From contig NZ_GL877879.1 of the NCBI RefSeq assembly GCF_000194155.1, positions 1,358,767 to 1,422,766 on the forward strand: 64,000 nucleotides of DNA, given 5' to 3'. The translations under genes and the position numbers were made by a program. Below the pieces are notes generated by a model. The model was not told the origin of the DNA and made no database searches. It worked only from the letters and a program-made list of their open reading frames with translations. Every line of letters starts with the position of its first letter. Positions within the stretch are counted from its first letter, which is position 1. Positions 1 through 64,000 of the stretch are shown here, one piece after another. The DNA is from Saccharopolyspora spinosa NRRL 18395. Its GTDB lineage: Bacteria; Actinomycetota; Actinomycetes; Mycobacteriales; Pseudonocardiaceae.

Positions 1-210
1 CAGCTCGGCCAGCCGCGCGCCCACCGCGCCGCCGGAGGGCAGCACGGCCAGCGTCGGCACGCCGGCCGCGGCCAGCGCGCGGGCCACGTTCACTCCCTTG
101 CCGCCCGGGTCCAGGTGCGCCCGGAAGGCTCGGTGCACCGCACCTGGAACCAGCCGGTCCACCTGGACGGTGCGGTCCAGGCTCGGGTTCGGCGTCACGG
201 TCACGATCAC
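1..210 (-). CDS. fruK: 1-phosphofructokinase (FruK), N-terminal 70 residues only
   Basis: Reading leftward from a GTG at 210, the translation opens MIVTVTPNPSLDRTVQVD and continues to a PGGKGVNVARAL motif. That combination is typical of PfkB-family 1-phosphofructokinases, which phosphorylate fructose-1-phosphate to fructose-1,6-bisphosphate after PTS uptake. The gene runs off the left edge, so the catalytic C-terminal half is not seen. Its GTG overlaps the TGA of the upstream DeoR-type regulator by four bases, which implies translational coupling in a fruR-fruK operon. A PTS fructose permease may follow outside the window (inference). Confidence 0.88.
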   Translation of the reverse strand, partial: MIVTVTPNPSLDRTVQVDRLVPGAVHRAFRAHLDPGGKGVNVARALAAAGVPTLAVLPSGGAVGARLAEL

Positions 211-968
211 GCCAGCACCACTTCCGCTTCGATCTGTTCGAGCTCGCCGAGCGCCGCCTCGTCGAGGCCCTCGTCGGTCACCACGACGTCGATCTCGGAC
301 AGCTCGGCGAACCGGCTGAACTGGTCGTCGCCGTACTTGCTGTGGTCGGCCAGCAGCACCCGCCTGCGGCAGGCGGCCACCATCGCCGCCTTCACCGCGG
401 ACTCCGCCGGGTCCGGGGTGGTGCAGCCGCGGGCGGCCGAGAAGCCGTTGGCGCCGAAGAACCCCACATCGATGGTGAGGCCGCGCAGCACGTCGAGTGC
501 CCAGGACTCAACCGTCGCCAGCGTGGTGCCGCGGATCCGCCCGCCGAGCAGGTGCACGTTGTAGTTGTTGCGGGTGGCCAGCTGGTTGGCCACCGGCAGT
601 GAGTTGGTGACGACGGTCAGCTCGCGGTCGGCGGGCAGCAGGCCCGCCAGCCGCGCGGTCGTGGTGCCCGCGTCCAGCAGCACGGTGCCCCGGCTGGGCA
701 CCCGGTCCAGCGCGGCGCGGGCGATGCGCTCCTTCTCGCTGGCATTGGTCTGGTCTCGCAGCGACACCCCGGGTTCGAAGTCGAGCCGCTCGACCGGGAT
801 GGCGCCGCCGTAGACGCGCCGCACCAGGCCTTGGCGTTCGAGCGCGGCGAGATCACGGCGGATGGTCTCGGGTGCCACCTCGAACTCGGCCGCTGCGGCG
901 GTGACGTCGATGCGCCCGTCGCGTCGTGCCCGCTGCGCCAGCAGCTGCTGGCGCTCCGCCCCGTACAT
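207..968 (-). CDS. DeoR-family transcriptional regulator of the fructose operon (FruR-like)
   Basis: This 253-residue protein has the standard DeoR layout. An N-terminal winged helix-turn-helix (about residues 5-58) includes ETIRRDLAALERQG and VRRVYGGA. A sugar-phosphate sensing DeoRC domain (about 75-235) carries LLDAGTTTARLA and the late DHSKYG motif. A GGAGG ribosome site lies a few bases before the ATG at 968. The stop overlaps fruK, so it most likely autoregulates this fru operon and responds to a fructose phosphate. That role is inferred from family and position. The 217 bp between it and the divergent exonuclease gene should hold both promoters. Confidence 0.88.
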   Translation of the reverse strand: MYGAERQQLLAQRARRDGRIDVTAAAAEFEVAPETIRRDLAALERQGLVRRVYGGAIPVERLDFEPGVSLRDQTNASEKERIARAALDRVPSRGTVLLDAGTTTARLAGLLPADRELTVVTNSLPVANQLATRNNYNVHLLGGRIRGTTLATVESWALDVLRGLTIDVGFFGANGFSAARGCTTPDPAESAVKAAMVAACRRRVLLADHSKYGDDQFSRFAELSEIDVVVTDEGLDEAALGELEQIEAEVVLA

Positions 969-1185
969 GCCCGTTGTCCTCCGGTTAATGTCTGGTGTTG
1001 CTTGATTGTGCCCCTTGTTGCCGTATTGTCAAGGCTTCGAGACACGAGGCGCGGTGGCGAATTCCGGGCATCCGCCACCGCGCCGATTCCGGGGGCCCGG
1101 ATCGTCGAGGTCCCCGGCATGGGGCACGCGCCTGCCCGGCAGGTCGTGCACACCGGTGGGCGAGGACGTGACAAGCTGGCGAACT

Positions 1186-2118
1186 GTGACTGGTCCCCTG
1201 ATGCTTGTCGATTCAGCCGGGTTGTGGTTCCGCTCGTACTACGCCCTACCCGATTCGCTGACCGCCCCGGACGGCACGCCGGTGAATTCGGTGCGCGGTT
1301 TCTGCGACATGCTCGCCAAGCTGATCACCGACCGGCGCCCGTCGCGGCTGGTGGCGTGCCTGGACAACGACTGGCGGCCGCAGTTCCGCGTCGACGCGCT
1401 GCCGTCCTACAAGGCGCACCGCGTCGCCGAGGACGACCCAGCGGCCGAAGAGGTCCCGGACACGCTGTCCCCGCAGATCCCGGTGATCCTCGAAGTCCTC
1501 GACGCGGCGGGCATCGCCACCGCCGAAGCCGAGGGCTACGAGGCCGACGACGTCATCGGCGCGCTGGCCGACCGCGAGGACCGAGACCCGGTGGAGGTCG
1601 TCACCGGCGACCGGGACCTGTTCCAGCTGGTGCGCACGCAGCCCACCGCTGTCCGGGTGGTCTACGTCGGCGCAGGCTTGGCGAAGGCGCAGGACTACGG
1701 ACCGGCCGAACTAGCGGAGAAGTACGCCCTGTCGGCCGACCGCGCCGGCGACGACTACGCGGAAATGGCGGTGCTGCGCGGAGATCCGTCGGACGGGCTG
1801 CCCGGGGTGGCGGGCATCGGCGAGAAGACGGCGGCGAAGCTGATCACCCAGTTCGGCTCGCTGGAAGCGCTCCTCGCGGCGGCCGAGAGCGCCGATTCCC
1901 GCCTGACCCCAAGGATCCGGGGCAAGCTCGCGGAAGCGGCCGACTACCTGGCCGCGGCCCCGTCGGTGGTCCGCGTGGCCCGCGATGCCCCGGTGGTCCA
2001 GGACCGCCCGGATGCGCTCCCGCAGTCCCCTGTGGACACCGACCGCCTGCGCGAGCTCCAACGCGCCTGGGGCCTGGGTGCCAGCATCGACCGCCTGATC
2101 GCGGCCATGACCCCCTGA
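1186..2118 (+). CDS. 5'-3' exonuclease (DNA polymerase I N-terminal-like flap nuclease)
   Basis: A stand-alone 5'-3' exonuclease of about 310 residues, like the small nuclease half of DNA polymerase I (Mtb Rv2090 type). Visible motifs are LMLVDSAGLWFRSYYA at the N-terminus, YKAHR, the metal-binding acidic clusters EGYEADDVIG and VVTGDRDLFQLV, and the helix-hairpin-helix LPGVAGIGEKTAAKLI that binds DNA. It probably removes RNA primers or flaps. A GTG at 1186 is chosen because MTGPLMLVDSAG matches the family start; ATG 1201 or GTG 1168 are alternatives. It is divergent from the DeoR gene. Confidence 0.85.
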   Translation: MTGPLMLVDSAGLWFRSYYALPDSLTAPDGTPVNSVRGFCDMLAKLITDRRPSRLVACLDNDWRPQFRVDALPSYKAHRVAEDDPAAEEVPDTLSPQIPVILEVLDAAGIATAEAEGYEADDVIGALADREDRDPVEVVTGDRDLFQLVRTQPTAVRVVYVGAGLAKAQDYGPAELAEKYALSADRAGDDYAEMAVLRGDPSDGLPGVAGIGEKTAAKLITQFGSLEALLAAAESADSRLTPRIRGKLAEAADYLAAAPSVVRVARDAPVVQDRPDALPQSPVDTDRLRELQRAWGLGASIDRLIAAMTP

Positions 2119-2194
2119 GCCGTTCACGGGTGAAGGCACCTCTCAACGAAAGGCCGGGCTTGCCGAACGGGAAGCTGCCGGGCGAAGGGCGCAC

Positions 2195-2350
2195 CTAACG
2201 GCCGCGGATCGGGTCGTGCGCGCAGAACACCTCGATCTCGCCCCGGTGAGCGGTCACCAGGTCGTGCAGCCGGCCCTGGTTCCGCTTCCGCTGCGGGCCG
2301 TCTTCCTGGGCCCGGTTCTGGAATTGGCGCAGCACCGGCGTGCAATGTGG
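2195..2350 (-). pseudogene. Possible 3' remnant of a metallo-hydrolase gene
   Basis: The minus strand encodes a short stretch ending AHRGEIEVFCAHDPIRGR. An IEVFCAHDP-type ending is typical of the C-terminus of MBL-fold metallo-hydrolases. No upstream MBL core (HxHxDH) is present, and the Eis-like gene begins the next real coding region. I read this as the broken tail of a lost gene, but it could be chance coding in high-GC DNA. Confidence 0.3.
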
Positions 2351-2449
2351 ACTGTCCGCATCAAATTTCTTCCGTCCAAACGCTTTCGAGCAGTTCCGCC
2401 AGCTGATCACCCACCGTCCGCAACGCCGCGACATTCCGCGGGATGGCGC

Positions 2450-3646
2450 TCAGAAGCTGGTGCCGCACCAAGGCGGTACGACGGTGGCGAACAGGGAGTC
2501 CGCCGCCGGGACGGCCGCCGGGTCGTGCGCCTGGATGCGGCCCGCCGCCACGAGCGCCGACGCGGACTGGTCACCCAGGTACAGCGCCGCGAGCGTGGCA
2601 ACGTCGAAGCTGAGCTGGGGTTCGCCGGAACACCGGTGCACGCCGTCCGGGGCGACGCGGTAGCGGCCTTCGTTCTCCGGCAGGAACGCGTCGCGAACCT
2701 CGACCACCACCGGCTCGGCCGCGCCGAAGGTCCGCGCGCGAAAGGCGGCGAGCACGTCCACCAAGCGCACCCAAAGGTCGTCCTCGACCGTGGTGATCCG
2801 GCACTGGCGGCGATCGGTCAGCCACCACTCCAGCGGCTCGTCCACCGGCCGGATCCCGGCCACCAGCCGGTCCGCCAGGTCGAGGTCGAGCAGGAAGCGC
2901 CACAGCTCCGCCGCCGCCGTGGCATCGGCCGCCGAAACGTCGATGACCCGCACCGTGATGGACCAGTTGTCGTCGGTCTTCGGCTCGTAGATGACGAACC
3001 CATCGTCCACCCCGTCCTCGTCGGCGTGCACGGCGACGGTGAGTCCCTTGCCCCACATCGACCACCGGGCCGACCACCAGGCGTCGGCGCGCCCGATCCG
3101 GCCCGGCCGGTCCAGGCCGCACCGCTCGTAGATGGCCGGCAGGAGCGGCTCCGCCTTCGCCTGGTCCACGAGCCGCACCCGGCCGCCGCGCGGCACCTCG
3201 GCGCGCACCGCCACGCTGGGCCGGTCCAGCTCCACCCTCCGGCACCTGGTAGCCACGCCGTAACCGAACCGCTCGTAGATCACCGCTTCGGACGCGTGCA
3301 GCATGGCCACGGCTTCGCCGCGCTCGCGCACCTCCTCGAGCTGCGCGCGCATCAGCGACGTCAGCACCCCGCGACGCGTCTGGTCGGCGCGGACCCCGAC
3401 ACCCGTCACCGCGCCCGCCGGCAGCCGCCGACCGCCCGGCACCGCCAGCACGTTCGTAATCGTTCTCGTCGTCCCGGCCAGCTCACCGTCGACGAACGCC
3501 CCCAGCACCCGGCCCGGCTCGTACAAGGCCGCGTTGCCCGCCCACTCCTCGTCGCTCAACGGCTGCCAGAGCAGGGCACGGCGGAACAGGTCGTTCGCCC
3601 CACGGAACCCGGATTCGGGCAACGCGCGCACTTCGTGCCGACTCAC
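2450..3646 (-). CDS. Eis-like GNAT N-acetyltransferase
   Basis: This 398-residue protein matches the Eis (enhanced intracellular survival) family of multi-acetylating GNAT enzymes. It has a GNAT domain with the acetyl-CoA loop VGVRADQTRRGVLTSLM (about residues 83-99), the IYERFGYG motif (123-130) that holds the Tyr proposed as general acid, a second degenerate GNAT fold, and an SCP2-like C-terminal domain. It ends in Phe (...WCGTSF), matching the family's use of the C-terminal carboxylate as catalytic base. Known relatives acetylate aminoglycosides or protein lysines; the substrate here is unknown. It stands alone, with DUF4333 upstream on the same strand. Confidence 0.85.
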   Translation of the reverse strand: MSRHEVRALPESGFRGANDLFRRALLWQPLSDEEWAGNAALYEPGRVLGAFVDGELAGTTRTITNVLAVPGGRRLPAGAVTGVGVRADQTRRGVLTSLMRAQLEEVRERGEAVAMLHASEAVIYERFGYGVATRCRRVELDRPSVAVRAEVPRGGRVRLVDQAKAEPLLPAIYERCGLDRPGRIGRADAWWSARWSMWGKGLTVAVHADEDGVDDGFVIYEPKTDDNWSITVRVIDVSAADATAAAELWRFLLDLDLADRLVAGIRPVDEPLEWWLTDRRQCRITTVEDDLWVRLVDVLAAFRARTFGAAEPVVVEVRDAFLPENEGRYRVAPDGVHRCSGEPQLSFDVATLAALYLGDQSASALVAAGRIQAHDPAAVPAADSLFATVVPPWCGTSF

Positions 3647-3689
3647 GCCAGCGATCTTGCCTGCCTCCCCGGCAGGCGTCGACCGAATT

Positions 3690-4283
3690 TCACTTGGGGT
3701 GGCCGACCTCGTAAACGCCCTTCTCGTTCTTGACCGTCACCGTGACGGTCTTGGTCGCCGTGTCGACGCTGACCTTGCAGTCGAAGCGCTGACCGACCGC
3801 CACCGGCTGCCCGCTCGGGCAGCTGACGTTCCCGACCCCCCGCAGCCCGTAGGAGCCTTTCAGGGTCTGTGTGACGCCCTTCTCCACGCTGGCCGCGTCG
3901 AACACCGGCCGCATGAACCAGCCCGGCGTGACGAACCCGAGCACCAGCACCACGCCGACCACGAGGACCGCACCGATCCCGCCGAGCACCCACGGCAGCG
4001 CCGAGCGCTTCTTCTTCGGCCGTTCGAACTGGTCGAACCGCCCGAAGCCGCCCGGTGCCGGGTCCTGCCCGCCCTGCGGGTACTGCGGCTGGCCGTAGCC
4101 GTAAGGCTGCTGCTGGGGCGGTTGCGGCGGCCGCTGGGGTGGTTGCCGCGGCGCGAAACCACCCGGCTGCGGATAGCCCGGCGCCGCAGGCCGCATCCCA
4201 GGCCCCTGGGGTTGCGGCCCCCACTGGGGATAGCCCCCCGGCGGGCCGTAGTTCTGATATGTGCAGAACTTACTCTCGACCAT
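3690..4283 (-). CDS. Single-pass membrane protein with DUF4333 extracytoplasmic domain
   Basis: A Gly/Pro/Gln-rich cytoplasmic N-terminus (about 1-95) is followed by a basic stop (RPKKKRSALPW), one hydrophobic helix (LGGIGAVLVVGVVLVLGFV) and an outside domain with two Cys. That domain ends in the DUF4333 pattern (TQTLKGSYGLRG...VSCPSG...FDCKVSVD). ATG 4283 is chosen because AGGA sits nine bases upstream and the protein then begins MVESKFCTYQNYG. Function is unknown. By position it corresponds to the membrane protein Rv2091c next to helY in mycobacteria, so the DNA from 4370 to about 8838 looks like an insertion between the two. Confidence 0.75.
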   Translation of the reverse strand: MVESKFCTYQNYGPPGGYPQWGPQPQGPGMRPAAPGYPQPGGFAPRQPPQRPPQPPQQQPYGYGQPQYPQGGQDPAPGGFGRFDQFERPKKKRSALPWVLGGIGAVLVVGVVLVLGFVTPGWFMRPVFDAASVEKGVTQTLKGSYGLRGVGNVSCPSGQPVAVGQRFDCKVSVDTATKTVTVTVKNEKGVYEVGHPK

Positions 4284-4369
4284 GTGGCGAAGTCCTAAGG
4301 GCATCGGCACCGTCTGGTAAGTGCCTGGGCGGGTCATGTTCCGAACTCGGGGTTTGTCCGTAGAGTCCT

Positions 4370-4438
4370 CGGGCGTGTCTCGGAGCAAGATACAGCCCCA
4401 CACCTGAAATGATGTGGGGCTGTCTTGTTCTTCCACGG
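4370..4438. repeat. Direct repeat A, copy 1 (69 bp, contains a strong hairpin)
   Basis: This segment recurs at 6125-6192 with a single G missing. Its centre is an inverted repeat (ACAGCCCCAC ... GTGGGGCTGT) extended by AAGA/TCTT-like flanks, so either strand can form a long stem. The two copies bracket the borosin genes. It could act as a terminator or as the boundary of a mobilised cassette. Confidence 0.9.
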
Positions 4439-4725
4439 TTTACGTGGTCTGTCTGATAGCCCTCATGGAGGTCGGCGGGAAGAGGACTGCGCTCCGCCCG
4501 GACCGCAGCACACATGCGCGGCCACTTCCCGGAGACCGGCCGGGGTCTGGGGGCGACACTGAGCGCCCCAGGTTTTCACCATTAGCCGCGGACGACTTCG
4601 CTCTTTTTCCTCACCTGATCAGGGGGTTCGCTCTGCGAGCTGGCGCGCAGTGATTTTTAGTGCTTGTGGGCGTATCGGGCGACTGCGGTCGCCGAGGAAT
4701 TCGGACAAGGTGCGGAGGTCGCAGC

Positions 4726-5811
4726 ATGTCGGCGGGGTCGCTGGTCGTGGTCGGTACAGGCATTAGAGGCATCGGGCAGTTGACCTACGAGGCTGCGGGG
4801 TGGATCGAGCAGGCCGACCATGTCGCGTACTGCCTGTCCGACCCTGTGACCGAGGTGTGGATTCAAGAACACAGCAGGTCCTCTGAGGATCTGCAGGTGT
4901 TCTACGGCAACGACAAGCCGCGTAGGGAAACCTATGCGCAGATGGTGGACGCGCTCGTCAAACCGGTACGCGGTGGTCTGACGGTGTGCGGGGTGTTCTA
5001 CGGACATCCCGGTGTGTTCGCCTATCCGGGCCACGAAGCGATCAGGGTGCTGCGGGCCGAAGGCGTTCCCGCCATGATGATGCCCGGCGTGTCGGCATTG
5101 GATTCCTTGTTCGCCGACCTGGGCGTGGACCCAGCCACGATGGGCTGTCAGGAGGTCGAGGCCACCGATCTGTTGGTGCGCAACCGAACTCTGTTGACCG
5201 AGTCACACGTGGTGATCTGGCAGGTGGGCTGTGTGGGCGATCTCGGCTTCCGCTTCGACGGCATCGACAATTCCCGCAATCGCCCGATGCTTGTCGAGTA
5301 TCTGGAGAAGTTTTACCCGCCGGAGCATCAGGTCACCCACTACCACGCGGCCCATTACCCGGTGTGTGGTCCGCTGATCCACACCGTCGCGTTGCGCGAC
5401 CTGCGTGACGAACCTCTGGACTCTGCGTCCACTCTGTACGTGCCGCCAGTTGTCGCGCCGGGCTATGACGACGACATGGCCGAACGACTGGGGATGGCCG
5501 GGAACCGGCCGCAGTCCGTCCAGTTGACCGGGACGGGAGTTCCGGACCACTATCTGCCCACTCGCTATCCCAACGCGCTTGCCACATATCTGGCTCAGCT
5601 GGCGTCGGACCCGTCCCTGCTGAGCGAGTACCTGCGTGACCCGCAGACGATGGTCACGCAGGTGCCGGACCTGGCCGACGACGAGCGCGCGGCGCTGTTG
5701 TCCGGCGAGTCGGGGTCGATCTGGATGGCAATGAAGGACACCACCACGGTGGAGCCAACCGATACTCCCTCCGGTGCACCGGAGGGACGGGGCGAGACCA
5801 CGCTCCCGTGA
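4726..5811 (+). CDS. Borosin-type peptide backbone alpha-N-methyltransferase with C-terminal substrate-binding helices
   Basis: This 361-residue SAM-dependent enzyme belongs to the tetrapyrrole-methylase fold. From memory it closely follows fungal OphMA (omphalotin). Shared features are the VGTGIRGIGQLT loop (9-20), YCLSDP (35-40), VFYGHPGVF (90-98), MPGVSALDSLFADL (119-132), CQEVEATD (141-148) and QVGCVGDL (166-173). The OphMA catalytic/SAM residues Tyr66, Arg72, Tyr76 and Tyr98 align with Tyr60, Arg66, Tyr70 and Tyr92; OphMA Tyr63 is Gln57 here. Residues about 294-337 match the helical recognition domain before the omphalotin core (VPDLADDERAALLSGESG). The tail after it is Thr/Pro/Gly/Glu-rich and is not a hydrophobic core. 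GGAGG lies eight bases before ATG 4726. A short peptide gene follows 29 bp downstream. Confidence 0.9.
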   Translation: MSAGSLVVVGTGIRGIGQLTYEAAGWIEQADHVAYCLSDPVTEVWIQEHSRSSEDLQVFYGNDKPRRETYAQMVDALVKPVRGGLTVCGVFYGHPGVFAYPGHEAIRVLRAEGVPAMMMPGVSALDSLFADLGVDPATMGCQEVEATDLLVRNRTLLTESHVVIWQVGCVGDLGFRFDGIDNSRNRPMLVEYLEKFYPPEHQVTHYHAAHYPVCGPLIHTVALRDLRDEPLDSASTLYVPPVVAPGYDDDMAERLGMAGNRPQSVQLTGTGVPDHYLPTRYPNALATYLAQLASDPSLLSEYLRDPQTMVTQVPDLADDERAALLSGESGSIWMAMKDTTTVEPTDTPSGAPEGRGETTLP

Positions 5812-5840
5812 TTGCAACCGCACGACAGGAGGACCACGAC

Positions 5841-6023
5841 ATGTCCACAGCTACTCGCACCAAGAGCCAGCCAACGACCGCGAAACCGAACCTACGCCAC
5901 GCCGTGATGGACCCCACCCGCTGCGCCACCCGCACCGCCCCTGAGCGCCCAACGACACACGTCGTCTACCACGTGATTGTCCCCCATTTCATCGTCCCGG
6001 AGTGCTCCGCCGTTGGCCGCTAA
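5841..6023 (+). CDS. Candidate borosin precursor peptide, 60 residues
   Basis: A short ORF starts at ATG 5841 with AGGAGG eight bases upstream, only 29 bp after the methyltransferase stop. The N-terminal 40 residues are hydrophilic and rich in Thr, Arg and Pro (MSTATRTKSQPTTAKPNLRH). The C-terminus turns strongly hydrophobic and beta-branched: VVYHVIVPHFIVP, then ECSAVGR. That resembles N-methylated borosin cores such as WVIVVGVIGVIG of omphalotin. The peptide has no recognisable recognition helices of its own; those sit on the enzyme. A strong hairpin follows at once. The ORF looks genuine from its RBS, spacing and composition shift; that it is the methylated substrate is inference. Confidence 0.7.
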   Translation: MSTATRTKSQPTTAKPNLRHAVMDPTRCATRTAPERPTTHVVYHVIVPHFIVPECSAVGR

Positions 6024-6029
6024 GAGATA

Positions 6030-6060
6030 GGTTGTGGGCGCCGGTGCGGAGCCCACAACC
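6030..6060 (+). terminator. Perfect 10-bp stem hairpin after the borosin peptide gene
   Basis: GGTTGTGGGC (6030-6039) pairs exactly with GCCCACAACC (6051-6060) across an 11-nt loop, starting seven bases after the peptide stop. There is no T-tract, as is usual in high-GC actinobacteria. It most likely ends the two-gene borosin transcript. Confidence 0.7.
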
Positions 6061-6080
6061 ACCCTGTCGACGCAGGCACT

Positions 6081-6126
6081 CGGCCGCCCGAATCGGCCGG
6101 GCGGCGGTCACACAGCGTCGGCGGCG
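6081..6126. repeat. Direct repeat B, copy 1: duplicate of the helY 3' end plus terminator
   Basis: These 46 bp match 8838-8883 with two mismatches. The second copy comprises the last codons, stop codon and terminator hairpin of helY. The copy here is detached from any helicase gene. A duplicated gene end is the usual footprint of site-specific integration at a gene 3' end, so this may be a distal attachment site of an element lying between the copies. Confidence 0.8.
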
Positions 6127-6192
6127 GGCGTGTCTCGGAGCAAGATACAGCCCCACACCTGAAATGATGTGGGCTGTCTTGTTCTTCCACGG
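6125..6192. repeat. Direct repeat A, copy 2 (68 bp)
   Basis: Matches 4370-4438 except for one missing G in the hairpin. It abuts repeat B copy 1, overlapping it by two bases, so the right end of the borosin cassette and the left end of the next block share a junction. Confidence 0.9.
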
Positions 6193-6205
6193 CACTTCGG
6201 GGTGC

Positions 6206-6378
6206 CCCCGGCACGGGTGGGACCGGTTGCGGCGCGATGCCGCAACCGGTCCCATACGGCCATCACGCTGAACCGTCCCGTGCCGGGGAGCTGGGGTGGA
6301 TGGTCAGACGACGTCGGGGGGCTTCCGCCGCCTGACCATCCGTGTACCTGGCCAACCTGTCGGTAACGGCGCAGGTAC
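6206..6378. repeat. Cluster of perfect inverted repeats in a non-coding stretch
   Basis: Four dyads follow one another. An outer 12-bp stem (CCCCGGCACGGG 6206-6217 with 6277-6288) encloses a perfect 15-bp hairpin (6219-6233 with 6239-6253, 5-nt loop). Then come a 10-bp stem (GGATGGTCAG 6298-6307 with 6332-6341) and a 7-bp stem (GTACCTG 6344-6350 with 6372-6378). The stretch from 6194 to 6561 has no convincing gene. It could be a structured RNA, a two-way terminator or a replication/transfer-type DNA structure; I cannot tell which. Confidence 0.75.
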
Positions 6379-6561
6379 GGAGGGCCGTCCCCACCGAGTC
6401 AGAGGGAGAGGTTGCAGCGCGGCTAGAAGGCGGCGCACCATCCCGGGATGCCGTGCCAGCGCTTCCCGGTCATCGACCGGCAAACCGGACTCGATTAGTG
6501 GCAGGTGCCGGGTTTCCTCGAGGGTGAGCGCGCTGCTGAGGTACCTGCGGTGGGCGATCCT

Positions 6562-6753
6562 TCATGCACAGGGCCGCTCACAGGATCTAATAATCACGGT
6601 GTATTCCCTCGCCATCCACGCGGGGCCGTGGGCGTCGCGCTCGTGCTGCCCCACGACATCCGGGTCCTCGTGTTTGAACATGCACCGGTCTGCGGCGCAC
6701 TTCCACATCTCGGGGAAATCGGAAGAAAACGTCTCTGCTGGCAACTCGTCCAC
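6562..6753 (-). CDS. Small putative C2H2 zinc-finger-like protein
   Basis: A 63-residue ORF from GTG 6753 contains Cys19-x4-Cys24-x12-His37-x4-His42 within WKCAADRCMFKHEDPD, a plausible C2H2 zinc site. The composition is protein-like: acidic N-terminus, hydrophobic FPEMW, then the finger. No clear ribosome site precedes the GTG, so the exact start is uncertain. Function is unknown. Small zinc-finger proteins are common in actinophages and integrative elements, which suits this accessory region. Confidence 0.45.
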   Translation of the reverse strand: MDELPAETFSSDFPEMWKCAADRCMFKHEDPDVVGQHERDAHGPAWMAREYTVIIRSCERPCA

Positions 6754-6795
6754 CTTTATTCATCATCTCACGGCTCATGCGGTAGAGTCTTTGAT

Positions 6796-6826
6796 GGTCC
6801 CCGGCAGATAACCGCTACCGGGGCCT
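6796..6826 (-). terminator. Hairpin downstream of the 7216-6834 gene pair
   Basis: CCCCGG (6799-6804) pairs with CCGGGG (6818-6823), with partial extension outward. It lies just past the stop at 6834 of a minus-strand gene pair and probably ends that transcript. The stem is short, so confidence is modest. Confidence 0.35.
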
Positions 6827-6833
6827 TTCAGGC

Positions 6834-7064
6834 TCAAGGGTGCCGAAGGCACTTACAGCACTGCTCGATACTCTGGGAAGCCTCCCTGTTCACAACCGGG
6901 GACCCGCATAGCGAGAAACGGAAAACGCGTCCGCCTAACGTCACTTCGCGTGTGTCCGGTCCGACGCGGTGCCGCAGTGCGCGGAAAATCCCCGGATACC
7001 ATTTGTGGTCGTCCGGCTCCAGCTCCCCAGCCACAGAAAACCACGCGCTCACGGCTGGCCTCAT
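6834..7064 (-). CDS. Hypothetical protein, 76 residues
   Basis: The ATG at 7064 overlaps the stop of the upstream small ORF as ATGA, which supports real coupled translation. The sequence begins MRPAVSAWFSVAGELEPDDH and has a mixed charged/aromatic composition followed by a Cys pair near the end (EQCCKC). I do not recognise a family. The last 25 residues may be read-through into degraded DNA. Confidence 0.4.
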   Translation of the reverse strand: MRPAVSAWFSVAGELEPDDHKWYPGIFRALRHRVGPDTREVTLGGRVFRFSLCGSPVVNREASQSIEQCCKCLRHP

Positions 7065-7216
7065 GGCAGCTCTAGCTTTCGGAGCCTATCGACTATCTCA
7101 GTCAGAGTCTCAGCTTGCTTGTTCAAATCATCCTGAGATACCGCCGAATCATCGATGATCCGGTAAGCGACTCGGATGAGATCCCAGGAGATTTGTTCCA
7201 GAGCTGCATTGACCAC
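7061..7216 (-). CDS. Hypothetical helical protein, 51 residues
   Basis: From a GTG at 7216 the frame encodes an amphipathic protein with WDLIRVAYRIIDD and LTEIVDRLRKLELP, predicted to form two helices. The start is uncertain because the same frame stays open to 7351. The stop overlaps the next ATG. It is divergent from the XRE/TPR regulator; such small partners next to XRE regulators are common in Streptomyces-type loci. No function can be given. Confidence 0.4.
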   Translation of the reverse strand: MVNAALEQISWDLIRVAYRIIDDSAVSQDDLNKQAETLTEIVDRLRKLELP

Positions 7217-7425
7217 AGCAACACCTGCCCAGTGCCGTCCATTTGGGTGAGCGGACCCGGCCCGGTCGAGGGGAAGACAAACCAGTTTGCTGCTGCCCCG
7301 TCGGATGCAGCTCCCAGGTTTTCTGCGAACCGGGCCCGCGCTGGCTTCCACAATGATCAGATGCCGTTATCCTGGGAAGTGAATAAGTGTTGACAGGGGT
7401 TTGCAGAGGGGCAGCCTTGACCCAT

Positions 7426-8538
7426 ATGGGTGCCACACTCCGGGCGGCACGCGAAGGTGCTGGAGTCAGTCTCCGCGAGATGTCGCAGCGAGTTCACATG
7501 GTTTCCTCATATTTGTCTCTGCTTGAGACCGGCAAGCGACCGGTACTCCACAAGCACATAAAGGCGTACGAGCGTGCGCTAGGCGTGAAAGGACTGGCAG
7601 ACGACATGGACCGAAGATCACTACTCGTGGCGCTAGCTGCAACTGCGACAGGCGAACCGCTGGCACGACTCCTTGACGGACTGGTAGCCCCAGCGGAATC
7701 CGGGCAAGTTGGCAGGATCGAAGTCGAGGCCGTTCGGGAGGCCGCCCGGCACCACTCAGCGATGGATCTCCAGTATGGCGGCAAGGTCGCCGCAGGTGTT
7801 GCTGGCGAGTCCCTGAGGTGGGCCGTAAGCCTCTTAGATCGACCCATGACATCCGAAACCCGCAAGGCCCTTTCGAGTGCCGTGGCGTCGCTCTCGGACA
7901 GGGTTGCGTGGTCCTTCCACGATTCCGGGCTTAAGTACCAGACTCGGCGTCTGTCTGAGTTGGCGATCCGTACAAGCAGCGAGGGAAACGATCCGACCCT
8001 TACCGCACATGTTCGGCTGAACGTTGCCGCGTTCATGGAGACGATGCCGCGAGACGCGGCGGCGATGCTTACGGGAATCCCCCAAGAGAGCGGGGTCCAT
8101 CCGTTGGAGCGTGCCAATGTGGCGGCTGGAAGAGCCCTCCACCTTGGCAACGCGGGGGAGATCCGAGAAGCCAAGAACCTGCTAGGTATGGCTGAAGATC
8201 TGATCGGCAAGGATCACCCGGAAGGGTTGCCCACGTGGGCAGGATTCCTGTCGGAACCGCACCTGTGCGCGATACTGGGCGACTCGTACAAAGCGATCGG
8301 AGAGTACGAAAAGGCTGCCTCGTGCTGCCAGCAAGCCCTCAGGGGATTCGGCCCGGAGAGGGGCCGTGGGAGGGTCACGGTCATGGTCCGTCTCGGCCTG
8401 GTCCGTCTAGCGCAGGGCCGGGTCGCGGATGCACGAGAGCAGGCAGAAGCGGCCCGGCGGGCAATGACCACAGTCAACTCTGTACGGGGCAAGGAAAATT
8501 TGGACAAGCTGACAAGGCGACTCGATGTGCTGACGTAG
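7426..8538 (+). CDS. XRE-family transcriptional regulator with C-terminal TPR-like repeats
   Basis: A 370-residue protein from ATG 7426 has an N-terminal helix-turn-helix (about 1-50; LREMSQRVHMVSSYLSLLE). A long helical region with TPR-like units follows (LHLGNAGEIREAKNLLG, YEKAASCCQQALRGF, LAQGRVADAREQAEAA). This layout is that of Streptomyces-type XRE/TPR regulators that sense peptides or small ligands. TTG 7417 is an alternative start, with AGAGGGG five bases before it. GC appears lower than in helY next door. The 3' 132 bp are overlapped antisense by the gene at 8407-8742. Confidence 0.75.
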   Translation: MGATLRAAREGAGVSLREMSQRVHMVSSYLSLLETGKRPVLHKHIKAYERALGVKGLADDMDRRSLLVALAATATGEPLARLLDGLVAPAESGQVGRIEVEAVREAARHHSAMDLQYGGKVAAGVAGESLRWAVSLLDRPMTSETRKALSSAVASLSDRVAWSFHDSGLKYQTRRLSELAIRTSSEGNDPTLTAHVRLNVAAFMETMPRDAAAMLTGIPQESGVHPLERANVAAGRALHLGNAGEIREAKNLLGMAEDLIGKDHPEGLPTWAGFLSEPHLCAILGDSYKAIGEYEKAASCCQQALRGFGPERGRGRVTVMVRLGLVRLAQGRVADAREQAEAARRAMTTVNSVRGKENLDKLTRRLDVLT

Positions 8539-8742
8539 CTCATGATTCAGTGCCCGCAGTTCGGGCAGCCAGCTCCCACACCATGCCAGCGCGTGGATCT
8601 CCAACGCGTCGAGCGCTGTTTGCCCCCAGTCTGTGAGCACGTGTCCGCACTCGGGCCCGCCGATCGTGCACACCCACCAGCGCCGACCGTCGACTAGCAC
8701 CACGTCTAGCGAGAACTTCCCGGTTGCTACTGGATTGACCAT
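8407..8742 (-). CDS. Hypothetical protein, 111 residues, overlapping the XRE gene tail-to-tail
   Basis: ATG 8742 has GAGG eight bases upstream and opens MVNPVATGKFSLDVVLVDG. The core is rich in Trp, Cys and His (RRWWVCTIGGPECGHVLTDW, HALAWCGSW). The last 44 codons overlap the 3' end of the convergent regulator by 132 bp, which is unusual; either the original stop was lost or the overlap is real. No family recognised. It is transcribed towards the regulator from a promoter near the helY terminator. Confidence 0.5.
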   Translation of the reverse strand: MVNPVATGKFSLDVVLVDGRRWWVCTIGGPECGHVLTDWGQTALDALEIHALAWCGSWLPELRALNHELRQHIESPCQLVQIFLAPYRVDCGHCPPGRFCLLSCIRDPALR

Positions 8743-8837
8743 GCGCACCGCCTCAAAACAGACAACCGAGAATAACGGGCACAACGGTCAGCGCTTCCAC
8801 GAACGGGACCAGACGGTCGAGTCCAACCACAACAGCC

Positions 8838-8883
8838 CGGCCGCCCGAATCGGCCGGGCGGCGGTCACACGGCGCCGGCGGCG
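8838..8883 (-). terminator. helY 3' end and terminator hairpin (repeat B, copy 2)
   Basis: Just past the helY stop (8865-8867), CCGCCCG and CGGGCGG pair around a short AT-containing loop to give a GC-rich terminator. The whole 46-bp block recurs at 6081-6126. This copy is continuous with the helicase gene, so it is the original or restored gene end. Confidence 0.8.
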
Positions 8884-11642
8884 ACCACGCCGCGGCGGAT
8901 CGCGGTGACCGCCTTCGCCGCCGACGAACCCACCGGGTCCGCCGCCCCGACGACCTCGCGGATCTGGTCGAGCAGGTCGATGACCTGGCGGCACCAGCGG
9001 ACGAAGTCACCGGCCGACAGCTCGTGCCCGCTGGACTCGGCCGCGGTGAGGACCTTCTCCAGCGACTCGCCGCGCGCCCAGCGGAACACCGGCCAGGCGA
9101 AACCGGCGTCCGGCTCGCGGGTGCGGTCCAGCTTGTGCCGCCGCTCGTCGTCCTCCAACTCCGCCCACAGCCGCCAGGTGGTGGCCAGCGCGTCGCTGAC
9201 CGCACCGGCCGGCACCTGCGGCGCCAGTCCCTCCCGCCGCGATTCGTAGACCAGCGACGACACCACGGCCGCCAGCTCGGCAGGCCCCAGCCCGCGCCAC
9301 GCCTCGACCCGCAGGCACTCGGCAGCAAGCAGGTCCGACTCGCTGTAGAGCCGCGACAGCCGCCGCCCGTGCTGGGTGACCGCGCCCTCCGATGAGCCCG
9401 CCACCGGCAGGTAGTCCCGTTCGGTCAGCAGCGCGACGATCCGGTCGAAGGAGCGGGCCAGCGAGTGCGTGGTCGCGGCGACCTTGCGCCGCAGGTTCTC
9501 GTTCTCGCCCCGCAGCCGCTCGTACCGCTCGGCCCACCGGGCGTGGCTCTCGCGCTCGTCGCAGCCGTGGCACGGGTGCGCCTTCAACGCTCGCCGCAGC
9601 GTCGCCAGCTCCGCGTCGTCGGTCGCGTCGGAGCGCCACCGGCTGCGTCCGCCCGGAGCCTCGAGGCCGGTGTTGCGCAGCGTCGCGGCGAGGTCCCGGC
9701 GGGACTTCGGCGAGCGGGTGTCGACGTGCTTCGGCAGCTTGATCTTGCCCAGCGGCTCCACCGGCGAGGTGAAGTCGGCGACCGACAGCCGCCCCGACCA
9801 GCGGTCTTCGGTGACCACCAGCGGCCGCGGCTCGCCCAGCGGCTCCAGCCCCGGGTCGATGACCACCGCCAGCCCCGAGCGCCGCCCGGCGGGCACCGCG
9901 ATCACGTCGCCCTTGCGCAGCTTCTCCAGCGACTTCGCCGCCTCCGCGCGCCGCGACTGGCGGTTCTGCCGGGCCAGGTGCTTCTCCCGCTCGGAGATGC
10001 GGCGGCGCAGCTGGAAGTACTCGTCGAAGTCACCCAGGTGGCAGTGCATCGCCTCGGAGTAGCCCGTCAGCGCCTCGTTGTTGCGCTCCACGCGCCGGGA
10101 CAGGCCGACCACCGAGCGGTCGGCCTGGAACTGCGCGAACGACTGCTCCAGCAGTTCCCGCGCGGCGTCCTGGCCGACGCGCTGCACGAGGTTGACCGCC
10201 ATGTTGTAGCCGGGCCGGAACGACGAGCGCAGCGGGTACGTGCGGGTCGAGGCGAGCCCGGCGACCTGCTTGGGGTCGACGCCCGGCTGCCAGACGACCA
10301 CCGCGTGGCCCTCGACGTCGATGCCGCGCCGCCCGGCCCGGCCGGTGAGCTGCGTGTACTCGCCGGGGCTGAGGTCCACGTGCGACTCGCCGTTGAACTT
10401 CACCAGCCGCTCCAGCACCACCGTGCGGGCGGGCATGTTGATGCCCAGGGCCAGCGTCTCGGTGGCGAACACGGCCTTGACCAGGCCGCGGACGAACAGC
10501 TCCTCGACGGTCTCCTTGAACGCCGGCAGCAGGCCCGCGTGGTGCGCGGCCAGGCCGCGCTCCAGCGCCTCCCGCCACTCCCAGAAGCCCAGCACCGCTA
10601 GGTCGGACTCCGGCAGGTTGGCGGTGTGCTCGTCGATCACCTCACGGATCTCGTCGATCTCCGCGTCGGTGGTCAGCCGCAGCCCGGCCCGCATGCACTG
10701 GGAGACGGCCTGGTCGCAGCCGTTGCGGCTGAAGATGAACACGATCGCTGGCAGCAGCCCGGCCGCGTCCAGCCCGGTGAGCATCTCCACCCGCGACGGC
10801 GGGTAGAACCGCGGCGGGCGCGGGCCCTTGCGCTTGGCGTTCGGTGCGCCGCGCCGACCGCCGTAGGGCAGGTGCACCCGGGCCAACTGCTGGGTGTGCC
10901 GCACCAGGTTCGGGTTGATCTGCAGTTCCCGGTTCTGGGTCTCGCCGCCGAACAGGTCGAACATCCGGGGCCCGACCAGCATGTGCTGCCACAGCGGCAC
11001 CGGCCGGTGCTCGTCGACCACGACCGTGGTGTCGCCGCGCACTTCCTGCAGCCACTCGCCGAACTCCTCGGCGTTGCTGACCGTCGCCGATAGGCTCGCC
11101 ACCTGCACGTACTCCGGCAGGTGCAGGATCACTTCCTCCCACACCGCGCCGCGGAAGCGGTCGGCGAGGTAGTGCACCTCGTCCATCACGACGTAGCCGA
11201 GCTGGTCCAGGCTGCGGGAGCCCGCGTAGAGCATGTTGCGCAGCACCTCGGTGGTCATCACGACCACCTGCGCCTCGCCGTTGATCGAGGTGTCGCCGGT
11301 CAGCAGCCCGACCGCGTCGCTACCGTGCCGCTCGCACAGGTCGGCGTACTTCTGGTTGGACAGCGCCTTGATCGGCGTGGTGTAGAAGCACTTCCGGCCC
11401 TCCTTGAGCGCGAGGTGCACGGCGAACTCGCCGACCACGGTCTTTCCGGCCCCGGTGGGTGCGCACACCAGCACGCCGCGCCCGGCCTCCAGGGCCTGGC
11501 AGGCGGTGCGCTGGAACGGGTCGAGCTCGAAGGACAGCTCGCCCGCGAACTCGGCCAACTGGGGGTGCGCGGTGCGACGGGCGTGCGCCGAGAAGGCGTC
11601 GGCCGGGGACGGCTTGGTGGGGTACGAACGGCTGGCAGCCAC
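8865..11642 (-). CDS. helY: Ski2/Mtr4-like DEAD/DEAH-box helicase (HelY)
   Basis: A 925-residue superfamily 2 helicase, close in length to mycobacterial HelY. Visible motifs are LDPFQRTACQALE, Walker A APTGAGKT (61-68), TTPIKALSNQK, DEVHY (154-158), SATVSN (185-190) and the second-lobe QLTGRAGRRGID. A ratchet/helical C-terminal region follows with a CHGCDERESHARW segment. The family acts on RNA or structured nucleic acid; the substrate in actinobacteria is uncertain. The gene lies next to the dagK/tat/paf block as in mycobacteria and ends at the terminator used as a possible integration site. Confidence 0.92.
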   Translation of the reverse strand: MAASRSYPTKPSPADAFSAHARRTAHPQLAEFAGELSFELDPFQRTACQALEAGRGVLVCAPTGAGKTVVGEFAVHLALKEGRKCFYTTPIKALSNQKYADLCERHGSDAVGLLTGDTSINGEAQVVVMTTEVLRNMLYAGSRSLDQLGYVVMDEVHYLADRFRGAVWEEVILHLPEYVQVASLSATVSNAEEFGEWLQEVRGDTTVVVDEHRPVPLWQHMLVGPRMFDLFGGETQNRELQINPNLVRHTQQLARVHLPYGGRRGAPNAKRKGPRPPRFYPPSRVEMLTGLDAAGLLPAIVFIFSRNGCDQAVSQCMRAGLRLTTDAEIDEIREVIDEHTANLPESDLAVLGFWEWREALERGLAAHHAGLLPAFKETVEELFVRGLVKAVFATETLALGINMPARTVVLERLVKFNGESHVDLSPGEYTQLTGRAGRRGIDVEGHAVVVWQPGVDPKQVAGLASTRTYPLRSSFRPGYNMAVNLVQRVGQDAARELLEQSFAQFQADRSVVGLSRRVERNNEALTGYSEAMHCHLGDFDEYFQLRRRISEREKHLARQNRQSRRAEAAKSLEKLRKGDVIAVPAGRRSGLAVVIDPGLEPLGEPRPLVVTEDRWSGRLSVADFTSPVEPLGKIKLPKHVDTRSPKSRRDLAATLRNTGLEAPGGRSRWRSDATDDAELATLRRALKAHPCHGCDERESHARWAERYERLRGENENLRRKVAATTHSLARSFDRIVALLTERDYLPVAGSSEGAVTQHGRRLSRLYSESDLLAAECLRVEAWRGLGPAELAAVVSSLVYESRREGLAPQVPAGAVSDALATTWRLWAELEDDERRHKLDRTREPDAGFAWPVFRWARGESLEKVLTAAESSGHELSAGDFVRWCRQVIDLLDQIREVVGAADPVGSSAAKAVTAIRRGVVAAGAV

Positions 11643-11748
11643 ACCCCAAGGCTTTCACATCGCACCGACGTGCGTCGCAGCCCCAGCGCCAGGAGCCATG
11701 CGCACCCCATCACAACCCTGTTTCCAGGCTCGTCTTGCGCAGGCCGGG

Positions 11749-12674
11749 TCAGGAACCCACCACTGTGAGTGCGCCGGGAACGCAGCGCATGCTCAGCGGC
11801 AGGCGGGCCTGCGGTTCTCCGTCGGCGTACGCCAGCCAGCCGTTCTCGCCGCCCAGCCGCACCCGCTGCGCCCGCAGCGTGCACACCGCCGGGTGCTCCA
11901 CGTGCCGCCCCGTGCGCAGCGACGGCAGGACCCGCACCAGGTCGCGGCGGGTTACCTCGCCGACCACCGTCAGGTCGAACAGCCCGTCGGCCGCATCGGC
12001 ATCCGGGCAGACCGGAATGCCGCCGCCGTAGCAGGGCGTGTTGCCGACCGCGACCAGCGTGGCGGTCAGCTCTGTCGTGCCGGTCTCGGTCTCCACCCGC
12101 AGCGGCATCGGGCACAGGCCCACCAGTTCCCGCACCACCGCCAGGTCGTACCGGCGCTGCCCGCGCGGCCAGCGCATCCGGTTCGCACGCGCGTTGACCC
12201 GCGAGTCGAACCCGGCGCACAGCACCGTCGCGAACCAGCCCCCGCCGGTGACCTTGCCGAGATCGATGCGGCGGAGGCGTTGTGCGCGCAACGCATCCGC
12301 CACGGCGCGCCCCGCCTCGATGGGCGATTTCAATGGAAATCGGACCTTCGAAATCGCGCAACACCGGAGTCGGGCGGAACGCCGAGCCCACGGGCCAGGT
12401 CGTTGCCGGTCCCGGCCGGGATCAGGGCCAACGCTGTCGCGGACTCCGCGCACGCCTGCACCGCGAGGTGCGCAACGCCGTCGCCACCGACCACGGCGAG
12501 CACGTCGGCCCCGTCGGCAACCGCCCGCTTCGCGGCGTCGGCGGTGCTGCGGGCATCAGCGGCGAGCACCGTCCGCACGTCGCAAACGCCGCGAAGGTGG
12601 CCGACGATTTCGCCGACCAACTTCGCGGAAAGTCCACCACCGGCGGCAGGGTTGATCAACAGGACGCAGCGCAC
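11749..12674 (-). pseudogene. Diacylglycerol/lipid kinase gene broken by a frameshift
   Basis: The N-terminal frame (GTG 12674 to stop 12330) encodes LLINPAAGGG, VVGGDGVAHLAV and LIPAGTGNDLARGLGVPPDS, the nucleotide-binding half of a DAG kinase. The rest (EAGRAVADALRAQRLRRIDL ... VLCAGFDSRVN ... VAVGNTPCYGGG) lies in another frame down to 11749. The shift coincides with an extra block of about 40 bp near 12322-12362 that carries a palindrome. Without the block the two halves would join at ...VPPDS/PIEAG.... A functional kinase is unlikely unless frameshifting occurs. Another DAG kinase domain is present at 19766-21244. Confidence 0.8.
12324..12362. repeat. Short palindromic insert inside the DAG kinase gene
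   Basis: GCGATTTC (12324-12331) pairs with GAAATCGC (12350-12357), and an inner CGATTTC-AATG-GAAATCG hairpin (12325-12342) offers an alternative fold. The block has no counterpart in intact DAG kinases and shifts the frame. It looks like a small mobile hairpin element; I cannot check for other copies outside the window. Confidence 0.55.
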
Positions 12675-12717
12675 GAGGGAGCATCTTCGCCCACCGGACC
12701 CGAGTTGGCCAGCAAAA

Positions 12718-13674
12718 TCAGGTCACGTCGTCGTGCTGCTTCGGGCTCGGCGACGGCGTGCTGTCCAGTTCGGAGGCCCGGAAGTCGATCTTCGAAGCCT
12801 CGTCCGGGCTCAGGCCCTCCAGGCCCTGGCCTTCGAGCTTCTTGGCCCGGCGCTTGTCGTTGACCCGGCAGATCAGCATCGCGATGGCGAACAGCACGCA
12901 CAGCGCGGTCGCCAGCGCCAGCATCGAGAACGGGTCCTGCCCGGGCGTCGCGATCGCGGCGAACACGAACAGCGCGAAGACCAGCCCCCGCCACCAGCTC
13001 TTCAGCTTGGTGTAGCTGACTATCCCGGCCAGGTTGAGCATCACCAGGATCAGCGGCAGCTCGAAGCTGACGCCGAAGATCATCAGCAGCAGCAGCATGA
13101 AGCTGATGTACTTGCCACCGGTGAGCGCGGTGAAGAACGCGTCCCCGCCGAACCCGGACATGAACCCCAGCGCCGTCGGCAGGATGAAGTACGCCAACAC
13201 CGCCCCGGCGACGAACAGCACGGTCGCGCAGCTAACGAACAGCCGGGCGAACTTGCGCTCCTTGGCGTACAGCCCGGGCGTGATGAACGCCCACAACTGG
13301 TAGAGCCACACCGGGCTGAACAGCACCGCGCCGACCGACACGCCGACCTTCAGCGTCAGCATGAAGATCTCGAACGGCTCGGTCTGCAACAGCTGGCACG
13401 TCCCGTTCGGGCTCAGCCGCTGGGTGACCGGCAGCTGGCAGTACGGTTCGAGCAGCACATCGCTGAGCGTGGGCAGCCCGAAGACCGAGTGGGAGAACCA
13501 CCAGATCCCCAACATCGCGCCGACGACCACCGCCACGACGGCCACGCCCAACCGGTACCGCAGCTCGTAGAGGTGATCGACGAGCGTCATGATGCCATCG
13601 GGGTTGTGCCTGCGCCCCCACCGACGGCGATCCTTGCGGAACGGGTTCAGGCGCCCCACTGCACTGGCACCCAC
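12718..13674 (-). CDS. tatC: Sec-independent protein translocase TatC
   Basis: A 318-residue inner-membrane protein with six hydrophobic segments and the TatC hallmark MTLVDHLYELRYRLG in the N-terminal cytoplasmic region. FSPVWLYQLWAFITPGLYAKE follows after the first periplasmic loop. TatC forms the twin-arginine receptor. The long charged C-terminal tail (KKLEGQGLEGLSPDE...) is common in actinobacteria. The start is GTG 13674; a later start at MTLVDH is possible. tatA lies 20 bp upstream. Confidence 0.93.
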   Translation of the reverse strand: MGASAVGRLNPFRKDRRRWGRRHNPDGIMTLVDHLYELRYRLGVAVVAVVVGAMLGIWWFSHSVFGLPTLSDVLLEPYCQLPVTQRLSPNGTCQLLQTEPFEIFMLTLKVGVSVGAVLFSPVWLYQLWAFITPGLYAKERKFARLFVSCATVLFVAGAVLAYFILPTALGFMSGFGGDAFFTALTGGKYISFMLLLLMIFGVSFELPLILVMLNLAGIVSYTKLKSWWRGLVFALFVFAAIATPGQDPFSMLALATALCVLFAIAMLICRVNDKRRAKKLEGQGLEGLSPDEASKIDFRASELDSTPSPSPKQHDDVT

Positions 13675-13694
13675 CTTGTCGTTCCCGTCCTCAG

Positions 13695-13967
13695 TCAGTT
13701 CTTGGAGTCGTTGCGCTGCTTTTCGTCGAACGCGGACGTGGCCGGGGGCGCGCTGGACTCACCGGAGGTCAGCTCCGGCTTCGGCTCCCGCTCGGCCGTC
13801 TCCTTCTTGGCCGCTTCCTCATCGGCCTTCATGCCGCGCGCCTCTGCCTTGAAGACGCGAGCCGACTGGCCGAGCGAACGGGCCATCTGCGGAAGCTTGG
13901 TGGCCCCGAAGAGGAGCACCAAGACCAAGACGATGAGAATCAGTTCCCAGCCACCTGGCAAACCCAT
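13695..13967 (-). CDS. tatA: Twin-arginine translocase subunit TatA
   Basis: A 90-residue protein with one N-terminal membrane helix (GGWELILIVLVLVLLFGATK), the FG hinge, an amphipathic helix (LPQMARSLGQSARVFKAEA) and an acidic tail. It polymerises to form the Tat pore with TatC, encoded 20 bp downstream. The tatA-tatC pair next to pafBC is the conserved actinobacterial order. Confidence 0.93.
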   Translation of the reverse strand: MGLPGGWELILIVLVLVLLFGATKLPQMARSLGQSARVFKAEARGMKADEEAAKKETAEREPKPELTSGESSAPPATSAFDEKQRNDSKN

Positions 13968-14045
13968 TCGAGTCCAACCTTTCGTGATGTCCCTGCTGGC
14001 GCAATGGTACGCAAGGCAGGGGCCGGCAAACAGGGCTGTTGCGCA

Positions 14046-14246
14046 TCACCGGGTGCGACGTTGGGCGAACGCCACCTTCAGACCGGCCACGCGTGCCTTC
14101 ACCAGGCCGCTGCGATCACCGAAGTCGTGGAAGACCTGCCGCTGCACGGCCTTGAACCTGCGCAGCTCCCGGAACAACCGGATCAGCAGCCATGCGAGCA
14201 GGACCAGGCCGACGGCCAGCAGGACAAGACTCCACGTGTAAGGCAC
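14046..14246 (-). CDS. Small single-pass membrane protein, 66 residues
   Basis: From GTG 14246 the protein has one N-terminal transmembrane helix (WSLVLLAVGLVLLAWLLIRL) and a basic cytoplasmic tail with FRELRRFKAVQRQVF. It lies between pafC and tatA in the same direction, 18 bp after pafC. Comparable small proteins occur at this spot in related actinobacteria (from memory), but no function is known. Confidence 0.65.
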   Translation of the reverse strand: MPYTWSLVLLAVGLVLLAWLLIRLFRELRRFKAVQRQVFHDFGDRSGLVKARVAGLKVAFAQRRTR

Positions 14247-14264
14247 GGCGTCACCGTAGCGGGC

Positions 14265-15236
14265 TCAAGTGGACGGGAGATGACGCGCCCGTGCCAACGC
14301 GTCTTTCGCGCGTTGACGCACGCCACATGCCAGCTCGTCGGGGCTGAGCACCCGCACCTGGCCGCCCAGGCCCAGCAGCAGCCGGGCCATCCACGACCGG
14401 TCCGAGTACCGCATCCGCACCCGGGCCCGCCCCCGCGGCAGCTCGACCAGCTCGTCCACCGGGTAGTACTCGGCCACCCAGCGCGCGTCGGGCTCCAGCT
14501 CCAACTCGGCGACGAACTGGTCCGGGGCCGGCCGGAACAGCCCCGCCGACAGGTCGGTCGGCTCGGCCTCCGACGGCGGTTGCGCGGCCTCGTCCAGCAC
14601 CTCGACGTCGTCGATGCGGTCCAGCCGGAACATCCGCACCCCGGCCGCGCTGCGGCACCAGGCCTCCAAGTAGCTGCGCCCGTCGATGAGCAGCAGTCGC
14701 ATCGGATCCACGATCCGCTCGCTGATGTCGTCGCGGGAGGCGGTGTAGTAGCGCATCCGCACCGCGCGGCGGCGGGTCGTAGCGTCCTGCACCGCCGAGC
14801 GCACTCCCGGCCGCACCGCGCCTTCCCGGCCCTCCAGCCCGACCACCACGCCTGCCGGGCGCGCCTGCCCGACGGCGTCCTCCACCTTCGCCAGGGTGCG
14901 CTGCACGGCGTCGGTGTCGGTGATGCCCGGGGTGTCGGCCAGCGCCCGCAGCGCCACCAGCAGCGCCGTGGCCTCGGATGCGGTGAGCCGCAGCGGGCGC
15001 CGCATGCCCGCGTCGTAGGTGACGGTGATCGAGTCGCTCTCGAAAGACAGGTCGATCAGGTCGCCGGGCCCGTAACCCGGCAGCCCGCACATCCACAGCA
15101 GCTCCAGGTCCTTGCGCAGCTGCTGCTCGGTGACGCCGAAGTCGCCCGCGGCGTCGGCGATCGGGATGCCCGGGCGGCTCAGCAGGTACGGCACCAGCGC
15201 CAGCAGCCTCGGCAGCCGCTCGGTCGCGCTCGTCAT
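14265..15236 (-). CDS. pafC: WYL-domain transcriptional activator PafC
   Basis: A 323-residue protein with an N-terminal winged HTH (RLPRLLALVPYLLSRPGIPI, then LRKDLELLWMCGLPGY), a WYL sensor domain (YYTASRDDISERIVDPMRLL, YLEAWCRSAAGVRMFRLDRI) and a WCX C-terminus. With PafB it forms the heterodimeric activator of the mycobacterial DNA-damage (LexA-independent) response; despite the name it is not a Pup ligase. The ATG overlaps the pafB stop (ATGA). Confidence 0.92.
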   Translation of the reverse strand: MTSATERLPRLLALVPYLLSRPGIPIADAAGDFGVTEQQLRKDLELLWMCGLPGYGPGDLIDLSFESDSITVTYDAGMRRPLRLTASEATALLVALRALADTPGITDTDAVQRTLAKVEDAVGQARPAGVVVGLEGREGAVRPGVRSAVQDATTRRRAVRMRYYTASRDDISERIVDPMRLLLIDGRSYLEAWCRSAAGVRMFRLDRIDDVEVLDEAAQPPSEAEPTDLSAGLFRPAPDQFVAELELEPDARWVAEYYPVDELVELPRGRARVRMRYSDRSWMARLLLGLGGQVRVLSPDELACGVRQRAKDALARARHLPST

Positions 15237-16228
15237 CGGCCCTCCTGGTCGAACCCGCGTTCCTGGTCGACGACGTCCAGGTGGATCTCGTGCACCGTCT
15301 TGCGCAGCGTGTCCGGCTCCAGCACCGCGACGTCCGGCCCGTATCCAGCGAGCCAGCTCGCCGCCGACTCGGGGAAGAGCAGGTCCAGCTCCAGCACGTC
15401 ACCCGCATCGCCGCCGAGCTCCATCTGCTCGACGACGGTCGCCCGGCGCCGCAAGCCCTGCGCACGACCGGCCGCGACCCACACCCGCGCGAGCGTGCTG
15501 GGTGGGGGCTCGCGCTGCTCGCCGGCCACCAGCCGCAGCAGGTCGGTGTCCGGCGGCCGCTGCACCTGACCGGCCGGGCCGACCGCCTTGGCCTGCCCCA
15601 GGATCCGGGACAGCCGGAAACAGCGCGGCGCCTGCCGGTCGCGGTCGTGCCCGACCAGGTACCAGCGGCCGCGCCAGGACACCACGCCCCACGGTTCGAC
15701 CGTCCGGCGGTGCACGTCCGGGCTGCTCGGGCGCCGGTAGTCGAACTCCGCCACGCGCCCGGCTTGCACCGCCGCCAGCAGCGACGCGAAGGCGGGTTCG
15801 CTGGTGCGCACTTTCGGCTCGACCGCCGCCGAGGAGCGCTCGTCGACGTCGACCCCGGCGGCGCGCAGCTTCAGCAGGGCGCCGCGGGCCGCCGAGGTGA
15901 ACTCCGGGGAGTCCCACAGCCGCACCGCGAGGGCGACCGCGGCCGCTTCGTCTGGCTCCAGGTCGATGTCGCCGAGCTCGTAGTCGCGGCGGGCGATGCG
16001 GTACCCGTCGGCGGAGTCGAAGGCGGAGTTCCGCCCGGTCTCCAGCGGGATCCCCAGGTCGCGCAGTTCGGCCTTGTCGCGTTCGAAGGTCCGGAAGAAG
16101 GCCTCGCCGGTGGGCGCGCCGGCATAGCCCGGCACGATCGCCCTAATCCGCTCCGCAGTGAGGTACTGGCGGGTCGACAGGAGACACAGCACCAGGTTCA
16201 CCAAGCGTTCAGCGCGCACAGTGGCCAC
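15233..16228 (-). CDS. pafB: WYL-domain transcriptional activator PafB
   Basis: A 331-residue partner of PafC with the same layout: HTH (ERLVNLVLCLLSTRQYLTAE, DKAELRDLGIPLE), WYL domain (RRTVEPWGVVSWRGRWYLVG) and WCX domain. It starts at GTG 16228. In mycobacteria pafA precedes pafB directly. Here a convergent SUKH-domain gene has been placed between pafA and pafB, so pafBC must use its own promoter in the 16229-16549 interval. Confidence 0.92.
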   Translation of the reverse strand: MATVRAERLVNLVLCLLSTRQYLTAERIRAIVPGYAGAPTGEAFFRTFERDKAELRDLGIPLETGRNSAFDSADGYRIARRDYELGDIDLEPDEAAAVALAVRLWDSPEFTSAARGALLKLRAAGVDVDERSSAAVEPKVRTSEPAFASLLAAVQAGRVAEFDYRRPSSPDVHRRTVEPWGVVSWRGRWYLVGHDRDRQAPRCFRLSRILGQAKAVGPAGQVQRPPDTDLLRLVAGEQREPPPSTLARVWVAAGRAQGLRRRATVVEQMELGGDAGDVLELDLLFPESAASWLAGYGPDVAVLEPDTLRKTVHEIHLDVVDQERGFDQEGR

Positions 16229-16549
16229 TTCGAAACTCTAGCTCCGCAGTATTCGATCATGTGTTTGGGTCGGTGCACATCATGCCTAGTGGTGCGGGAT
16301 GGAGTCATCGTGGCGCGCCGACCCGCGGCGATTTTTCCTCGTCTCAGAACCGCATTGGTTTCGGCCGCCGCTAAAGGCATCGCGAAGATGAAGAATGTTC
16401 ATAGCTAGGCTGACCGCATGCCAGATCGCGTCCTGATGGTCAGTCAACCCCTGTGGTGATCCCGCCCGGGCCGGGGCGTGGCGGGCGGCTCCCGGCCGGT
16501 GCGGTATGAAAACGAGCCCACCATGCCGACCGGAAGGCGGATCTGGTCC
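16229..16549. other. Divergent intergenic region between pafB and the SUKH-domain gene
   Basis: About 320 bp with no credible ORF on either strand. It should hold the promoter for pafBC to the left and for the SUKH gene to the right. I see no clear -35/-10 pair, RecA-NDp-type motif or terminator by eye. Confidence 0.4.
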
Positions 16550-18190
16550 GTGACGACCGAGCACGATCCCGAGACCCTCGCCGTGCTGCGCGAGATGGCC
16601 GTGAAGATCGCCGCGGCTGCGCCGAAGGATTGGCGGCGCGCCGTGCTGGAGGGATTCGCCGACGGCACGGGCTCCGGTCACCGCGGGCCCGTGTACGAGC
16701 CGCGGTCGCTCGACAGCACCGGCTCCTCCGTCGACCTGCACTACGAGATGTGCCTGGTGCACGAGCTGGAGCGGGCCGCGGACCGGCTCACCATCGAGCT
16801 CGTCGTCCACCCGACCGGCAAGTTCGAGGCGGTCACCAGCGAATCGCTGCGCCGCTCGCCGCGCGCCGGCCGCGGGGGCTTCACCTACCTCCTGCGGCCC
16901 GACGCCTTACCCGCCGAACCCGCGGCGTTCCAGCCCGGCCCCACCCGGGCGGTGCAGGCCGGCGACCCGCAGGAGGCGTTGCAGCTGCTGGACCGCTACC
17001 TGCGGCGGCGCGCGGAGATCGTCGGTTTCCAGGAGAAGCTGCCGCAACCGCTGGAAGCGGCCGAGCGCGAGTTCCTCGAAGGGCACCTCCCGGTGCCGTT
17101 GCCGGACGACCTCCGCGCGCTGTACGGCCGGGCCGACGGCGACCACCGGGCCGGCCTGCTCAACGGGTTCCACTGGTTGGAATTGAAGGGCCTCGCCGCC
17201 TTGAGCGACAAGGACCGCCCCGAGAACCGCTCGTGGATCGTGCGGGACTGGGACCGGGTGCTGCTGCGGGAAGTCCGCTACGACACCCATCCCGCAGGCG
17301 CGGTGCGCCGCGCGCAGCACCTGCCCGGCTGGATTCCATTCGCGCACGACACCGGCGGCGAGTTCCTCGCGGTGGACATGGATCCCGGCCCCAACGGCCA
17401 CCCCGGCCAAGTGATCCGCATCGGCCTGCACGACCACGACGGCCCGGTCTACGTCGCCGATTCGGTGACGAGCCTGCTGCGGCGCGACGTCGAGGCGCTG
17501 GAGAACTTCTCCTACCAGTACAAGAACGGGCGCCTCCGGCTGTTCCACCGGGATGACGCGACGGCCCTGGACCGGGAACTGCGCATCGGGGGCGACTCCG
17601 CTCCGCTGCGGGAAATCCACCCGGGCATCCAGCGGCTCGTCGTCGCCAACTCGCACCTGGTCGACCTCGCCCCGGTGCGGAACGCGCCGTCGCTGTGGGA
17701 AGTGGAGCTGGCCAACTGCCCGACCGCGGACCTCTCCCCGCTGCGCGCCGCGCCGGTGGAGGTGCTGACCGCCGACCTGAATCGCATCGACCTCGCCCCG
17801 CTGGCCGAGCACCCGACGCTGCGGCTGCTGAAGCTGGCCACCGGCGAACCGGTCGACCTCGCCCCGCTGCGCACCTGCCCGCGGCTGTACGGGCTGGACC
17901 TGGCCGCCGCCGAGGTGTGCGACATCGCGGTGCTAGGCGACCTGGATGGCCTGCTCTACCTCAACCTGAGCGCGGCGCAGTGGGAAGAGCTGTGGGCCGC
18001 GACGGCCCACCCGGTCGGCCTGGCCGCCGCCGAGCTCGACGGAGCCCCGACGCTACGCAAGGCCGCCGAGTGGGCCGGCACCCTCGCCGACGACTCCCCC
18101 GACGTGCGCTACACGCGGGGCCGCTTCACCCCGCCGAAGGGATCGCGCACCCCGTTGTGGCGCCGGATGAAGATGCCGTGGGAGGTCTGA
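16550..18190 (+). CDS. SUKH (SMI1/KNR4) domain protein with leucine-rich-like repeats
   Basis: A 546-residue protein from GTG 16550 (AGGCGG nine bases upstream; ATG 16523 also possible). The N-terminal 150 residues are unassigned. The middle has a SUKH domain (LPVPLPDDLRALYGRADGDH, GWIPFAHDTGGEFLAVD, VYVADSVTSLLRR). The C-terminal third has irregular repeats centred on VDLAPV, ADLSPL, IDLAPL, VDLAPL. SUKH proteins often neutralise contact-dependent or secreted toxins, so an immunity role is possible, but no toxin gene lies beside it. It sits convergent to pafA, 23 bp away. Confidence 0.75.
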   Translation: MTTEHDPETLAVLREMAVKIAAAAPKDWRRAVLEGFADGTGSGHRGPVYEPRSLDSTGSSVDLHYEMCLVHELERAADRLTIELVVHPTGKFEAVTSESLRRSPRAGRGGFTYLLRPDALPAEPAAFQPGPTRAVQAGDPQEALQLLDRYLRRRAEIVGFQEKLPQPLEAAEREFLEGHLPVPLPDDLRALYGRADGDHRAGLLNGFHWLELKGLAALSDKDRPENRSWIVRDWDRVLLREVRYDTHPAGAVRRAQHLPGWIPFAHDTGGEFLAVDMDPGPNGHPGQVIRIGLHDHDGPVYVADSVTSLLRRDVEALENFSYQYKNGRLRLFHRDDATALDRELRIGGDSAPLREIHPGIQRLVVANSHLVDLAPVRNAPSLWEVELANCPTADLSPLRAAPVEVLTADLNRIDLAPLAEHPTLRLLKLATGEPVDLAPLRTCPRLYGLDLAAAEVCDIAVLGDLDGLLYLNLSAAQWEELWAATAHPVGLAAAELDGAPTLRKAAEWAGTLADDSPDVRYTRGRFTPPKGSRTPLWRRMKMPWEV

Positions 18191-18213
18191 CGCGTCGGCT
18201 CGACACCCGACCG

Positions 18214-19572
18214 TTAGAGGGAGCTGATCAGGCGTTCCACCCGCTCGTCCACCGCGCGGAACGGGTCCTTGCACAGGACGGTCCGCTGGGCCTGGTCGTT
18301 GAGCTTCAGGTGGACCCAGTCCACCGTGAAGTCCCGGCCCGCGGCCTGCGCGGCGGCGATGAAGTCACCGCGCAGCTTGGCCCGGGTGCTCTGCGGCGGG
18401 GTGTCCTTGGCGGCCTCGATCTCGCCGTCCTCGGTCGCCCGGTCCACCAGGTCCTTGCGCTGCAGCATGTCGAACAGCCCTCGGCCCCGGCGGATGTCGT
18501 GGTAGGCGAGGTCGAGCTGGGCGATGCGCGGGCTGGACAGCTCCAGCCCGTGCTTGCCGCGGTACCGCTCCAGCAGCCGGTGCTTGATCGCCCAGTCGAT
18601 CTCCCGGTCGATCAGCGAGAAGTCCTGCTGCTCGATCGCGTCCAGCGCGCGGCCCCACAGCTCAAGGATCCGCTCGGTCATCGGGTCCGAACCGCGCCGC
18701 GCCACGTGGTCGACCGCCCGGCCGTAGTACTCCCGCTGGATGTCCAGCGCGGACGCCTCCCGGCCGCCGGCCAGCCGGACCGTGCGCCGCCCGGTGAGGT
18801 CGTGGCTGATCTCGCGGATCGCGCGGATCGGGTTGTCCAGGCTGAAGTCCCGGAACTGCACGCCCTGCTCGACCATCTCCAGCACCAGGTTCGCCGAGCC
18901 GACCTTGAGCAGCGTGGTCACCTCGGACATGTTGGAGTCGCCGACGATGACGTGCAGCCGGCGGTACCGCTCGGCGTCGGCGTGCGGCTCGTCACGGGTG
19001 TTGATGATCGGCCGCGAACGGGTCGTCGCGCTGGAGACGCCCTCCCAGATGTGCTCGGCGCGCTGCGACAGGCAGTACACCGCGCCGCGCGGCGTCTGCA
19101 GCACCTTCCCGGCACCGCAGATGAGCTGGCGGGTCACCAGGAACGGCAGCAGCACGTCGGCGATCCGGGAGAACTCCCCGGACCGGCCGACCAGGTAGTT
19201 CTCGTGGCAGCCGTAGGAGTTGCCCGCCGAGTCGGTGTTGTTCTTGAACAGGAAGATGTCTCCGCCGATGCCCTCGTCGGACAGTCGGCGCTCGGCGTCG
19301 ATGAGCAGGTCCTCCAGGATCCGCTCGCCGGACTTGTCGTGGGTTACGAGTTGGACGAGGTCGTCGCATTCCGCCGTGGCGTACTCCGGGTGCGAGCCCA
19401 CGTCGAGGTAGAGCCGGGCCCCGTTGCGCAGGAAGACGTTCGACGACCTTCCCCACGACACGACCCGCCGGAACAGGTACCTGGCCACCTCGTCCGGGGA
19501 CAGCCGCCGCTGCCCGTGGAACGTGCAGGTGACCCCGAACTCGGTTTCGATGCCGAAGATCCGCCGCTGCAT
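18214..19572 (-). CDS. pafA: Pup-protein ligase PafA
   Basis: A 452-residue glutamine-synthetase-like ligase that joins the C-terminal Glu of Pup to substrate lysines using [18 protein letters not shown] carries the metal-binding Glu9; [12 protein letters not shown] (54-65) holds the catalytic Asp57; [16 protein letters not shown] and [19 protein letters not shown] follow. Length matches Mtb PafA. It lacks the long insertion loop that marks its paralog Dop at 27779-29278. It is separated from pafBC by the SUKH gene and lies 23 bp from that gene's stop. Confidence 0.95.
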
Positions 19573-19765
19573 GGTTCCACACTAGGCGCAAACTCCGCTT
19601 TTCGGCGGTCCGCCGTTCGGGCCTCGTTGCAGGTCGAAAAGGTTCTGCCAGCGTGATGTCACTCCTGGTTACTTGGTAACCAGGGGATTCTGACCGTCGC
19701 ACCCGGCGTCGGAAGGCTCACGCGTTGCGGCGATCTCGATCGAATTCGCAGGTAGCATCGCAGGG

Positions 19766-21244
19766 ATGCTCAGGAGGTTGCGCCACACCATCAACGCGGT
19801 CGACAGCGAACTAGCACGCCACAGTGCCCGGTTGCCCGCCTCAGTCGCCGACCGTCGACTCAAGGCACTCAGCACGGCTGCGAACCACAGCGCGCTCTGG
19901 CTGACCATCGCGGCGGTGCTGGCCTGCCGCAAGGGCGCTCCCCGCAGGGCGGCGCTGCGGGGCGTGGTGGCCATCGCCGGCGCGAGCGCGACGACCAACC
20001 TGATCGGCAAGCCGCTGTTCCCACGGCGGCGCCCTGCCGCCGAGCTGATGTCGCAGCGCCGCCGGCTGAGCGACCCACCCACGTCGTCATCGTTCCCGTC
20101 CGGACACGCGGCGTCGGCCGCAGCATTCGCCACGGCGGCCGCGATGGAATCCCCGGTGACCGGAGCGGTCATCGCCCCGGTGGCGGCAGCGGTCGCGTAC
20201 TCCCGGGTGCACACCGGCGTGCACTGGCCGACCGACGTCGTGTGCGGGGCCGCCCTCGGGGCGGGTGTGGCGTGGGCGACCAGGCGGTGGTGGCCGGTGC
20301 GACCGGACACCACCGCCGCCAGCAACCACCCGGCCGGGCTCCCCGCGCTCGACGACGGGGACGGGATGCTGGCGCTGGTCAACCCCGGCTCCGGAAACGG
20401 CGAGCTCGACCCCGGGCAGTGGGTCGGCGAGCATTGGCCGAAGGCGGTGGTCGTGCACCCGCAGCCGGAGGCCGACCTGGTCGACGGGCTGCGCGAGCTG
20501 CTCGCCCGCGACCGCGATTCCGTCCGGGCCCTGGGCGTGGCTGGCGGTGATGGCACCGTGGCCGCAGTGGCGACGATGGCGTCCGACCACGGCCTGCCGC
20601 TGGCAGTGATCTCCGCGGGCACGCTCAACCACTTCGCCCGCGACATCGGGGTGGACGATCCCACGTCCGTCGCCGAATCGGTCTCCACCGGCTCAGGAGC
20701 CACCGTCGACCTGGGTGCGGTCGCCATCGACGGCGTCCCCGCCTGCCGGTTCATCAACACCGCAAGCCTCGGTGGCTACCCGGACATGGTGCGCTTCCGC
20801 GAGAAGTGGGAACCGCGCTGGGGCAAGTGGCCGGCCGCCGCGATGGCCCTGATCCGGGTGCTCCACGAGTCCAGCCCGCTGGACGTGGAGATCGACGGCG
20901 AACGCCACCGTGTGTGGGTGCTGTTCGTCGGCAACGGAGGGTACGCGCCACGGGGTTTCGCGCCAGTCTGGCGCCCCCGCCTGGACAACGGGACGCTGGA
21001 CGTGCGCATAGTCCGCGCCGACCGGCGGTTCTCCAGACTGCGCTTCACGCTCGCGGCGATGACGGGGGCACTGCACCGCAGCCGCACCTACGTCGAGCGC
21101 CAGGTGTCCCGGATGGACGTCGTGGTACGGGGAACCCCGGTCGCGCTGGCGACCGACGGCGAGGTACGCCGGCCGGGCCGGCGATTCTCCTTCACCACGC
21201 ACGAGAAAGCCCTGAACGTCTACCGTCCGCACACAGTGGACTGA
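19766..21244 (+). CDS. Fusion of PAP2 lipid phosphatase and diacylglycerol kinase-like domain
   Basis: A 492-residue fusion. Residues 1-175 are a PAP2 phosphatase with the three signature motifs KPLFPRRRP (82-90), PSGHAAS (111-117) and SRVHTGVHWPTD (146-157). Residues from about 200 form a DAGK/sphingosine-kinase-type catalytic domain with LVNPGSGNG, GVAGGDGTVAAVA (GGDGT 260-264) and SAGTLNHFARDIGV. The enzyme could dephosphorylate and rephosphorylate lipid intermediates. It starts at ATG 19766 and is followed by decayed mobile DNA. It may compensate for the broken DAG kinase at 11749-12674. Confidence 0.88.
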   Translation: MLRRLRHTINAVDSELARHSARLPASVADRRLKALSTAANHSALWLTIAAVLACRKGAPRRAALRGVVAIAGASATTNLIGKPLFPRRRPAAELMSQRRRLSDPPTSSSFPSGHAASAAAFATAAAMESPVTGAVIAPVAAAVAYSRVHTGVHWPTDVVCGAALGAGVAWATRRWWPVRPDTTAASNHPAGLPALDDGDGMLALVNPGSGNGELDPGQWVGEHWPKAVVVHPQPEADLVDGLRELLARDRDSVRALGVAGGDGTVAAVATMASDHGLPLAVISAGTLNHFARDIGVDDPTSVAESVSTGSGATVDLGAVAIDGVPACRFINTASLGGYPDMVRFREKWEPRWGKWPAAAMALIRVLHESSPLDVEIDGERHRVWVLFVGNGGYAPRGFAPVWRPRLDNGTLDVRIVRADRRFSRLRFTLAAMTGALHRSRTYVERQVSRMDVVVRGTPVALATDGEVRRPGRRFSFTTHEKALNVYRPHTVD

Positions 21245-21392
21245 CTGAGAACCGACGCGTACCTGGTCCGTCGCAAGAGTTTCCGGCCATCATCGCGTTT
21301 CTCGACGAGTGGCCTCCTCGCGCGTCCTGAATCCGATGGCGAAGTCGGCCAGGCGCTGTCGCTGGGCGATCCGATACGTAGCACGGCATCAG

Positions 21393-21759
21393 CCGTCGCG
21401 TGTTGTACTCGGCCCGGACCCACAACGCGCCCCGCACTGGCCGGCCACGGGGCACGCCGTCGGTGCGCCTAGGCAGGCGCGGGCCACCAGTGCGCAGTTC
21501 GCGGATCTCCCAATACCTTCGCCACGGGGTTGTTCCAATTGTGGTCAAGCACGCCTTTGGGGCGTCGTTCCCGCAGTGTGCGGGCGAACGCGCCGGGCAC
21601 GATCACATCGCCGTCGTGGTCACGGACGCCGGTCACAGCCACCACGTGCTCTACAACCGCGACCCGGCTAGTACGTGGCGTCGGGCGTGCTGGCGCTGCG
21701 ACGTCCTTGAATTCCAAGCCGCGCGGCACGGCGGTGCCGGTGCTATCAGTGCTGGTCAT
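21393..21759 (-). pseudogene. HK97-type prohead protease remnant, frameshifted
   Basis: Frame one (from 21759) reads HDGDVIVPGAFARTL, then VLDHNWNNPVAKVLGDP, matching HK97-family prohead proteases. It stops at 21469. A second frame over 21393-21428 gives ALWVRAEYNTRR, the next conserved block of the same family. The gene is therefore split by a frameshift and its 3' part is lost. It marks a former prophage or an element that carried phage structural genes. Confidence 0.7.
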
Positions 21760-21787
21760 GTAGTTGATGATCCGCCGCGCAGCCGCT

Positions 21788-22615
21788 TCAGCGGGGTAGG
21801 CGCGCCAGCAGTGCGCGGGCCTCGTTGCCCTCGGCTGCGACGGTCCATAGCGCGTCCGCTTGTCGGCGGTACTGGTCGATTTCGGCCGGGTCGGTCACGA
21901 TGATCTCCGTGTTGACGGTTTCGATGAGCACCTGATCGTCCAGGATCCAGAAGCCGTGCAGCGGGATCACCGGCAGGCACACGTCCAGCGGGACGATGCC
22001 GAGCCGAAACGTCGACAGTTCCAGCAGTGTGGCCAACCGGTCGAGCTGTCCGGCCATCACGTCCGGCGGGCACACTGGCGACCGTAGCGCCGCCTCGGTC
22101 ACCAGGATCTCGATTTCCTTGCTGGAGTCGTAAAGCACCTGCTGCCGGGCGATGCGTGCCCGCACCGACTCCTCCACATCCGCCAGGGTGCCCATGAACT
22201 CGGCGTTGAGGGCGAACACATGGCGCGCGTAGTCAGCGGTCTGAAGAAGACCGGGCACCAGCGCGGTCTCGACCACGCGGATCACCTGCGCCTGGGTCTC
22301 CAGGTCGGCGGCCACGACTTGCCGGGCGGCGTTGCCGTGCCGCAGCTGGCGTTTCCAGCTCGCAGCGGCCAGACGGATCTCACGGAGTTCGGCACGCAGT
22401 TCCGAGGCCACCGACTCATCGGCGCCGGTGGCCTCGGTCCAGGTGGTCAGGTCCGCATCGGAGGCGAGTTGTGCGCCGGTTTCGATGCGGGAGACCTTGG
22501 ACTGCGGCCAGCCGCAGTGATCGGCGAACCGCTTACCGCTGGGGAATCCGGCAGCTTCGCGGAGCTGGCGCAGCCGTTCGCCGAACGCGGCGCGGCGGTG
22601 TTCGAGTTCGCTCAC
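21788..22615 (-). CDS. XRE-family regulator with DUF5753 (Scr1-type antitoxin-like)
   Basis: A 275-residue protein from GTG 22615. The N-terminal HTH contains FGERLRQLREAAGF and WPQSKVSRIETG. The DUF5753 domain follows with ETALVPGLLQTADYARHVF and RLGIVPLDV. These Scr1-like regulators are abundant in actinomycetes and pair with DUF397 or DUF6879 proteins. The start overlaps the DUF6879 stop by four bases, placing it third in a coupled three-gene operon. It likely controls development or a local operon; the target is unknown. Confidence 0.85.
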   Translation of the reverse strand: MSELEHRRAAFGERLRQLREAAGFPSGKRFADHCGWPQSKVSRIETGAQLASDADLTTWTEATGADESVASELRAELREIRLAAASWKRQLRHGNAARQVVAADLETQAQVIRVVETALVPGLLQTADYARHVFALNAEFMGTLADVEESVRARIARQQVLYDSSKEIEILVTEAALRSPVCPPDVMAGQLDRLATLLELSTFRLGIVPLDVCLPVIPLHGFWILDDQVLIETVNTEIIVTDPAEIDQYRRQADALWTVAAEGNEARALLARLPR

Positions 22616-23157
22616 GTGCTCCCCGGTGGCGTGGTACTCAGGTAGTCGTCGAGGGTCAACGCATGATCGCACGCGCGCACCTGCCACCTGCGGTACCGCG
22701 CCACCTGCTCGGAGGCGGTGACGATCCCCGCGCCAGTAAACGCGAGCGTCGCCGCGTCGAAGTGCATGACGGCCACCTTCCGATCGTCGAAGATCCAAAA
22801 GTCCTGCTCGGGCAACTCCAGGGCGGCAGCCCGCCGGGCGTCCAGGACCCGAATGTCTTCCCCTGCGTCGAGGTTCGCCCGCATCACCCGGTCGATCTGC
22901 CACCGCTGCCAGTCGGTCGGCGGATCGCTGAAGACTCGGACGCGGCCGAACAGCTTGCCCGCTGTGGTGGCCGCGCGGATGTCATCGAGCCAGTCGCCCA
23001 TCCATTCGAGATCGTCGGGCTGACCTGTGCGCCACGCTTCGAGCGGCCCCAGCTCGTACTCCTCGGCGTAGCTGGGTTGGGCCTCCCAGCGCCATGCAGT
23101 GCGCTCGAAGGTGGCGAACAGTTCGGCGAAGTCGTCGCCGGTCACCAGTTCAGTCAC
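22612..23157 (-). CDS. DUF6879 family protein
   Basis: A 181-residue protein from GTG 23157, beginning VTELVTGDDFAELFATFER. It contains AWRWEAQPSYAEEYELGPLE, RVRVFSDPPTDWQRWQID and DFWIFDDRKVAVMHFD. This family is habitually encoded between a small protein and an Scr1-type XRE regulator in actinomycetes. Function is unknown. It overlaps both neighbours, indicating strict co-translation. Confidence 0.75.
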   Translation of the reverse strand: MTELVTGDDFAELFATFERTAWRWEAQPSYAEEYELGPLEAWRTGQPDDLEWMGDWLDDIRAATTAGKLFGRVRVFSDPPTDWQRWQIDRVMRANLDAGEDIRVLDARRAAALELPEQDFWIFDDRKVAVMHFDAATLAFTGAGIVTASEQVARYRRWQVRACDHALTLDDYLSTTPPGST

Positions 23158-23353
23158 GGGGCGCGAACCCGAGCAGGGCTTTCGGGATCTCCACGGCCGT
23201 CTCGTGGTCGGGCATGCCACGTTCCCGCAGGGCAGCCAGCGCTTCAGGATCGGTGATCTCGTAGCCCTGCACCACATAGGTGTCCCGATCGGTCTCGTAC
23301 AAATTCGGGCATTGCCCCTTCGACGAGGTCGTGCCCAGGAACGTCAGCCGCAT
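23150..23353 (-). CDS. Small protein of the Scr1-type operon, 67 residues
   Basis: ATG 23353 has GAGGAG six bases upstream, opening MRLTFLGTTSSKGQCPNLYE. The body reads VVQGYEITDPEALAALRERG and ends PKALLGFAPRD. It is first in the operon with DUF6879 and the XRE regulator and overlaps the former by eight bases. Similar small proteins occupy the same slot in Streptomyces (from memory). Function unknown. Confidence 0.7.
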   Translation of the reverse strand: MRLTFLGTTSSKGQCPNLYETDRDTYVVQGYEITDPEALAALRERGMPDHETAVEIPKALLGFAPRD

Positions 23354-23492
23354 GGCGATCTCCTCAAGGTGGGTTGGGTCGCCGAGCATCTTCGACACAT
23401 AGTCACGCATCGTCAACACTTGAACACACCTATGCAGTAACTATGCGCGTGAATGCTTGCTTAATGCTTGCCGCACCGGCACACTTCGGCGC

Positions 23493-23696
23493 GTGAACTC
23501 AGACGCCGGACACCCGCTCCTCCTCGCGCTCGCGCTACTCGGCGCTGTGGGGACGATTCCCGCGTTGTGGGCGCTCTCGGCGTTGACCACCTGGTGGCCA
23601 GACTCCGACGCTCAGATCCTCTGGCGCGCCCGCTGGCGCGACATCACCCGACCACTCAAGCGATTCCCTCGACTCGTGGCGGCCCGAAGCGGATGA
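23493..23696 (+). CDS. Small membrane protein, 67 residues
   Basis: From GTG 23493 the protein has an N-terminal helix (LLLALALLGAVGTIPALWAL) and a basic Trp-rich tail (ILWRARWRDITRPLKRF). It is divergent from the Scr1-type operon and begins a chain of small plus-strand ORFs (23493, 23743, 23943). No family or function recognised. Confidence 0.55.
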   Translation: MNSDAGHPLLLALALLGAVGTIPALWALSALTTWWPDSDAQILWRARWRDITRPLKRFPRLVAARSG

Positions 23697-23742
23697 CCCC
23701 GAAGCCCCTCGGGGCCGCCACACACCACCGGGCGGGCGCCCG

Positions 23743-23946
23743 ATGACCCGCCGGGACACCGTGCTCGCGGTGCTGCTGCGCAAAGCGCAATGGGCGCTTG
23801 ACGACACTGCTCACGATCTCCCCGCCGGACGCTGCACTGACGCCGACTGAGAGGCACTCGCCGCCGTGCTTGAAGAACTCGCCGCCGGACTGCGTGGCCA
23901 GGAGGCGGCGCCCGCCGTGAACGACACGAAGCGGACCGAACTATGA
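23743..23946 (+). pseudogene. Small ORF interrupted by an in-frame TGA
   Basis: From ATG 23743 the frame encodes MTRRDTVLAVLLRKAQWALD... to codon 35, meets TGA at 23848-23850, then stays open as EALAAVLEELAAGLRGQEA to a final TGA at 23944-23946. That final stop overlaps the next gene's ATG. The two halves together make a normal small helical protein, so the TGA is probably a mutated Trp codon (TGG). Translation of the next gene may rely on this frame. Confidence 0.6.
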
Positions 23947-24140
23947 CGGAGTCGCTTCGGTGGTGGCCGGGTGTGTCTCGGCGGCTGCTGCACCAGATCC
24001 CGGACCAGGCCCGCTACATCACGCTGGGCGGGTCAGTGGCGTGGGTCGCGACCTGCGGATCCGTGTGCTGGCCGCCACCCGGGGGCATCGTCCCGCGCGG
24101 CTACGGACGGTGCGGCGAATGCGAGTCGAGCGGCGGGTGA
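23943..24140 (+). CDS. Small Cys-containing protein, 65 residues
   Basis: ATG 23943 overlaps the preceding frame's stop (ATGA). The protein begins MTESLRWWPGVSRRLLHQIP and ends with CWPPPGGIVPRGYGRCGEC, where three Cys could form a metal site. No family recognised. It belongs to the same short plus-strand series of the accessory region. Confidence 0.5.
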   Translation: MTESLRWWPGVSRRLLHQIPDQARYITLGGSVAWVATCGSVCWPPPGGIVPRGYGRCGECESSGG

Positions 24141-24188
24141 GCTGAGGCGACGGATACTTCGGCTCCGAAGACGGAAGTACCGGCCAGG

Positions 24189-24778
24189 TCAATCCTCGTT
24201 GAGGATCCGTTTCGGCTCGCCGTTGCCGGTACTGTGCCAGCGCAGCCCCATTGCGTCAGCGAAACTGAACGTCACCAGGTAGCCGTCATTCTGCTCCCCA
24301 AGCCCACGCGCGATGGGCTCACCCTGCTGATCAAGCAGCTCGACAGGTACCGTGTGGGTCTTTCCTGCGAGCAGTATTTGCCGAAAGTCTGAGGGGTTTC
24401 CCCTCGCGGTGCGCCTCACTCTCCATTCCAGCTTCGGCCGTTGGCCAAGCGCGATCCTCTCGATCTCCACCATGAACACCGGTTCGGAACTGTGGTTCGT
24501 CACATCGATGTTGATGGCGCCTATGCCGCCGACCCTCAACGCGATGAGTCGTGCCTGCGCCTTCGCTCGATCGTTCTGCTCGGCATCGGCGCGGCGCCAG
24601 TCCTGATGAGCGATCCAAAGCGCGGTGGCCGCGGCGGCGATCGAGCCGACCCCGCCGACCCATTCCCCCAGGCCGAGAACCAGCCGTCGCTCTTGCCGCC
24701 GACCACACCCCACATGACGAGACCCGTAAGCCCGAGCGTGACGCCTCCGATCGAGGGCCACACGATCCACTTCCGCAC
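24189..24778 (-). pseudogene. Membrane-anchored hypothetical protein, frameshifted at a G5/C5 tract
   Basis: The N-terminal frame (ATG 24778) gives one membrane helix (MRKWIVWPSIGGVTLGLTGL) and GWFSAWGN. The continuation WVGGVGSIAAAATALWIAHQ, then a 150-residue soluble domain, is in another frame ending at 24189. The break falls on a run of five C (24665-24669 on the plus strand). One extra base would join the halves as ...AWG/EWVGG.... It could be a real mutation, a slippery tract or a sequencing error. The soluble part has Ig-like composition (INIDVTNHSSEPVFMVEIER). Confidence 0.6.
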
Positions 24779-24900
24779 GCTTGACTGATCGCCAGAGTCA
24801 CCGACTGTGTTTCCGAAGTAACGCGACTAGTCATCCTGCGATCGGTGAGCCGGAGCCGGTGCGCACTCGCGGTGACCGGCCACTCTCAAGGGGAGCCCAC

Positions 24901-25164
24901 GTGGCGAAGCGAACGAAGGTCCTGACGGTCACGATCAGGATGGAGATGGGGAACCGCAAGATCAGCGGCAAGCGCGTCCGTGCCGTCGCTGGGGCGGTGG
25001 TCGATGCCGCACAGCAAGCGGCAGCGGAGGAACTACTGGAAAACAGCCTGGACAGTGTCACCGGGCACGCAACGTGGGCGTACGAGTGGCTGAACACCCC
25101 CGTTGCGGCATCACAGGACTGGGAAGACGACCTGGACGAAGACGACGCGGACGACGCGGCCTGA
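24901..25164 (+). CDS. Small hypothetical protein with acidic tail, 87 residues
   Basis: GTG 24901 lies six bases after AAGGGGAG. The N-terminus is strongly basic (VAKRTKVLTVTIRMEMGNRK), the middle helical (AQQAAAEELLENSLD), and the tail very acidic (DWEDDLDEDDADDAA). A DNA-binding or chaperone-like role is possible but cannot be shown. A clear terminator follows 17 bp after the stop. Confidence 0.6.
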   Translation: MAKRTKVLTVTIRMEMGNRKISGKRVRAVAGAVVDAAQQAAAEELLENSLDSVTGHATWAYEWLNTPVAASQDWEDDLDEDDADDAA

Positions 25165-25181
25165 CCTTCTGCGTAAGGAAG

Positions 25182-25210
25182 AAGACCCGGCCGTCGGCCG
25201 GGTCTTCCTT
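25182..25210 (+). terminator. Terminator with perfect 11-bp stem
   Basis: AAGACCCGGCC (25182-25192) pairs exactly with GGCCGGGTCTT (25196-25206) across a GTC loop, followed by CCTT. It ends the 24901-25164 transcript. Confidence 0.85.
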
Positions 25211-25264
25211 ACTGGAACGGATGCCGTCTTCAAGAGAAGAATGCGGCGCGGCGGCGGTCAGCTC

Positions 25265-25570
25265 GCCGACGCGTCCCCGTCGCCCAGGTGTCGATAGTTG
25301 ATCGTGCAGATCCCGGGAGATTATGGGCTCCCAGTCGGCTCGCACGTTCTCCAACACCTTGCCCTGGTGCACTCGTAGCCCGGCGTAGGTTGGTGAGACG
25401 ACGGTTCGCCGTACAGCGCCGAGCGACCAGGGAACGCCCGTGCGGGTGCGTATACCGCGCGCGTTCAGGTCGTTGGCGATCCGCGTCAGTGGTTCTCCAG
25501 ATAGCGCCCGCTCCGCCATTTCCGGACCAACGGTGCGGTTTCCGGGTCGGGTACCTGACGCACTAGCTTC
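25265..25570 (-). pseudogene. Large serine recombinase (integrase) remnant
   Basis: The minus strand encodes MAERALSGEPLTRIANDLNA, GIRTRTGVPWSLGAVRRTVV, SPTYAGLRVHQG and WEPIISRDLHDQL. This is the 'Recombinase' domain that follows the catalytic domain in phage and ICE serine integrases. The catalytic Ser domain and the zinc/coiled-coil end are absent. It points to an old integrated element between pafA and prcA. Confidence 0.75.
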
Positions 25571-25636
25571 CCCTTGGCAGGGTCCCCGCACCGCCATCGG
25601 CGGCCGGGGCGTCACCAACGTGCCGGCATCGTGCGG

Positions 25637-26386
25637 CTAGTCGCCGTTCTCCGGCTTGTCCTCGGAGCCGGCTTCCGGCTCGGCATCGGCCTCTTCCTGC
25701 TTGGGCAGCAGCGCTTCCAGCGCCGCACCGATGACCCGGCGGAACGTCCGGTTCGGCTTGGCACGGTCGAGCACGGCGACCTCAAGCTGCTTGACGCCCA
25801 ATTCCCGCGATTTCTCCCCGCCGGAGGACAGCGCGCGGATCGCGAGCTCGGCAGCGGCGGTCAGCTCCAGCCCGTCGCTGAAGGAATCCTTGAGCGTGCT
25901 GGCGATCGCGTCGGCCTGGCCGCCCATCACCACGTACTGCGGCTCGTCCACGATGGACCCGTCGTAGGTCAACCGGTACAGCTGGTCGGTGTCGGCGGTG
26001 AAACCGACCTCGGCCACGCAGATCTCCACCTCGAACGGCTTGATCTGCTCGGTGAAGATCGCCCCCAGGTGCTGGGCGTAGGTGTTGGCCAGCGACCGGC
26101 CGGTGACGTCCCGGCGGTCGTAGGAGTACCCGCGGACGTCGGCGATGCGCACGCCGGCCACCCGCAGCGCCTCGAACTCGCTGTAGCGGCCCACCGCCGC
26201 GAATCCGATGCGGTCGTAGATCTCGGCGACCTTGTGCAGCGTCGGCGACGGGTTCTCGGCGACGAACAGCACGCCACCGGCGTACTTCAGGACCACCACG
26301 CTGCGGCCCCGCGCGATGCCCTTGCGGGCCAGCTCGGAGCGCTCCCGCATCAACTGCTCGGGGGAGGTGTAGAACGGCATCGTCAC
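25637..26386 (-). CDS. prcA: 20S proteasome alpha subunit PrcA
   Basis: A 249-residue subunit starting [20 protein letters not shown], which is the alpha-type N-terminus that gates the chamber. [20 protein letters not shown] and [20 protein letters not shown] follow. Four stacked rings of PrcA/PrcB degrade pupylated proteins delivered by Arc. An acidic tail ([19 protein letters not shown]) is typical. It is last in the pup-prcB-prcA order, 57 bp after prcB. Confidence 0.95.
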
Positions 26387-26443
26387 AGCTGTGCACTCCT
26401 GGTTCGAATCAGCTCGCTGCGAGCGGGTTGGATCTGGCCTGGG

Positions 26444-27298
26444 TCAGCCGCCGGGGTTCTCCAACCGGCCGTTGACCACCTCGGTGGCGATCTCGGAGGT
26501 CCGCTCCTCGGGCATCCGCACCGCGCCGTCCGCGCCGGTGATCGTGATGACCGACGGGTAGATGCGCCGGGACACGTCCGGGCCACCGGTGGCGGTGTCG
26601 TCGTCGGCCGCGTCGTAGAGCGCCTCCACCGCGGAGCGCGCCGCGGTGTCCAGGTCGGCGTCCGGGTCGAAGCGCTTCTTCAGCGCCGATTTCGCGAACA
26701 GCGAACCCGAACCGACAGCATGGTAGCCGCCGACCTCGTCGTACCGGCCGCCGACGACGTCGTAGGAGACGATCCGACCGGCCCGGTCGGGGTCCTCGGC
26801 TTCGGTGTCGTAGCCGACGAACAGCGGCACGACCGCCAGGCCCTGCATCGCGGCCGCCAGGTTGCCGCGCAGCTGGGTGGCCAGCTTGTTCGCCTTGCCG
26901 TCCAGCGAAAGCGGGATGCCTTCGAGCTTCTCGTAGTGCTCCAGTTCGACCGCGTAAAGCTTGACGAGTTCCTGAGCCACACCGGCGGTACCGGCGATGC
27001 CCACCGCCGAATACGCGTCGGTGACGAACAGCTTCTCCATGTCCCGCTGGGCGATCAGGTTGCCCATCGTGGCTCGCCGGTCACCGGCGAGCAGCACGCC
27101 ACCGCGGAAGGCCACCGCGACGATCGTGGTGCCGTGCGGGGCCAGCACCGTCCCCTCCGGCACCGCCCGGCCGCCGGGCAGCAGTTCGGGCGCGGTGGCG
27201 CGGAGGAAGTCGGTGAACGAGGAAGACCCCGGCGTGAGGTAGGCGGCGGGCAGGGCCTGACCCGGGAACTGGGCCGAGCTCGGTTCCATCAGCGACAT
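26444..27298 (-). CDS. prcB: 20S proteasome beta subunit PrcB (catalytic)
   Basis: A 284-residue precursor. A propeptide of 56 residues is followed by [20 protein letters not shown], so autocleavage would expose Thr57 as the N-terminal nucleophile. [20 protein letters not shown] contains the supporting Asp and Lys region. In mycobacteria propeptide removal accompanies assembly. The start is ATG 27298 and pup lies 130 bp upstream. Confidence 0.95.
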
Positions 27299-27428
27299 CG
27301 TCTCCCGATCGAAGGGCTTGCGACTTCGGTAGCACTCTAATCATGATCCGGCGCGCAGCGGGAGACGCCGGGCCGGAGGTGCCGGCCCGGCGCGGCCCGT
27401 GCCGACGGCGTCGGATCGGGCCCGCGGA

Positions 27429-27620
27429 CTACTGGCCGCCCTTCTGCACGTAGGCGCGGACGAAGTCCTCGGCGTTCTCCTCCAGGACGTCGTCGATTTC
27501 GTCCAGGATGGCGTCGACGTCCTCGCCGAGTTTCTCGCGACGTTCCTGACCGGCGGCCTCCGGGCCCTGCTCTTCGTCGCCTTCTCCGCCGCCGTGCCGC
27601 TGAACCTTTTCCTGGGACAT
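27429..27620 (-). CDS. pup: Prokaryotic ubiquitin-like protein Pup
   Basis: A 63-residue disordered protein: MSQEKVQRHGGGEGDEEQGP at the start, a helix-forming DAILDEIDDVLEENAEDFVR that binds the Arc coiled coil, and a KGGQ end. The C-terminal Gln must be deamidated to Glu by Dop before ligation. ATG 27620 has GGGAGG four bases upstream. Confidence 0.96.
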   Translation of the reverse strand: MSQEKVQRHGGGEGDEEQGPEAAGQERREKLGEDVDAILDEIDDVLEENAEDFVRAYVQKGGQ

Positions 27621-27778
27621 CTTGCCTCCCGGTGGTTGCCCTTTCGGGTGTTGTCCCCGCAGCGGGGACACCCTGCTGTGAACACTACCCATCCGACACC
27701 CATTAGCCCACGTCCAGCCGAGCGGAATTTCGATCATCGCACCGGCCTGACGTGCGCGAAACGTGGTTTCCCGGAGTC

Positions 27779-29278
27779 TCACCCCTTGGTCAGCGAGTCA
27801 ACCAGCTCCTCGGCGCTGGCCGCGGCCTCCAGCAGCGCGCCGACGTGGGCCTTGGTGCCGCGCAGCGGTTCCAACGTCGGGATGCGCACCAGGGATTCCC
27901 GGCCCAGGTCGAAGATCACCGAGTCCCAGGACGCCGCGGCCACCTCGGCCGGGTAGCGCTCCAGGCACCGGCCGCGGAAGTAGGCGCGGGTGTCCTCCGG
28001 CGGCGCGGTGACCGCGTCCCGCACCTCGTCCTCGCTGACCAGACGCTTCATCGAGCCGCGGGCGACCAGCCGGTTGTACAGGCCCTTGTCCAGCCGCACG
28101 TCGGAGTACTGCAGGTCGATCATGTGCAGCCGCGGCGACGCCCAGCCCAGGCTGTCACGGGTCCGGTAGCTCTCCATCAGCCGCAGCTTGGCGGGCCAGT
28201 CCAGCCGGTCGGCGCAGTCCATCGGGTCACCGCTTAGGAGGTCCAGCACCTCGCCCCAGGACTCCAGCACGTCGCGGGCCGCGCTCTCGGCGCCGTGTTC
28301 GTCGAGGTGCCGGGCGGCGCGCTCGTGGTAGGCGCGCTGCAGGTCCAGGCCGGTGAACCGGCGCCCGTCGGTGAGCTCGACGGTCTGCTTCAGGGTCGGG
28401 TCGTGGCTGATCAGGTGCACGGCCTGCACCGGGTCGGCCAGCTTCAGGTCGTCGAAGCGCTGCCCGGACTCGATCATGTCCAGCACCAGGGCAGTGGCGC
28501 CGAGCTTGAGGTAGGTCGAGGTTTCCGCGAGGTTCGCGTCGCCGATGATGACGTGCAGCCGCCGGTACTTGTCGGCGTCGGCGTGCGGCTCGTCGCGGGT
28601 GTTGATGATGCCGCGCTTGAGGGTGGTCTCCAGGCCGACCTCGACCTCGATGTAGTCGGAGCGCTGGGAGAGCTGGAACCCGGCCTTCTCCCCCGCCTGC
28701 CCGATGCCGACCCGGCCCGAGCCGCAGATCACCTGGCGGGACGCGAAGAACGGGGTCAGGCCGCCGATCACGGAGGTGAACGGGGTGGTGCGCGACATCA
28801 GGTAGTTCTCGTGGGTGCCGTAGCTGGCGCCCTTGCCGTCGACGTTGTTCTTGTACAGCTGGATCGGCGCGGTGCCGGGCACGCTGGCCGCCCGCATCGC
28901 CGCCTCCTCCATGACGCGTTCGCCGGCCTTGTCCCAGATGACCGCGTCCCGCGGGTTGGTCACCTCCGGGGCCGAGTACTCCGGGTGCGCGTGGTCGACG
29001 TACAGCCGCGCGCCGTTGGTGAGGATGACGTTGGCCGCGCCGAGGTCGTCGCCGTCCGAGCCGTTGGTCTGCTGCGCCACGGTGCTGAGGTCGAAACCAC
29101 GGGCGTCACGCAGCGGCGACTCGACCTCGTAGTCCCAGCGTGCGCGCCGCGCCCGCGGGATGTCGGCCGCCGCCGCGTAGGCCAGCACGATGTGCGTGGA
29201 GGTCAGCACCGGGTTGGCGCTGGAGTCGCCCGGCACGACGATGCCGTACTCGACCTCGGTTCCCATGATCCGCCGCAT
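27779..29278 (-). CDS. dop: Pup deamidase/depupylase Dop
   Basis: A 499-residue PafA paralog. [13 protein letters not shown] carries the metal-binding Glu, and [11 protein letters not shown] places the catalytic Asp at residue 95. The Dop loop (about residues 41-80, [18 protein letters not shown]) that distinguishes it from PafA is present. [20 protein letters not shown] and [20 protein letters not shown] follow. It deamidates Pup-Gln and removes Pup from substrates. ATG 29278 gives the family's usual start. It lies upstream of pup on the same strand with a 158-bp gap. Confidence 0.95.
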
Positions 29279-29442
29279 ACCACGCAGCGTACGGGGTATC
29301 GCCGACCAAGCGGAGTGCCGCACGCCACAGGTATCCGACAGGTCCGAACTGTGACCCGATTCGGCGCAACGCGTGTGCCTCGAAGGGTGGACGCGACGAT
29401 CGGGGAATGAGCGCGGGCGATGAATTGGTGGCCCGGTACGCC

Positions 29443-30393
29443 CTAGCGCCAGGGCAGCTCGGCTCGTTCGCCCCAGTAGGTCGCGGCGTCGCGGGCCAGC
29501 GGCCGGAGCGCGTCGATGTCCCGATCGGTCAGTTCCACCCGGCACGCCGCCAGGTTCGACTCCAGCTGCTCGACGCTGGCCGCGCCCATCAGCACCACGC
29601 CGGCCCAGGGCTGGCGCAGGACGTGCGCGAGCGCGATGGCGTCCGTCCCCACGCCGTGCCGGTCCGCGATCTTGGCCATCGCCGGCGGCGGGTCCACCGC
29701 GAGCCGCCCGTTGGCCAGGGTTTCCTTCACCAGCACCCGCCAGCCCCCCGTGTGCGCCTCGGCGAGGTACCGGCCCACGGACGGCTCCAGGGTGTTCCAG
29801 GTGGACTGCACGGCACCGAACAGTTGCCGCCCGCCGACCTCGATCTCCCAGGCGCTTTCGATGGTGTCGCCCTGCGCCGCGCCGCTGGTGGAGAAGCCCA
29901 GCAGCACCCCGGCGTCCCGGATCCGGGCCAGCTCGTGCTGCAGCGCCAGATCCTCGAACAGCGGGCTGCCGGTGGTCAGCGAATGCACCTGGTACAGGTC
30001 GATCCGGTCGCCGAGCAGCGTCCGGGTCTCCGCCCACTGGGTGCGCAGGCGTTCCACCGAGTGCTCTTTGACCTCGTGCACCTCGGTTTCGATGCGCCAC
30101 TGCGCGACGTAGGCGTAGCCCCACTTACTGGACACCGTGACGTCCTGGTGGCCGCGTTCGCGCAGCCATTCCGCGAGGAACTGCTCGGCGCTGCCGTAGG
30201 AGCGTGCCGTGTCCACCCAGCGGATCCCGTTCGCGTACGCGGCGTCGAGCACCGTTCGGGTGCGTTCCCGCATCGCCTGCGCGGTGCGCTGCACGGGCAG
30301 CACGTCGGCGCGCCCGACGTTGATGTAGGCGGGCCTGCCGAGCGCGGCGAGGCCGAGTCCTAGGCGCTGTACGGGTTGTTGGGCTGGGAACAT
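29443..30393 (-). CDS. Aldo/keto reductase
   Basis: A 316-residue TIM-barrel oxidoreductase from ATG 30393. It has [36 protein letters not shown] with the catalytic Asp and Tyr (D-T-A-x-x-Y), SSKWGY around the Lys, YQVHSLT with the His, and a C-terminal NADPH region ([18 protein letters not shown]). Substrate unknown. It sits between dop and arc, an accessory position within the proteasome block, separated from arc by a terminator. Confidence 0.85.
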
Positions 30394-30431
30394 GCCTGGA
30401 AAGTAATCGCTGTCGCTGCGCCGCACAGCTC

Positions 30432-30463
30432 GGGGCCGCCACCCGCGTGGGGATGGCGGCCCC
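30432..30463 (-). terminator. Terminator hairpin after arc
   Basis: GGGGCCGCCA (30432-30441) pairs perfectly with TGGCGGCCCC (30454-30463). It lies about 10 bp past the arc stop on the minus strand, so it ends the arc transcript before the aldo/keto reductase gene. Confidence 0.75.
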
Positions 30464-30473
30464 GGCTGCTTCC

Positions 30474-32255
30474 TTACAGGTACTGGCCCGTGTTGGTGGC
30501 CGTGTCGATCGCTCGACCGGACTCCTGGTTCTTCCCGCTGACCAGGGTGCGGATGTACACGATCCGCTCGCCCTTCTTGCCGGAGATGCGGGCCCAATCA
30601 TCCGGGTTGGTGGTGTTGGGCAGGTCCTCGTTCTCGGCGAACTCGTCGATAATGGCGTCCTGCAGGTGCTGCACGCGCAGACCCGGCTGGCGGGTCTCCA
30701 GCACCGACTTGATGGCCGCCTTCTTCGCCCGGTCCACGATGTTCTGGATCATCGCGCCCGAGTTGAAGTCCTTGAAGTACAGAACTTCCTTGTCGCCGTT
30801 GGCGTAGGTGACCTCAAGGAACCGGTTCTCCTCGGTCTCGGCGTACATCCGCTCGACCGTGGTCTGGATCATCGCCTCCACGCACGCGCCCTTGTCGCCG
30901 CCGAACTCCTTGAGGTCCTCCTCGTGGATCGGCAGCGACTTGGTCAGGTACTTGGAGAAAATGTCCTTGGCGGACTCGGCGTCCGGACGCTCGATCTTGA
31001 TCTTCACGTCCAGTCGGCCCGGGCGCAGGATCGCCGGGTCGATCATGTCCTCGCGGTTGGAGGCGCCGATGACGATGACGTTCTCCAGCCCCTCGACACC
31101 GTCGATCTCGCTGAGCAGCTGCGGCACGATGGTGGTTTCCACGTCGGAGGAAACCCCGCTGCCGCGGGTCCGGAAGATCGAGTCCATCTCGTCGAAGAAC
31201 ACGATCACCGGGGTGCCCTCGGAGGCCTTCTCGCGAGCCCGCTGGAAGATCAGGCGGATGTGCCGCTCGGTCTCGCCGACGAACTTGTTGAGCAGCTCGG
31301 GGCCCTTGATGTTCAGGAAGTAGGACTTGGCCTGACCGTCGTCGTCCCCGCGCGCGGCGGCGACCTGCTTCGCCAGCGAGTTGGCGACAGCCTTGGCGAT
31401 CAGCGTCTTGCCGCAGCCAGGCGGGCCGTACAGCAACACGCCCTTCGGCGGCCGCAGCTGGTACTCGATGTAGAGGTCGGAGTGCAGGAACGGCAGCTCC
31501 ACCGCGTCCCGGATCTGCTCGATCTGGCCGGCCAGCCCGCCGATGTCCTGGTACCCGACGTCGGGCACCTCCTCCAGCACGAGGTCTTCGACCTCGGCCT
31601 TCGGCACGACGTCGTAGGCGTAGCCCGCCTTGCTGTCGACGAGCACCGAGTCGCCCGACTTCAGGCCGGACGTGGCCAGTGGTTCGGTGACCCACACCAC
31701 GCGTTCCTCGTCGGTGTGGCCCAGCACCAGCGCCCGGGGGCTCTCCCCGGCACCGCTGGACATGAGCTCCCGGAAGGTGCAGACCTCACCGGTTTGTTCG
31801 AACGCACCAGCCTCCACCACCGTCAGGGCCTCGTTGAGGCGCACTGACTGGCCCAGTCTCAGTTCCTCCGTCTCGACGTTGGGCGACACCGCCACCCGCA
31901 TCTTGCGACCAGACGTGAACACGTCGACCGTGCTGTCCTCGTAGCGGTTCAGGTAGCCGCTGGGGGGCTGGGCAAGTCGGTCGACTTCTTCGCGCAGCGC
32001 CATCAGCTGGCCCCGCGCTTCCTTTAGGGTCTCGGTGAGCTTGGCGTTCCGTTCGGTGAGCTGACTCACTCGCTCGGATGCCTCGGCCAGCCGCTTTTCC
32101 AGCAACCGGACCTGTTGGGGAGACTCGTTGAGCCTGCGGCGCAGCAGCGCAACCTCGTCCTCCAGGAGACGAATCTGGCTGCGGAGTTCTGCGGAGCCAC
32201 CGCTGTACTGCTCGCCGCCCTCCTCAGGCCGGCTGCCGGGACGGTCGTGCTGCAT
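30474..32255 (-). CDS. arc: Proteasome-associated AAA ATPase Arc (Mpa)
   Basis: A 593-residue ring ATPase. Residues about 22-96 form the N-terminal coiled coil that captures Pup. Two OB-like domains follow (100-220), then the AAA module with Walker A GPPGCGKT (277-284), [13 protein letters not shown], and [17 protein letters not shown]. The C-terminus ends GQYL; the penultimate Tyr opens the PrcA gate in Mtb Mpa. ATG 32255 is preceded by GGAGGAGG. It unfolds pupylated substrates into the 20S core. Confidence 0.95.
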
Positions 32256-32775
32256 GTCGGCACCCTCCTCCCGTGCTCGTACCACCACGGTACCGGCGAT
32301 CACCGACGACGGCGGCGTCGTTGATGCCCGCCGGATCGCCCAGCGTGCCACAAAAATCCGCGAATACCCACGAGTTGGGCAAGGTTGATACCCGCGGGTC
32401 GGGCAATTCCCCGGCCGGGCGGACACGTTGCGTTGACGATCATGGTCCGTTCGATACGTTCGACGCCGGGTCGCTCGGCCCCGCGAGCACCGGTTTTCCG
32501 TTGCGCCACGCGGATCGCGGCGGTCGGCGGACATCCGGGTTAACCGATCCGGCAACCGGGTGGCGTTGCGGCGGTCCGCACGTCGGCACACGCAGCACTT
32601 CTCCCATCATTTGGAACAACTGCGCTCGGACACCACTCACGCGGGACGAACGCTCCGTGACGTTTAAATGCCGAAAAGTCCACTCCATGCACGTCACGCC
32701 GCAGGCTCTGATCTACTTACGGCCGCCGCGCACACTGCGGCCGCGAGACTCAACACCACTCCGGGGGAGGAGTTC
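32256..32775. other. 520-bp divergent intergenic region upstream of arc
   Basis: No credible gene on either strand. It must contain the arc promoter to the left and the promoter of the DUF4878 genes to the right. The only structure I see is the tandem operator-like repeat at 32364-32406. Confidence 0.5.
32364..32406. promoter_or_regulatory. Tandem 19-bp operator-like repeats upstream of arc
   Basis: ATACCCACGAGTTGGGCAA (32364-32382) and ATACCCGCGGGTCGGGCAA (32388-32406) are direct repeats with 16/19 identity and a 24-bp period. The second contains the palindrome ACCCGCGGGT; the first is a weaker version. Two dyads about two helical turns apart, 109-151 bp before the arc start, suggest cooperative binding of a dimeric regulator. 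The regulator is unknown. Confidence 0.5.
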
Positions 32776-33423
32776 ATGACCTATCCGCCACAGCAACCTG
32801 GACCGGGCGGGTGGGGCCAGCAACCCACGGGCAACGGATTCCCGCAGCAGGGCCCGTCGGGAACCCCGCAGCAGCAACCCGCCTGGTATGGCAACCAGCA
32901 CACCGGCTGGGGCCAGCAGCAGGAACAGCCGCAGCAGGCGCCCATGCCCCCGCAGTGGGGCAGCGAGTTCGGCCCCGGTTCCTGGCTCCAGGAACCCAAC
33001 GGCTTCGCCGACGTCGAGCCGCCGCGGCAGAAGAAGTCGAAGCTGCCGCTGATCCTCGGTCTGGTCGGGGCGCTGGTCGTCGTCGCCGGAATCGGCGTCG
33101 GGGTGTTCTTCTGGCTGGGCAGCGGCCCCGGCGAGGCCCGTCCGGTGGCCCAGGAGGTCGTGAACAAGGTCAACGCCGGTGACTTCGCCGGTGTCAGCGG
33201 CTTGTTCTGCCAGTCCAACAAGGCCCAGCTGGACAAGGACATGGGCCAGCTCAAGCAGTGGAAATTCAACATCAAGCTGGGCAACGTCACCGAGCGTGGC
33301 GACCAGGCCACCGCAAAGTTGACCGGAACCTACGAGGCCGACGGATCGTCCACACCTGTGGACCAGACGATGGGCCTGATCGTCGAGGACGGCACCTGGA
33401 AGGTCTGTCAACTCGACCAGTGA
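32776..33423 (+). CDS. Membrane protein with DUF4878-type extracytoplasmic domain
   Basis: A 215-residue protein from ATG 32776 (GGGGGAGGAG upstream). A Gln/Gly/Pro-rich cytoplasmic region (about 1-85) is followed by KKSKLPLILGLVGALVVVAG (one membrane helix) and an outside NTF2-like domain (AQEVVNKVNAGDFAGVSGLF ... WKVCQLDQ). Two Cys outside could form a disulfide. Function unknown. A paralog follows 37 bp downstream, so this is a tandem duplication. Confidence 0.75.
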   Translation: MTYPPQQPGPGGWGQQPTGNGFPQQGPSGTPQQQPAWYGNQHTGWGQQQEQPQQAPMPPQWGSEFGPGSWLQEPNGFADVEPPRQKKSKLPLILGLVGALVVVAGIGVGVFFWLGSGPGEARPVAQEVVNKVNAGDFAGVSGLFCQSNKAQLDKDMGQLKQWKFNIKLGNVTERGDQATAKLTGTYEADGSSTPVDQTMGLIVEDGTWKVCQLDQ

Positions 33424-33460
33424 GCCCGCAAGCTGAGAATTTCAAAACGGGGGAGGACCC

Positions 33461-34233
33461 ATGACGTACCCACCGCAGCAGCCACCCGGACAGGGCGGCT
33501 GGGGGCAGCAGCCCGGCGGCCAGTACCCGCCCAGCGGTGGCCAGCCGCAGCAGCCCCCCCCCAGCCGCAGCAGCCAGGCGGCGCCTACCCGCCCAGCGGC
33601 GGTCAGCCCCAGCAGGGGTACGGCCAGCCGGGCGGCGCGTACCCGCAGAGCGGGCCGCAGCCGCAGCAGGGCTTCGGTGAGCAGCCCCCGTACCCGCCGC
33701 AGGGCGGCGGATACGGCCAGCCGGGCTTAGCCGCCCCGAAGAAGAAGTCCCCGCTCCCCTGGATCCTCGGCGGCGTCGGCGGTCTGCTCGTCATCGGCCT
33801 GGTGATCACCCTTATCGTGGTCTTCACCGGGGGCCCCGGCGACCCCCGGAAGGTCGCCCAGCAGGGCGTCGACATGATCAACTCCAAGGACTTCGCCGGT
33901 CTGCAGCCGCTGGCCTGCAAGAAGGACCAGGAAGACTTCCAGAAGATGCTCGACACCTTCGAGGGCAAAAGTGGCGAGTTCGACGAGCTCAAGGAATTCG
34001 GCGTCACCGACTCCGACATCCAGAAGCTGATCGACGGCATGAAGATCGAGCTGCAGCTGGGCAACGTCAAGGACAACGGCGACAACACCGCCACGGCCAA
34101 GGTCACCGGCAACATGAGCATCACCGCCGACGTCGAGATCATGGGTCAGAACCTGGCCGACCTGATCCCCGACCAGCCGATCGACGAGGAGTTCAAGCTG
34201 ATCGTCGAAGACGGCTCCTGGAAGCTCTGCTGA
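33461..34233 (+). pseudogene. Second DUF4878-type membrane protein, frameshifted at a C9 tract
   Basis: ATG 33461 opens MTYPPQQPPGQGGWGQQPGG. A run of nine C (33554-33562) then throws the frame off, to a stop at 33730. In the shifted frame coding continues through QPQQPGGAYPPSGG, KKKSPLPWILGGVGGLLVIG (membrane helix) and a domain with MINSKDFAGLQPLACKK, ending at 34233. One more C, or two fewer, restores a protein of about 257 residues. It may be phase-variable or an assembly error. It is a paralog of the gene at 32776-33423. Confidence 0.75.
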
Positions 34234-34252
34234 TCCACACCTGATCACGTGC

Positions 34253-34286
34253 GGAGGCCCGCCCCCGATTCGGGGGGCGGGCCTCC
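34253..34286. terminator. Bidirectional terminator between convergent genes
   Basis: GGAGGCCCGCCCCC (34253-34266) pairs perfectly over 14 bp with 34273-34286 across a six-base loop. It lies between the stops of the DUF4878 gene and trmI, so it can serve both strands. Confidence 0.85.
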
Positions 34287-34291
34287 TCGCG

Positions 34292-36386
<2,095 letters not shown>

Positions 36387-36475
36387 GCACGCAGGGTAGT
36401 GCGCCACACGTGAGGCGGTTGTGATCCGTGCGGCGGGTGATCGCGTGTCGGTCCGCTCGTTTAGGGTTTCGGGCC

Positions 36476-37366
36476 ATGACGGAATCAGCGCAGGCGGCAA
36501 CAGGCGGGACGCTCCAGGACGGCGGGACCAGGCGTCCTGCGCTGTCCCCGTCCCGCGCGAGCGACTTCAAGCAGTGCCCCCTGCTGTACCGGTTCCGCGC
36601 CGTGGACCGGTTGCCGGAAACGCCGACCAAGGCGCAGGTGCGCGGCACGGTGGTGCACTCGGTGCTGGAGCGGCTTTTCGGGCTGCCGACGGCCGAGCGC
36701 GACCCGACGCAGGCGCGGGCACTGCTGCAGCCGGCTTGGGAGGAGCTGCTCGCGCAGCAGCCCGAGCTGGGCGAGCTGTTCGACGGGCCCGACGACCCGG
36801 AGCTGGCGGGCTGGCTGGAGTCGGCGAACGCGCTGCTGGACGCCTACTTCGAGCTGGAGGACCCGCAGCGGCTGGAACCGCAGGCCTGCGAGCTGCGGGT
36901 GGAGACCGAGCTGGATTCCGGGGTGCTGCTGCGCGGGTTCATCGACCGGGTCGACGTGGCCCCGACCGGCGAGATCCGGCTGGTCGACTACAAGACCGGT
37001 GCCGCGCCGCGGGAGATCGGCGAGGCCAAGGCGATGTTCCAGATGAAGTTCTACGCCCTGGTTCTGTGGCGCACCCGCGGCGAGATCCCGCGCCAGCTGC
37101 TGCTGATGTACCTGGCCAGCAAGCAGCGGTTGGCGTACACGCCGGACGAGACGGAGCTGCGCCGCTTCGAGCGCACCCTGGAGGCGATCTGGCAGGCGAT
37201 CCTGCGGGCGGGCAAGACCGGCGACTTCCGGCCGAACCCGAGCCGCCTGTGCGACTACTGCGACCACAAGCCGCTGTGCCCGGCCTTCGACGGCACCCCA
37301 CCGCCATACCCGGGCTGGCCGGAGCCCGACCCGGGCCCCGAATCCGTCCTCGACCGCGCCGACTGA
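36476..37366 (+). CDS. RecB-family PD-(D/E)XK nuclease with probable Fe-S cluster
   Basis: A 296-residue protein from ATG 36476. The nuclease core shows GFIDRVDV (Asp157) and EIRLVDYKTG (Asp171, Lys173). Four Cys are placed as in the AddB/Cas4-type iron-sulfur nuclease: FKQCPLLY (Cys34) and LCDYCDHKPLCPA (Cys259, 262, 268). It likely cuts or resects DNA. The Mtb ortholog by position is Rv2119. No helicase partner is adjacent. Confidence 0.85.
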   Translation: MTESAQAATGGTLQDGGTRRPALSPSRASDFKQCPLLYRFRAVDRLPETPTKAQVRGTVVHSVLERLFGLPTAERDPTQARALLQPAWEELLAQQPELGELFDGPDDPELAGWLESANALLDAYFELEDPQRLEPQACELRVETELDSGVLLRGFIDRVDVAPTGEIRLVDYKTGAAPREIGEAKAMFQMKFYALVLWRTRGEIPRQLLLMYLASKQRLAYTPDETELRRFERTLEAIWQAILRAGKTGDFRPNPSRLCDYCDHKPLCPAFDGTPPPYPGWPEPDPGPESVLDRAD

Positions 37367-37376
37367 CCGGTCCGGC

Positions 37377-38222
37377 TCAGTCCTCGTAGGGGTCGTAGTT
37401 GGCGGCGGTGCCGAAGTCACCGGCCTGGGTGGGGTCGATGACCGCGAAGCGGGCGCCGGTGGGGTCCCGGAGGACCGCGACCCGGCCGATGCTGGAGTCG
37501 TACGGGTCCACCCGCACGCGGCCGCCGAGGGTGATCGCGTTGCGCACCAGCGCGTCGGTGCCGACCTCCGCGTCCACGCCGAGGTACAGCAGCCAGTGCG
37601 GCCGGGTGGATTCCGTGATGAAGTCGCGGATCATGCTGACCCGGGCGCACACCGATTCGTCGCCGAGGTACCAGACCGAGTAGTCCGAGCGGTGCTCGGT
37701 GCCGAACTGCTCGGCGCTGTAGCCGAACAGCTCCTGGAAGAAGTTGTCTGCGGTCTGCGCCTTGATGGTGACCAGTTCGGCCCACATCAGGGTGCCCGGC
37801 AGCCCGACATCGAACTGCCAGGACTCCTCGGGTTCCAGCAGCCCGAACTCGGCGTCAGCCGGCCCCAACAGCACGGTCTTGGTGCCCAACCCGGGCACGT
37901 GGTTGCGCGGAACGGTCACGACGGCGCCGTGGTTGACGGCCCGCTCGGTGAACTCCGCGCAGTCCGCGGTGGCCAGGTAGAGCCGCCAGCTCGACTCGTC
38001 GCCGGAGGCGGCGCGCAGGCTCGCCACCGGGAACCCCTCGTGCAGGGCGATCACGTGCTCGCCGGAGAGCGGGTCGCTGTGGGTCTCGTACTCCCAGGCG
38101 AATAGCCCGGCGTAGAACTCGCGGGCCCGTTCCAGATCCGTGGTGATCAGCTCTATCCAGCAGGGCATTCCTTCGTAGAGCTCCCACCGAGGCGGGGTCT
38201 TCCCCGGTACCACGACGGCCAT
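37377..38222 (-). CDS. Tandem VOC (glyoxalase-like) domain protein
   Basis: A 281-residue protein with two betaalphabetabetabeta VOC units: MPCWIELITTDLERAREFYA ... FGLLEPEE, and GTLMWAELVTIKAQTADNFF ... VLRDPTGARFAVIDPTQAG. Such proteins range from antibiotic-binding to metal-dependent enzymes; the substrate cannot be told. It is convergent with the RecB-like gene, 10 bp away. Confidence 0.85.
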   Translation of the reverse strand: MAVVVPGKTPPRWELYEGMPCWIELITTDLERAREFYAGLFAWEYETHSDPLSGEHVIALHEGFPVASLRAASGDESSWRLYLATADCAEFTERAVNHGAVVTVPRNHVPGLGTKTVLLGPADAEFGLLEPEESWQFDVGLPGTLMWAELVTIKAQTADNFFQELFGYSAEQFGTEHRSDYSVWYLGDESVCARVSMIRDFITESTRPHWLLYLGVDAEVGTDALVRNAITLGGRVRVDPYDSSIGRVAVLRDPTGARFAVIDPTQAGDFGTAANYDPYED

Positions 38223-38357
38223 TTCGTCCCCCCCACCGGCTCGCTCGAGATCGCCTCGCCCCCATTATCCGCAACGGGTGCGGCCTGGTGGGGCAGTCGG
38301 GTCACAATTCGGTGGAGCATCCCGACTTTTCGGACAACCGCGCGTTCAGCGCAGCCG

Positions 38358-39206
38358 TCAGAGGCGGCAGGCGCGGATGTCGGACGACAGGATCGCCCTG
38401 GCGCCGACGGCCGCGAGGCGGTCCATGATCGCCGGGGCCTCCTTGCGGGAGACCATCGCGCGCACCGCCACCCAGCGGTCGTCGGCCAACGGCGACATGG
38501 TCGGCGACTCCAGGCCCGGGGTCACCTTGGTGGCGTCGTCGAGCAGCTCGCGCGGGCAGTTGTAGTCCAGCATCACGTACTGCTGGGCGAACACCACGCC
38601 CTGCAGCCGGGCGATGAGCTGGTTCTTCGCCTGCTCCTCGTCCGAGCCGCGCCGCTCGATGACCACCGCCTCGGAGTTGCAGATCTGATCGCCGAAGGCC
38701 ACCAGGCCGTGCTGGCGCAGCGTTCGGCCGGAGCCGACGACGTCGGCGATGGCGTCCGCGACGCCGAGCTGGATGGAGATCTCCACCGCGCCCTCGAGCC
38801 GGATGACGTCGGCCGTCACGCCGTGCTGCGCGAGGTCGTTGGTGACGAGCTTCGGGTAGGAGGTGGCGATCCGCTTGCCCTGCAGGTCCGCGACGGTCCA
38901 CTCGTGCGGGCCCGCCGGGGCGGCGTAGCGGAACGTGGAGCCGCCGAAGCCGAGCGCGAGCCGCTCCTCGACCGGCGCGCCGGAGTCGCGGGCCAGGTCG
39001 CGGCCGGTGAGCCCCAGGTCGAGCTCGCCGGAGCCGACGTAGATCGCGATGTCCTTGGGACGCAGGAAGAAGAACTCGACCTCGTTGGCGGTGTCCAGGA
39101 CGGTCAGGTCCCGCTGCTCATGGCGCTGCCGGTACCCGGCTTCCGCGAGCATCTCGGAGGCGGGACCGGCCAGCGTGCCCTTGTTGGGCACAGCCACACG
39201 CAGCAT
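38358..39206 (-). CDS. hisG: ATP phosphoribosyltransferase HisG
   Basis: A 282-residue long-form HisG catalysing the first step of histidine biosynthesis from PRPP and [43 protein letters not shown] and the PRPP loop [19 protein letters not shown] are visible. The C-terminal ACT-like domain (about 210-282) allows histidine feedback. It lies 35 bp after hisE in the same direction. Confidence 0.95.
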
Positions 39207-39241
39207 GGGACTCGATCTCCTCGGTTATTCCTGGGTCGGGT

Positions 39242-39505
39242 TCACAGGTAGCGGTACACGTCCTCGAGGGACAGTCCGCGCCCCAGCATGATGACCTGCA
39301 GCCGGTACAGCAGCTGCGAGATCTCCTCGGCGAGCTGTTCGTCCGATTCGTGCTCGGCGGCGATCCACACCTCGCCGGCCTCTTCGAGGACCTTCTTGCC
39401 CTGGGCGTGCACCCCGGCGTCGAGCGCGGCTACCGTCGCCGAGCCTTCCGGCCGGGTGCGGGCCCGATCTTGCAGTTCGGCGAACAACTCGTCGAAGGTC
39501 TTCAC
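39242..39505 (-). CDS. hisE: Phosphoribosyl-ATP pyrophosphatase HisE
   Basis: An 87-residue MazG-like enzyme for the second histidine step. [40 protein letters not shown] (E-E-x-x-E metal site) and [20 protein letters not shown] are typical. GTG 39505 is chosen because it starts directly at the conserved KTFDELF. It forms an operon with hisG. Confidence 0.93.
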
Positions 39506-39596
39506 AGTGCACGATCCTTGCATCCCGGGTCGCCGACCTCGACGGCGGACCCGGTCGTTCGCGGGTTCCATCACGACACGTCACCTGGTGGCCATC

Positions 39597-40571
39597 TCAC
39601 CGGAACCCGGTGGTCGCCTCCAGGGCCGCGCCCAGCGTGTCCTTGATCATGGCCAGCGCGGCGCCCCGCGGGCTCGACCGGCCGCCGGTGACGGCCACCG
39701 CGCCGGCGTCGCCGCAGTCGTAGCGGACCGCCTTCTCCGGCCCGACCAGCGCCCCGAGCGGGCCCGCCACCGGCTCGGCGCGCAGCTCGACCCGGACCAA
39801 GCCGGGCTCGTCGCGCGAGGCGCCGGCGACCTGCCGGAGCCGATGCCCGTCGTCGGCGGCCGGCAGCTGGTCGCGGATCGGCTCCGCTTCGACCGCGATG
39901 TCCGCCGGATCCCAGCCCCACAGCAGGCCGGCGAGCAGCCGCAGTTTGGTTGCCGCGTCCTTGCCGGTGAGGTCCGCAGTGGGATCGGCTTCGGCGATGC
40001 CGAGCCGCTGGGCTTCGGCGACCGCCTCGGCGAGCTCCCGGCCGGCGGCGAGCTGGTCGAGGACGAAGGTCGCAGTGCCGTTCAGGCAACCCTGCACGGC
40101 GCGGACGTCGAAGCCGCGCAGCACCGATCGGGCCAGGTCACCGGCGGGCATCGCGGCCCCGGTGGCCCCCGAGATCCGCACCGACCGCCCGGCCCGCCGC
40201 GCGGTCTCGTCGAGCTGCCGCCAGTGCGTCAGCAGGTGCGACTTCGTCGCGGTCACGACGTGCGCGCCTTGCCGCAGCGCCTGCAACGCGTCCAGCGCGG
40301 GCTGCTCACCGCCGTCGGAAGGCACGGCCTGCGCCAGCACCCGGGCACCGGTCCGGGCGAGCAGTTCCGCAACCTCCTCGGCGGGAGCCCACTGCTCGCG
40401 GGGTGGCACAGCGTCGGCGATCTCGGCCTGCGAACTGCGACCGCGCACGGCGACGACGCGCAGGTCGGCGCCGTACTGGTCGCACCATTGCGCGCGGTAC
40501 TGCCGGACGAGTTCGGCGTACTCGCGTCCGACCGGGCCGTACCCGGCCAGGAGGATCGGGACTTCGATCAT
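39597..40571 (-). CDS. Homoserine dehydrogenase-like NAD(P)-binding protein
   Basis: A 324-residue protein from ATG 40571. An N-terminal Rossmann start (VPILLAGYGPVGREYAELV) is followed by the homoserine dehydrogenase catalytic region: VVTATKSHLLTHW, SGATGAAMPAGDL, GCLNGTATFVLDQ, AEADPTADLTGKDAATKLRL with the conserved Asp/Lys. No C-terminal ACT domain is present, so it is a short form. It could make homoserine for the methionine branch, which suits the nearby metH, or act on another beta-hydroxy acid. Its ATG overlaps the HAD gene's stop. Confidence 0.82.
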   Translation of the reverse strand: MIEVPILLAGYGPVGREYAELVRQYRAQWCDQYGADLRVVAVRGRSSQAEIADAVPPREQWAPAEEVAELLARTGARVLAQAVPSDGGEQPALDALQALRQGAHVVTATKSHLLTHWRQLDETARRAGRSVRISGATGAAMPAGDLARSVLRGFDVRAVQGCLNGTATFVLDQLAAGRELAEAVAEAQRLGIAEADPTADLTGKDAATKLRLLAGLLWGWDPADIAVEAEPIRDQLPAADDGHRLRQVAGASRDEPGLVRVELRAEPVAGPLGALVGPEKAVRYDCGDAGAVAVTGGRSSPRGAALAMIKDTLGAALEATTGFR

Positions 40572-41275
40572 CACGCCGCTCGCACGAACAGCTCGCCGAG
40601 GGCGGCGAAGTCGACGTCCGACAGCGAGTCGCGCAGCACCCGGTGCGGGCCGGGTTGCAGCGGCACCTCGCACGGGATGGCGATCACCAGGCAGCCGGCG
40701 GCTTCCGCCGAAGCCACGCCGGTCGGTGAGTCCTCGATCGCGACGCAGTCCGCGGGGTCCACGCCGAGCAGTCGCGCGGCCTTCAGGTACGGCTCGGGGG
40801 CGGGCTTGTTCTTGCCGTCCACCTCGTCGCCGCAGACCGTCAGGTCGAACGAACCGCGGCCGAGAGTCTCCAGCGCGAGCTCCGTCAGGGACCGGATCGT
40901 GGAGGTCACGAGCGCGGCGGGGATGCCCAGCTCACGGGCCTCGCGCAGCGCCTCCTGCGCGCCCGGCCGCCACGGCAGGCCCTGCTCGAACAGCTCCTCC
41001 ATGCGGGCCGTGACCCACTCGGCCGCCGCGTCGACCTCGGCAGTGCTGATTTCTTCTGGGGTGCCCGCGATCCCAACATCAGCCAACAACATCCGCATGC
41101 TGCGCGTCATGTTGGAGCCGACAATCGCCGCCCTGGTGGCGTCGGTGAGCGCGCCCCCGCGATGCCTTGCGTAGTCGCCCAGCGCGATGGTCCACAACTT
41201 CTCGGAGTCGACGAGGGTGCCGTCCATGTCGAACAGCACTGCGGCGGGCGAGGTTTGACCGGCGTCGCGGGTCAC
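40571..41275 (-). CDS. HAD-superfamily phosphatase
   Basis: A 234-residue HAD hydrolase. LFDMDGTLVDSEKLW (Asp16/Asp18 nucleophile pair), LVTSTIRSL (motif II), GKNKPAPEPYLKAARLLG (motif III Lys) and CVAIEDSPTGVASAEAAG (motif IV) are visible. The cap is the helical beta-phosphoglucomutase type. GTG 41275 with GGAGA eight bases upstream is preferred over TTG 41365. It is coupled to the downstream homoserine dehydrogenase-like gene; substrate unknown. Confidence 0.88.
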   Translation of the reverse strand: MTRDAGQTSPAAVLFDMDGTLVDSEKLWTIALGDYARHRGGALTDATRAAIVGSNMTRSMRMLLADVGIAGTPEEISTAEVDAAAEWVTARMEELFEQGLPWRPGAQEALREARELGIPAALVTSTIRSLTELALETLGRGSFDLTVCGDEVDGKNKPAPEPYLKAARLLGVDPADCVAIEDSPTGVASAEAAGCLVIAIPCEVPLQPGPHRVLRDSLSDVDFAALGELFVRAA

Positions 41276-41377
41276 TCGGGATTCTCCGTTCGGGGAGGAG
41301 GTTTTGACCAGGACCGCCTCCAGTACAGCATCCGGTGCCCGATCACCCCCAGCGAAAGTGTCCAATCCCTCGTCGGA

Positions 41378-44300
41378 TCAGGTGTTGAAGTACTTGGCTT
41401 CCGGGTGGTGGGCGACGATCGCGTCGGTGGACTGCTCCGGGTGCAGCTGGAACTCCTCGGAGAGGGTCACGCCGATCCGTTCCGGTTGCAGCAGGTCGAC
41501 GATCTTGGCCCGGTCCTCCAGGTCCGGGCAGGCGCCGTAGCCCAGCGAGAAGCGCGCGCCGCGGTAGCCGAGCCGGAAGAATTCCTCCACTGTGGACGGA
41601 TCTTCCGCCGCCACCGGGGCGCCGGAGGCGAACAGCAGTTCCTGGCGGACGCGGCGGTGCCAGTACTCCGCCAGCGCCTCGGTGAGCTGCACCCCGAGGC
41701 CGTGGATCTCCAGGTAGTCGCGGTAGGCGTTGCGGGCGAACAGCTCGTTGGCGTGGTCCGCGATCGGCTGGCCCATCGTGACCAGCTGCAACGGCAGCAC
41801 GTCCACCTGCCCGGACTCCTTGGCGCGCTTCCGCGAGCGGAAGAAGTCCGCGAGGCACAGGTGCCGGTCGCGGGCCTGCCGGGGGAAGGTGAAGCGGCAG
41901 CGCTCCGGCGCGTCCGCCTCGTCCTTGTCCAGCACGACCAGGTCGTCGCCCTCGGACACGCACGGGAAGTAGCCGTAGACCACCGCCGCGTGCTGCAGGA
42001 TCCCCTCGGTGGCGAGCTCGTCCATCCAGTACCGCAGCCGCGGGCGCCCCTCGGACTCGACCAGTTCTTCGTAGGACGGACCGCCTTTCGCGCCGCGCAG
42101 CCCCCACTGGCCGAGGAACGTGGCCCGCTCGTCCAGGTAGGCGGCGTACTCGCCGACCGGCACGCCGCGCACCTCGCGCCGCCCCCAGAACGGCGGCGTC
42201 GGCACCGGAACGTCGGCAGCCACGTCCGAGCGGCTCACCGGCGCGGGTTCCTCCACCGCTGCCTTGCGCTTCTCGGCGATCCGCAGCGACCGTTCCCGGC
42301 GAGCCTTGCGCTCGGCCTTCTTCGCCTCCTCGGCCGGGTCCGGGGCCACCACGCCGCCGCGCTTGCGGGCCATGATGGAGTCCATCAGCCGCAGGCCCTC
42401 GAAGGCATCGCGGGCGTAGCGCACCTCGCCCTCGTACAGCCCGTCGAGGTCACTCTCCACATAGGACCGGGTCAGCGCCGCGCCGCCGAGCAGCACCGGG
42501 AACTCCTCGGCCACTCCCCTGGCGTTGATCTCCGCCAGGTTCTCCTTCATGATCACCGTGGACTTCACCAGCAACCCGGACATGCCGATGGCGTCCGCGC
42601 CGTGCTGCCGCGCGCTGTCCAGGATCGTGCCGATCGGCTGCTTGATGCCCAGGTTGACCACGTTGTACCCGTTGTTGGACACGATGATGTCGACCAGGTT
42701 CTTGCCGATGTCGTGCACGTCGCCCTTGACCGTGGCCAGCACCAGGGTTCCCTTGCCGCCGGCGGAGTCCTTCGCCATGTGCGGCTCCAGGTAAGCGACC
42801 GCGGCTTTCATGACCTCGGCGGACTGCAGCACGAACGGCAGCTGCATCTGCCCGGAACCGAACAGCTCGCCCACGACCTTCATGCCGGCCAGCAGGTTCT
42901 CGTTGATGATCTCCAGCGGCGGCTTCTCCGCCATCGCCGCGGCCAGATCGGCTTCGAGCCCGTTGCGCTCGCCGTCGACGATCCGCCGCTCCAGTCGTTC
43001 GAACAGCGGCAGCGCCGCGAGTTCCTCGGCACGCGAGGCACGGCTGGACTTCGCGGTCTGGCCCTCGAAGAGCTCCATCAACCGCTGCAACGGGTCGTAG
43101 CCGTCGCGGCGCCGGTCGTAGACCAGGTCTAGCGCGACCTGCCGCTGCTCGTCCGGGATCTTGTTCATCGGCAGGATCTTCGAGGCATGCACGATCGCGG
43201 TGTCCAGCCCCGCTTCCCGGCACTCGTTGAGGAACACCGAGTTCAGCACCTGGCGGGCCGCCGCGTTCAGTCCGAATGAGACGTTCGAAATCCCCAGCGT
43301 GGTGCGGACTTCCGGGCGCGTGCGCTTGAGCTCGCGGATCGCCTCGATGGTCTCGATGCCGTCGCGGCGCACCTCCTCCTGGCCGGTCGAGATCGGGAAG
43401 GTCAAGGTGTCGACGATGATGTCCGACTCGGCCAACCCCCAGTTGCCGGTCAGGTCGTCGATGATCCGGTTGGCGATTCGCAGCTTCCTGTCCTTGGTGC
43501 GGGCCTGCCCGTCCTCGTCGATGCACATCACCACGACCGCCGCGCCGTGCTCGCGGACCAGCTCCACGACCCGCCGGTAGCGGGAGTCCGGGCCGTCGCC
43601 GTCCTCGTAGTTGACGGAGTTGACCACGCACCGGCCGCCGAGCCGTTCGAGCCCGGCGCGCAGCACCGGAGGCTCGGTGGAGTCCAGCATCACCGGCAGC
43701 GTCGAGGCGGTGGCCAGCCGCGCGGCCAGCTCGGCCATGTCGGCGGTCCCGTCGCGGCCGACGTAGTCCACGCAGAGGTCGATCAGGTGCGCGCCGTCGC
43801 GGGTCTGGGCCTTGGCGATCTCGATGCAGTCGTCGTAGTCACCGGCCAGCATCGCCTCGCGAAAAGCCTTGGAGCCGTTGGCGTTCGTGCGCTCCCCGAT
43901 CACCAGCACCGACGCGTCCTGGTCGAACGGCACCGCCTGGTACAGCGAGCTGACGCCCGGCTCGGGCCGCGGCTCGCGCGGCGGCGGGTCCAGCTCCCGC
44001 ACCGCCTCGACGACCTGCCGGATGTGCTCGCCGGTCGTGCCGCAACAGCCGCCTACCAGGCGGGCGCCGAAGTTCGCGACGAACTCGGCGAGCGCCTCGG
44101 CCAGCTCCTCCGGGGTCAGCGGGTACACCGCTCCGCTCGGCCCGAGCTCGGGCAGCCCGGCGTTGGGCATCACCGACAGCGGCACGCGCGAATGCTTGGC
44201 CAGCTGCCGCAGGTGCTCGCTCATCTCCGCCGGTCCGGTGGCGCAGTTCATCCCGATCAGGTCGATGCCCAGCGGCTCCAGCGCGGTCAGCGCGGCGGTG

Positions 44301-44923
44301 ATCTCGGTGCCCAGCAGCATCGTGCCGGTGGTCTCCGCGGTCACCTGCGCGATGATCGGCACCCGCCGCCCGGCCCGCGCCATGCCGCGCTTGGCGGCCA
44401 GCACCGACGCCTTGGTCTGCAGCAGGTCCTGCGAGGTCTCCACGAGGACCGCGTCGATCCCGCCGTCGAGCATGCCGACGGTCTGCTCCTCGTAGGCGTC
44501 GCGCAGCGCTTCGAAGCCCACGTGCCCCAGCGTCGGCAGCTTGGTGCCCGGCCCCATCGCGCCCAGCACGAACCGGGGCTGGCCGGTGGTGGCGAACTCG
44601 TCGGCGCACTCCCGCGCCAGCTGCGCGCCGCGCTCGGCCAACTCGCGGATGCGCTCGGCGATGCCGTACTCGCCGAGGTTGGCCAGGTTCGCGCCGAAGG
44701 TGTTGGTCCCGATCGCGTCCGCCCCGGCCGCCAGGTACCCGCGGTGCACGTCGCGCACCACATCCGGGCGGGTGGCGTTGAGGATCTCGTTGCACCCCTC
44801 CAGCCCCGCGAAATCGTCGAGGCCCAGCGGCACCTCCTGCAGCATGGTGCCCATCGCGCCGTCGGCGACGAGGACTCGGCGCTCCAGCGCCTCCAGCAGG
44901 GGTGACCAGGGAGAATGCGGCAT
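41378..44923 (-). CDS. metH: Cobalamin-dependent methionine synthase MetH
   Basis: An 1181-residue four-module enzyme. The homocysteine domain (about 1-320) has zinc ligands Cys227, Cys293 and Cys294 (NCATGP, GGCCGTT). The methyl-folate domain (about 340-620) has VIGERTNANGSKAFR. The cobalamin cap and binding domain (about 640-890) has DVHDIGKN with His737. The C-terminal AdoMet activation domain (about 900-1181) has YGYFPCVSEGDDLVV and SLGYGACPDLEDR. It methylates homocysteine to methionine. ATG 44923 is chosen. I see no cobalamin riboswitch in the 61 bp upstream; the promoter may lie before the gene at 44985. Confidence 0.95.
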   Translation of the reverse strand: MPHSPWSPLLEALERRVLVADGAMGTMLQEVPLGLDDFAGLEGCNEILNATRPDVVRDVHRGYLAAGADAIGTNTFGANLANLGEYGIAERIRELAERGAQLARECADEFATTGQPRFVLGAMGPGTKLPTLGHVGFEALRDAYEEQTVGMLDGGIDAVLVETSQDLLQTKASVLAAKRGMARAGRRVPIIAQVTAETTGTMLLGTEITAALTALEPLGIDLIGMNCATGPAEMSEHLRQLAKHSRVPLSVMPNAGLPELGPSGAVYPLTPEELAEALAEFVANFGARLVGGCCGTTGEHIRQVVEAVRELDPPPREPRPEPGVSSLYQAVPFDQDASVLVIGERTNANGSKAFREAMLAGDYDDCIEIAKAQTRDGAHLIDLCVDYVGRDGTADMAELAARLATASTLPVMLDSTEPPVLRAGLERLGGRCVVNSVNYEDGDGPDSRYRRVVELVREHGAAVVVMCIDEDGQARTKDRKLRIANRIIDDLTGNWGLAESDIIVDTLTFPISTGQEEVRRDGIETIEAIRELKRTRPEVRTTLGISNVSFGLNAAARQVLNSVFLNECREAGLDTAIVHASKILPMNKIPDEQRQVALDLVYDRRRDGYDPLQRLMELFEGQTAKSSRASRAEELAALPLFERLERRIVDGERNGLEADLAAAMAEKPPLEIINENLLAGMKVVGELFGSGQMQLPFVLQSAEVMKAAVAYLEPHMAKDSAGGKGTLVLATVKGDVHDIGKNLVDIIVSNNGYNVVNLGIKQPIGTILDSARQHGADAIGMSGLLVKSTVIMKENLAEINARGVAEEFPVLLGGAALTRSYVESDLDGLYEGEVRYARDAFEGLRLMDSIMARKRGGVVAPDPAEEAKKAERKARRERSLRIAEKRKAAVEEPAPVSRSDVAADVPVPTPPFWGRREVRGVPVGEYAAYLDERATFLGQWGLRGAKGGPSYEELVESEGRPRLRYWMDELATEGILQHAAVVYGYFPCVSEGDDLVVLDKDEADAPERCRFTFPRQARDRHLCLADFFRSRKRAKESGQVDVLPLQLVTMGQPIADHANELFARNAYRDYLEIHGLGVQLTEALAEYWHRRVRQELLFASGAPVAAEDPSTVEEFFRLGYRGARFSLGYGACPDLEDRAKIVDLLQPERIGVTLSEEFQLHPEQSTDAIVAHHPEAKYFNT

Positions 44924-44984
44924 GCCAACCAGCGTACGAGCGGCGGCCAACCGGATTCCCACACTGTGGTACCCGGGGTGGCCC

Positions 44985-47354
44985 TCAAATCACGCCGCGG
45001 TGTTGCAGGTAGCGGAACACGAGGATGCCGGGGAGCACAGGCAGCCAGTAGGTGAGCAGGCGGGAGATGAGCACCGCCGTGATCGCCGCGGTCGCCGGTA
45101 CGCCGATGGCACCGAGGCCCGCGAGCAGCACCGCCTCGACGGCGCCGAGCCCGCCGGGCGAGGGCACCAGGTGGCCGAGGGTGTTGCCGATGATGAACAC
45201 GACCGTCACCGCCACCCACGAGAAGTCCGGGTGCAGCGCGGCCAGCGACGCCGCCAAGCCCAAGCCCGAGACCACCAGGTAGCCCAGCGCGCCGCCGAAC
45301 AGCTGGAGCGCGCGCACCGGGTGGCGCAGCGTCTCCAGCAGTTCGCGCCCGACCTCCACCGACGGTGCCACGATCCGGCGGCGGCCGAAGGGCGAGGCCA
45401 CCACGACCACGGCGACCACCAGCACCGCGACCACGGCGACCACCACCGGCCAGTCGGTCGGGATAGAGAGGTTGGTGAACGTCCCGGACAAGCCGACCGC
45501 GAACACCCCGAACACGGCCACGACGAACGCCACCGCTCCGGTGCCCGCCTGGTTCAGCAGCGTCACCCCGACCGCCACCCGCCGCCGCAGCCCGAGCCGC
45601 TCCATGTACACCACGTTGATGCCGAAGAACCCGGCACCACTGGGCGTGGTGCGCCCGGTGAACGCGGCCGCCACCTGCACGAGGAGGGTCTGCCAGAACG
45701 GCAGCGGAACCCGGCTGGAGCCCTGCACGGAAATCGACGACAGCAGGATCGCCAGGAATCCGGTCGCCACCGCCACACCCAACCAGACCCAGTTCGCGTG
45801 CTGCACCGCCGTGAGCACCGCGCCCATGCTGGACAGCTCCGGGAGCAGCAGGTAGACGGCTGCGGCGATGAGCAGCAGGCCGATCACGGTGATCGGGCGG
45901 ACCGGCGAGCGGAACCCCGGGATCGGCAGGCCCAACCCGTCGGCCAGGGCTTCGCGCAGTTCGGGCAGCAGGAAGCGGCCGTGCGGCGCCTGGTTCCTGA
46001 TCCGCCTGGGCAGCGCCAGCGGGACCAGGTTCCGCAGGGCCGCCGCGAGCTGCTCGGCGGGCAGCTCGCGGATCGCGGTGGACACCGTGCGCTCGGTGCC
46101 GACCACCGTCGCCAGCGAGAGCATCGCCTCGGCCAGATCCTGGGCGCAGCGCGCCTCGTCCGCACCCGCGTGGCTGAACGTGAAGCTCAGCAGCCACGGC
46201 CGGTTCTCGTCGTCCACCAGGATGTTCTTCGCGCGCAGGTCATGGTGCGCGATGCGGGCCCCGGCCAGGGCCGCGAGCTGCGCCCAGATCGCCGCCAGCA
46301 GCTCGTCGTCGACGTCGTCGCCCCGCATCTCCGACAACCGGCGTCCGCGCACCTGCCCGACCACCAGCAGCGCGGGCGCGTGCTTGACGTCGCAGGCCAG
46401 CACGACCTGCGGGGTGCGCACCCCGGCCCGCTCGGCCAGCAGCGTCACGTAGGCCTCGTGCTCCACCTCGTGGTGCGGGGTCGACAGCCGCGGCTCGTCC
46501 TGGACGTCGAGCAGCGTGAGCAGCCGTTTGATCTTGTACCAGGGTCCGGCGCGGCGGCTCATCCGCCGCACCACCTTCACCAGCAGCGTCCGCCCGTCCC
46601 CGGTCCGCACCGCGAACTCGCGCGGCACCAGCAGCCGGTGCCGCAGCGCGACGATCGAGACCGGTTTCAGCCCGGCTAGCTCCAGCTCGCCGAAGATCAC
46701 GTGCTGGGAGACCTTCCGGCCGGGCGCGCCCCAGACGAGGTGGCAGAGCATCCCGACGCCCCAACCCAGCAGCGCGCCACCCACCGTGTCCAACGGCAGC
46801 TGGACACCCAGGTGGACCACGGCGACGCCGACCAGCACGGTGAGACCCCAGCCGACGCGCCGCGCGGGCCCGCCCAGGTAGGGCGCGGCGACCACGGCCA
46901 GCACCGTCACGATGGCCACTTCGCTGGAGGGGAACGGGAATCCGCCCGGCGGCTCGAAGATCGGCGCGGGCACCGCCCGGGCGGGCAGCACCTGGTGCAT
47001 GACCTGGGCGAGGCCCCAGGTCAGCACGCCAGATCCCGCGCACAGCAGCGCCACCCGGATCCAGCCGAAGTACATCGCCACCGCGGTCACCCCGGCGATC
47101 CCGGCCCAGCTCCCAAGCCAGACCAGCACCACCCAAACCGGATCGGAGATCGCCGGGATCCGCCCGAGCTGCTGGTAGATCGCGACCTCGACGGGGTTGG
47201 CGGGCACCAGCACCAGCAGCACGCTCAGCGTGAGCAGCCCGCTGGCGACGAGCAGCTTGGCGAGGTCCGCGGGGCGGCGGCCGATCGACAACCGCAACCG
47301 GGACTTCGGGGATATCCCAGTCCCCTCGCTCGGTGACGATCTGGTGCTGTCCAC
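44985..47354 (-). CDS. Large membrane protein: PAP2-like, kinase-like and UPF0104 flippase modules
   Basis: A 789-residue protein with three parts. The N-terminal 200 residues are a multi-helix PAP2-like domain with degenerate motifs (GGFPFPSSEVAIVTVLAVVA, HLGVQLPLDTVGGALLGW). Residues about 230-430 form a protein-kinase-like or ABC1-like fold with IAHHDLRAKNILVDDENRPW, an HxDLxxxN catalytic loop. The last 300 residues are a UPF0104 lysylphosphatidylglycerol-flippase-like domain (PSGAGFFGINVVYMERLG, HLVPSPGGLGAVEAVLLAGL). It could phosphorylate and flip a lipid precursor; this is inference. GTG 47354 start. Confidence 0.78.
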   Translation of the reverse strand: MDSTRSSPSEGTGISPKSRLRLSIGRRPADLAKLLVASGLLTLSVLLVLVPANPVEVAIYQQLGRIPAISDPVWVVLVWLGSWAGIAGVTAVAMYFGWIRVALLCAGSGVLTWGLAQVMHQVLPARAVPAPIFEPPGGFPFPSSEVAIVTVLAVVAAPYLGGPARRVGWGLTVLVGVAVVHLGVQLPLDTVGGALLGWGVGMLCHLVWGAPGRKVSQHVIFGELELAGLKPVSIVALRHRLLVPREFAVRTGDGRTLLVKVVRRMSRRAGPWYKIKRLLTLLDVQDEPRLSTPHHEVEHEAYVTLLAERAGVRTPQVVLACDVKHAPALLVVGQVRGRRLSEMRGDDVDDELLAAIWAQLAALAGARIAHHDLRAKNILVDDENRPWLLSFTFSHAGADEARCAQDLAEAMLSLATVVGTERTVSTAIRELPAEQLAAALRNLVPLALPRRIRNQAPHGRFLLPELREALADGLGLPIPGFRSPVRPITVIGLLLIAAAVYLLLPELSSMGAVLTAVQHANWVWLGVAVATGFLAILLSSISVQGSSRVPLPFWQTLLVQVAAAFTGRTTPSGAGFFGINVVYMERLGLRRRVAVGVTLLNQAGTGAVAFVVAVFGVFAVGLSGTFTNLSIPTDWPVVVAVVAVLVVAVVVVASPFGRRRIVAPSVEVGRELLETLRHPVRALQLFGGALGYLVVSGLGLAASLAALHPDFSWVAVTVVFIIGNTLGHLVPSPGGLGAVEAVLLAGLGAIGVPATAAITAVLISRLLTYWLPVLPGILVFRYLQHRGVI

Positions 47355-47517
47355 TTGCTGGATCGGGTTCCCTCTCCGCTGACACCCACGGTGACTTGGG
47401 TAAAGGGTCTTGCCACCGAAACCTCACGTCAAACCGGCAACCTGTGGTGCCCGGACGGTCACGAGCGGTGCACGGACGTCGGGCGCTCGCGTCGGCGTGG
47501 CGTCGTAGGCTGGCGCC

Positions 47518-47670
47518 GTGACCGATCGCGACGCACACGACACCGAACAACCGCGCGCCGAACCGCCCCAACTGGCCGATCCGATCGTGGTCAGCGCTTT
47601 CGAGGGCTGGACCGGCGGGCTTTCCCAACCGCCGCGATCGCGCCGTCGCTTCGGAGGGAGGTTCGCGTGA
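47518..47670 (+). CDS. 50-residue leader ORF resembling the PAC2 N-terminus
   Basis: GTG 47518 opens an ORF whose PPQLADPIVVSAFEGWTG closely mimics the start of the downstream PAC2 protein (LPQLESPIVIAGFEGWND). It then runs into an Arg-rich tail and stops at 47668-47670, overlapping the PAC2 GTG as GTGA. The ribosome site of PAC2 lies inside this ORF. It is either a truncated tandem duplicate or a coupled leader peptide. No ribosome site is evident for the ORF itself. Confidence 0.5.
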   Translation: MTDRDAHDTEQPRAEPPQLADPIVVSAFEGWTGGLSQPPRSRRRFGGRFA

Positions 47671-48554
47671 GCGAGAAGCAAGACCTTCCCCAGCTTGAGA
47701 GCCCCATCGTCATAGCTGGTTTTGAGGGCTGGAACGATGCCGGCGACGCCGCCAGCTCCGCGATCGAGCACCTCCAGCTCATCTGGGACGCGACGCCGTT
47801 GAGCGAGATCGACCCGGACCCGTACTACGACTTCCAGGTCACCCGTCCGACGGTGAAGCTGGTGGACGGCATCACCCGCCAGGTCTCCTGGCCCACCACC
47901 CGGCTGACGGTCTGCCGCCCGCCCGGCTGCGATCACGACGTGGTGCTGGTGCACGGCATCGAGCCGAACATGCGCTGGCGGGCGTTCTGCGCCGAACTCG
48001 TGGAGCAGATCGAGCGGATCGGGGCCCGCACCGTGGTCACCCTCGGTGCGCTGCTCGCGGACGCTCCGCACACCCGGCCGGTGCCGGTCAGCGGCGCGGC
48101 CTACGACACCGACTCGGCGGCCCGGTACGGCCTGGAGCGCTCCCGCTACGAGGGCCCGACCGGGATCGTCGGGGTCTTCCAGGACGCCTGCGTGCAGGCC
48201 GGGATCCCGGCGATCTCGTTCTGGGCGGCGGTGCCGCACTACGTCTCGCAGCCGCCGTCGCCGAAGGCGACGCTGGCGCTGCTGCACCGGGTCGAGGACG
48301 CGCTCGACGTCGAGGTTCCGCTCGGCAATCTGCCGGAGCAGGCCGAGGAGTGGGAGCAGACCGTCAGCGAGATGGCGGAGGAGGACGAGGACGTCCGCAA
48401 CTACGTCCGCGCGCTGGAGGAGCGCGGGGACGCCGAGGTCAAGCTGACCGAGGCCAGCGGCGACGCGATCGCGGCGGAGTTCGAGCGCTACCTGCGCCGC
48501 CGCGGACCCGGCGGACCCGGCGGCAAGGGCCCGTTGGGGCCCGGCCCCGGCTGA
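47667..48554 (+). CDS. PAC2 family protein
   Basis: A 295-residue protein from GTG 47667, preceded by GGAGGGAGG. The PAC2 fold shows SPIVIAGFEGWNDAGDAASS, LVHGIEPNMRWRAFC, VVTLGALLADAPHTRPVPVS and ISFWAAVPHYVSQPPSP. PAC2 proteins in eukaryotes are proteasome-assembly chaperones; bacterial members (Mtb Rv2125) are of unknown role. Its presence near the proteasome genes may be coincidence. A terminator follows. Confidence 0.85.
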   Translation: MSEKQDLPQLESPIVIAGFEGWNDAGDAASSAIEHLQLIWDATPLSEIDPDPYYDFQVTRPTVKLVDGITRQVSWPTTRLTVCRPPGCDHDVVLVHGIEPNMRWRAFCAELVEQIERIGARTVVTLGALLADAPHTRPVPVSGAAYDTDSAARYGLERSRYEGPTGIVGVFQDACVQAGIPAISFWAAVPHYVSQPPSPKATLALLHRVEDALDVEVPLGNLPEQAEEWEQTVSEMAEEDEDVRNYVRALEERGDAEVKLTEASGDAIAAEFERYLRRRGPGGPGGKGPLGPGPG

Positions 48555-48575
48555 CCGGCGCGGCCGTTGGCAACC

Positions 48576-48618
48576 AATGGACTGGACCTTGACCCGCTCA
48601 ATGGTCTAGTCCATTTTT
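48576..48618 (+). terminator. Intrinsic terminator after PAC2
   Basis: AATGGACT (48576-48583) pairs with AGTCCATT (48608-48615) and the stem extends inward through a G-U pair and GACC/GGTC to 13 bp. A run of five T follows at 48614-48618. It is the most classical Rho-independent terminator in the window. Confidence 0.85.
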
Positions 48619-48726
48619 ATGCCTACCACGGCACCGAGTTCGCCGAGGCCCACGACGCCTACTGAACGCGACCGGGACGGAAGCCGGGATCCCGGCTTCC
48701 GTTCGCCGCGGTGTCGGTCAGCGGTT

Positions 48727-49962
48727 TCAGAGCTCGACGCCGAGGAGGGCGTCGACAGCGGTGCGGATCAGCTGTGGCGCGCCCCGGTCGGAGCCGCCGG
48801 AGGCCAGCGTCTCGTCGGCCCAGGCGTCGATCGCGCGCAGCGCCTGCTGGGTGTCCAGGTCGTCCGACAGCCGCTCGCGCAGCCGTGCGACGGCCGGCTC
48901 CGCTGCCGGAGCCGCATCCAGCGCAACGGCCTCCCGCCACCGGGCCAGGCGCGCGGAGCCGTTGATCAGCGCGTCATCCGTCCATGACCGGTCGGTGCGG
49001 TAGTGACCGTCCAGCAGTGCCAGCCGGATGGCCATCGGGTCCACCCGGTCGCCGCGCAGCCGGGACACGAACACCAGGTTGCCCTTGGACTTCGACATCT
49101 TCTCGCCGTCCAGGCCGATCATCCCGGCGTGCACGTAGTGCTTGGCGAACGGGAACTCGCCGGTCAGCGACTCGGCGTGCGCGGCGCTGAACTCGTGATG
49201 CGGGAAGATCAGGTCCGAGCCGCCGCCCTGGACGTCGAAACCGAGGCCGAGCCGGTTCAGCGCGATCACCGAACATTCCAGGTGCCAGCCCGGCCGACCG
49301 GCGCCGAGCTCGGACTCCCAGGACGGTTCGCCGTCGCGGGCCATCCGCCACAGCAGCGCGTCCAGCGGGTGCTCCTTGCCGGGCCGGTCGGGGTCTCCGC
49401 CGCGCTCGGCGAAGAAGTCGCGCATGGTCGCTTCGTCGTAGTTGGACTCGTAGCCGAAGTTGCCGGAGGCCTGGTGCCGGAAGTAGATGTCGGGGTGCTC
49501 GCCGTCGACCCGGTAGGCCGCACCCGAGGCCAGCAGCTTGCCGATCGCCTCGACGATCTCCGGGATGGACTCGACCGCGCCGACGAAGTCGGCCGGCGGC
49601 ACCACCCGCAGCGCCTCCATGTCCTCGCGGAACAGCGCGGTCTCGCGCATCGCGAGTACGATCCAGTCCTCACGGTCGCGCTCGGCGCGCTCCAACAGCG
49701 GGTCGTCGATGTCGGTGACGTTCTGCACGTAGTGCACCTGGTGACCGTTGTCCAGCCAAACCCGGTGGACCAGGTCGAACGCCAGGTACGTCGCGGCGTG
49801 GCCGAGATGGGTCGCGTCATACGGTGTGATGCCGCAGACGTACATCCTCGCGACGGGCCCGGGTTCGGTGGGCCTGACCTCACCGGCGGCGGTGTCGAAG
49901 AGGTGCAGCGGGCTGGGCGTGCCCGGCACCTGAGGCACGGGAACCGATGACCAGGGTTGCAT
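48727..49962 (-). CDS. mshC: Cysteine:1-D-myo-inosityl 2-amino-2-deoxy-alpha-D-glucopyranoside ligase MshC
   Basis: A 411-residue cysteinyl-tRNA-synthetase paralog for mycothiol synthesis. [16 protein letters not shown] contains Cys43 and the HIGH-like HLGH (52-55). Cys230 and the following [10 protein letters not shown] complete the zinc site. KMSKSKGN starts at 288. Against CysS it is shorter and lacks the anticodon-binding domain, and the THLGHA motif is the MshC form. ATG 49962 starts [14 protein letters not shown]. It makes Cys-GlcN-Ins, the mycothiol precursor. Confidence 0.93.
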
Positions 49963-50506
49963 GCATCCGACCTTAAACGTCCGAGGCGGGTGGACGCCCC
50001 CGACCGGACCATCGGCCGTATCACATAGTGGGAAGATCGGCGACTTCTCGAATCCCCACCGAGCGAAAAAATCTTTACCAAAACAAGCTACATTCAAGTT
50101 AACAACTAACCGAACTCGTCTCGGCAAAAGATCAATTAGCAGAGCGGAAAAATCGTACTAAACAACGCATAACCACCCATTCAGATCATCCGAATTCGTC
50201 ACTTCGCGACGCCGGTGCCGAGGTGGGATCATTCCCTTTAGAAGTCGAATATTCGCACGTCAGAGGCTTGGCAACGGCTCAGGAAACCGGACTGAAAAGT
50301 CAAATCGGACAGTCGTAACGCAATCAGATCTTCACCCGAATGGCTGGACATGGACATCCCGCTAAGTATGATCAAGGCCCAGACGAGAGAACGCGAACGC
50401 GAATTCGCGACACGGTGAGTTGATCGGCAGAGAACCGACAATTCGCGCAGACCCCGACAGCCGGGTGAAAACCATCCGGCTCCGGCGAAGCAGGTGGAGG
50501 CGATCG
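49963..50506. other. AT-rich intergenic region between mshC and proV
   Basis: About 540 bp without a convincing gene. From roughly 50060 to 50400 the composition is far more AT-rich than the surroundings. The stretch must hold the mshC promoter to the left and the osmoprotectant operon promoter to the right. I see no clear dyad or terminator. Confidence 0.5.
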
Positions 50507-51571
50507 GTGACATCGGTACGCGTGGAGCGGCTCTACAAGATCTTCGGGCCACAGCCGACGGAGCTGGTTCGCCGCCTGGAGGCAGGAGCCGACCAGGAAG
50601 AGATAAAGGCGGCGGGCGCCACCGCCGCGGTGGTAGACGCGTCGTTCGAAGTCGGAGAGGGCGAGACCTTCGTCGTGATGGGGCTGTCCGGCTCCGGCAA
50701 GTCGACGCTGATCCGCATGCTCAACGGGCTGCTCACGCCCACCTCCGGCCAGGTACTCGTCGACGGCGAGGACATCACCGGGATGTCCGCCCCGGCGCTG
50801 CGCGCGATGCGCCAGCAAAAGATGAGCATGGTATTCCAGCACTTCGCCCTGTTCCCGCACCGCACCGTGCTGGACAACGCCGGCTACGGCCTGCAGATCC
50901 GGGGCACTAGCAAGTCCGAGATCAATGAGCAGGCACGCGAGGCGCTGAGCCTGGTCGGCCTGGAGGGATGGGAGGAGCGCTACCCCCAGCAGCTCTCCGG
51001 CGGCATGCGGCAACGCGTCGGACTCGCCCGCGCCTTAGCCGCCCAGACCGACGTACTTCTGATGGACGAGGCGTTCAGCGCGCTGGACCCACTGATCAAG
51101 CGGGAGATGCAGGACCAGCTTTTGAACCTGAACGCGAAGCTCGGCAAGACCATCATCTTCATCACCCACGACCTCAACGAGGCGATGCGGCTAGGTGACC
51201 GCGTCGCGATGATGCGGGCGGGGCGGATCGTGCAGGTCGGCACCGCCGAGCAGATCCTCAACGAGCCAGCCGACGACTACGTCGCCACCTTCGTCAAGGA
51301 CGTCGACCGCAGCCGGGTGCTCACCGCGGCGTCCATCGTCGAGCCGCAGGCCACGGCCCCTCCAGGGGAGGATCCGGTGCCCTCCGACACGCCGATGGCG
51401 GACCTGTTCACCAGGATGAGCGCCCGCGCGGTCCCGGTTCCCGTGGTCGACGAGCAGCAGCGGGTGCTCGGCGTGGTCACCCCGGCTGCGGTGTTCAAGG
51501 CGCTGTGCCGGGAGGTTCCGGCGGTCGGCGACGGCGAACACGCCGAGATCGAGGAGGCGTCCGATGTCTAA
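50507..51571 (+). CDS. proV: Glycine betaine/proline ABC transporter, ATP-binding subunit
   Basis: A 354-residue ATPase from GTG 50507, with GGAGG six bases upstream. Walker A GLSGSGKS (59-66), Q-loop FQHFALFPHRTV, signature LSGGMRQRVGLARALA and Walker B LLMDEAFSALDPL are visible. The C-terminal 120 residues include a CBS module (VPVVDEQQRVLGVVTPAAV), which senses ionic strength in OpuA. The N-terminal VERLYKIFGPQPTELVRRL is typical of ProV/OpuAA. It overlaps proW by eight bases. Confidence 0.93.
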   Translation: MTSVRVERLYKIFGPQPTELVRRLEAGADQEEIKAAGATAAVVDASFEVGEGETFVVMGLSGSGKSTLIRMLNGLLTPTSGQVLVDGEDITGMSAPALRAMRQQKMSMVFQHFALFPHRTVLDNAGYGLQIRGTSKSEINEQAREALSLVGLEGWEERYPQQLSGGMRQRVGLARALAAQTDVLLMDEAFSALDPLIKREMQDQLLNLNAKLGKTIIFITHDLNEAMRLGDRVAMMRAGRIVQVGTAEQILNEPADDYVATFVKDVDRSRVLTAASIVEPQATAPPGEDPVPSDTPMADLFTRMSARAVPVPVVDEQQRVLGVVTPAAVFKALCREVPAVGDGEHAEIEEASDV

Positions 51572-52460
51572 TGCGTTCCTCCACGCCGCCCAGTTCGAGC
51601 TGCCGCGGATCCCCATCGGCGACATGTTCACGAGCCTGGTCAACTGGCTGAACAACAACATCGGCCCGTTGTTCGACTTCATCATCCTGGTGGTGGAATC
51701 GGCCGTTACGGGCCTTACCTACGCGTTAACCTTCCTGCCCGATCTGGGCATGGTGCTGCTGTTCGCGGCGCTGGGGCTGTGGCTGCGCAGCTGGCGGTTC
51801 GCGCTGTTCAGCCTGATCGGCTTCGGTTTGATCGCGAGCATGCGGGAGTTCACCGCCGCGATGCAGACCCTGTCGCTGGTGCTGGTGGCCAGCGTGATCG
51901 CGGTCCTGATCGGCATCCCGCTGGGAGTCTGGGCGGCGCGCAGCGCCCGGGTCAGCATGGTCGTGCGGCCGGTGTTGGACCTGATGCAGACCATGCCGGC
52001 CTTCGTCTACCTGATCCCGGCGATCCTGTTCTTCAACATCGGGACAACGCCGGGCGTGGTGGCGACCGTGGTCTTCTCGCTGCCACCGGGGGTCCGCCTC
52101 ACCGAACTGGGCATCCGGCAGGTGGACAAGGAGGTCGTCGAGGCCGGCGAGGCGTTCGGCGCGCCGGAGCGCAAGATCCTCACCGGCATCCAGCTGCCGC
52201 TGGCGATGCCGTCGATCATGGCGGGGATCAACCAGGTGATCATGTTGTCGCTGTCGATGGTGGTCATCGCCGGCATGGTCGGCGCGCAGGGACTGGGGAC
52301 CGACATCTACCAGGCGGTCACCCGGGTTCAGCTCAGCCTCGGCTTCGAGGCAGGCCTGTCGGTGGTGATCCTCGCGGTCTACCTGGACCGGATCACAGCC
52401 GTGCTGTCGGACCGCTCGCCGGTCGCGCGGGCGGAGCGCAAGGCGGCCCGGACCGGATGA
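51564..52460 (+). CDS. proW: Glycine betaine/proline ABC transporter, permease
   Basis: A 298-residue membrane protein with six or so helices and the BPD-transp EAA loop (EAGEAFGAPERKILTGIQLP). The segment ARVSMVVRPVLDLMQTMPAF is typical of ProW/OpuAB. ATG 51564 overlaps the proV stop. It forms the channel for compatible-solute uptake. Confidence 0.93.
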   Translation: MSNAFLHAAQFELPRIPIGDMFTSLVNWLNNNIGPLFDFIILVVESAVTGLTYALTFLPDLGMVLLFAALGLWLRSWRFALFSLIGFGLIASMREFTAAMQTLSLVLVASVIAVLIGIPLGVWAARSARVSMVVRPVLDLMQTMPAFVYLIPAILFFNIGTTPGVVATVVFSLPPGVRLTELGIRQVDKEVVEAGEAFGAPERKILTGIQLPLAMPSIMAGINQVIMLSLSMVVIAGMVGAQGLGTDIYQAVTRVQLSLGFEAGLSVVILAVYLDRITAVLSDRSPVARAERKAARTG

Positions 52461-52486
52461 CGTTTTCGCAGAAAGGCAGGGCAGGA

Positions 52487-53386
52487 ATGTTCACCGGAAG
52501 AAGATCAAGACGCCTTCTCGCTCTCTTCGCCGCGCTGGTCGCGCTGGTGGCGGTGGCCGCGGGGTGCGGCGGTCGCTCGGCGCAGACCGGCCAGCAGGCG
52601 AAGGCGATCAACATCGGCTTCATCGCGTGGGACGAGGACATCGCGGTCACCCACCTCTACAAGGTGCTGCTGGAGCAGAAGGGCTACAAGGTCAACGCCC
52701 AGGAGCTGGAGGCCGGCCCGATGTACGCCGGGCTCGCGCAGGGCAACATCGACCTGTTCCTGGACAGTTGGCTGCCGGAGACGCACGCCGACTACTGGAA
52801 GCAGTACGGCCCGCAGCTGGAGGACCTCAACGTCTGGTACGACCAGGCGACGCTGAACCTCGCGGTGCCCAAGTACATGACGGACGTGAACTCGATCGCC
52901 GACCTCAAGGGCAGGGGCGCGGAGTTCAACGGCATGATCACCGGCATCGACCCGGGCGCCGGGCTCACCCGCATCACCAAGGACAACGTGATCCCGGCCT
53001 ACGGGCTCGGCGGCGAGTTCACCCTGCAGACCTCGTCGACGACCGCGATGCTGGCCTCCTTGGAGAAGGCGACCAAGGAGCAGAAGCCGATCGTGGTCAC
53101 GCTGTGGCACCCGCACTGGGCCTACGCCCGGTACCCGATCAAGGACCTGCAGGATCCGCTGGGTGCGATGGGCAAGGCCGAGCAGATCCACGCGATCGGC
53201 CGCAAGAACTTCAGCCAGGACTTCCCCGAGGTCACCGAGATGGTGAAGAAGTTCAAGCTGGACGACGTCCAGCTCGCGTCGCTGGAGAACGCGATCAACA
53301 GCGCGGAGAAGGGCAAGGAGGACGACGCCGCGCGGAAGTGGGCGTCGGAGAATCAGGCCGTGGTGGCCAACTTCTTCACCCCCTGA
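52487..53386 (+). CDS. proX: Glycine betaine/proline ABC transporter, substrate-binding lipoprotein
   Basis: A 299-residue OpuAC-type binding protein. The signal sequence RRLLALFAALVALVAVAAGC ends in the lipobox VAAGC, so it is a lipoprotein anchored outside. NIGFIAWDEDIAVTHLYKVL, LDSWLPETHADYW and VTLWHPHWAYARY give the aromatic residues expected of a betaine box. ATG 52487 is chosen; ATG 52457 overlapping proW is the alternative. It ends the osmoprotectant operon. Confidence 0.92.
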   Translation: MFTGRRSRRLLALFAALVALVAVAAGCGGRSAQTGQQAKAINIGFIAWDEDIAVTHLYKVLLEQKGYKVNAQELEAGPMYAGLAQGNIDLFLDSWLPETHADYWKQYGPQLEDLNVWYDQATLNLAVPKYMTDVNSIADLKGRGAEFNGMITGIDPGAGLTRITKDNVIPAYGLGGEFTLQTSSTTAMLASLEKATKEQKPIVVTLWHPHWAYARYPIKDLQDPLGAMGKAEQIHAIGRKNFSQDFPEVTEMVKKFKLDDVQLASLENAINSAEKGKEDDAARKWASENQAVVANFFTP

Positions 53387-53397
53387 GCCAACCGCGA

Positions 53398-53433
53398 GCG
53401 GAAGGCCGGTGGGCGCGACCACCGGCCTTCCGC
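53398..53433 (+). terminator. Terminator of the osmoprotectant operon
   Basis: GCGGAAGGCCGGTGG (53398-53412) pairs perfectly over 15 bp with 53419-53433 across a GCGCGA loop, 11 bp after the proX stop. Confidence 0.88.
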
Positions 53434-53501
53434 GTTGCTGCTACTGGGGTTACCGGATCCCGTCGATCAGGCGGCGTCCCACGTAAGCCGCAGCTGCTGG
53501 T

Positions 53502-53556
53502 TGAAGCGAACGGACCGTTCACGCCAATAGACGGCACAAACGGTCCGTTCGCTTCA
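53502..53556. repeat. Perfect 18-bp inverted repeat with internal palindromes
   Basis: TGAAGCGAACGGACCGTT (53502-53519) and its exact complement (53539-53556) flank a 19-base loop. Each arm contains AACGG(A/T)CCGTT, itself a dyad. It lies between the convergent proX and DUF397 genes, beyond the proX terminator. It may be a second terminator, a repetitive hairpin element or paired operators. Confidence 0.75.
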
Positions 53557-53611
53557 TCCACCCATCACCGGCAATGCCACGACCTGCTGCACCACATCCA
53601 AAACAGCCTCT

Positions 53612-53887
53612 TCAGGCAGTCATGCGAGGTCGAACCGCCAAGGCCTTGATGGCGGCGACGAAGCTCCCCCACCGAGCCCCACCGAACCAAAGCTCCGGCC
53701 CACCAGGATTCTTCGAGTCCCGAGCCCCGACGACCTCGTCAGCCAAGGCGACCTCGACGCATTCGCCGTTGTTCGTGCTATAACTGGACTTCCGCCAGCC
53801 AGCTGCATCGGCGGTCGCGAACGCAACCTCGACACAGACTCCGTTGTTCGCGCTGTAGCTCGACTTTCTCCAGACTGGGGCGGACAC
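53612..53887 (-). CDS. DUF397 protein with tandem duplicated N-terminal unit
   Basis: A 91-residue protein from GTG 53887, just after CCGGAGGGACACC. The DUF397 motif appears twice: WRKSSYSANNGVCVEVA and WRKSSYSTNNGECVEVA. Only the second copy runs on into VGARDSKNPGGPELWFG and the closing helix. Ordinary DUF397 proteins have one copy. They pair with XRE/DUF5753 regulators, whose decayed gene lies directly upstream here. Confidence 0.8.
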   Translation of the reverse strand: MSAPVWRKSSYSANNGVCVEVAFATADAAGWRKSSYSTNNGECVEVALADEVVGARDSKNPGGPELWFGGARWGSFVAAIKALAVRPRMTA

Positions 53888-53900
53888 GGTGTCCCTCCGG

Positions 53901-54402
53901 CTACGTCTCGGACATCAATGCTTTCACGAATTCAACCGATTCAGCGGGTTCAAGCGCGTTCGCTGTGGTTCTGTCGGACGAAACCTGTCGCAGCGGTCAC
54001 GGCTTGGGCATAGTCCTCCGTCTGCATCATCCTCGGTAGGACCGTTGGCTCGTACAAGGACTCCGAGTCTGCCAGCCCTTCCAAACCGACAAAGGTCTTC
54101 AACCAGTCCGGCACCACATGCGCCCAGGGCGCCCACCAGGACTTGGAATCACCTCGGCCGCTCAGGGACGCCAACCGGTCGACGGTTCGCTCGTCCGCGC
54201 CGCAAGCCCGCAGCGCTGTAGCGATGTCGTCGAGGTGCTGTTGGTAGCGACCACTTTCCATGTGGCCGAGCTTCGGCTTGGTGATGCCGGTTGCCGTCGC
54301 AAGTTCCGGCAACATGAGTCCGGCATGCTTGCGGTACGCGGAGAGTTCCACGCCGATCAGCCACCGCAGCACGGACGGGTCGTTTCGCCCTGACACCAGC
54401 AC
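53901..54402 (-). pseudogene. XRE/DUF5753 regulator with an internal deletion
   Basis: From GTG 54402 the HTH is intact (LSAYRKHAGLMLPELATATG, ITKPKLGHMESGRYQ) and DUF5753 begins (VLPRMMQTEDYAQAV), but the frame stops at 53950 after about 150 residues. A family-typical end (ALEPAESVEFVKALMSET) is found in another frame up to a stop at 53901. About 110 residues of DUF5753 are therefore missing. The regulator is probably non-functional, or works as an isolated HTH. Confidence 0.75.
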
Positions 54403-54490
54403 ACCTCACGTAAATCGCCGATCGTCACGCATCGTTCCCGGCGCGAACACAAGCTGTCACACCAGCCAATTGAGCATCCATTCCGCGATA

Positions 54491-55102
54491 CTATTTCCGA
54501 AGATGCTGGGGGATATCTTTTGCAGCCTTGGTCAATGCTACATGGATTGCCTCTCGCCCCAAGCCAGTCGCCCCCTGCTGTGACTCGCCCGAGCCTTGGT
54601 AGCGCAACTCAACGATGACATTTCCGGTACGGAATGTGAGGGATCCATTCGCATCGTTAAAATTGCCATATGCTTCGTCACCGATCCCGTCGATCGAATC
54701 ACTGTCGGCCACACCTTGGCGGTTGCGCCCAGCAGCGAAGGAGTCACTGGCCATCTGGACGCCACCCACATCCTGTTGACTGGGGAGCCTCTCGTACAGG
54801 TAGAGCGTCACAGACAGCCCCAGGTCGCTAGGGGTAACGCCTTGCAGAGGTGGAACTGGGGCATTGTCCGCGCTGTATTGCCATTGGCAGGATTTACCCG
54901 TTTTGGCGTCGGCCGACCTGCTGCGACCAGGTGTGCCGCCGACGATTTCCTGAATAGTTTGCCGACTGAGCACTTCGCAGGCATCCGGTAGCGACAAGAA
55001 GGGGTCTGGCGCAGCAGCAGGAGGAGGTGTGCCACACGCGCCGAGCAGCAGTGCTCCTACCATGCCGAATGAAAGCCCAAATCGAGCAGCAATCTTCCGC
55101 AT
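54491..55102 (-). CDS. DUF3558-type lipoprotein
   Basis: A 203-residue lipoprotein. The signal peptide LSFGMVGALLLGAC ends in lipobox LGAC, followed by a Pro/Ala linker (GTPPPAAAPDP). The domain has LPDACEVLSRQTIQEIVGG and KSCQWQYS with the conserved Cys pair, and GDEAYGNFNDANGSLTFR. DUF3558 proteins in Pseudonocardiaceae often lie in type VII secretion-like operons. It is the last gene of the operon starting at 56740. Confidence 0.8.
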   Translation of the reverse strand: MRKIAARFGLSFGMVGALLLGACGTPPPAAAPDPFLSLPDACEVLSRQTIQEIVGGTPGRSRSADAKTGKSCQWQYSADNAPVPPLQGVTPSDLGLSVTLYLYERLPSQQDVGGVQMASDSFAAGRNRQGVADSDSIDGIGDEAYGNFNDANGSLTFRTGNVIVELRYQGSGESQQGATGLGREAIHVALTKAAKDIPQHLRK

Positions 55103-55106
55103 GCCT

Positions 55107-55775
55107 TTACTTCCTTTTCCGGACTTCCCAGCCGTCGGCGTCGACGGATGACATCGGAATCGTCTCAGGAACCTTCAACTCCGTGATCTCAAATTTTAAA
55201 TCTTGACCGGAACGTCGATATTCTGAAATAACGGCATTGACTTCGGTGACAACATTTCCAACACTGTCAATAAATGATGCGATCGCATTGGCAACCGGCT
55301 CCGCTACACCAAAGAAAGCTTCTTTAATGTTCGCAATTATGCCGCCAGTGGCGCGGACGATAATGGTCGCACAGTCAACAAGAAAACGAATCGCTTTGTT
55401 GTACAAATCCGTCATTGTTGCCGCGATATCCTGAAGATGATCCTTCATCTTCCCGAACACTTGCGCAGCCGTGTTGAATACTTTTTCGAGATGGTCCACG
55501 TATATGCTATAACTATCATATGCAGAACCCTCCCAGTACGCCTTGAGGTCGGCCCTAGAATTCGTTATTGAATCGATTGAATCATCGATCGCCCGCTTCG
55601 CTTTATCACCCCAAGCGTCGATACGAGCACCGATGTTCTCTGGGTGACCGAACAAGTCGCGAATCGTATCTATAATCTTAGAGACAGCTTCCAGCCCAAG
55701 CTTTTTCGCATACTCCAACACTCTTTGCGCCGCGTCCTCCGGAAACGGCGCAAGGGGCTCAAACGTGACGGTCAC
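55107..55775 (-). CDS. WXG-containing helical protein, candidate type VII secretion substrate
   Basis: A 222-residue, mostly helical protein with low-GC codons. ADLKAYWEGSAYDSYSIYVD places a WxG turn at residues 81-83 between two long helices, as in WXG100/LXG-type substrates. A hydrophobic middle (IIVRATGGIIANIKEAFFGV) and a short beta-rich end follow. It could be secreted or be a pore-forming effector; that is inference. It lies 24 bp after the ESX-like gene and 4 bp before the lipoprotein gene. Confidence 0.6.
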   Translation of the reverse strand: MTVTFEPLAPFPEDAAQRVLEYAKKLGLEAVSKIIDTIRDLFGHPENIGARIDAWGDKAKRAIDDSIDSITNSRADLKAYWEGSAYDSYSIYVDHLEKVFNTAAQVFGKMKDHLQDIAATMTDLYNKAIRFLVDCATIIVRATGGIIANIKEAFFGVAEPVANAIASFIDSVGNVVTEVNAVISEYRRSGQDLKFEITELKVPETIPMSSVDADGWEVRKRK

Positions 55776-55799
55776 AGCATTCCTTCCTCTGCGGCGAAG

Positions 55800-56123
55800 T
55801 CACTGATTGATATCGTCTTTCAGGTACCCGAACTGCTCGTAATACTCGACGTCTCGGCTTTCGTAGTCGTCAGCCACTGCTTTCAGGCTGTCGCCTGCCT
55901 TTTCGAGGACTTCTTGGCCTTTCTTGAGGCGTTCCAGGGCGTCATCGAGTGCCAGGTTGTGGCTCCTGGTTGCCCCGGAAGGCCCGCCAAGGAGTCCGAG
56001 GTCATCCTCGTTGAGATCCTTACCAGTCAGCGCCTGAAGAGCTTCACCCCAAGCGTCGGCAGCGTCGTAGAGGAACTTGACGTTCTTGCGCAACGCTTCG
56101 GGGACGACTGTGTAGTCGCTCAT
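55800..56123 (-). CDS. ESX-type (EspC/WXG100-like) small helical protein
   Basis: A 107-residue helical protein starting MSDYTVVPEALRKNVKFLYD, with AADAWGEALQAL and a second helix ending VADDYESRDVEYYEQF. The size and the YxxxD/E-type C-terminal motif resemble type VII secretion targets of the EspC family. Its ATG overlaps the YbaB-like stop (TGATG), so they are co-translated. Confidence 0.6.
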   Translation of the reverse strand: MSDYTVVPEALRKNVKFLYDAADAWGEALQALTGKDLNEDDLGLLGGPSGATRSHNLALDDALERLKKGQEVLEKAGDSLKAVADDYESRDVEYYEQFGYLKDDINQ

Positions 56124-56425
56124 CAGATCCAGCCCTTCGGCTCTTCGGGTTCGCGGAGCTGACGTGCTTGTTCTTCGCCTTGTTCGAGGGCGCGCTTGAT
56201 GGCCTCGGCCAAGCTTCGCCCGTTGGCGTAGCGAAGCTCTTCTGTGTTCAGCCGTACGGCGACGAGCTCGCCGTATGCGGTCAGCACGAGCTGTCCGAGG
56301 TCACTTTCCAGGTCGACCACGACCTGTTTTTCGCGCAGCTCCTCCGCTTGCTGCACCGCCCGCTTGTAGCGGTCTTGTGCTTGGGCCAACTCTTCTGCGA
56401 TGCGTTCTGATGACTGCTTCGACAA
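56123..56425 (-). CDS. YbaB/EbfC-like DNA-binding family protein (second copy)
   Basis: A 100-residue protein from TTG 56425. A helix (RIAEELAQAQDRYKRAVQQA) precedes a beta core (VVVDLESDLGQLVLTAYGEL) and a last helix (GRSLAEAIKRALEQGEEQAR), the YbaB/EbfC fold. In Pseudonocardiaceae such divergent copies typically head type VII-like operons (from memory). It follows the first copy by six bases. Confidence 0.65.
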   Translation of the reverse strand: MSKQSSERIAEELAQAQDRYKRAVQQAEELREKQVVVDLESDLGQLVLTAYGELVAVRLNTEELRYANGRSLAEAIKRALEQGEEQARQLREPEEPKGWI

Positions 56426-56431
56426 GACCTT

Positions 56432-56740
56432 TCAGCTCCCAAACCCCGGAAGGACCTCGATCAGCTTCGCATTGGAGTCATCGGTCGCCTGTGCCCGTGC
56501 TGAAGTGATCGCGTCCAGGATCTTTCCCTCTAGGGCCGATGGATGACCGGAGCGGAGTTCCGCGTCGGGTATCGACAGATCTTGTAGCACCCCAAGCCCG
56601 TTCACTCGTGCGACCACGGCCCGGTCTGTCGATGAGCCCGTGTAGGCACGTACTGCCGCCGCCTCCCGCAGTGCGTGCATAATGTTCTGCTTCTCCTTCA
56701 GCTCCGACAACATCGCGTCGAAGTCGGGAAGTTCTGGCAC
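56432..56740 (-). CDS. YbaB/EbfC-like DNA-binding family protein (first copy)
   Basis: A 102-residue protein from GTG 56740 with GGAGG upstream. MLSELKEKQNIMHALREAAA, then VVARVNGLGVLQDLSIPD and ALEGKILDAITSARAQATDD give the helix-beta-helix layout of YbaB. It is the first gene of the five-gene operon running to 54491. Confidence 0.65.
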   Translation of the reverse strand: MPELPDFDAMLSELKEKQNIMHALREAAAVRAYTGSSTDRAVVARVNGLGVLQDLSIPDAELRSGHPSALEGKILDAITSARAQATDDSNAKLIEVLPGFGS

Positions 56741-56914
56741 GACAACCTCCAGGTCTTGCCAAGCCCGGGACGGCTAACGAAATCCGCACAAACTTCGGCA
56801 GCCGAGCATATCCGGCACATTTCGCACCCGAGGCAGATCGTGCTAGCAGCGCGAATCTCCTAGGCAATCTCACCCGTACGGCGCAACACGATGCGCCGGA
56901 AGCATGCGCCTGGT

Positions 56915-58864
56915 TCAGCGGCGCTTGGTGCGGAGGTAGTCGCCGACGACCGCCGCGCCGAGGCCGTCCGGGGTGGGTGCCAGGACGCGGCCGCCGCCGC
57001 GGCGGGCCACGACGTCCACGAAAGCCTCCAGGCTCGGATCCTCGCCGAGCATGAAGACGCTCAACGTGGCGCCCAGGTGGTGCAGGGCGTCCACTTCGGA
57101 CAGCGTGACCTGCAGGGTGTGCCGCGTCGGCGGGTACTGGAACACCGCCTCGCCGTCGGGTTCGAGGTGGGCGGTGGGTTCGCCGTCGGTCACCACGAGC
57201 ACGACCGGCTGGGCGTCCGGGTGGCGGCGCAGGGCGCGGCCCGCGAGCAGCAGCGCGTGGTGCAGGTTCGTGCCCTGCTCCCAAACCCCTTCCAGCGCAG
57301 CGAGTTCACCGACGTCCACAGTGGACGCGTAACGTCCGAAGGTCACCAGTTGCAGCGCGTCCGAGCGGAACCGGGTCGCGATCAGGTGGTGCAGCGCGAG
57401 GGCGGTGCGCTTCATCGGCACCCAGCGGCCGTCCTGCACCATCGACCACGACGTGTCCACGCAGAGCACCACCGCCGCGCGCGAACGCTGCTCGGTCTCG
57501 GCCACCTCCAGGTCCGAGATGTCCAGCTGCGCCGAATCCGGTCCCTCCGCCGCGCGCCGCAGCACAGAGTTGCGCACCGTGCGGACGGCGTCCCACGGCT
57601 CCGCGTCGCCGTAGCTCCACGGCCGCGTGGTGCCGGTCAACTCCCCCGCCGCGCCCGCGCGGTCGGTGTCGCGCTCGCCGCGCCGCGACCGGAGCTGCGA
57701 GATCACCGAGCGCAGCGCGGTCTCCCCGAGTCGGCGCAGGGCGCGCGGTGACAGCCTCAAGCTGCCGTCGGGTGCCCGTTGCAGCAGTCCCTGCTGCCGC
57801 AACTGCTGCTCGATCTCCGACAGCCGCTGCGCATCGACGACGGCCTGCGGGCCGAGCTGCCGCTCCAGCGCCTCCAGGTCGATGTCCTCCAGGCTCGCGC
57901 CCGGATAGGCCTGTCCGAGCTGCTCCGCCAACCGCTCCAGCTCACCGAGGTCGGCCATCGCCGCCGTTGCTTCGGCCAGCCCCATCGGCTGGTCGCCGCG
58001 GAACCGCGCCCGGCCCGTCCAGTCCTCGCCGGGCCGCAGCCCCTGCAACTGCTGGTCGAGCCGCTGCAACGCCTGGGCGATGCGCGGGTCGCCGAAGGTC
58101 TGCTGGGACAGCGACATCAACTCGGCGCGCTGCTGCTCGCTCATGGAGTTCAGCAACCGCTGGGCGGCCGCCGAGCGGGCCGCCAGCGCGTCGATCAGCT
58201 CGTCGACGTTGCGCGGGTTCTCCGGGAAGAAATCGCCGTGGCTGGCCATGAACTGCTCGAACTTCTGCTGGATCTCGGAGTCCCCGCGGGCGTGCGCGGC
58301 CAGCAGCGCCGACAGGTCGTCGAGCATCTGCCGCACCCGCTCGACGTCCTCGGCCGTGACCTGCTGCATCGCCTGCTTCATGCCCTGGAAGCGCTGTTCG
58401 AGGAACTCGGTGCCCAGCATCTGCCGGATCTCCTCGAAGGTTTCCCGCGCGTCCGACGACCGCCAGTCGTAGTTCGCCAGCTCCGAGACCTGGCCCGCGA
58501 CGTCCGGCGGCAGCGCGTCCAACTGCAGCTCGCGGAACCGCGCGTCCTCGCTGGTGTCGGCCGCGAGCGCCAGCCGCTCCTCCGCCAGCGCGCGGTCCAG
58601 CAGCCGGCGGACCTCGGAGATCGTCCCGTCGAGCCGGTGCCGCCGCTGCATCTCGCTGCGCCGCTGCCACAGCCGCCGGGTGAGCTCATCGAGACCAGCG
58701 GTGTCGCGGGTTCCGGTGCGCAGCAACTCTTCCAGCGCGGAGCGCGGCGAGGCACCTTCCATGACATCGCGGCCGATCTGGTCCAGTGCCGCGCGCAGAT
58801 CCACCGGCGGCGCCAGGGGATCCGCCCCGCCGTGCCACGCGTTGTACCGGAACCGGCGGCTCAT
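56915..58864 (-). CDS. VWA-domain protein partnered with a MoxR-type AAA ATPase
   Basis: A 649-residue protein. The first 400 residues are helical and Gln/Arg-rich (ARDTSEDARFRELQ-like region, LRQQGLLQRAPDGSLRL). The C-terminal von Willebrand A domain has the MIDAS DTSWSMVQDGRW and VVLVVTDGEPTAHLEPDG. ATG 58864 overlaps the AAA stop (TGATG). VWA/MoxR pairs act as chaperones inserting metals or remodelling complexes; the client is unknown. This ChlD-like arrangement is common in actinobacteria. Confidence 0.85.
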   Translation of the reverse strand: MSRRFRYNAWHGGADPLAPPVDLRAALDQIGRDVMEGASPRSALEELLRTGTRDTAGLDELTRRLWQRRSEMQRRHRLDGTISEVRRLLDRALAEERLALAADTSEDARFRELQLDALPPDVAGQVSELANYDWRSSDARETFEEIRQMLGTEFLEQRFQGMKQAMQQVTAEDVERVRQMLDDLSALLAAHARGDSEIQQKFEQFMASHGDFFPENPRNVDELIDALAARSAAAQRLLNSMSEQQRAELMSLSQQTFGDPRIAQALQRLDQQLQGLRPGEDWTGRARFRGDQPMGLAEATAAMADLGELERLAEQLGQAYPGASLEDIDLEALERQLGPQAVVDAQRLSEIEQQLRQQGLLQRAPDGSLRLSPRALRRLGETALRSVISQLRSRRGERDTDRAGAAGELTGTTRPWSYGDAEPWDAVRTVRNSVLRRAAEGPDSAQLDISDLEVAETEQRSRAAVVLCVDTSWSMVQDGRWVPMKRTALALHHLIATRFRSDALQLVTFGRYASTVDVGELAALEGVWEQGTNLHHALLLAGRALRRHPDAQPVVLVVTDGEPTAHLEPDGEAVFQYPPTRHTLQVTLSEVDALHHLGATLSVFMLGEDPSLEAFVDVVARRGGGRVLAPTPDGLGAAVVGDYLRTKRR

Positions 58865-60264
58865 CAGCTGTACACCGACCGGTCGTCATCGGCGTCTTTG
58901 CCGAGCCGCTTCGCCAGGTACAGCGACTCCAGGGCCAGCTCGACGGCGCTGGCGATGCGCCCCGGCGGATCCCCGGCGCGCACCCCGAGCCGCTCGGCGA
59001 CCTGGTGCAGCACCGGCAGCTCCGGCAGCGCGGTGAGGACGTCGCGCCCGGCGACGCGCTCACCGGTGGCCACCGGGTGCCCGTCGACGACTGCCTGGGC
59101 CAGCGACTGCAGGTCCAGCCCGGCGAACAGGCCACGGGCGGTGTCGGCCACCGAACGCCGCAGCAGGTAGCCCAGCAGCTCGTCCTCGCGGCCCTCCTCG
59201 CCGGCCTCGAACTCGATCTTGCCGCGCAGCACGGCGGGCACCGCCGCCAGGTCGACCGGCCGCGCCACCGCCGGGTGCTCGCCGGTCACCGCGGACCGGT
59301 GCAGCGCGGCGGCCGAGACGGTCTCGGCGGCGGCGATGGCGAACCGGGCCGACACCCCGGAGCGCTGGTCGACCGCGGCGGATTCGCGCAGATGGCCGAC
59401 GAAGCGGGCGAGCACCTCCAGCAGGTGGTCGCCGACCTCTGCAGGCAGGTCCGCCTCCTGGCGCACCAGCGACACCTCGTCGTCGACGTCCAGCGGGTAG
59501 TGGGTGCGGATCTCCGCGCCGAAGCGGTCCTTCAGCGGCGTGATGATCCGGCCCCGGTTCGTGTAGTCCTCGGGGTTGGCGGTGGCGACCAGCAACACGT
59601 CCAGCGGCAGCCGCAGGCTGTAGCCGCGGATCTGGATGTCCCGCTCCTCCATCACGTTCAGCAGCGCGACCTGGATCCGCTCCGCCAGGTCGGGCAGTTC
59701 GTTGACCGTGACGATGCCGCGGTGCGCGCGGGGCACGAGTCCGAAGTGGATCGTCTCCGGGTCGCCCAGCGAACGGCCCTCGGCGACCTTCACCGGGTCC
59801 ACGTCGCCGACCAGGTCGCCGACCGAGGTGTCCGGGGTGGCCAGCTTCTCCACATACCGCTCGCTGCGGTGCCGCCAGGCGACCGGCAGGTCGTCGCCGA
59901 GCTCCACGGCGCGGCGGCGGGAGGCCGGGGTGATCGGCCGCAGCGGGTGTTCGCCGAGCTCCGAGCCCTCGATCACCGGCGTCCACTCGTCCAGCAGTTC
60001 GACGAGGCTGCGCAGCAGCCGCGTCTTGCCCTGCCCGCGCTCCCCGAGCAGCACGACGTCGTGCCCGGCGATCAGGGCGCGTTCCAGCTGCGGCAGCACG
60101 GTCTGGTCGAATCCGACGATGCCGGGCCACAGCGCCCGGCCGGAGCGCAGCGCGGTCAGCAGGTTGGCGCGCAGCTCGGCCTTGACGCTGCGCGGGACGT
60201 GGCCGCTGGACCGCAGCTCTCCTGCCGTGCGGGGCAGCCCTTCGGGTTGAGTCGGGGTCGTCAC
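58864..60264 (-). CDS. MoxR/ChlI-type AAA+ ATPase
   Basis: A 466-residue ATPase from GTG 60264 (an upstream TTG at 60294 is possible). VVLLGERGQGKTRLLRSL is Walker A, and GIVTVNELPDLAERIQVALL plus NVMEERDIQIRGYSLRLPLD give Walker B and the helix-2 insert. LVATANPEDYTNRGRIITPL is sensor I and the Arg finger region. It likely powers the VWA partner encoded just downstream. Confidence 0.86.
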   Translation of the reverse strand: MTTPTQPEGLPRTAGELRSSGHVPRSVKAELRANLLTALRSGRALWPGIVGFDQTVLPQLERALIAGHDVVLLGERGQGKTRLLRSLVELLDEWTPVIEGSELGEHPLRPITPASRRRAVELGDDLPVAWRHRSERYVEKLATPDTSVGDLVGDVDPVKVAEGRSLGDPETIHFGLVPRAHRGIVTVNELPDLAERIQVALLNVMEERDIQIRGYSLRLPLDVLLVATANPEDYTNRGRIITPLKDRFGAEIRTHYPLDVDDEVSLVRQEADLPAEVGDHLLEVLARFVGHLRESAAVDQRSGVSARFAIAAAETVSAAALHRSAVTGEHPAVARPVDLAAVPAVLRGKIEFEAGEEGREDELLGYLLRRSVADTARGLFAGLDLQSLAQAVVDGHPVATGERVAGRDVLTALPELPVLHQVAERLGVRAGDPPGRIASAVELALESLYLAKRLGKDADDDRSVYS

Positions 60265-60382
60265 GCCCCCGACGCTACCGGCAGGAACCGACAAGCGCTG
60301 CCATAGCAGAAAGGATTTCGCATGTGGGCTCGCTGGAGTAGAAACACCGAGTAACCCGCGATGGCACGCGCAGGAGGATCAA

Positions 60383-61621
60383 GTGGCCCTGGAAATCGAG
60401 GTCGAGCCCGGCGAAGTCGGTTTCGACGCCGCCCGGCTGAACCGGATCGACGAGCACTTCGCGAAGTACGTGGAGGCCGGCAAGCTGCCGGGCTGGCTGG
60501 CGCTGGTGTCCCGGCACGGCAAGATCGCGCACCTGTCGACGCACGGCATGCGCGACATCGCCAGCGGCGCCCCGATGCAGACCGACACGCTGTTCCGGAT
60601 CTACTCCATGACCAAGCCGGTCACCTCGGTGGCGATCATGATGCTGCACGAGGAGTGCGCCTTCGAGCTCACCGACCCGGTCGCCGACTTCATCCCATCG
60701 TTTGCCGACCTGCGGGTCTACCGCGGCGGGACCGCCCGCGCCCCGCAGACCCGCCCGGCAGGCGAGGACATGCGGATCTGGCACCTGCTGACGCACACCT
60801 CCGGCCTCACCTACCCCTTCCACTACCTGAACCCGGTCGACGAGCTCTACCGCCGCGCCGGGTTCGAGTTCGGCATGGCTGCCGACCTCGACCTGGCGGG
60901 CTGCTGCGACGCCTGGGCGAGCATGCCGCTGCTGTTCGACCCGGGCACGGCCTGGAACTACTCGGTGGCCACCGACGTGCTGGGCCGGATCGTGGAGGTG
61001 GCGTCCGGGCAGACGCTGGACGAGTTCTTCCGCACCCGCATCTTCGAGCCGCTGGGCATGACCGACACCGGCTTCGCGGTGGACCGCGCCAACGCCGACC
61101 GGCTCGCCACCCTCTACATGGCCGACCCGCAGGGCAAGGCCCGCCCATACCCGAAGCACGGGAAGCTGCACGCGGCGGCGTTCGAGCTGCCCAAGGCCCT
61201 CTCCGGCGGCGGCGGGCTGTTCTCCTCCGCGCACGACTACCACCGGTTCACGCAGATGCTGCGCCGCGAGGGCGAGCTCGACGGCACGCGCGTGCTCGGC
61301 AGCCGCACGGTGCGGTACATGACCCGAAACCACCTGCCCGGCGGCGCGGACCTGGAAACCCTGGCGCTCGGGTCGTTCTCCGAGGTGGCCAACGCGGGCA
61401 AGGGCTTCGGGCTGGGCTTCGCGGTGATCGACGACCCGCTGGCGGCGAAGGTGATCGGCTCCCGGGGCGAGCTCTCCTGGGGCGGCCTGGCCAGCACCGT
61501 GTTCTGGGTGGACCCGGCCGAGGACCTGACGGTGCTGTTCCTGACCCAGCTGATGCCGTCGAGCACCCACCCGATCCGCCCCCAACTGCACCAACTCGTC
61601 TACCAGTCCCTAGTGGACTGA
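60383..61621 (+). CDS. Serine hydrolase of the beta-lactamase class C/esterase family VIII type
   Basis: A 412-residue protein from GTG 60383 with AGGAGG upstream. The SxxK nucleophile motif is Ser75-Met-Thr-Lys78 (IYSMTKPVTSVAIMML). WNYSVATDVLGRIVEV supplies the Tyr, and RGELSWGGLASTVFWVDP the GG near the C-terminus. No signal peptide is seen, so it is cytoplasmic and more likely an esterase than a beta-lactamase. It overlaps the convergent MBL gene by 12 bp. Confidence 0.87.
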   Translation: MALEIEVEPGEVGFDAARLNRIDEHFAKYVEAGKLPGWLALVSRHGKIAHLSTHGMRDIASGAPMQTDTLFRIYSMTKPVTSVAIMMLHEECAFELTDPVADFIPSFADLRVYRGGTARAPQTRPAGEDMRIWHLLTHTSGLTYPFHYLNPVDELYRRAGFEFGMAADLDLAGCCDAWASMPLLFDPGTAWNYSVATDVLGRIVEVASGQTLDEFFRTRIFEPLGMTDTGFAVDRANADRLATLYMADPQGKARPYPKHGKLHAAAFELPKALSGGGGLFSSAHDYHRFTQMLRREGELDGTRVLGSRTVRYMTRNHLPGGADLETLALGSFSEVANAGKGFGLGFAVIDDPLAAKVIGSRGELSWGGLASTVFWVDPAEDLTVLFLTQLMPSSTHPIRPQLHQLVYQSLVD

Positions 61622-62587
61622 AAGACTGCTTCCGGGCTCGACACCCGAGCCCAGGACGCGGGATTCGCCGATGGCGAAGTCCCAGAGCTGCTGCGGGTCG
61701 CGGCCGGTGTCGCGCCAGGCCTTGCGGACGCGGCTCAGCGGTTCGACGACCGGTTCCCGGGTCAGCACGAACGTCCCCCAGTGCATCGTCGCCGCGTACC
61801 TCGCGCCCAGGTCCGTCACCGCCCGCACCGCCTCCTCCGGGTTCATGTGCACCGGCTTCATGAACCACCGCGGCGCGTACGCGCCGATCGGCACCATCGC
61901 CACGTCGATGCCCTGGTACTGCTGCCCGATCTCGGCGAAGTGCGGGCCGTAGCCGGTGTCCCCGGCGTGGTAGACCCGGTGCTCCGGGCCGGAGATCACC
62001 CAGCTGCCCCACAGGCTGCGGCAGGTGTCCCGCGGGCCGCGGCGGCTCCAGTGCTGCGCGGGCGCGAAGTCGAACGTCAGCCCGGCGACCTCCGCCGACT
62101 GCCACCAGTCCAGCTCGACGACCTCGGTAAAGCCGCGGCGCCGGAACCAGCGGCCCACCCCGGCGGGCACCAGCACCGGGGTGTCGCGCGGCAACCGCAG
62201 CACGGTGGGCGCGTCCAGGTGGTCGTAGTGGTTGTGGCTGATCACGACCGCGTCGACGGGCGGCAACTCGCCGAAGGAGACACCCGGCGGCGTCAGCCGG
62301 CGCGGCACGCCGGGAATCCGGGACGACCAAACGGGATCGGTGAGCACCGTGGCCCCGGCCATCCGCACCACGTAGGTCGCGTGGCCGACCCAGGTGACCG
62401 CGGTGTCCCGCGCCGTGACCGGCGGCAGCCCGGTGCGCAGCACCGGGATCCGGTTGGAGTCCTCCACCCGGCCGCGGAATCCACCGGTCCACATCAGCCG
62501 CAGCACGTCGCTGAAGCGGGGCAGCGGCGTGTGCAGGCGGTCGGCGTAGGAGGGCTGGATCGTCGGCTGCTGGTACCGGGTTCGCAC
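61610..62587 (-). CDS. MBL-fold metallohydrolase, UlaG/NAPE-PLD-like
   Basis: A 325-residue enzyme from GTG 62587. TWVGHATYVVRMAGATVLTD, the zinc motif VVISHNHYDHLD, FDFAPAQHWSRRG, VYHAGDTGYGPHF and TMHWGTFVLTREP match the NAPE-PLD/UlaG branch of metallo-beta-lactamase hydrolases. The substrate could be a phosphodiester or lactone. The frame stays open to 62662, but the preceding gene ends at 62632. Confidence 0.87.
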   Translation of the reverse strand: MRTRYQQPTIQPSYADRLHTPLPRFSDVLRLMWTGGFRGRVEDSNRIPVLRTGLPPVTARDTAVTWVGHATYVVRMAGATVLTDPVWSSRIPGVPRRLTPPGVSFGELPPVDAVVISHNHYDHLDAPTVLRLPRDTPVLVPAGVGRWFRRRGFTEVVELDWWQSAEVAGLTFDFAPAQHWSRRGPRDTCRSLWGSWVISGPEHRVYHAGDTGYGPHFAEIGQQYQGIDVAMVPIGAYAPRWFMKPVHMNPEEAVRAVTDLGARYAATMHWGTFVLTREPVVEPLSRVRKAWRDTGRDPQQLWDFAIGESRVLGSGVEPGSSLSVH

Positions 62588-62631
62588 CCGACCAGATTGC
62601 CCCGCCCGGCAGCCGGTCCGCACCCGCGGCT

Positions 62632-63426
62632 TCAGAACGCGGGCCAGGGGATGGCCGGCCATTCCCCGGAGGGGGCGGGGAACGTCCCCTCCTCCAGCAG
62701 CCGCTCGATGCGCGCGTTGACCGCCTGGATTTCCTTCGGCGTCACGTGTTCTGCCAGCTCAGCGGCCAGCGGGCCTTCCATTAGGGCGCGCAGCTCGCCG
62801 AGCCGGTCGACGACGTCGGCCGGCAGCGGCTGGCCGATCCAGCCCCAGAGCACGGTGCGCAGCTTGTCGTCGGTGTTCAGGCTCACGCCGTGATCGACGC
62901 CCAGCACCTGGCCGTCCGGCGCGTGCAGGACGTGCCCGCCCTTGCGGTCGGCATTGTTGATCACGATGTCGAGCACGGCTAACAGCCGCAGCTGTTCGTG
63001 GTCGGCGTGCGCCAGCACCACCGGGTCGCCGCGGTGGTCCTGGGCGCGCAGTACCGGCAGCCAACCGTCCGGCACCTCGCCCGGGCCGACGATGTCGACC
63101 AGCTGCGAATCCTCTTCGGTGTCCACCCACAACTGCACCATGCCCGGCCCGAACGGGCCGTCGCGCAACAGCGTCGGCGGGACCAGCCCCCAGCCGGTGG
63201 CCTCGGACAGGAGGTAGGACGCGACCTCGCGACCGGCGAGCGTGCCGTCCGGGAAGTCCCACAGCGGCCGCTCCCCGCGCACCGGCTTGTAGACGCACTC
63301 GGCTGAGACGCCGTCGGCCTCGATCCTGCAGAACAGCGTCGCGTTGGACGCCTCCACCAGCCGCCCCTGCACGTCCAACCGGCCGTGCAGGAGCAGTTCG
63401 CGGACCGCGGGATCACCGGCGCGCAC
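62632..63426 (-). CDS. SCO1664-family protein (PI3/4-kinase-like fold)
   Basis: A 264-residue protein from GTG 63426. The kinase-like motifs are ECVYKPVRGERPLWDFPDG (ATP-binding Lys), LLAVLDIVINNADRKGGHVL (catalytic NxxDR/K) and VLGVDHGVSLNTDDKLRTVL (metal Asp). Members form a conserved pair with DUF3090 in actinobacteria. Function is unknown. It follows the DUF3090 stop by five bases, so the two are co-transcribed. Confidence 0.83.
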   Translation of the reverse strand: MRAGDPAVRELLLHGRLDVQGRLVEASNATLFCRIEADGVSAECVYKPVRGERPLWDFPDGTLAGREVASYLLSEATGWGLVPPTLLRDGPFGPGMVQLWVDTEEDSQLVDIVGPGEVPDGWLPVLRAQDHRGDPVVLAHADHEQLRLLAVLDIVINNADRKGGHVLHAPDGQVLGVDHGVSLNTDDKLRTVLWGWIGQPLPADVVDRLGELRALMEGPLAAELAEHVTPKEIQAVNARIERLLEEGTFPAPSGEWPAIPWPAF

Positions 63427-63431
63427 GCCGG

Positions 63432-63998
63432 TCAGACCTCTTCCGAGCGGCGGTAGCCGTTCTGCCGCGGGCAGATGTGACCGGCCGGGTCCAGCGGTTC
63501 GGCGCACAGCGGGCACGGCTTCCGGCCCGCGTTGATGACGCGCTCGGCGCGCTCGGCGAACGCCCGGGCATTCGCGGGGCTGAGGAACACCCGCAGCGCG
63601 TCGGGGCCCTCCTCGGTGTCGTCGAGGACCACCGACTCGTCGATCTCCTCCTCGGTGACCGCGAGCAGCTCGACGACCACCGCTTCGGACTCGGCGTCCC
63701 AGCCCAGCCCCATCGTGCCGACCCGGAACTCCTCGTCCACCGGCACCGCCAGCGGGTCGGTGTCGACCAGGTCGTCGGGGGTCTCGGTGGGCAGGTCGGT
63801 GTTGAACCGCCGTTGCACTTCCTCCAGCAGCGCGCCGATGCGTTCGGCCAGCACCGACACCTGCTGCTTCTCTAACTGCACGCTCACCGTGCGGACGTCC
63901 TCGGACGCCTGCAGGTAGAAGATGCGCTCACCGGGTTCACCGACCGTTCCGGCGACGAATCGGTCGGGTTGACGGAAGACGTGGATGACACGAGCCAT
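63432..63998 (-). CDS. DUF3090 family protein with C-terminal zinc ribbon
   Basis: A 188-residue protein from ATG 63998. MARVIHVFRQPDRFVAGTVG begins the DUF3090 core. FLSPANARAFAERAERVINA leads into GRKPCPLCAEPLDP and GHICPRQNGYR, a CxxC...HxC-type zinc site. The protein is conserved next to the SCO1664-like gene. Function unknown. The window ends two bases upstream of its start. Confidence 0.86.
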   Translation of the reverse strand: MARVIHVFRQPDRFVAGTVGEPGERIFYLQASEDVRTVSVQLEKQQVSVLAERIGALLEEVQRRFNTDLPTETPDDLVDTDPLAVPVDEEFRVGTMGLGWDAESEAVVVELLAVTEEEIDESVVLDDTEEGPDALRVFLSPANARAFAERAERVINAGRKPCPLCAEPLDPAGHICPRQNGYRRSEEV

Positions 63999-64000
63999 GA

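Follow-up and report, generated by a model that had tools for sequence, protein, structure and literature searches.

A probable two-gene split borosin locus in Saccharopolyspora spinosa, with the recognition domain on the methyltransferase and a core-like stretch on a separate short peptide

Which protein of a borosin pathway carries the recognition domain (BBD), and which carries the core? This question is raised by two adjacent genes in the window, the 64,000-nucleotide stretch of Saccharopolyspora spinosa NRRL 18395 analysed here. A sequence-only reading had assigned the recognition domain to a methyltransferase and a core-like sequence to a separate peptide, placing the enzyme open reading frame (ORF) at 4726-5811 and a 60-residue ORF 29 bp downstream behind a strong AGGAGG. 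Both the coordinates and the AGGAGG were confirmed. We consider it likely that the two genes form a genuine split borosin system, probably a working one, in which the BBD-bearing enzyme is predicted to methylate the peptide in trans. The enzyme features on which this rests are as follows.

4726-5811, plus strand: borosin-type peptide alpha-N-methyltransferase with fused BBD/clasp, 361 aa (PDB and Pfam matches, catalytic residues, homologues)
5515-5742, plus strand: BBD/clasp region of the enzyme, about residues 264-339 (OphMA match of residues 263-361)
5746-5808, plus strand: enzyme tail, residues 341-361, Thr/Pro/Gly/Glu-rich (homologues end just after AMKDTT)

By family, the product of 4726-5811 is a borosin-type methyltransferase, and its activity is predicted. 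Its ATG (4726) is preceded by GGAGG at 4714-4718. When the enzyme was compared with the PDB using phmmer, the best matches were the fungal backbone N-methyltransferases dbOphM (6mjf, E=1.8e-79) and OphMA (5n0o, E=5e-77), with SonM next (2.7e-46). Pfam reported TP_methylase at 3.9e-19; an ordinary tetrapyrrole methylase was rejected because the OphMA-like PDB matches are far stronger than this. A three-way alignment equated window residues Y60, R66, Y70 and Y92 with Y58, R67, Y71 and Y93 of SonM, and F98 and W165 with F99 and W166, all six SonM residues being named in the consulted part of PMC8429565. The window enzyme combines two marks of borosin methyltransferases, a TP-methylase-type domain homologous to OphMA and SonM and catalytic residues equal to those of SonM, and the earlier description of an OphMA-like enzyme with Tyr60, Arg66, Tyr70 and Tyr92 is borne out. 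The recognition domain was likewise correctly placed on the enzyme. dbOphM and OphMA each gave a second matched stretch over the clasp region, from window residue 265 or 264 to 339, and residues 263-361 alone matched OphMA 304-377 at E=3e-8, against only E=0.14 for the SonA BBD. Single-sequence structure prediction of the enzyme gave no usable model (mean pLDDT 35.3, pTM 0.22); residues 282-326 alone reached a pLDDT of about 50-63, mostly helical, which is given no evidential weight.

The putative substrate is encoded immediately downstream on the same strand.

5827-5832, plus strand: AGGAGG ribosome-binding site of the peptide gene (sequence; AAGGAGGA precedes the ATG in both relatives)
5841-6023, plus strand: precursor peptide gene, 60 aa, no BBD recognised (conserved partner ORF)
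5892-5918, plus strand: peptide leader motif LRHAVMDPT (LR[HY]AVMD.T in 3/3 loci of this kind)
5961-5999, plus strand: core-like stretch VVYHVIVPHFIVP, peptide residues 41-53, putative methylation target (composition; VVEIAEVEVVE and VVEVAEVEVVE of the relatives are placed alike)

The AGGAGG lies within the 29-bp gap between the enzyme ORF and the peptide ATG at 5841. The peptide had been described as ending in VVYHVIVPHFIVP, but the seven residues ECSAVGR follow it, so that the hydrophobic stretch lies near the C-terminus and not at it. As a check on chance, the 216 six-frame window ORFs of 40-80 aa were scanned for a 13-mer with at least 9 VILMFWY residues within the last 25 residues; two qualified, one of them being the peptide ORF itself in a longer GTG form. 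G+C content by codon position in the peptide ORF is 0.63, 0.55 and 0.77. A profile of the peptide that includes the window sequence itself finds the window copy in the S. spinosa genome, the next match having E=0.51. Compared with the PDB at E up to 10, the window peptide gave a chance-level match only, and none to SonA. Type IV borosins have the BBD on the precursor beside a stand-alone enzyme of ~263 aa; here the BBD is on a 361-aa enzyme and the peptide is without a SonA match. A type IV locus was thus rejected, since the peptide has no BBD match.

How widely such a pair occurs was examined at several scales. Genome contigs, one genome for each of 84,980 species, were scanned with exact short patterns from one protein, a design that reaches close relatives only, and yielded one relative, in Streptomyces olivoreticuli (L002). 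At E≤1e-20 in sampled genomes, enzyme matches were found in 1 of 61 relatives (S. spinosa itself) and in none of 21 congeners. They were found in 2 of 394 genomes of the class and 4 of 346 of the family, with S. spinosa counted in each, and in 9 of 392 genomes of the genus of S. olivoreticuli, that genome counted. Second draws from this genus (362 genomes) and from the class (364) gave matches only in genomes already found and appear to overlap largely with the first draws, so they are not counted as independent; the second genus draw missed G1134, which the first had returned. Viral contigs scanned with an alignment of the enzyme and phage records scanned with the enzyme held no relative, and tblastn of plasmid records with the peptide of G1060 gave no match at E up to 10.

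Beyond the window, the same kind of enzyme together with an AVMD peptide was found at two loci only: L002 and a second locus in the same genus (L024, genome G1060). Each of their enzymes keeps the BBD and shares 61% identity with that of the window. They are also 91% identical to each other over the enzyme, and because of this closeness the three loci amount in effect to two independent points. The remaining loci were of other kinds: stand-alone methyltransferases (about 260 aa), large enzymes extended by a further C-terminal region, one case of three methyltransferase domains at a single locus, and more distant enzymes. By eye, the ORF upstream of three stand-alone methyltransferases (L007, L008 and L009) resembles a BBD-plus-core precursor. 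In G1134 (L025, 8182-11605), a 621-aa open frame holds two tandem borosin-type methyltransferase domains and a third methyltransferase ORF lies downstream; no BBD or precursor was identified at this locus. A plasmid of Bradyrhizobium sp. 155 (L085, 2480-5774) carries two methyltransferases, each with a match to the window enzyme or its homologue, separated by a dioxygenase and an 80-aa hypothetical protein and adjoined by a prolyl oligopeptidase gene; the prolyl oligopeptidase OphP is reported to cyclise omphalotins (PMC12235650). On plasmid pla_2 of Burkholderia arboris (L006, 5926-8301), whose record bears no gene annotation, an enzyme of the methyltransferase-BBD type is followed by an ORF containing a run of TTEV-type repeats and then the Val-rich AVAVVEVLAEDDD.

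The peptide is kept with the enzyme in both relatives, as the proposal of a core-like stretch on a separate peptide would lead one to expect; absence or lack of conservation of the small ORF at homologous loci had been named as grounds for abandoning that proposal. L002 and L024 each have a short same-strand ORF downstream of the enzyme, behind AAGGAGGA and an ATG, of 45 and 54 residues. Each encodes PDLRYAVMDVT and then a Val-rich, Val/Glu-alternating C-terminal end, VVEIAEVEVVEDAD or VVEVAEVEVVEEAG. A scan for LR.AV[ML][DE] over all loci collected at that point had hits only in the window, in L002 and L024, and in further cuts covering these same places. When the window peptide was compared by unfiltered phmmer with 3579 ORFs taken from 16 loci (omitting the cut from S. 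spinosa itself, L001, duplicate cuts of the same places and the weak match L013), the peptides of the relatives ranked first at E=0.005 and 0.052; an unrelated third match had E=0.17, and the peptide matches are thus statistically modest. MAFFT alignment of the peptides gave only 35-38% identity, with gaps. When ORFs of at least 60 aa were compared across the three neighbourhoods at E≤1e-8, only the enzyme-gene frames were common to all. Overall, nothing apart from the pair was found to be shared by the three neighbourhoods, neither a protease nor a transporter; L002 and the window alone share two further common-looking families, far from the pair.

Within the peptide, the two ends behave differently. 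Of 40 aligned codons in L002 and L024, 29 are the same, 3 differ synonymously and 8 non-synonymously, and none of the non-synonymous differences falls in the first 11 codons (PDLRYAVMDVT). The enzymes of these loci differ by 30 non-synonymous and 37 synonymous changes in 351 codons. With 8 non-synonymous against 3 synonymous differences, purifying selection on the C-terminal part of the peptide is not evident. The C-termini also differ in make-up, being acidic and Val-rich in the relatives and aromatic with His and Pro in the window; the products of the window and of its relatives would therefore differ. At 45 and 54 codons, the relatives' peptide genes fall below the 60-aa minimum of the composition-based gene caller and have no codon-composition support from it; in L002 the caller listed an opposite-strand ORF over the place of the peptide gene. 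This outcome is weighed on neither side.

Phylogenetic analysis of 22 rows grouped the window, L002 and L024 at 99/99. A set of 12 rows, in which this group is joined by other BBD-bearing enzymes (the two from fungi and four large ones from bacteria) and by the triple-methyltransferase locus, stood apart from the type IV rows and SonM with moderate support of 83/81, which is below the mark for strong support and carries a long-branch warning.

In S. spinosa, the pair lies on an apparent insertion.

4252-8821, no strand assigned: island with the pair and an HTH/TPR gene (absent in 9/10 congeners inspected; GC)
4370-4438, plus strand: direct repeat R, left copy (right copy 6125-6192, 98.6%)
6081-6126, plus strand: direct repeat S (96% copy of the 3' end of the Ski2-like helicase gene, 8838-8883)

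G+C content is 0.627 in the island and 0.694 elsewhere in the window. The island lies between the genes for the Ski2-like helicase and the DUF4333 protein. The helicase gene was found in S. spinosa and in all 21 congeners searched, and the insertion site was compared in 10 of these. In nine, the helicase and DUF4333 genes adjoin, with at most 641 nt between the matches; at the nearest congener locus (L067), 65 bp separate the counterparts of window positions 4251 and 8822. The tenth congener, G021, carries another insert there, of 3.3 kb, which includes an ORF that is HTH-like by eye. Based on the absence from congeners, the G021 insert, the low GC and the repeats R and S, the pair appears to be a self-contained cassette that was inserted at a hot spot. 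The repeats surround two adjacent cassettes in the order R, enzyme and peptide, S, R, HTH/TPR gene, S, which would fit successive integration of two elements at one spot. No other strong match to repeat R was found elsewhere in the genome.

Could the enzyme instead be a fused borosin that methylates its own C-terminal tail, the peptide being incidental? The most similar fungal OphMA-like enzymes are fused (fusion as described in the consulted part of PMC8429565), and the window enzyme does have a tail of 21 residues past the shared AMKDTT. However, type I borosins have a hydrophobic core at this position and the tail is Thr/Pro/Gly/Glu-rich. Both homologues stop soon after AMKDTT (6 residues in L002, 2 in L024), so that the tail is essentially missing from them and is not a conserved core; the sequence-only reading had judged it an implausible core, and we agree. 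The downstream peptide, on the other hand, is kept in the relatives, and we regard self-methylation as very unlikely.

Another view would make the peptide a partner of the enzyme in some other capacity, for instance accessory or regulatory, with the true substrate encoded elsewhere. It is the leader-like motif that is conserved, and the C-terminus varies strongly between the window and the relatives, as might be expected of such a partner. Nevertheless, precursors of this sort normally pair a conserved leader with a variable hydrophobic C-terminus, and no other candidate was found common to the three loci; a non-core role is thus improbable. Finally, the window copy might be decaying cargo of a mobile island, its genes intact and the pair no longer working. 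The divergence of the window peptide's C-terminus from those of the relatives and the location of the pair on an insert missing from the site in the congeners inspected could be taken in this sense, but both frames are intact with good ribosome-binding sites, and the catalytic residues and the leader motif are kept. We give this explanation the least credence of all. The reading that we prefer is therefore that of a working enzyme and its separate peptide substrate.

The division between enzyme and peptide had been put forward as a different architecture, a claim that did not survive comparison with the literature. According to the Fig. 1 legend of Xu et al. 2024 (PMC11395268), Class 2 borosins have the methyltransferase and BBD in one protein and the core on another. 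The window likewise has methyltransferase and BBD on one protein, and it has a conserved separate peptide whose core-like C-terminal part would correspond to the methylated core. The division proposed for the window is thus already described there, and the locus probably belongs to a described class. A comparable arrangement is seen in B. arboris: the enzyme there, alignable with residues 1-337 of the window enzyme, is also followed by a separate ORF, which contains a core-like repeat; L006 is probably another case of a borosin with a separate substrate. Its substrate-like ORF, with 323 codons between stops, is far larger than that of the window, and its enzyme has a further C-terminal extension. 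The fused fungal borosins of type I (OphMA, dbOphMA) are the closest solved relatives over catalytic domain and clasp, and OphMA has the same catalytic residues as the window enzyme. In contrast to the window, where the core-like stretch is on another peptide, type I enzymes carry the core on their own C-terminus. Type IV borosins (Shewanella SonM/SonA; Streptomyces sp. NRRL S-118) resemble the window in having a separate short precursor beside the enzyme, and SonM has the same catalytic residues. They differ in that the precursor bears the BBD, the enzyme having 263 aa (as given in the consulted part of PMC8429565), whereas the window has the BBD on the enzyme and none recognised in the peptide.

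Any novelty may lie in the small size of the system, with two genes and a short conserved leader. The consulted text of PMC11395268 does not assign numbered types to Class 2, and a 45-60 aa LR.AVMD substrate may already have a place among types V-X. No LR.AVMD precursor is described in the parts searched of PMC11395268, PMC8429565, PMC11285071, PMC12710340, PMC9233826, PMC13097080 and PMC11048544. There is a fair chance that the window locus is its own subtype within the described class. A fuller version of this idea, which we hold only tentatively and think somewhat doubtful, unites the three loci in a distinct subtype whose entire pathway is a pair of genes, for a methyltransferase-BBD enzyme and a 45-60 residue peptide, that travel together as a cassette. 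In this subtype, the short leader LR[HY]AVMDxT would replace the covalent tether of fused borosins, and the pair would have arisen when a fused ancestor was split within the linker that joined BBD and core. Such a fission is a possibility, but the tree, although it places the window with BBD-bearing enzymes (83/81), cannot show the order of events.

Based on these comparisons, we predict the following pathway. The enzyme, with its catalytic domain and its own BBD, would form a clasped dimer like that of OphMA; characterised borosin methyltransferases act as dimers, and in SonM/SonA the BBD gives most of the binding (both from the consulted part of PMC8429565). Since the BBD is already on the enzyme, the peptide must be recruited in another way. 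LR[HY]AVMDxT is the most conserved part of the peptide and for this reason is taken as the putative docking segment, so the 60-residue peptide may bind the enzyme in trans through the short LRHAVMDPT. Docking would place VVYHVIVPHFIVP in the active site, where its backbone amides may be methylated one after another from SAM, presumably in the direction given for borosin cores in the same part of PMC8429565, from the N- to the C-terminal side. No obvious maturation protease was seen among the eight neighbouring ORFs within 14 kb, which by Pfam encode a DeoR-type regulator, a 5'-3' exonuclease, a GNAT acetyltransferase, a DUF4333 protein, an HTH/TPR protein, a Ski2-like helicase, a YegS-like protein and TatC.

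In conclusion, should methylation of the peptide in trans prove true, the BBD of a borosin need not sit on the substrate, and a short leader motif would be what recruits a very small peptide to an enzyme with its own clasp. Such a pair would offer a convenient means of producing peptides with methylated backbones, and it would be well suited to studying how tethered and untethered borosins interconverted.
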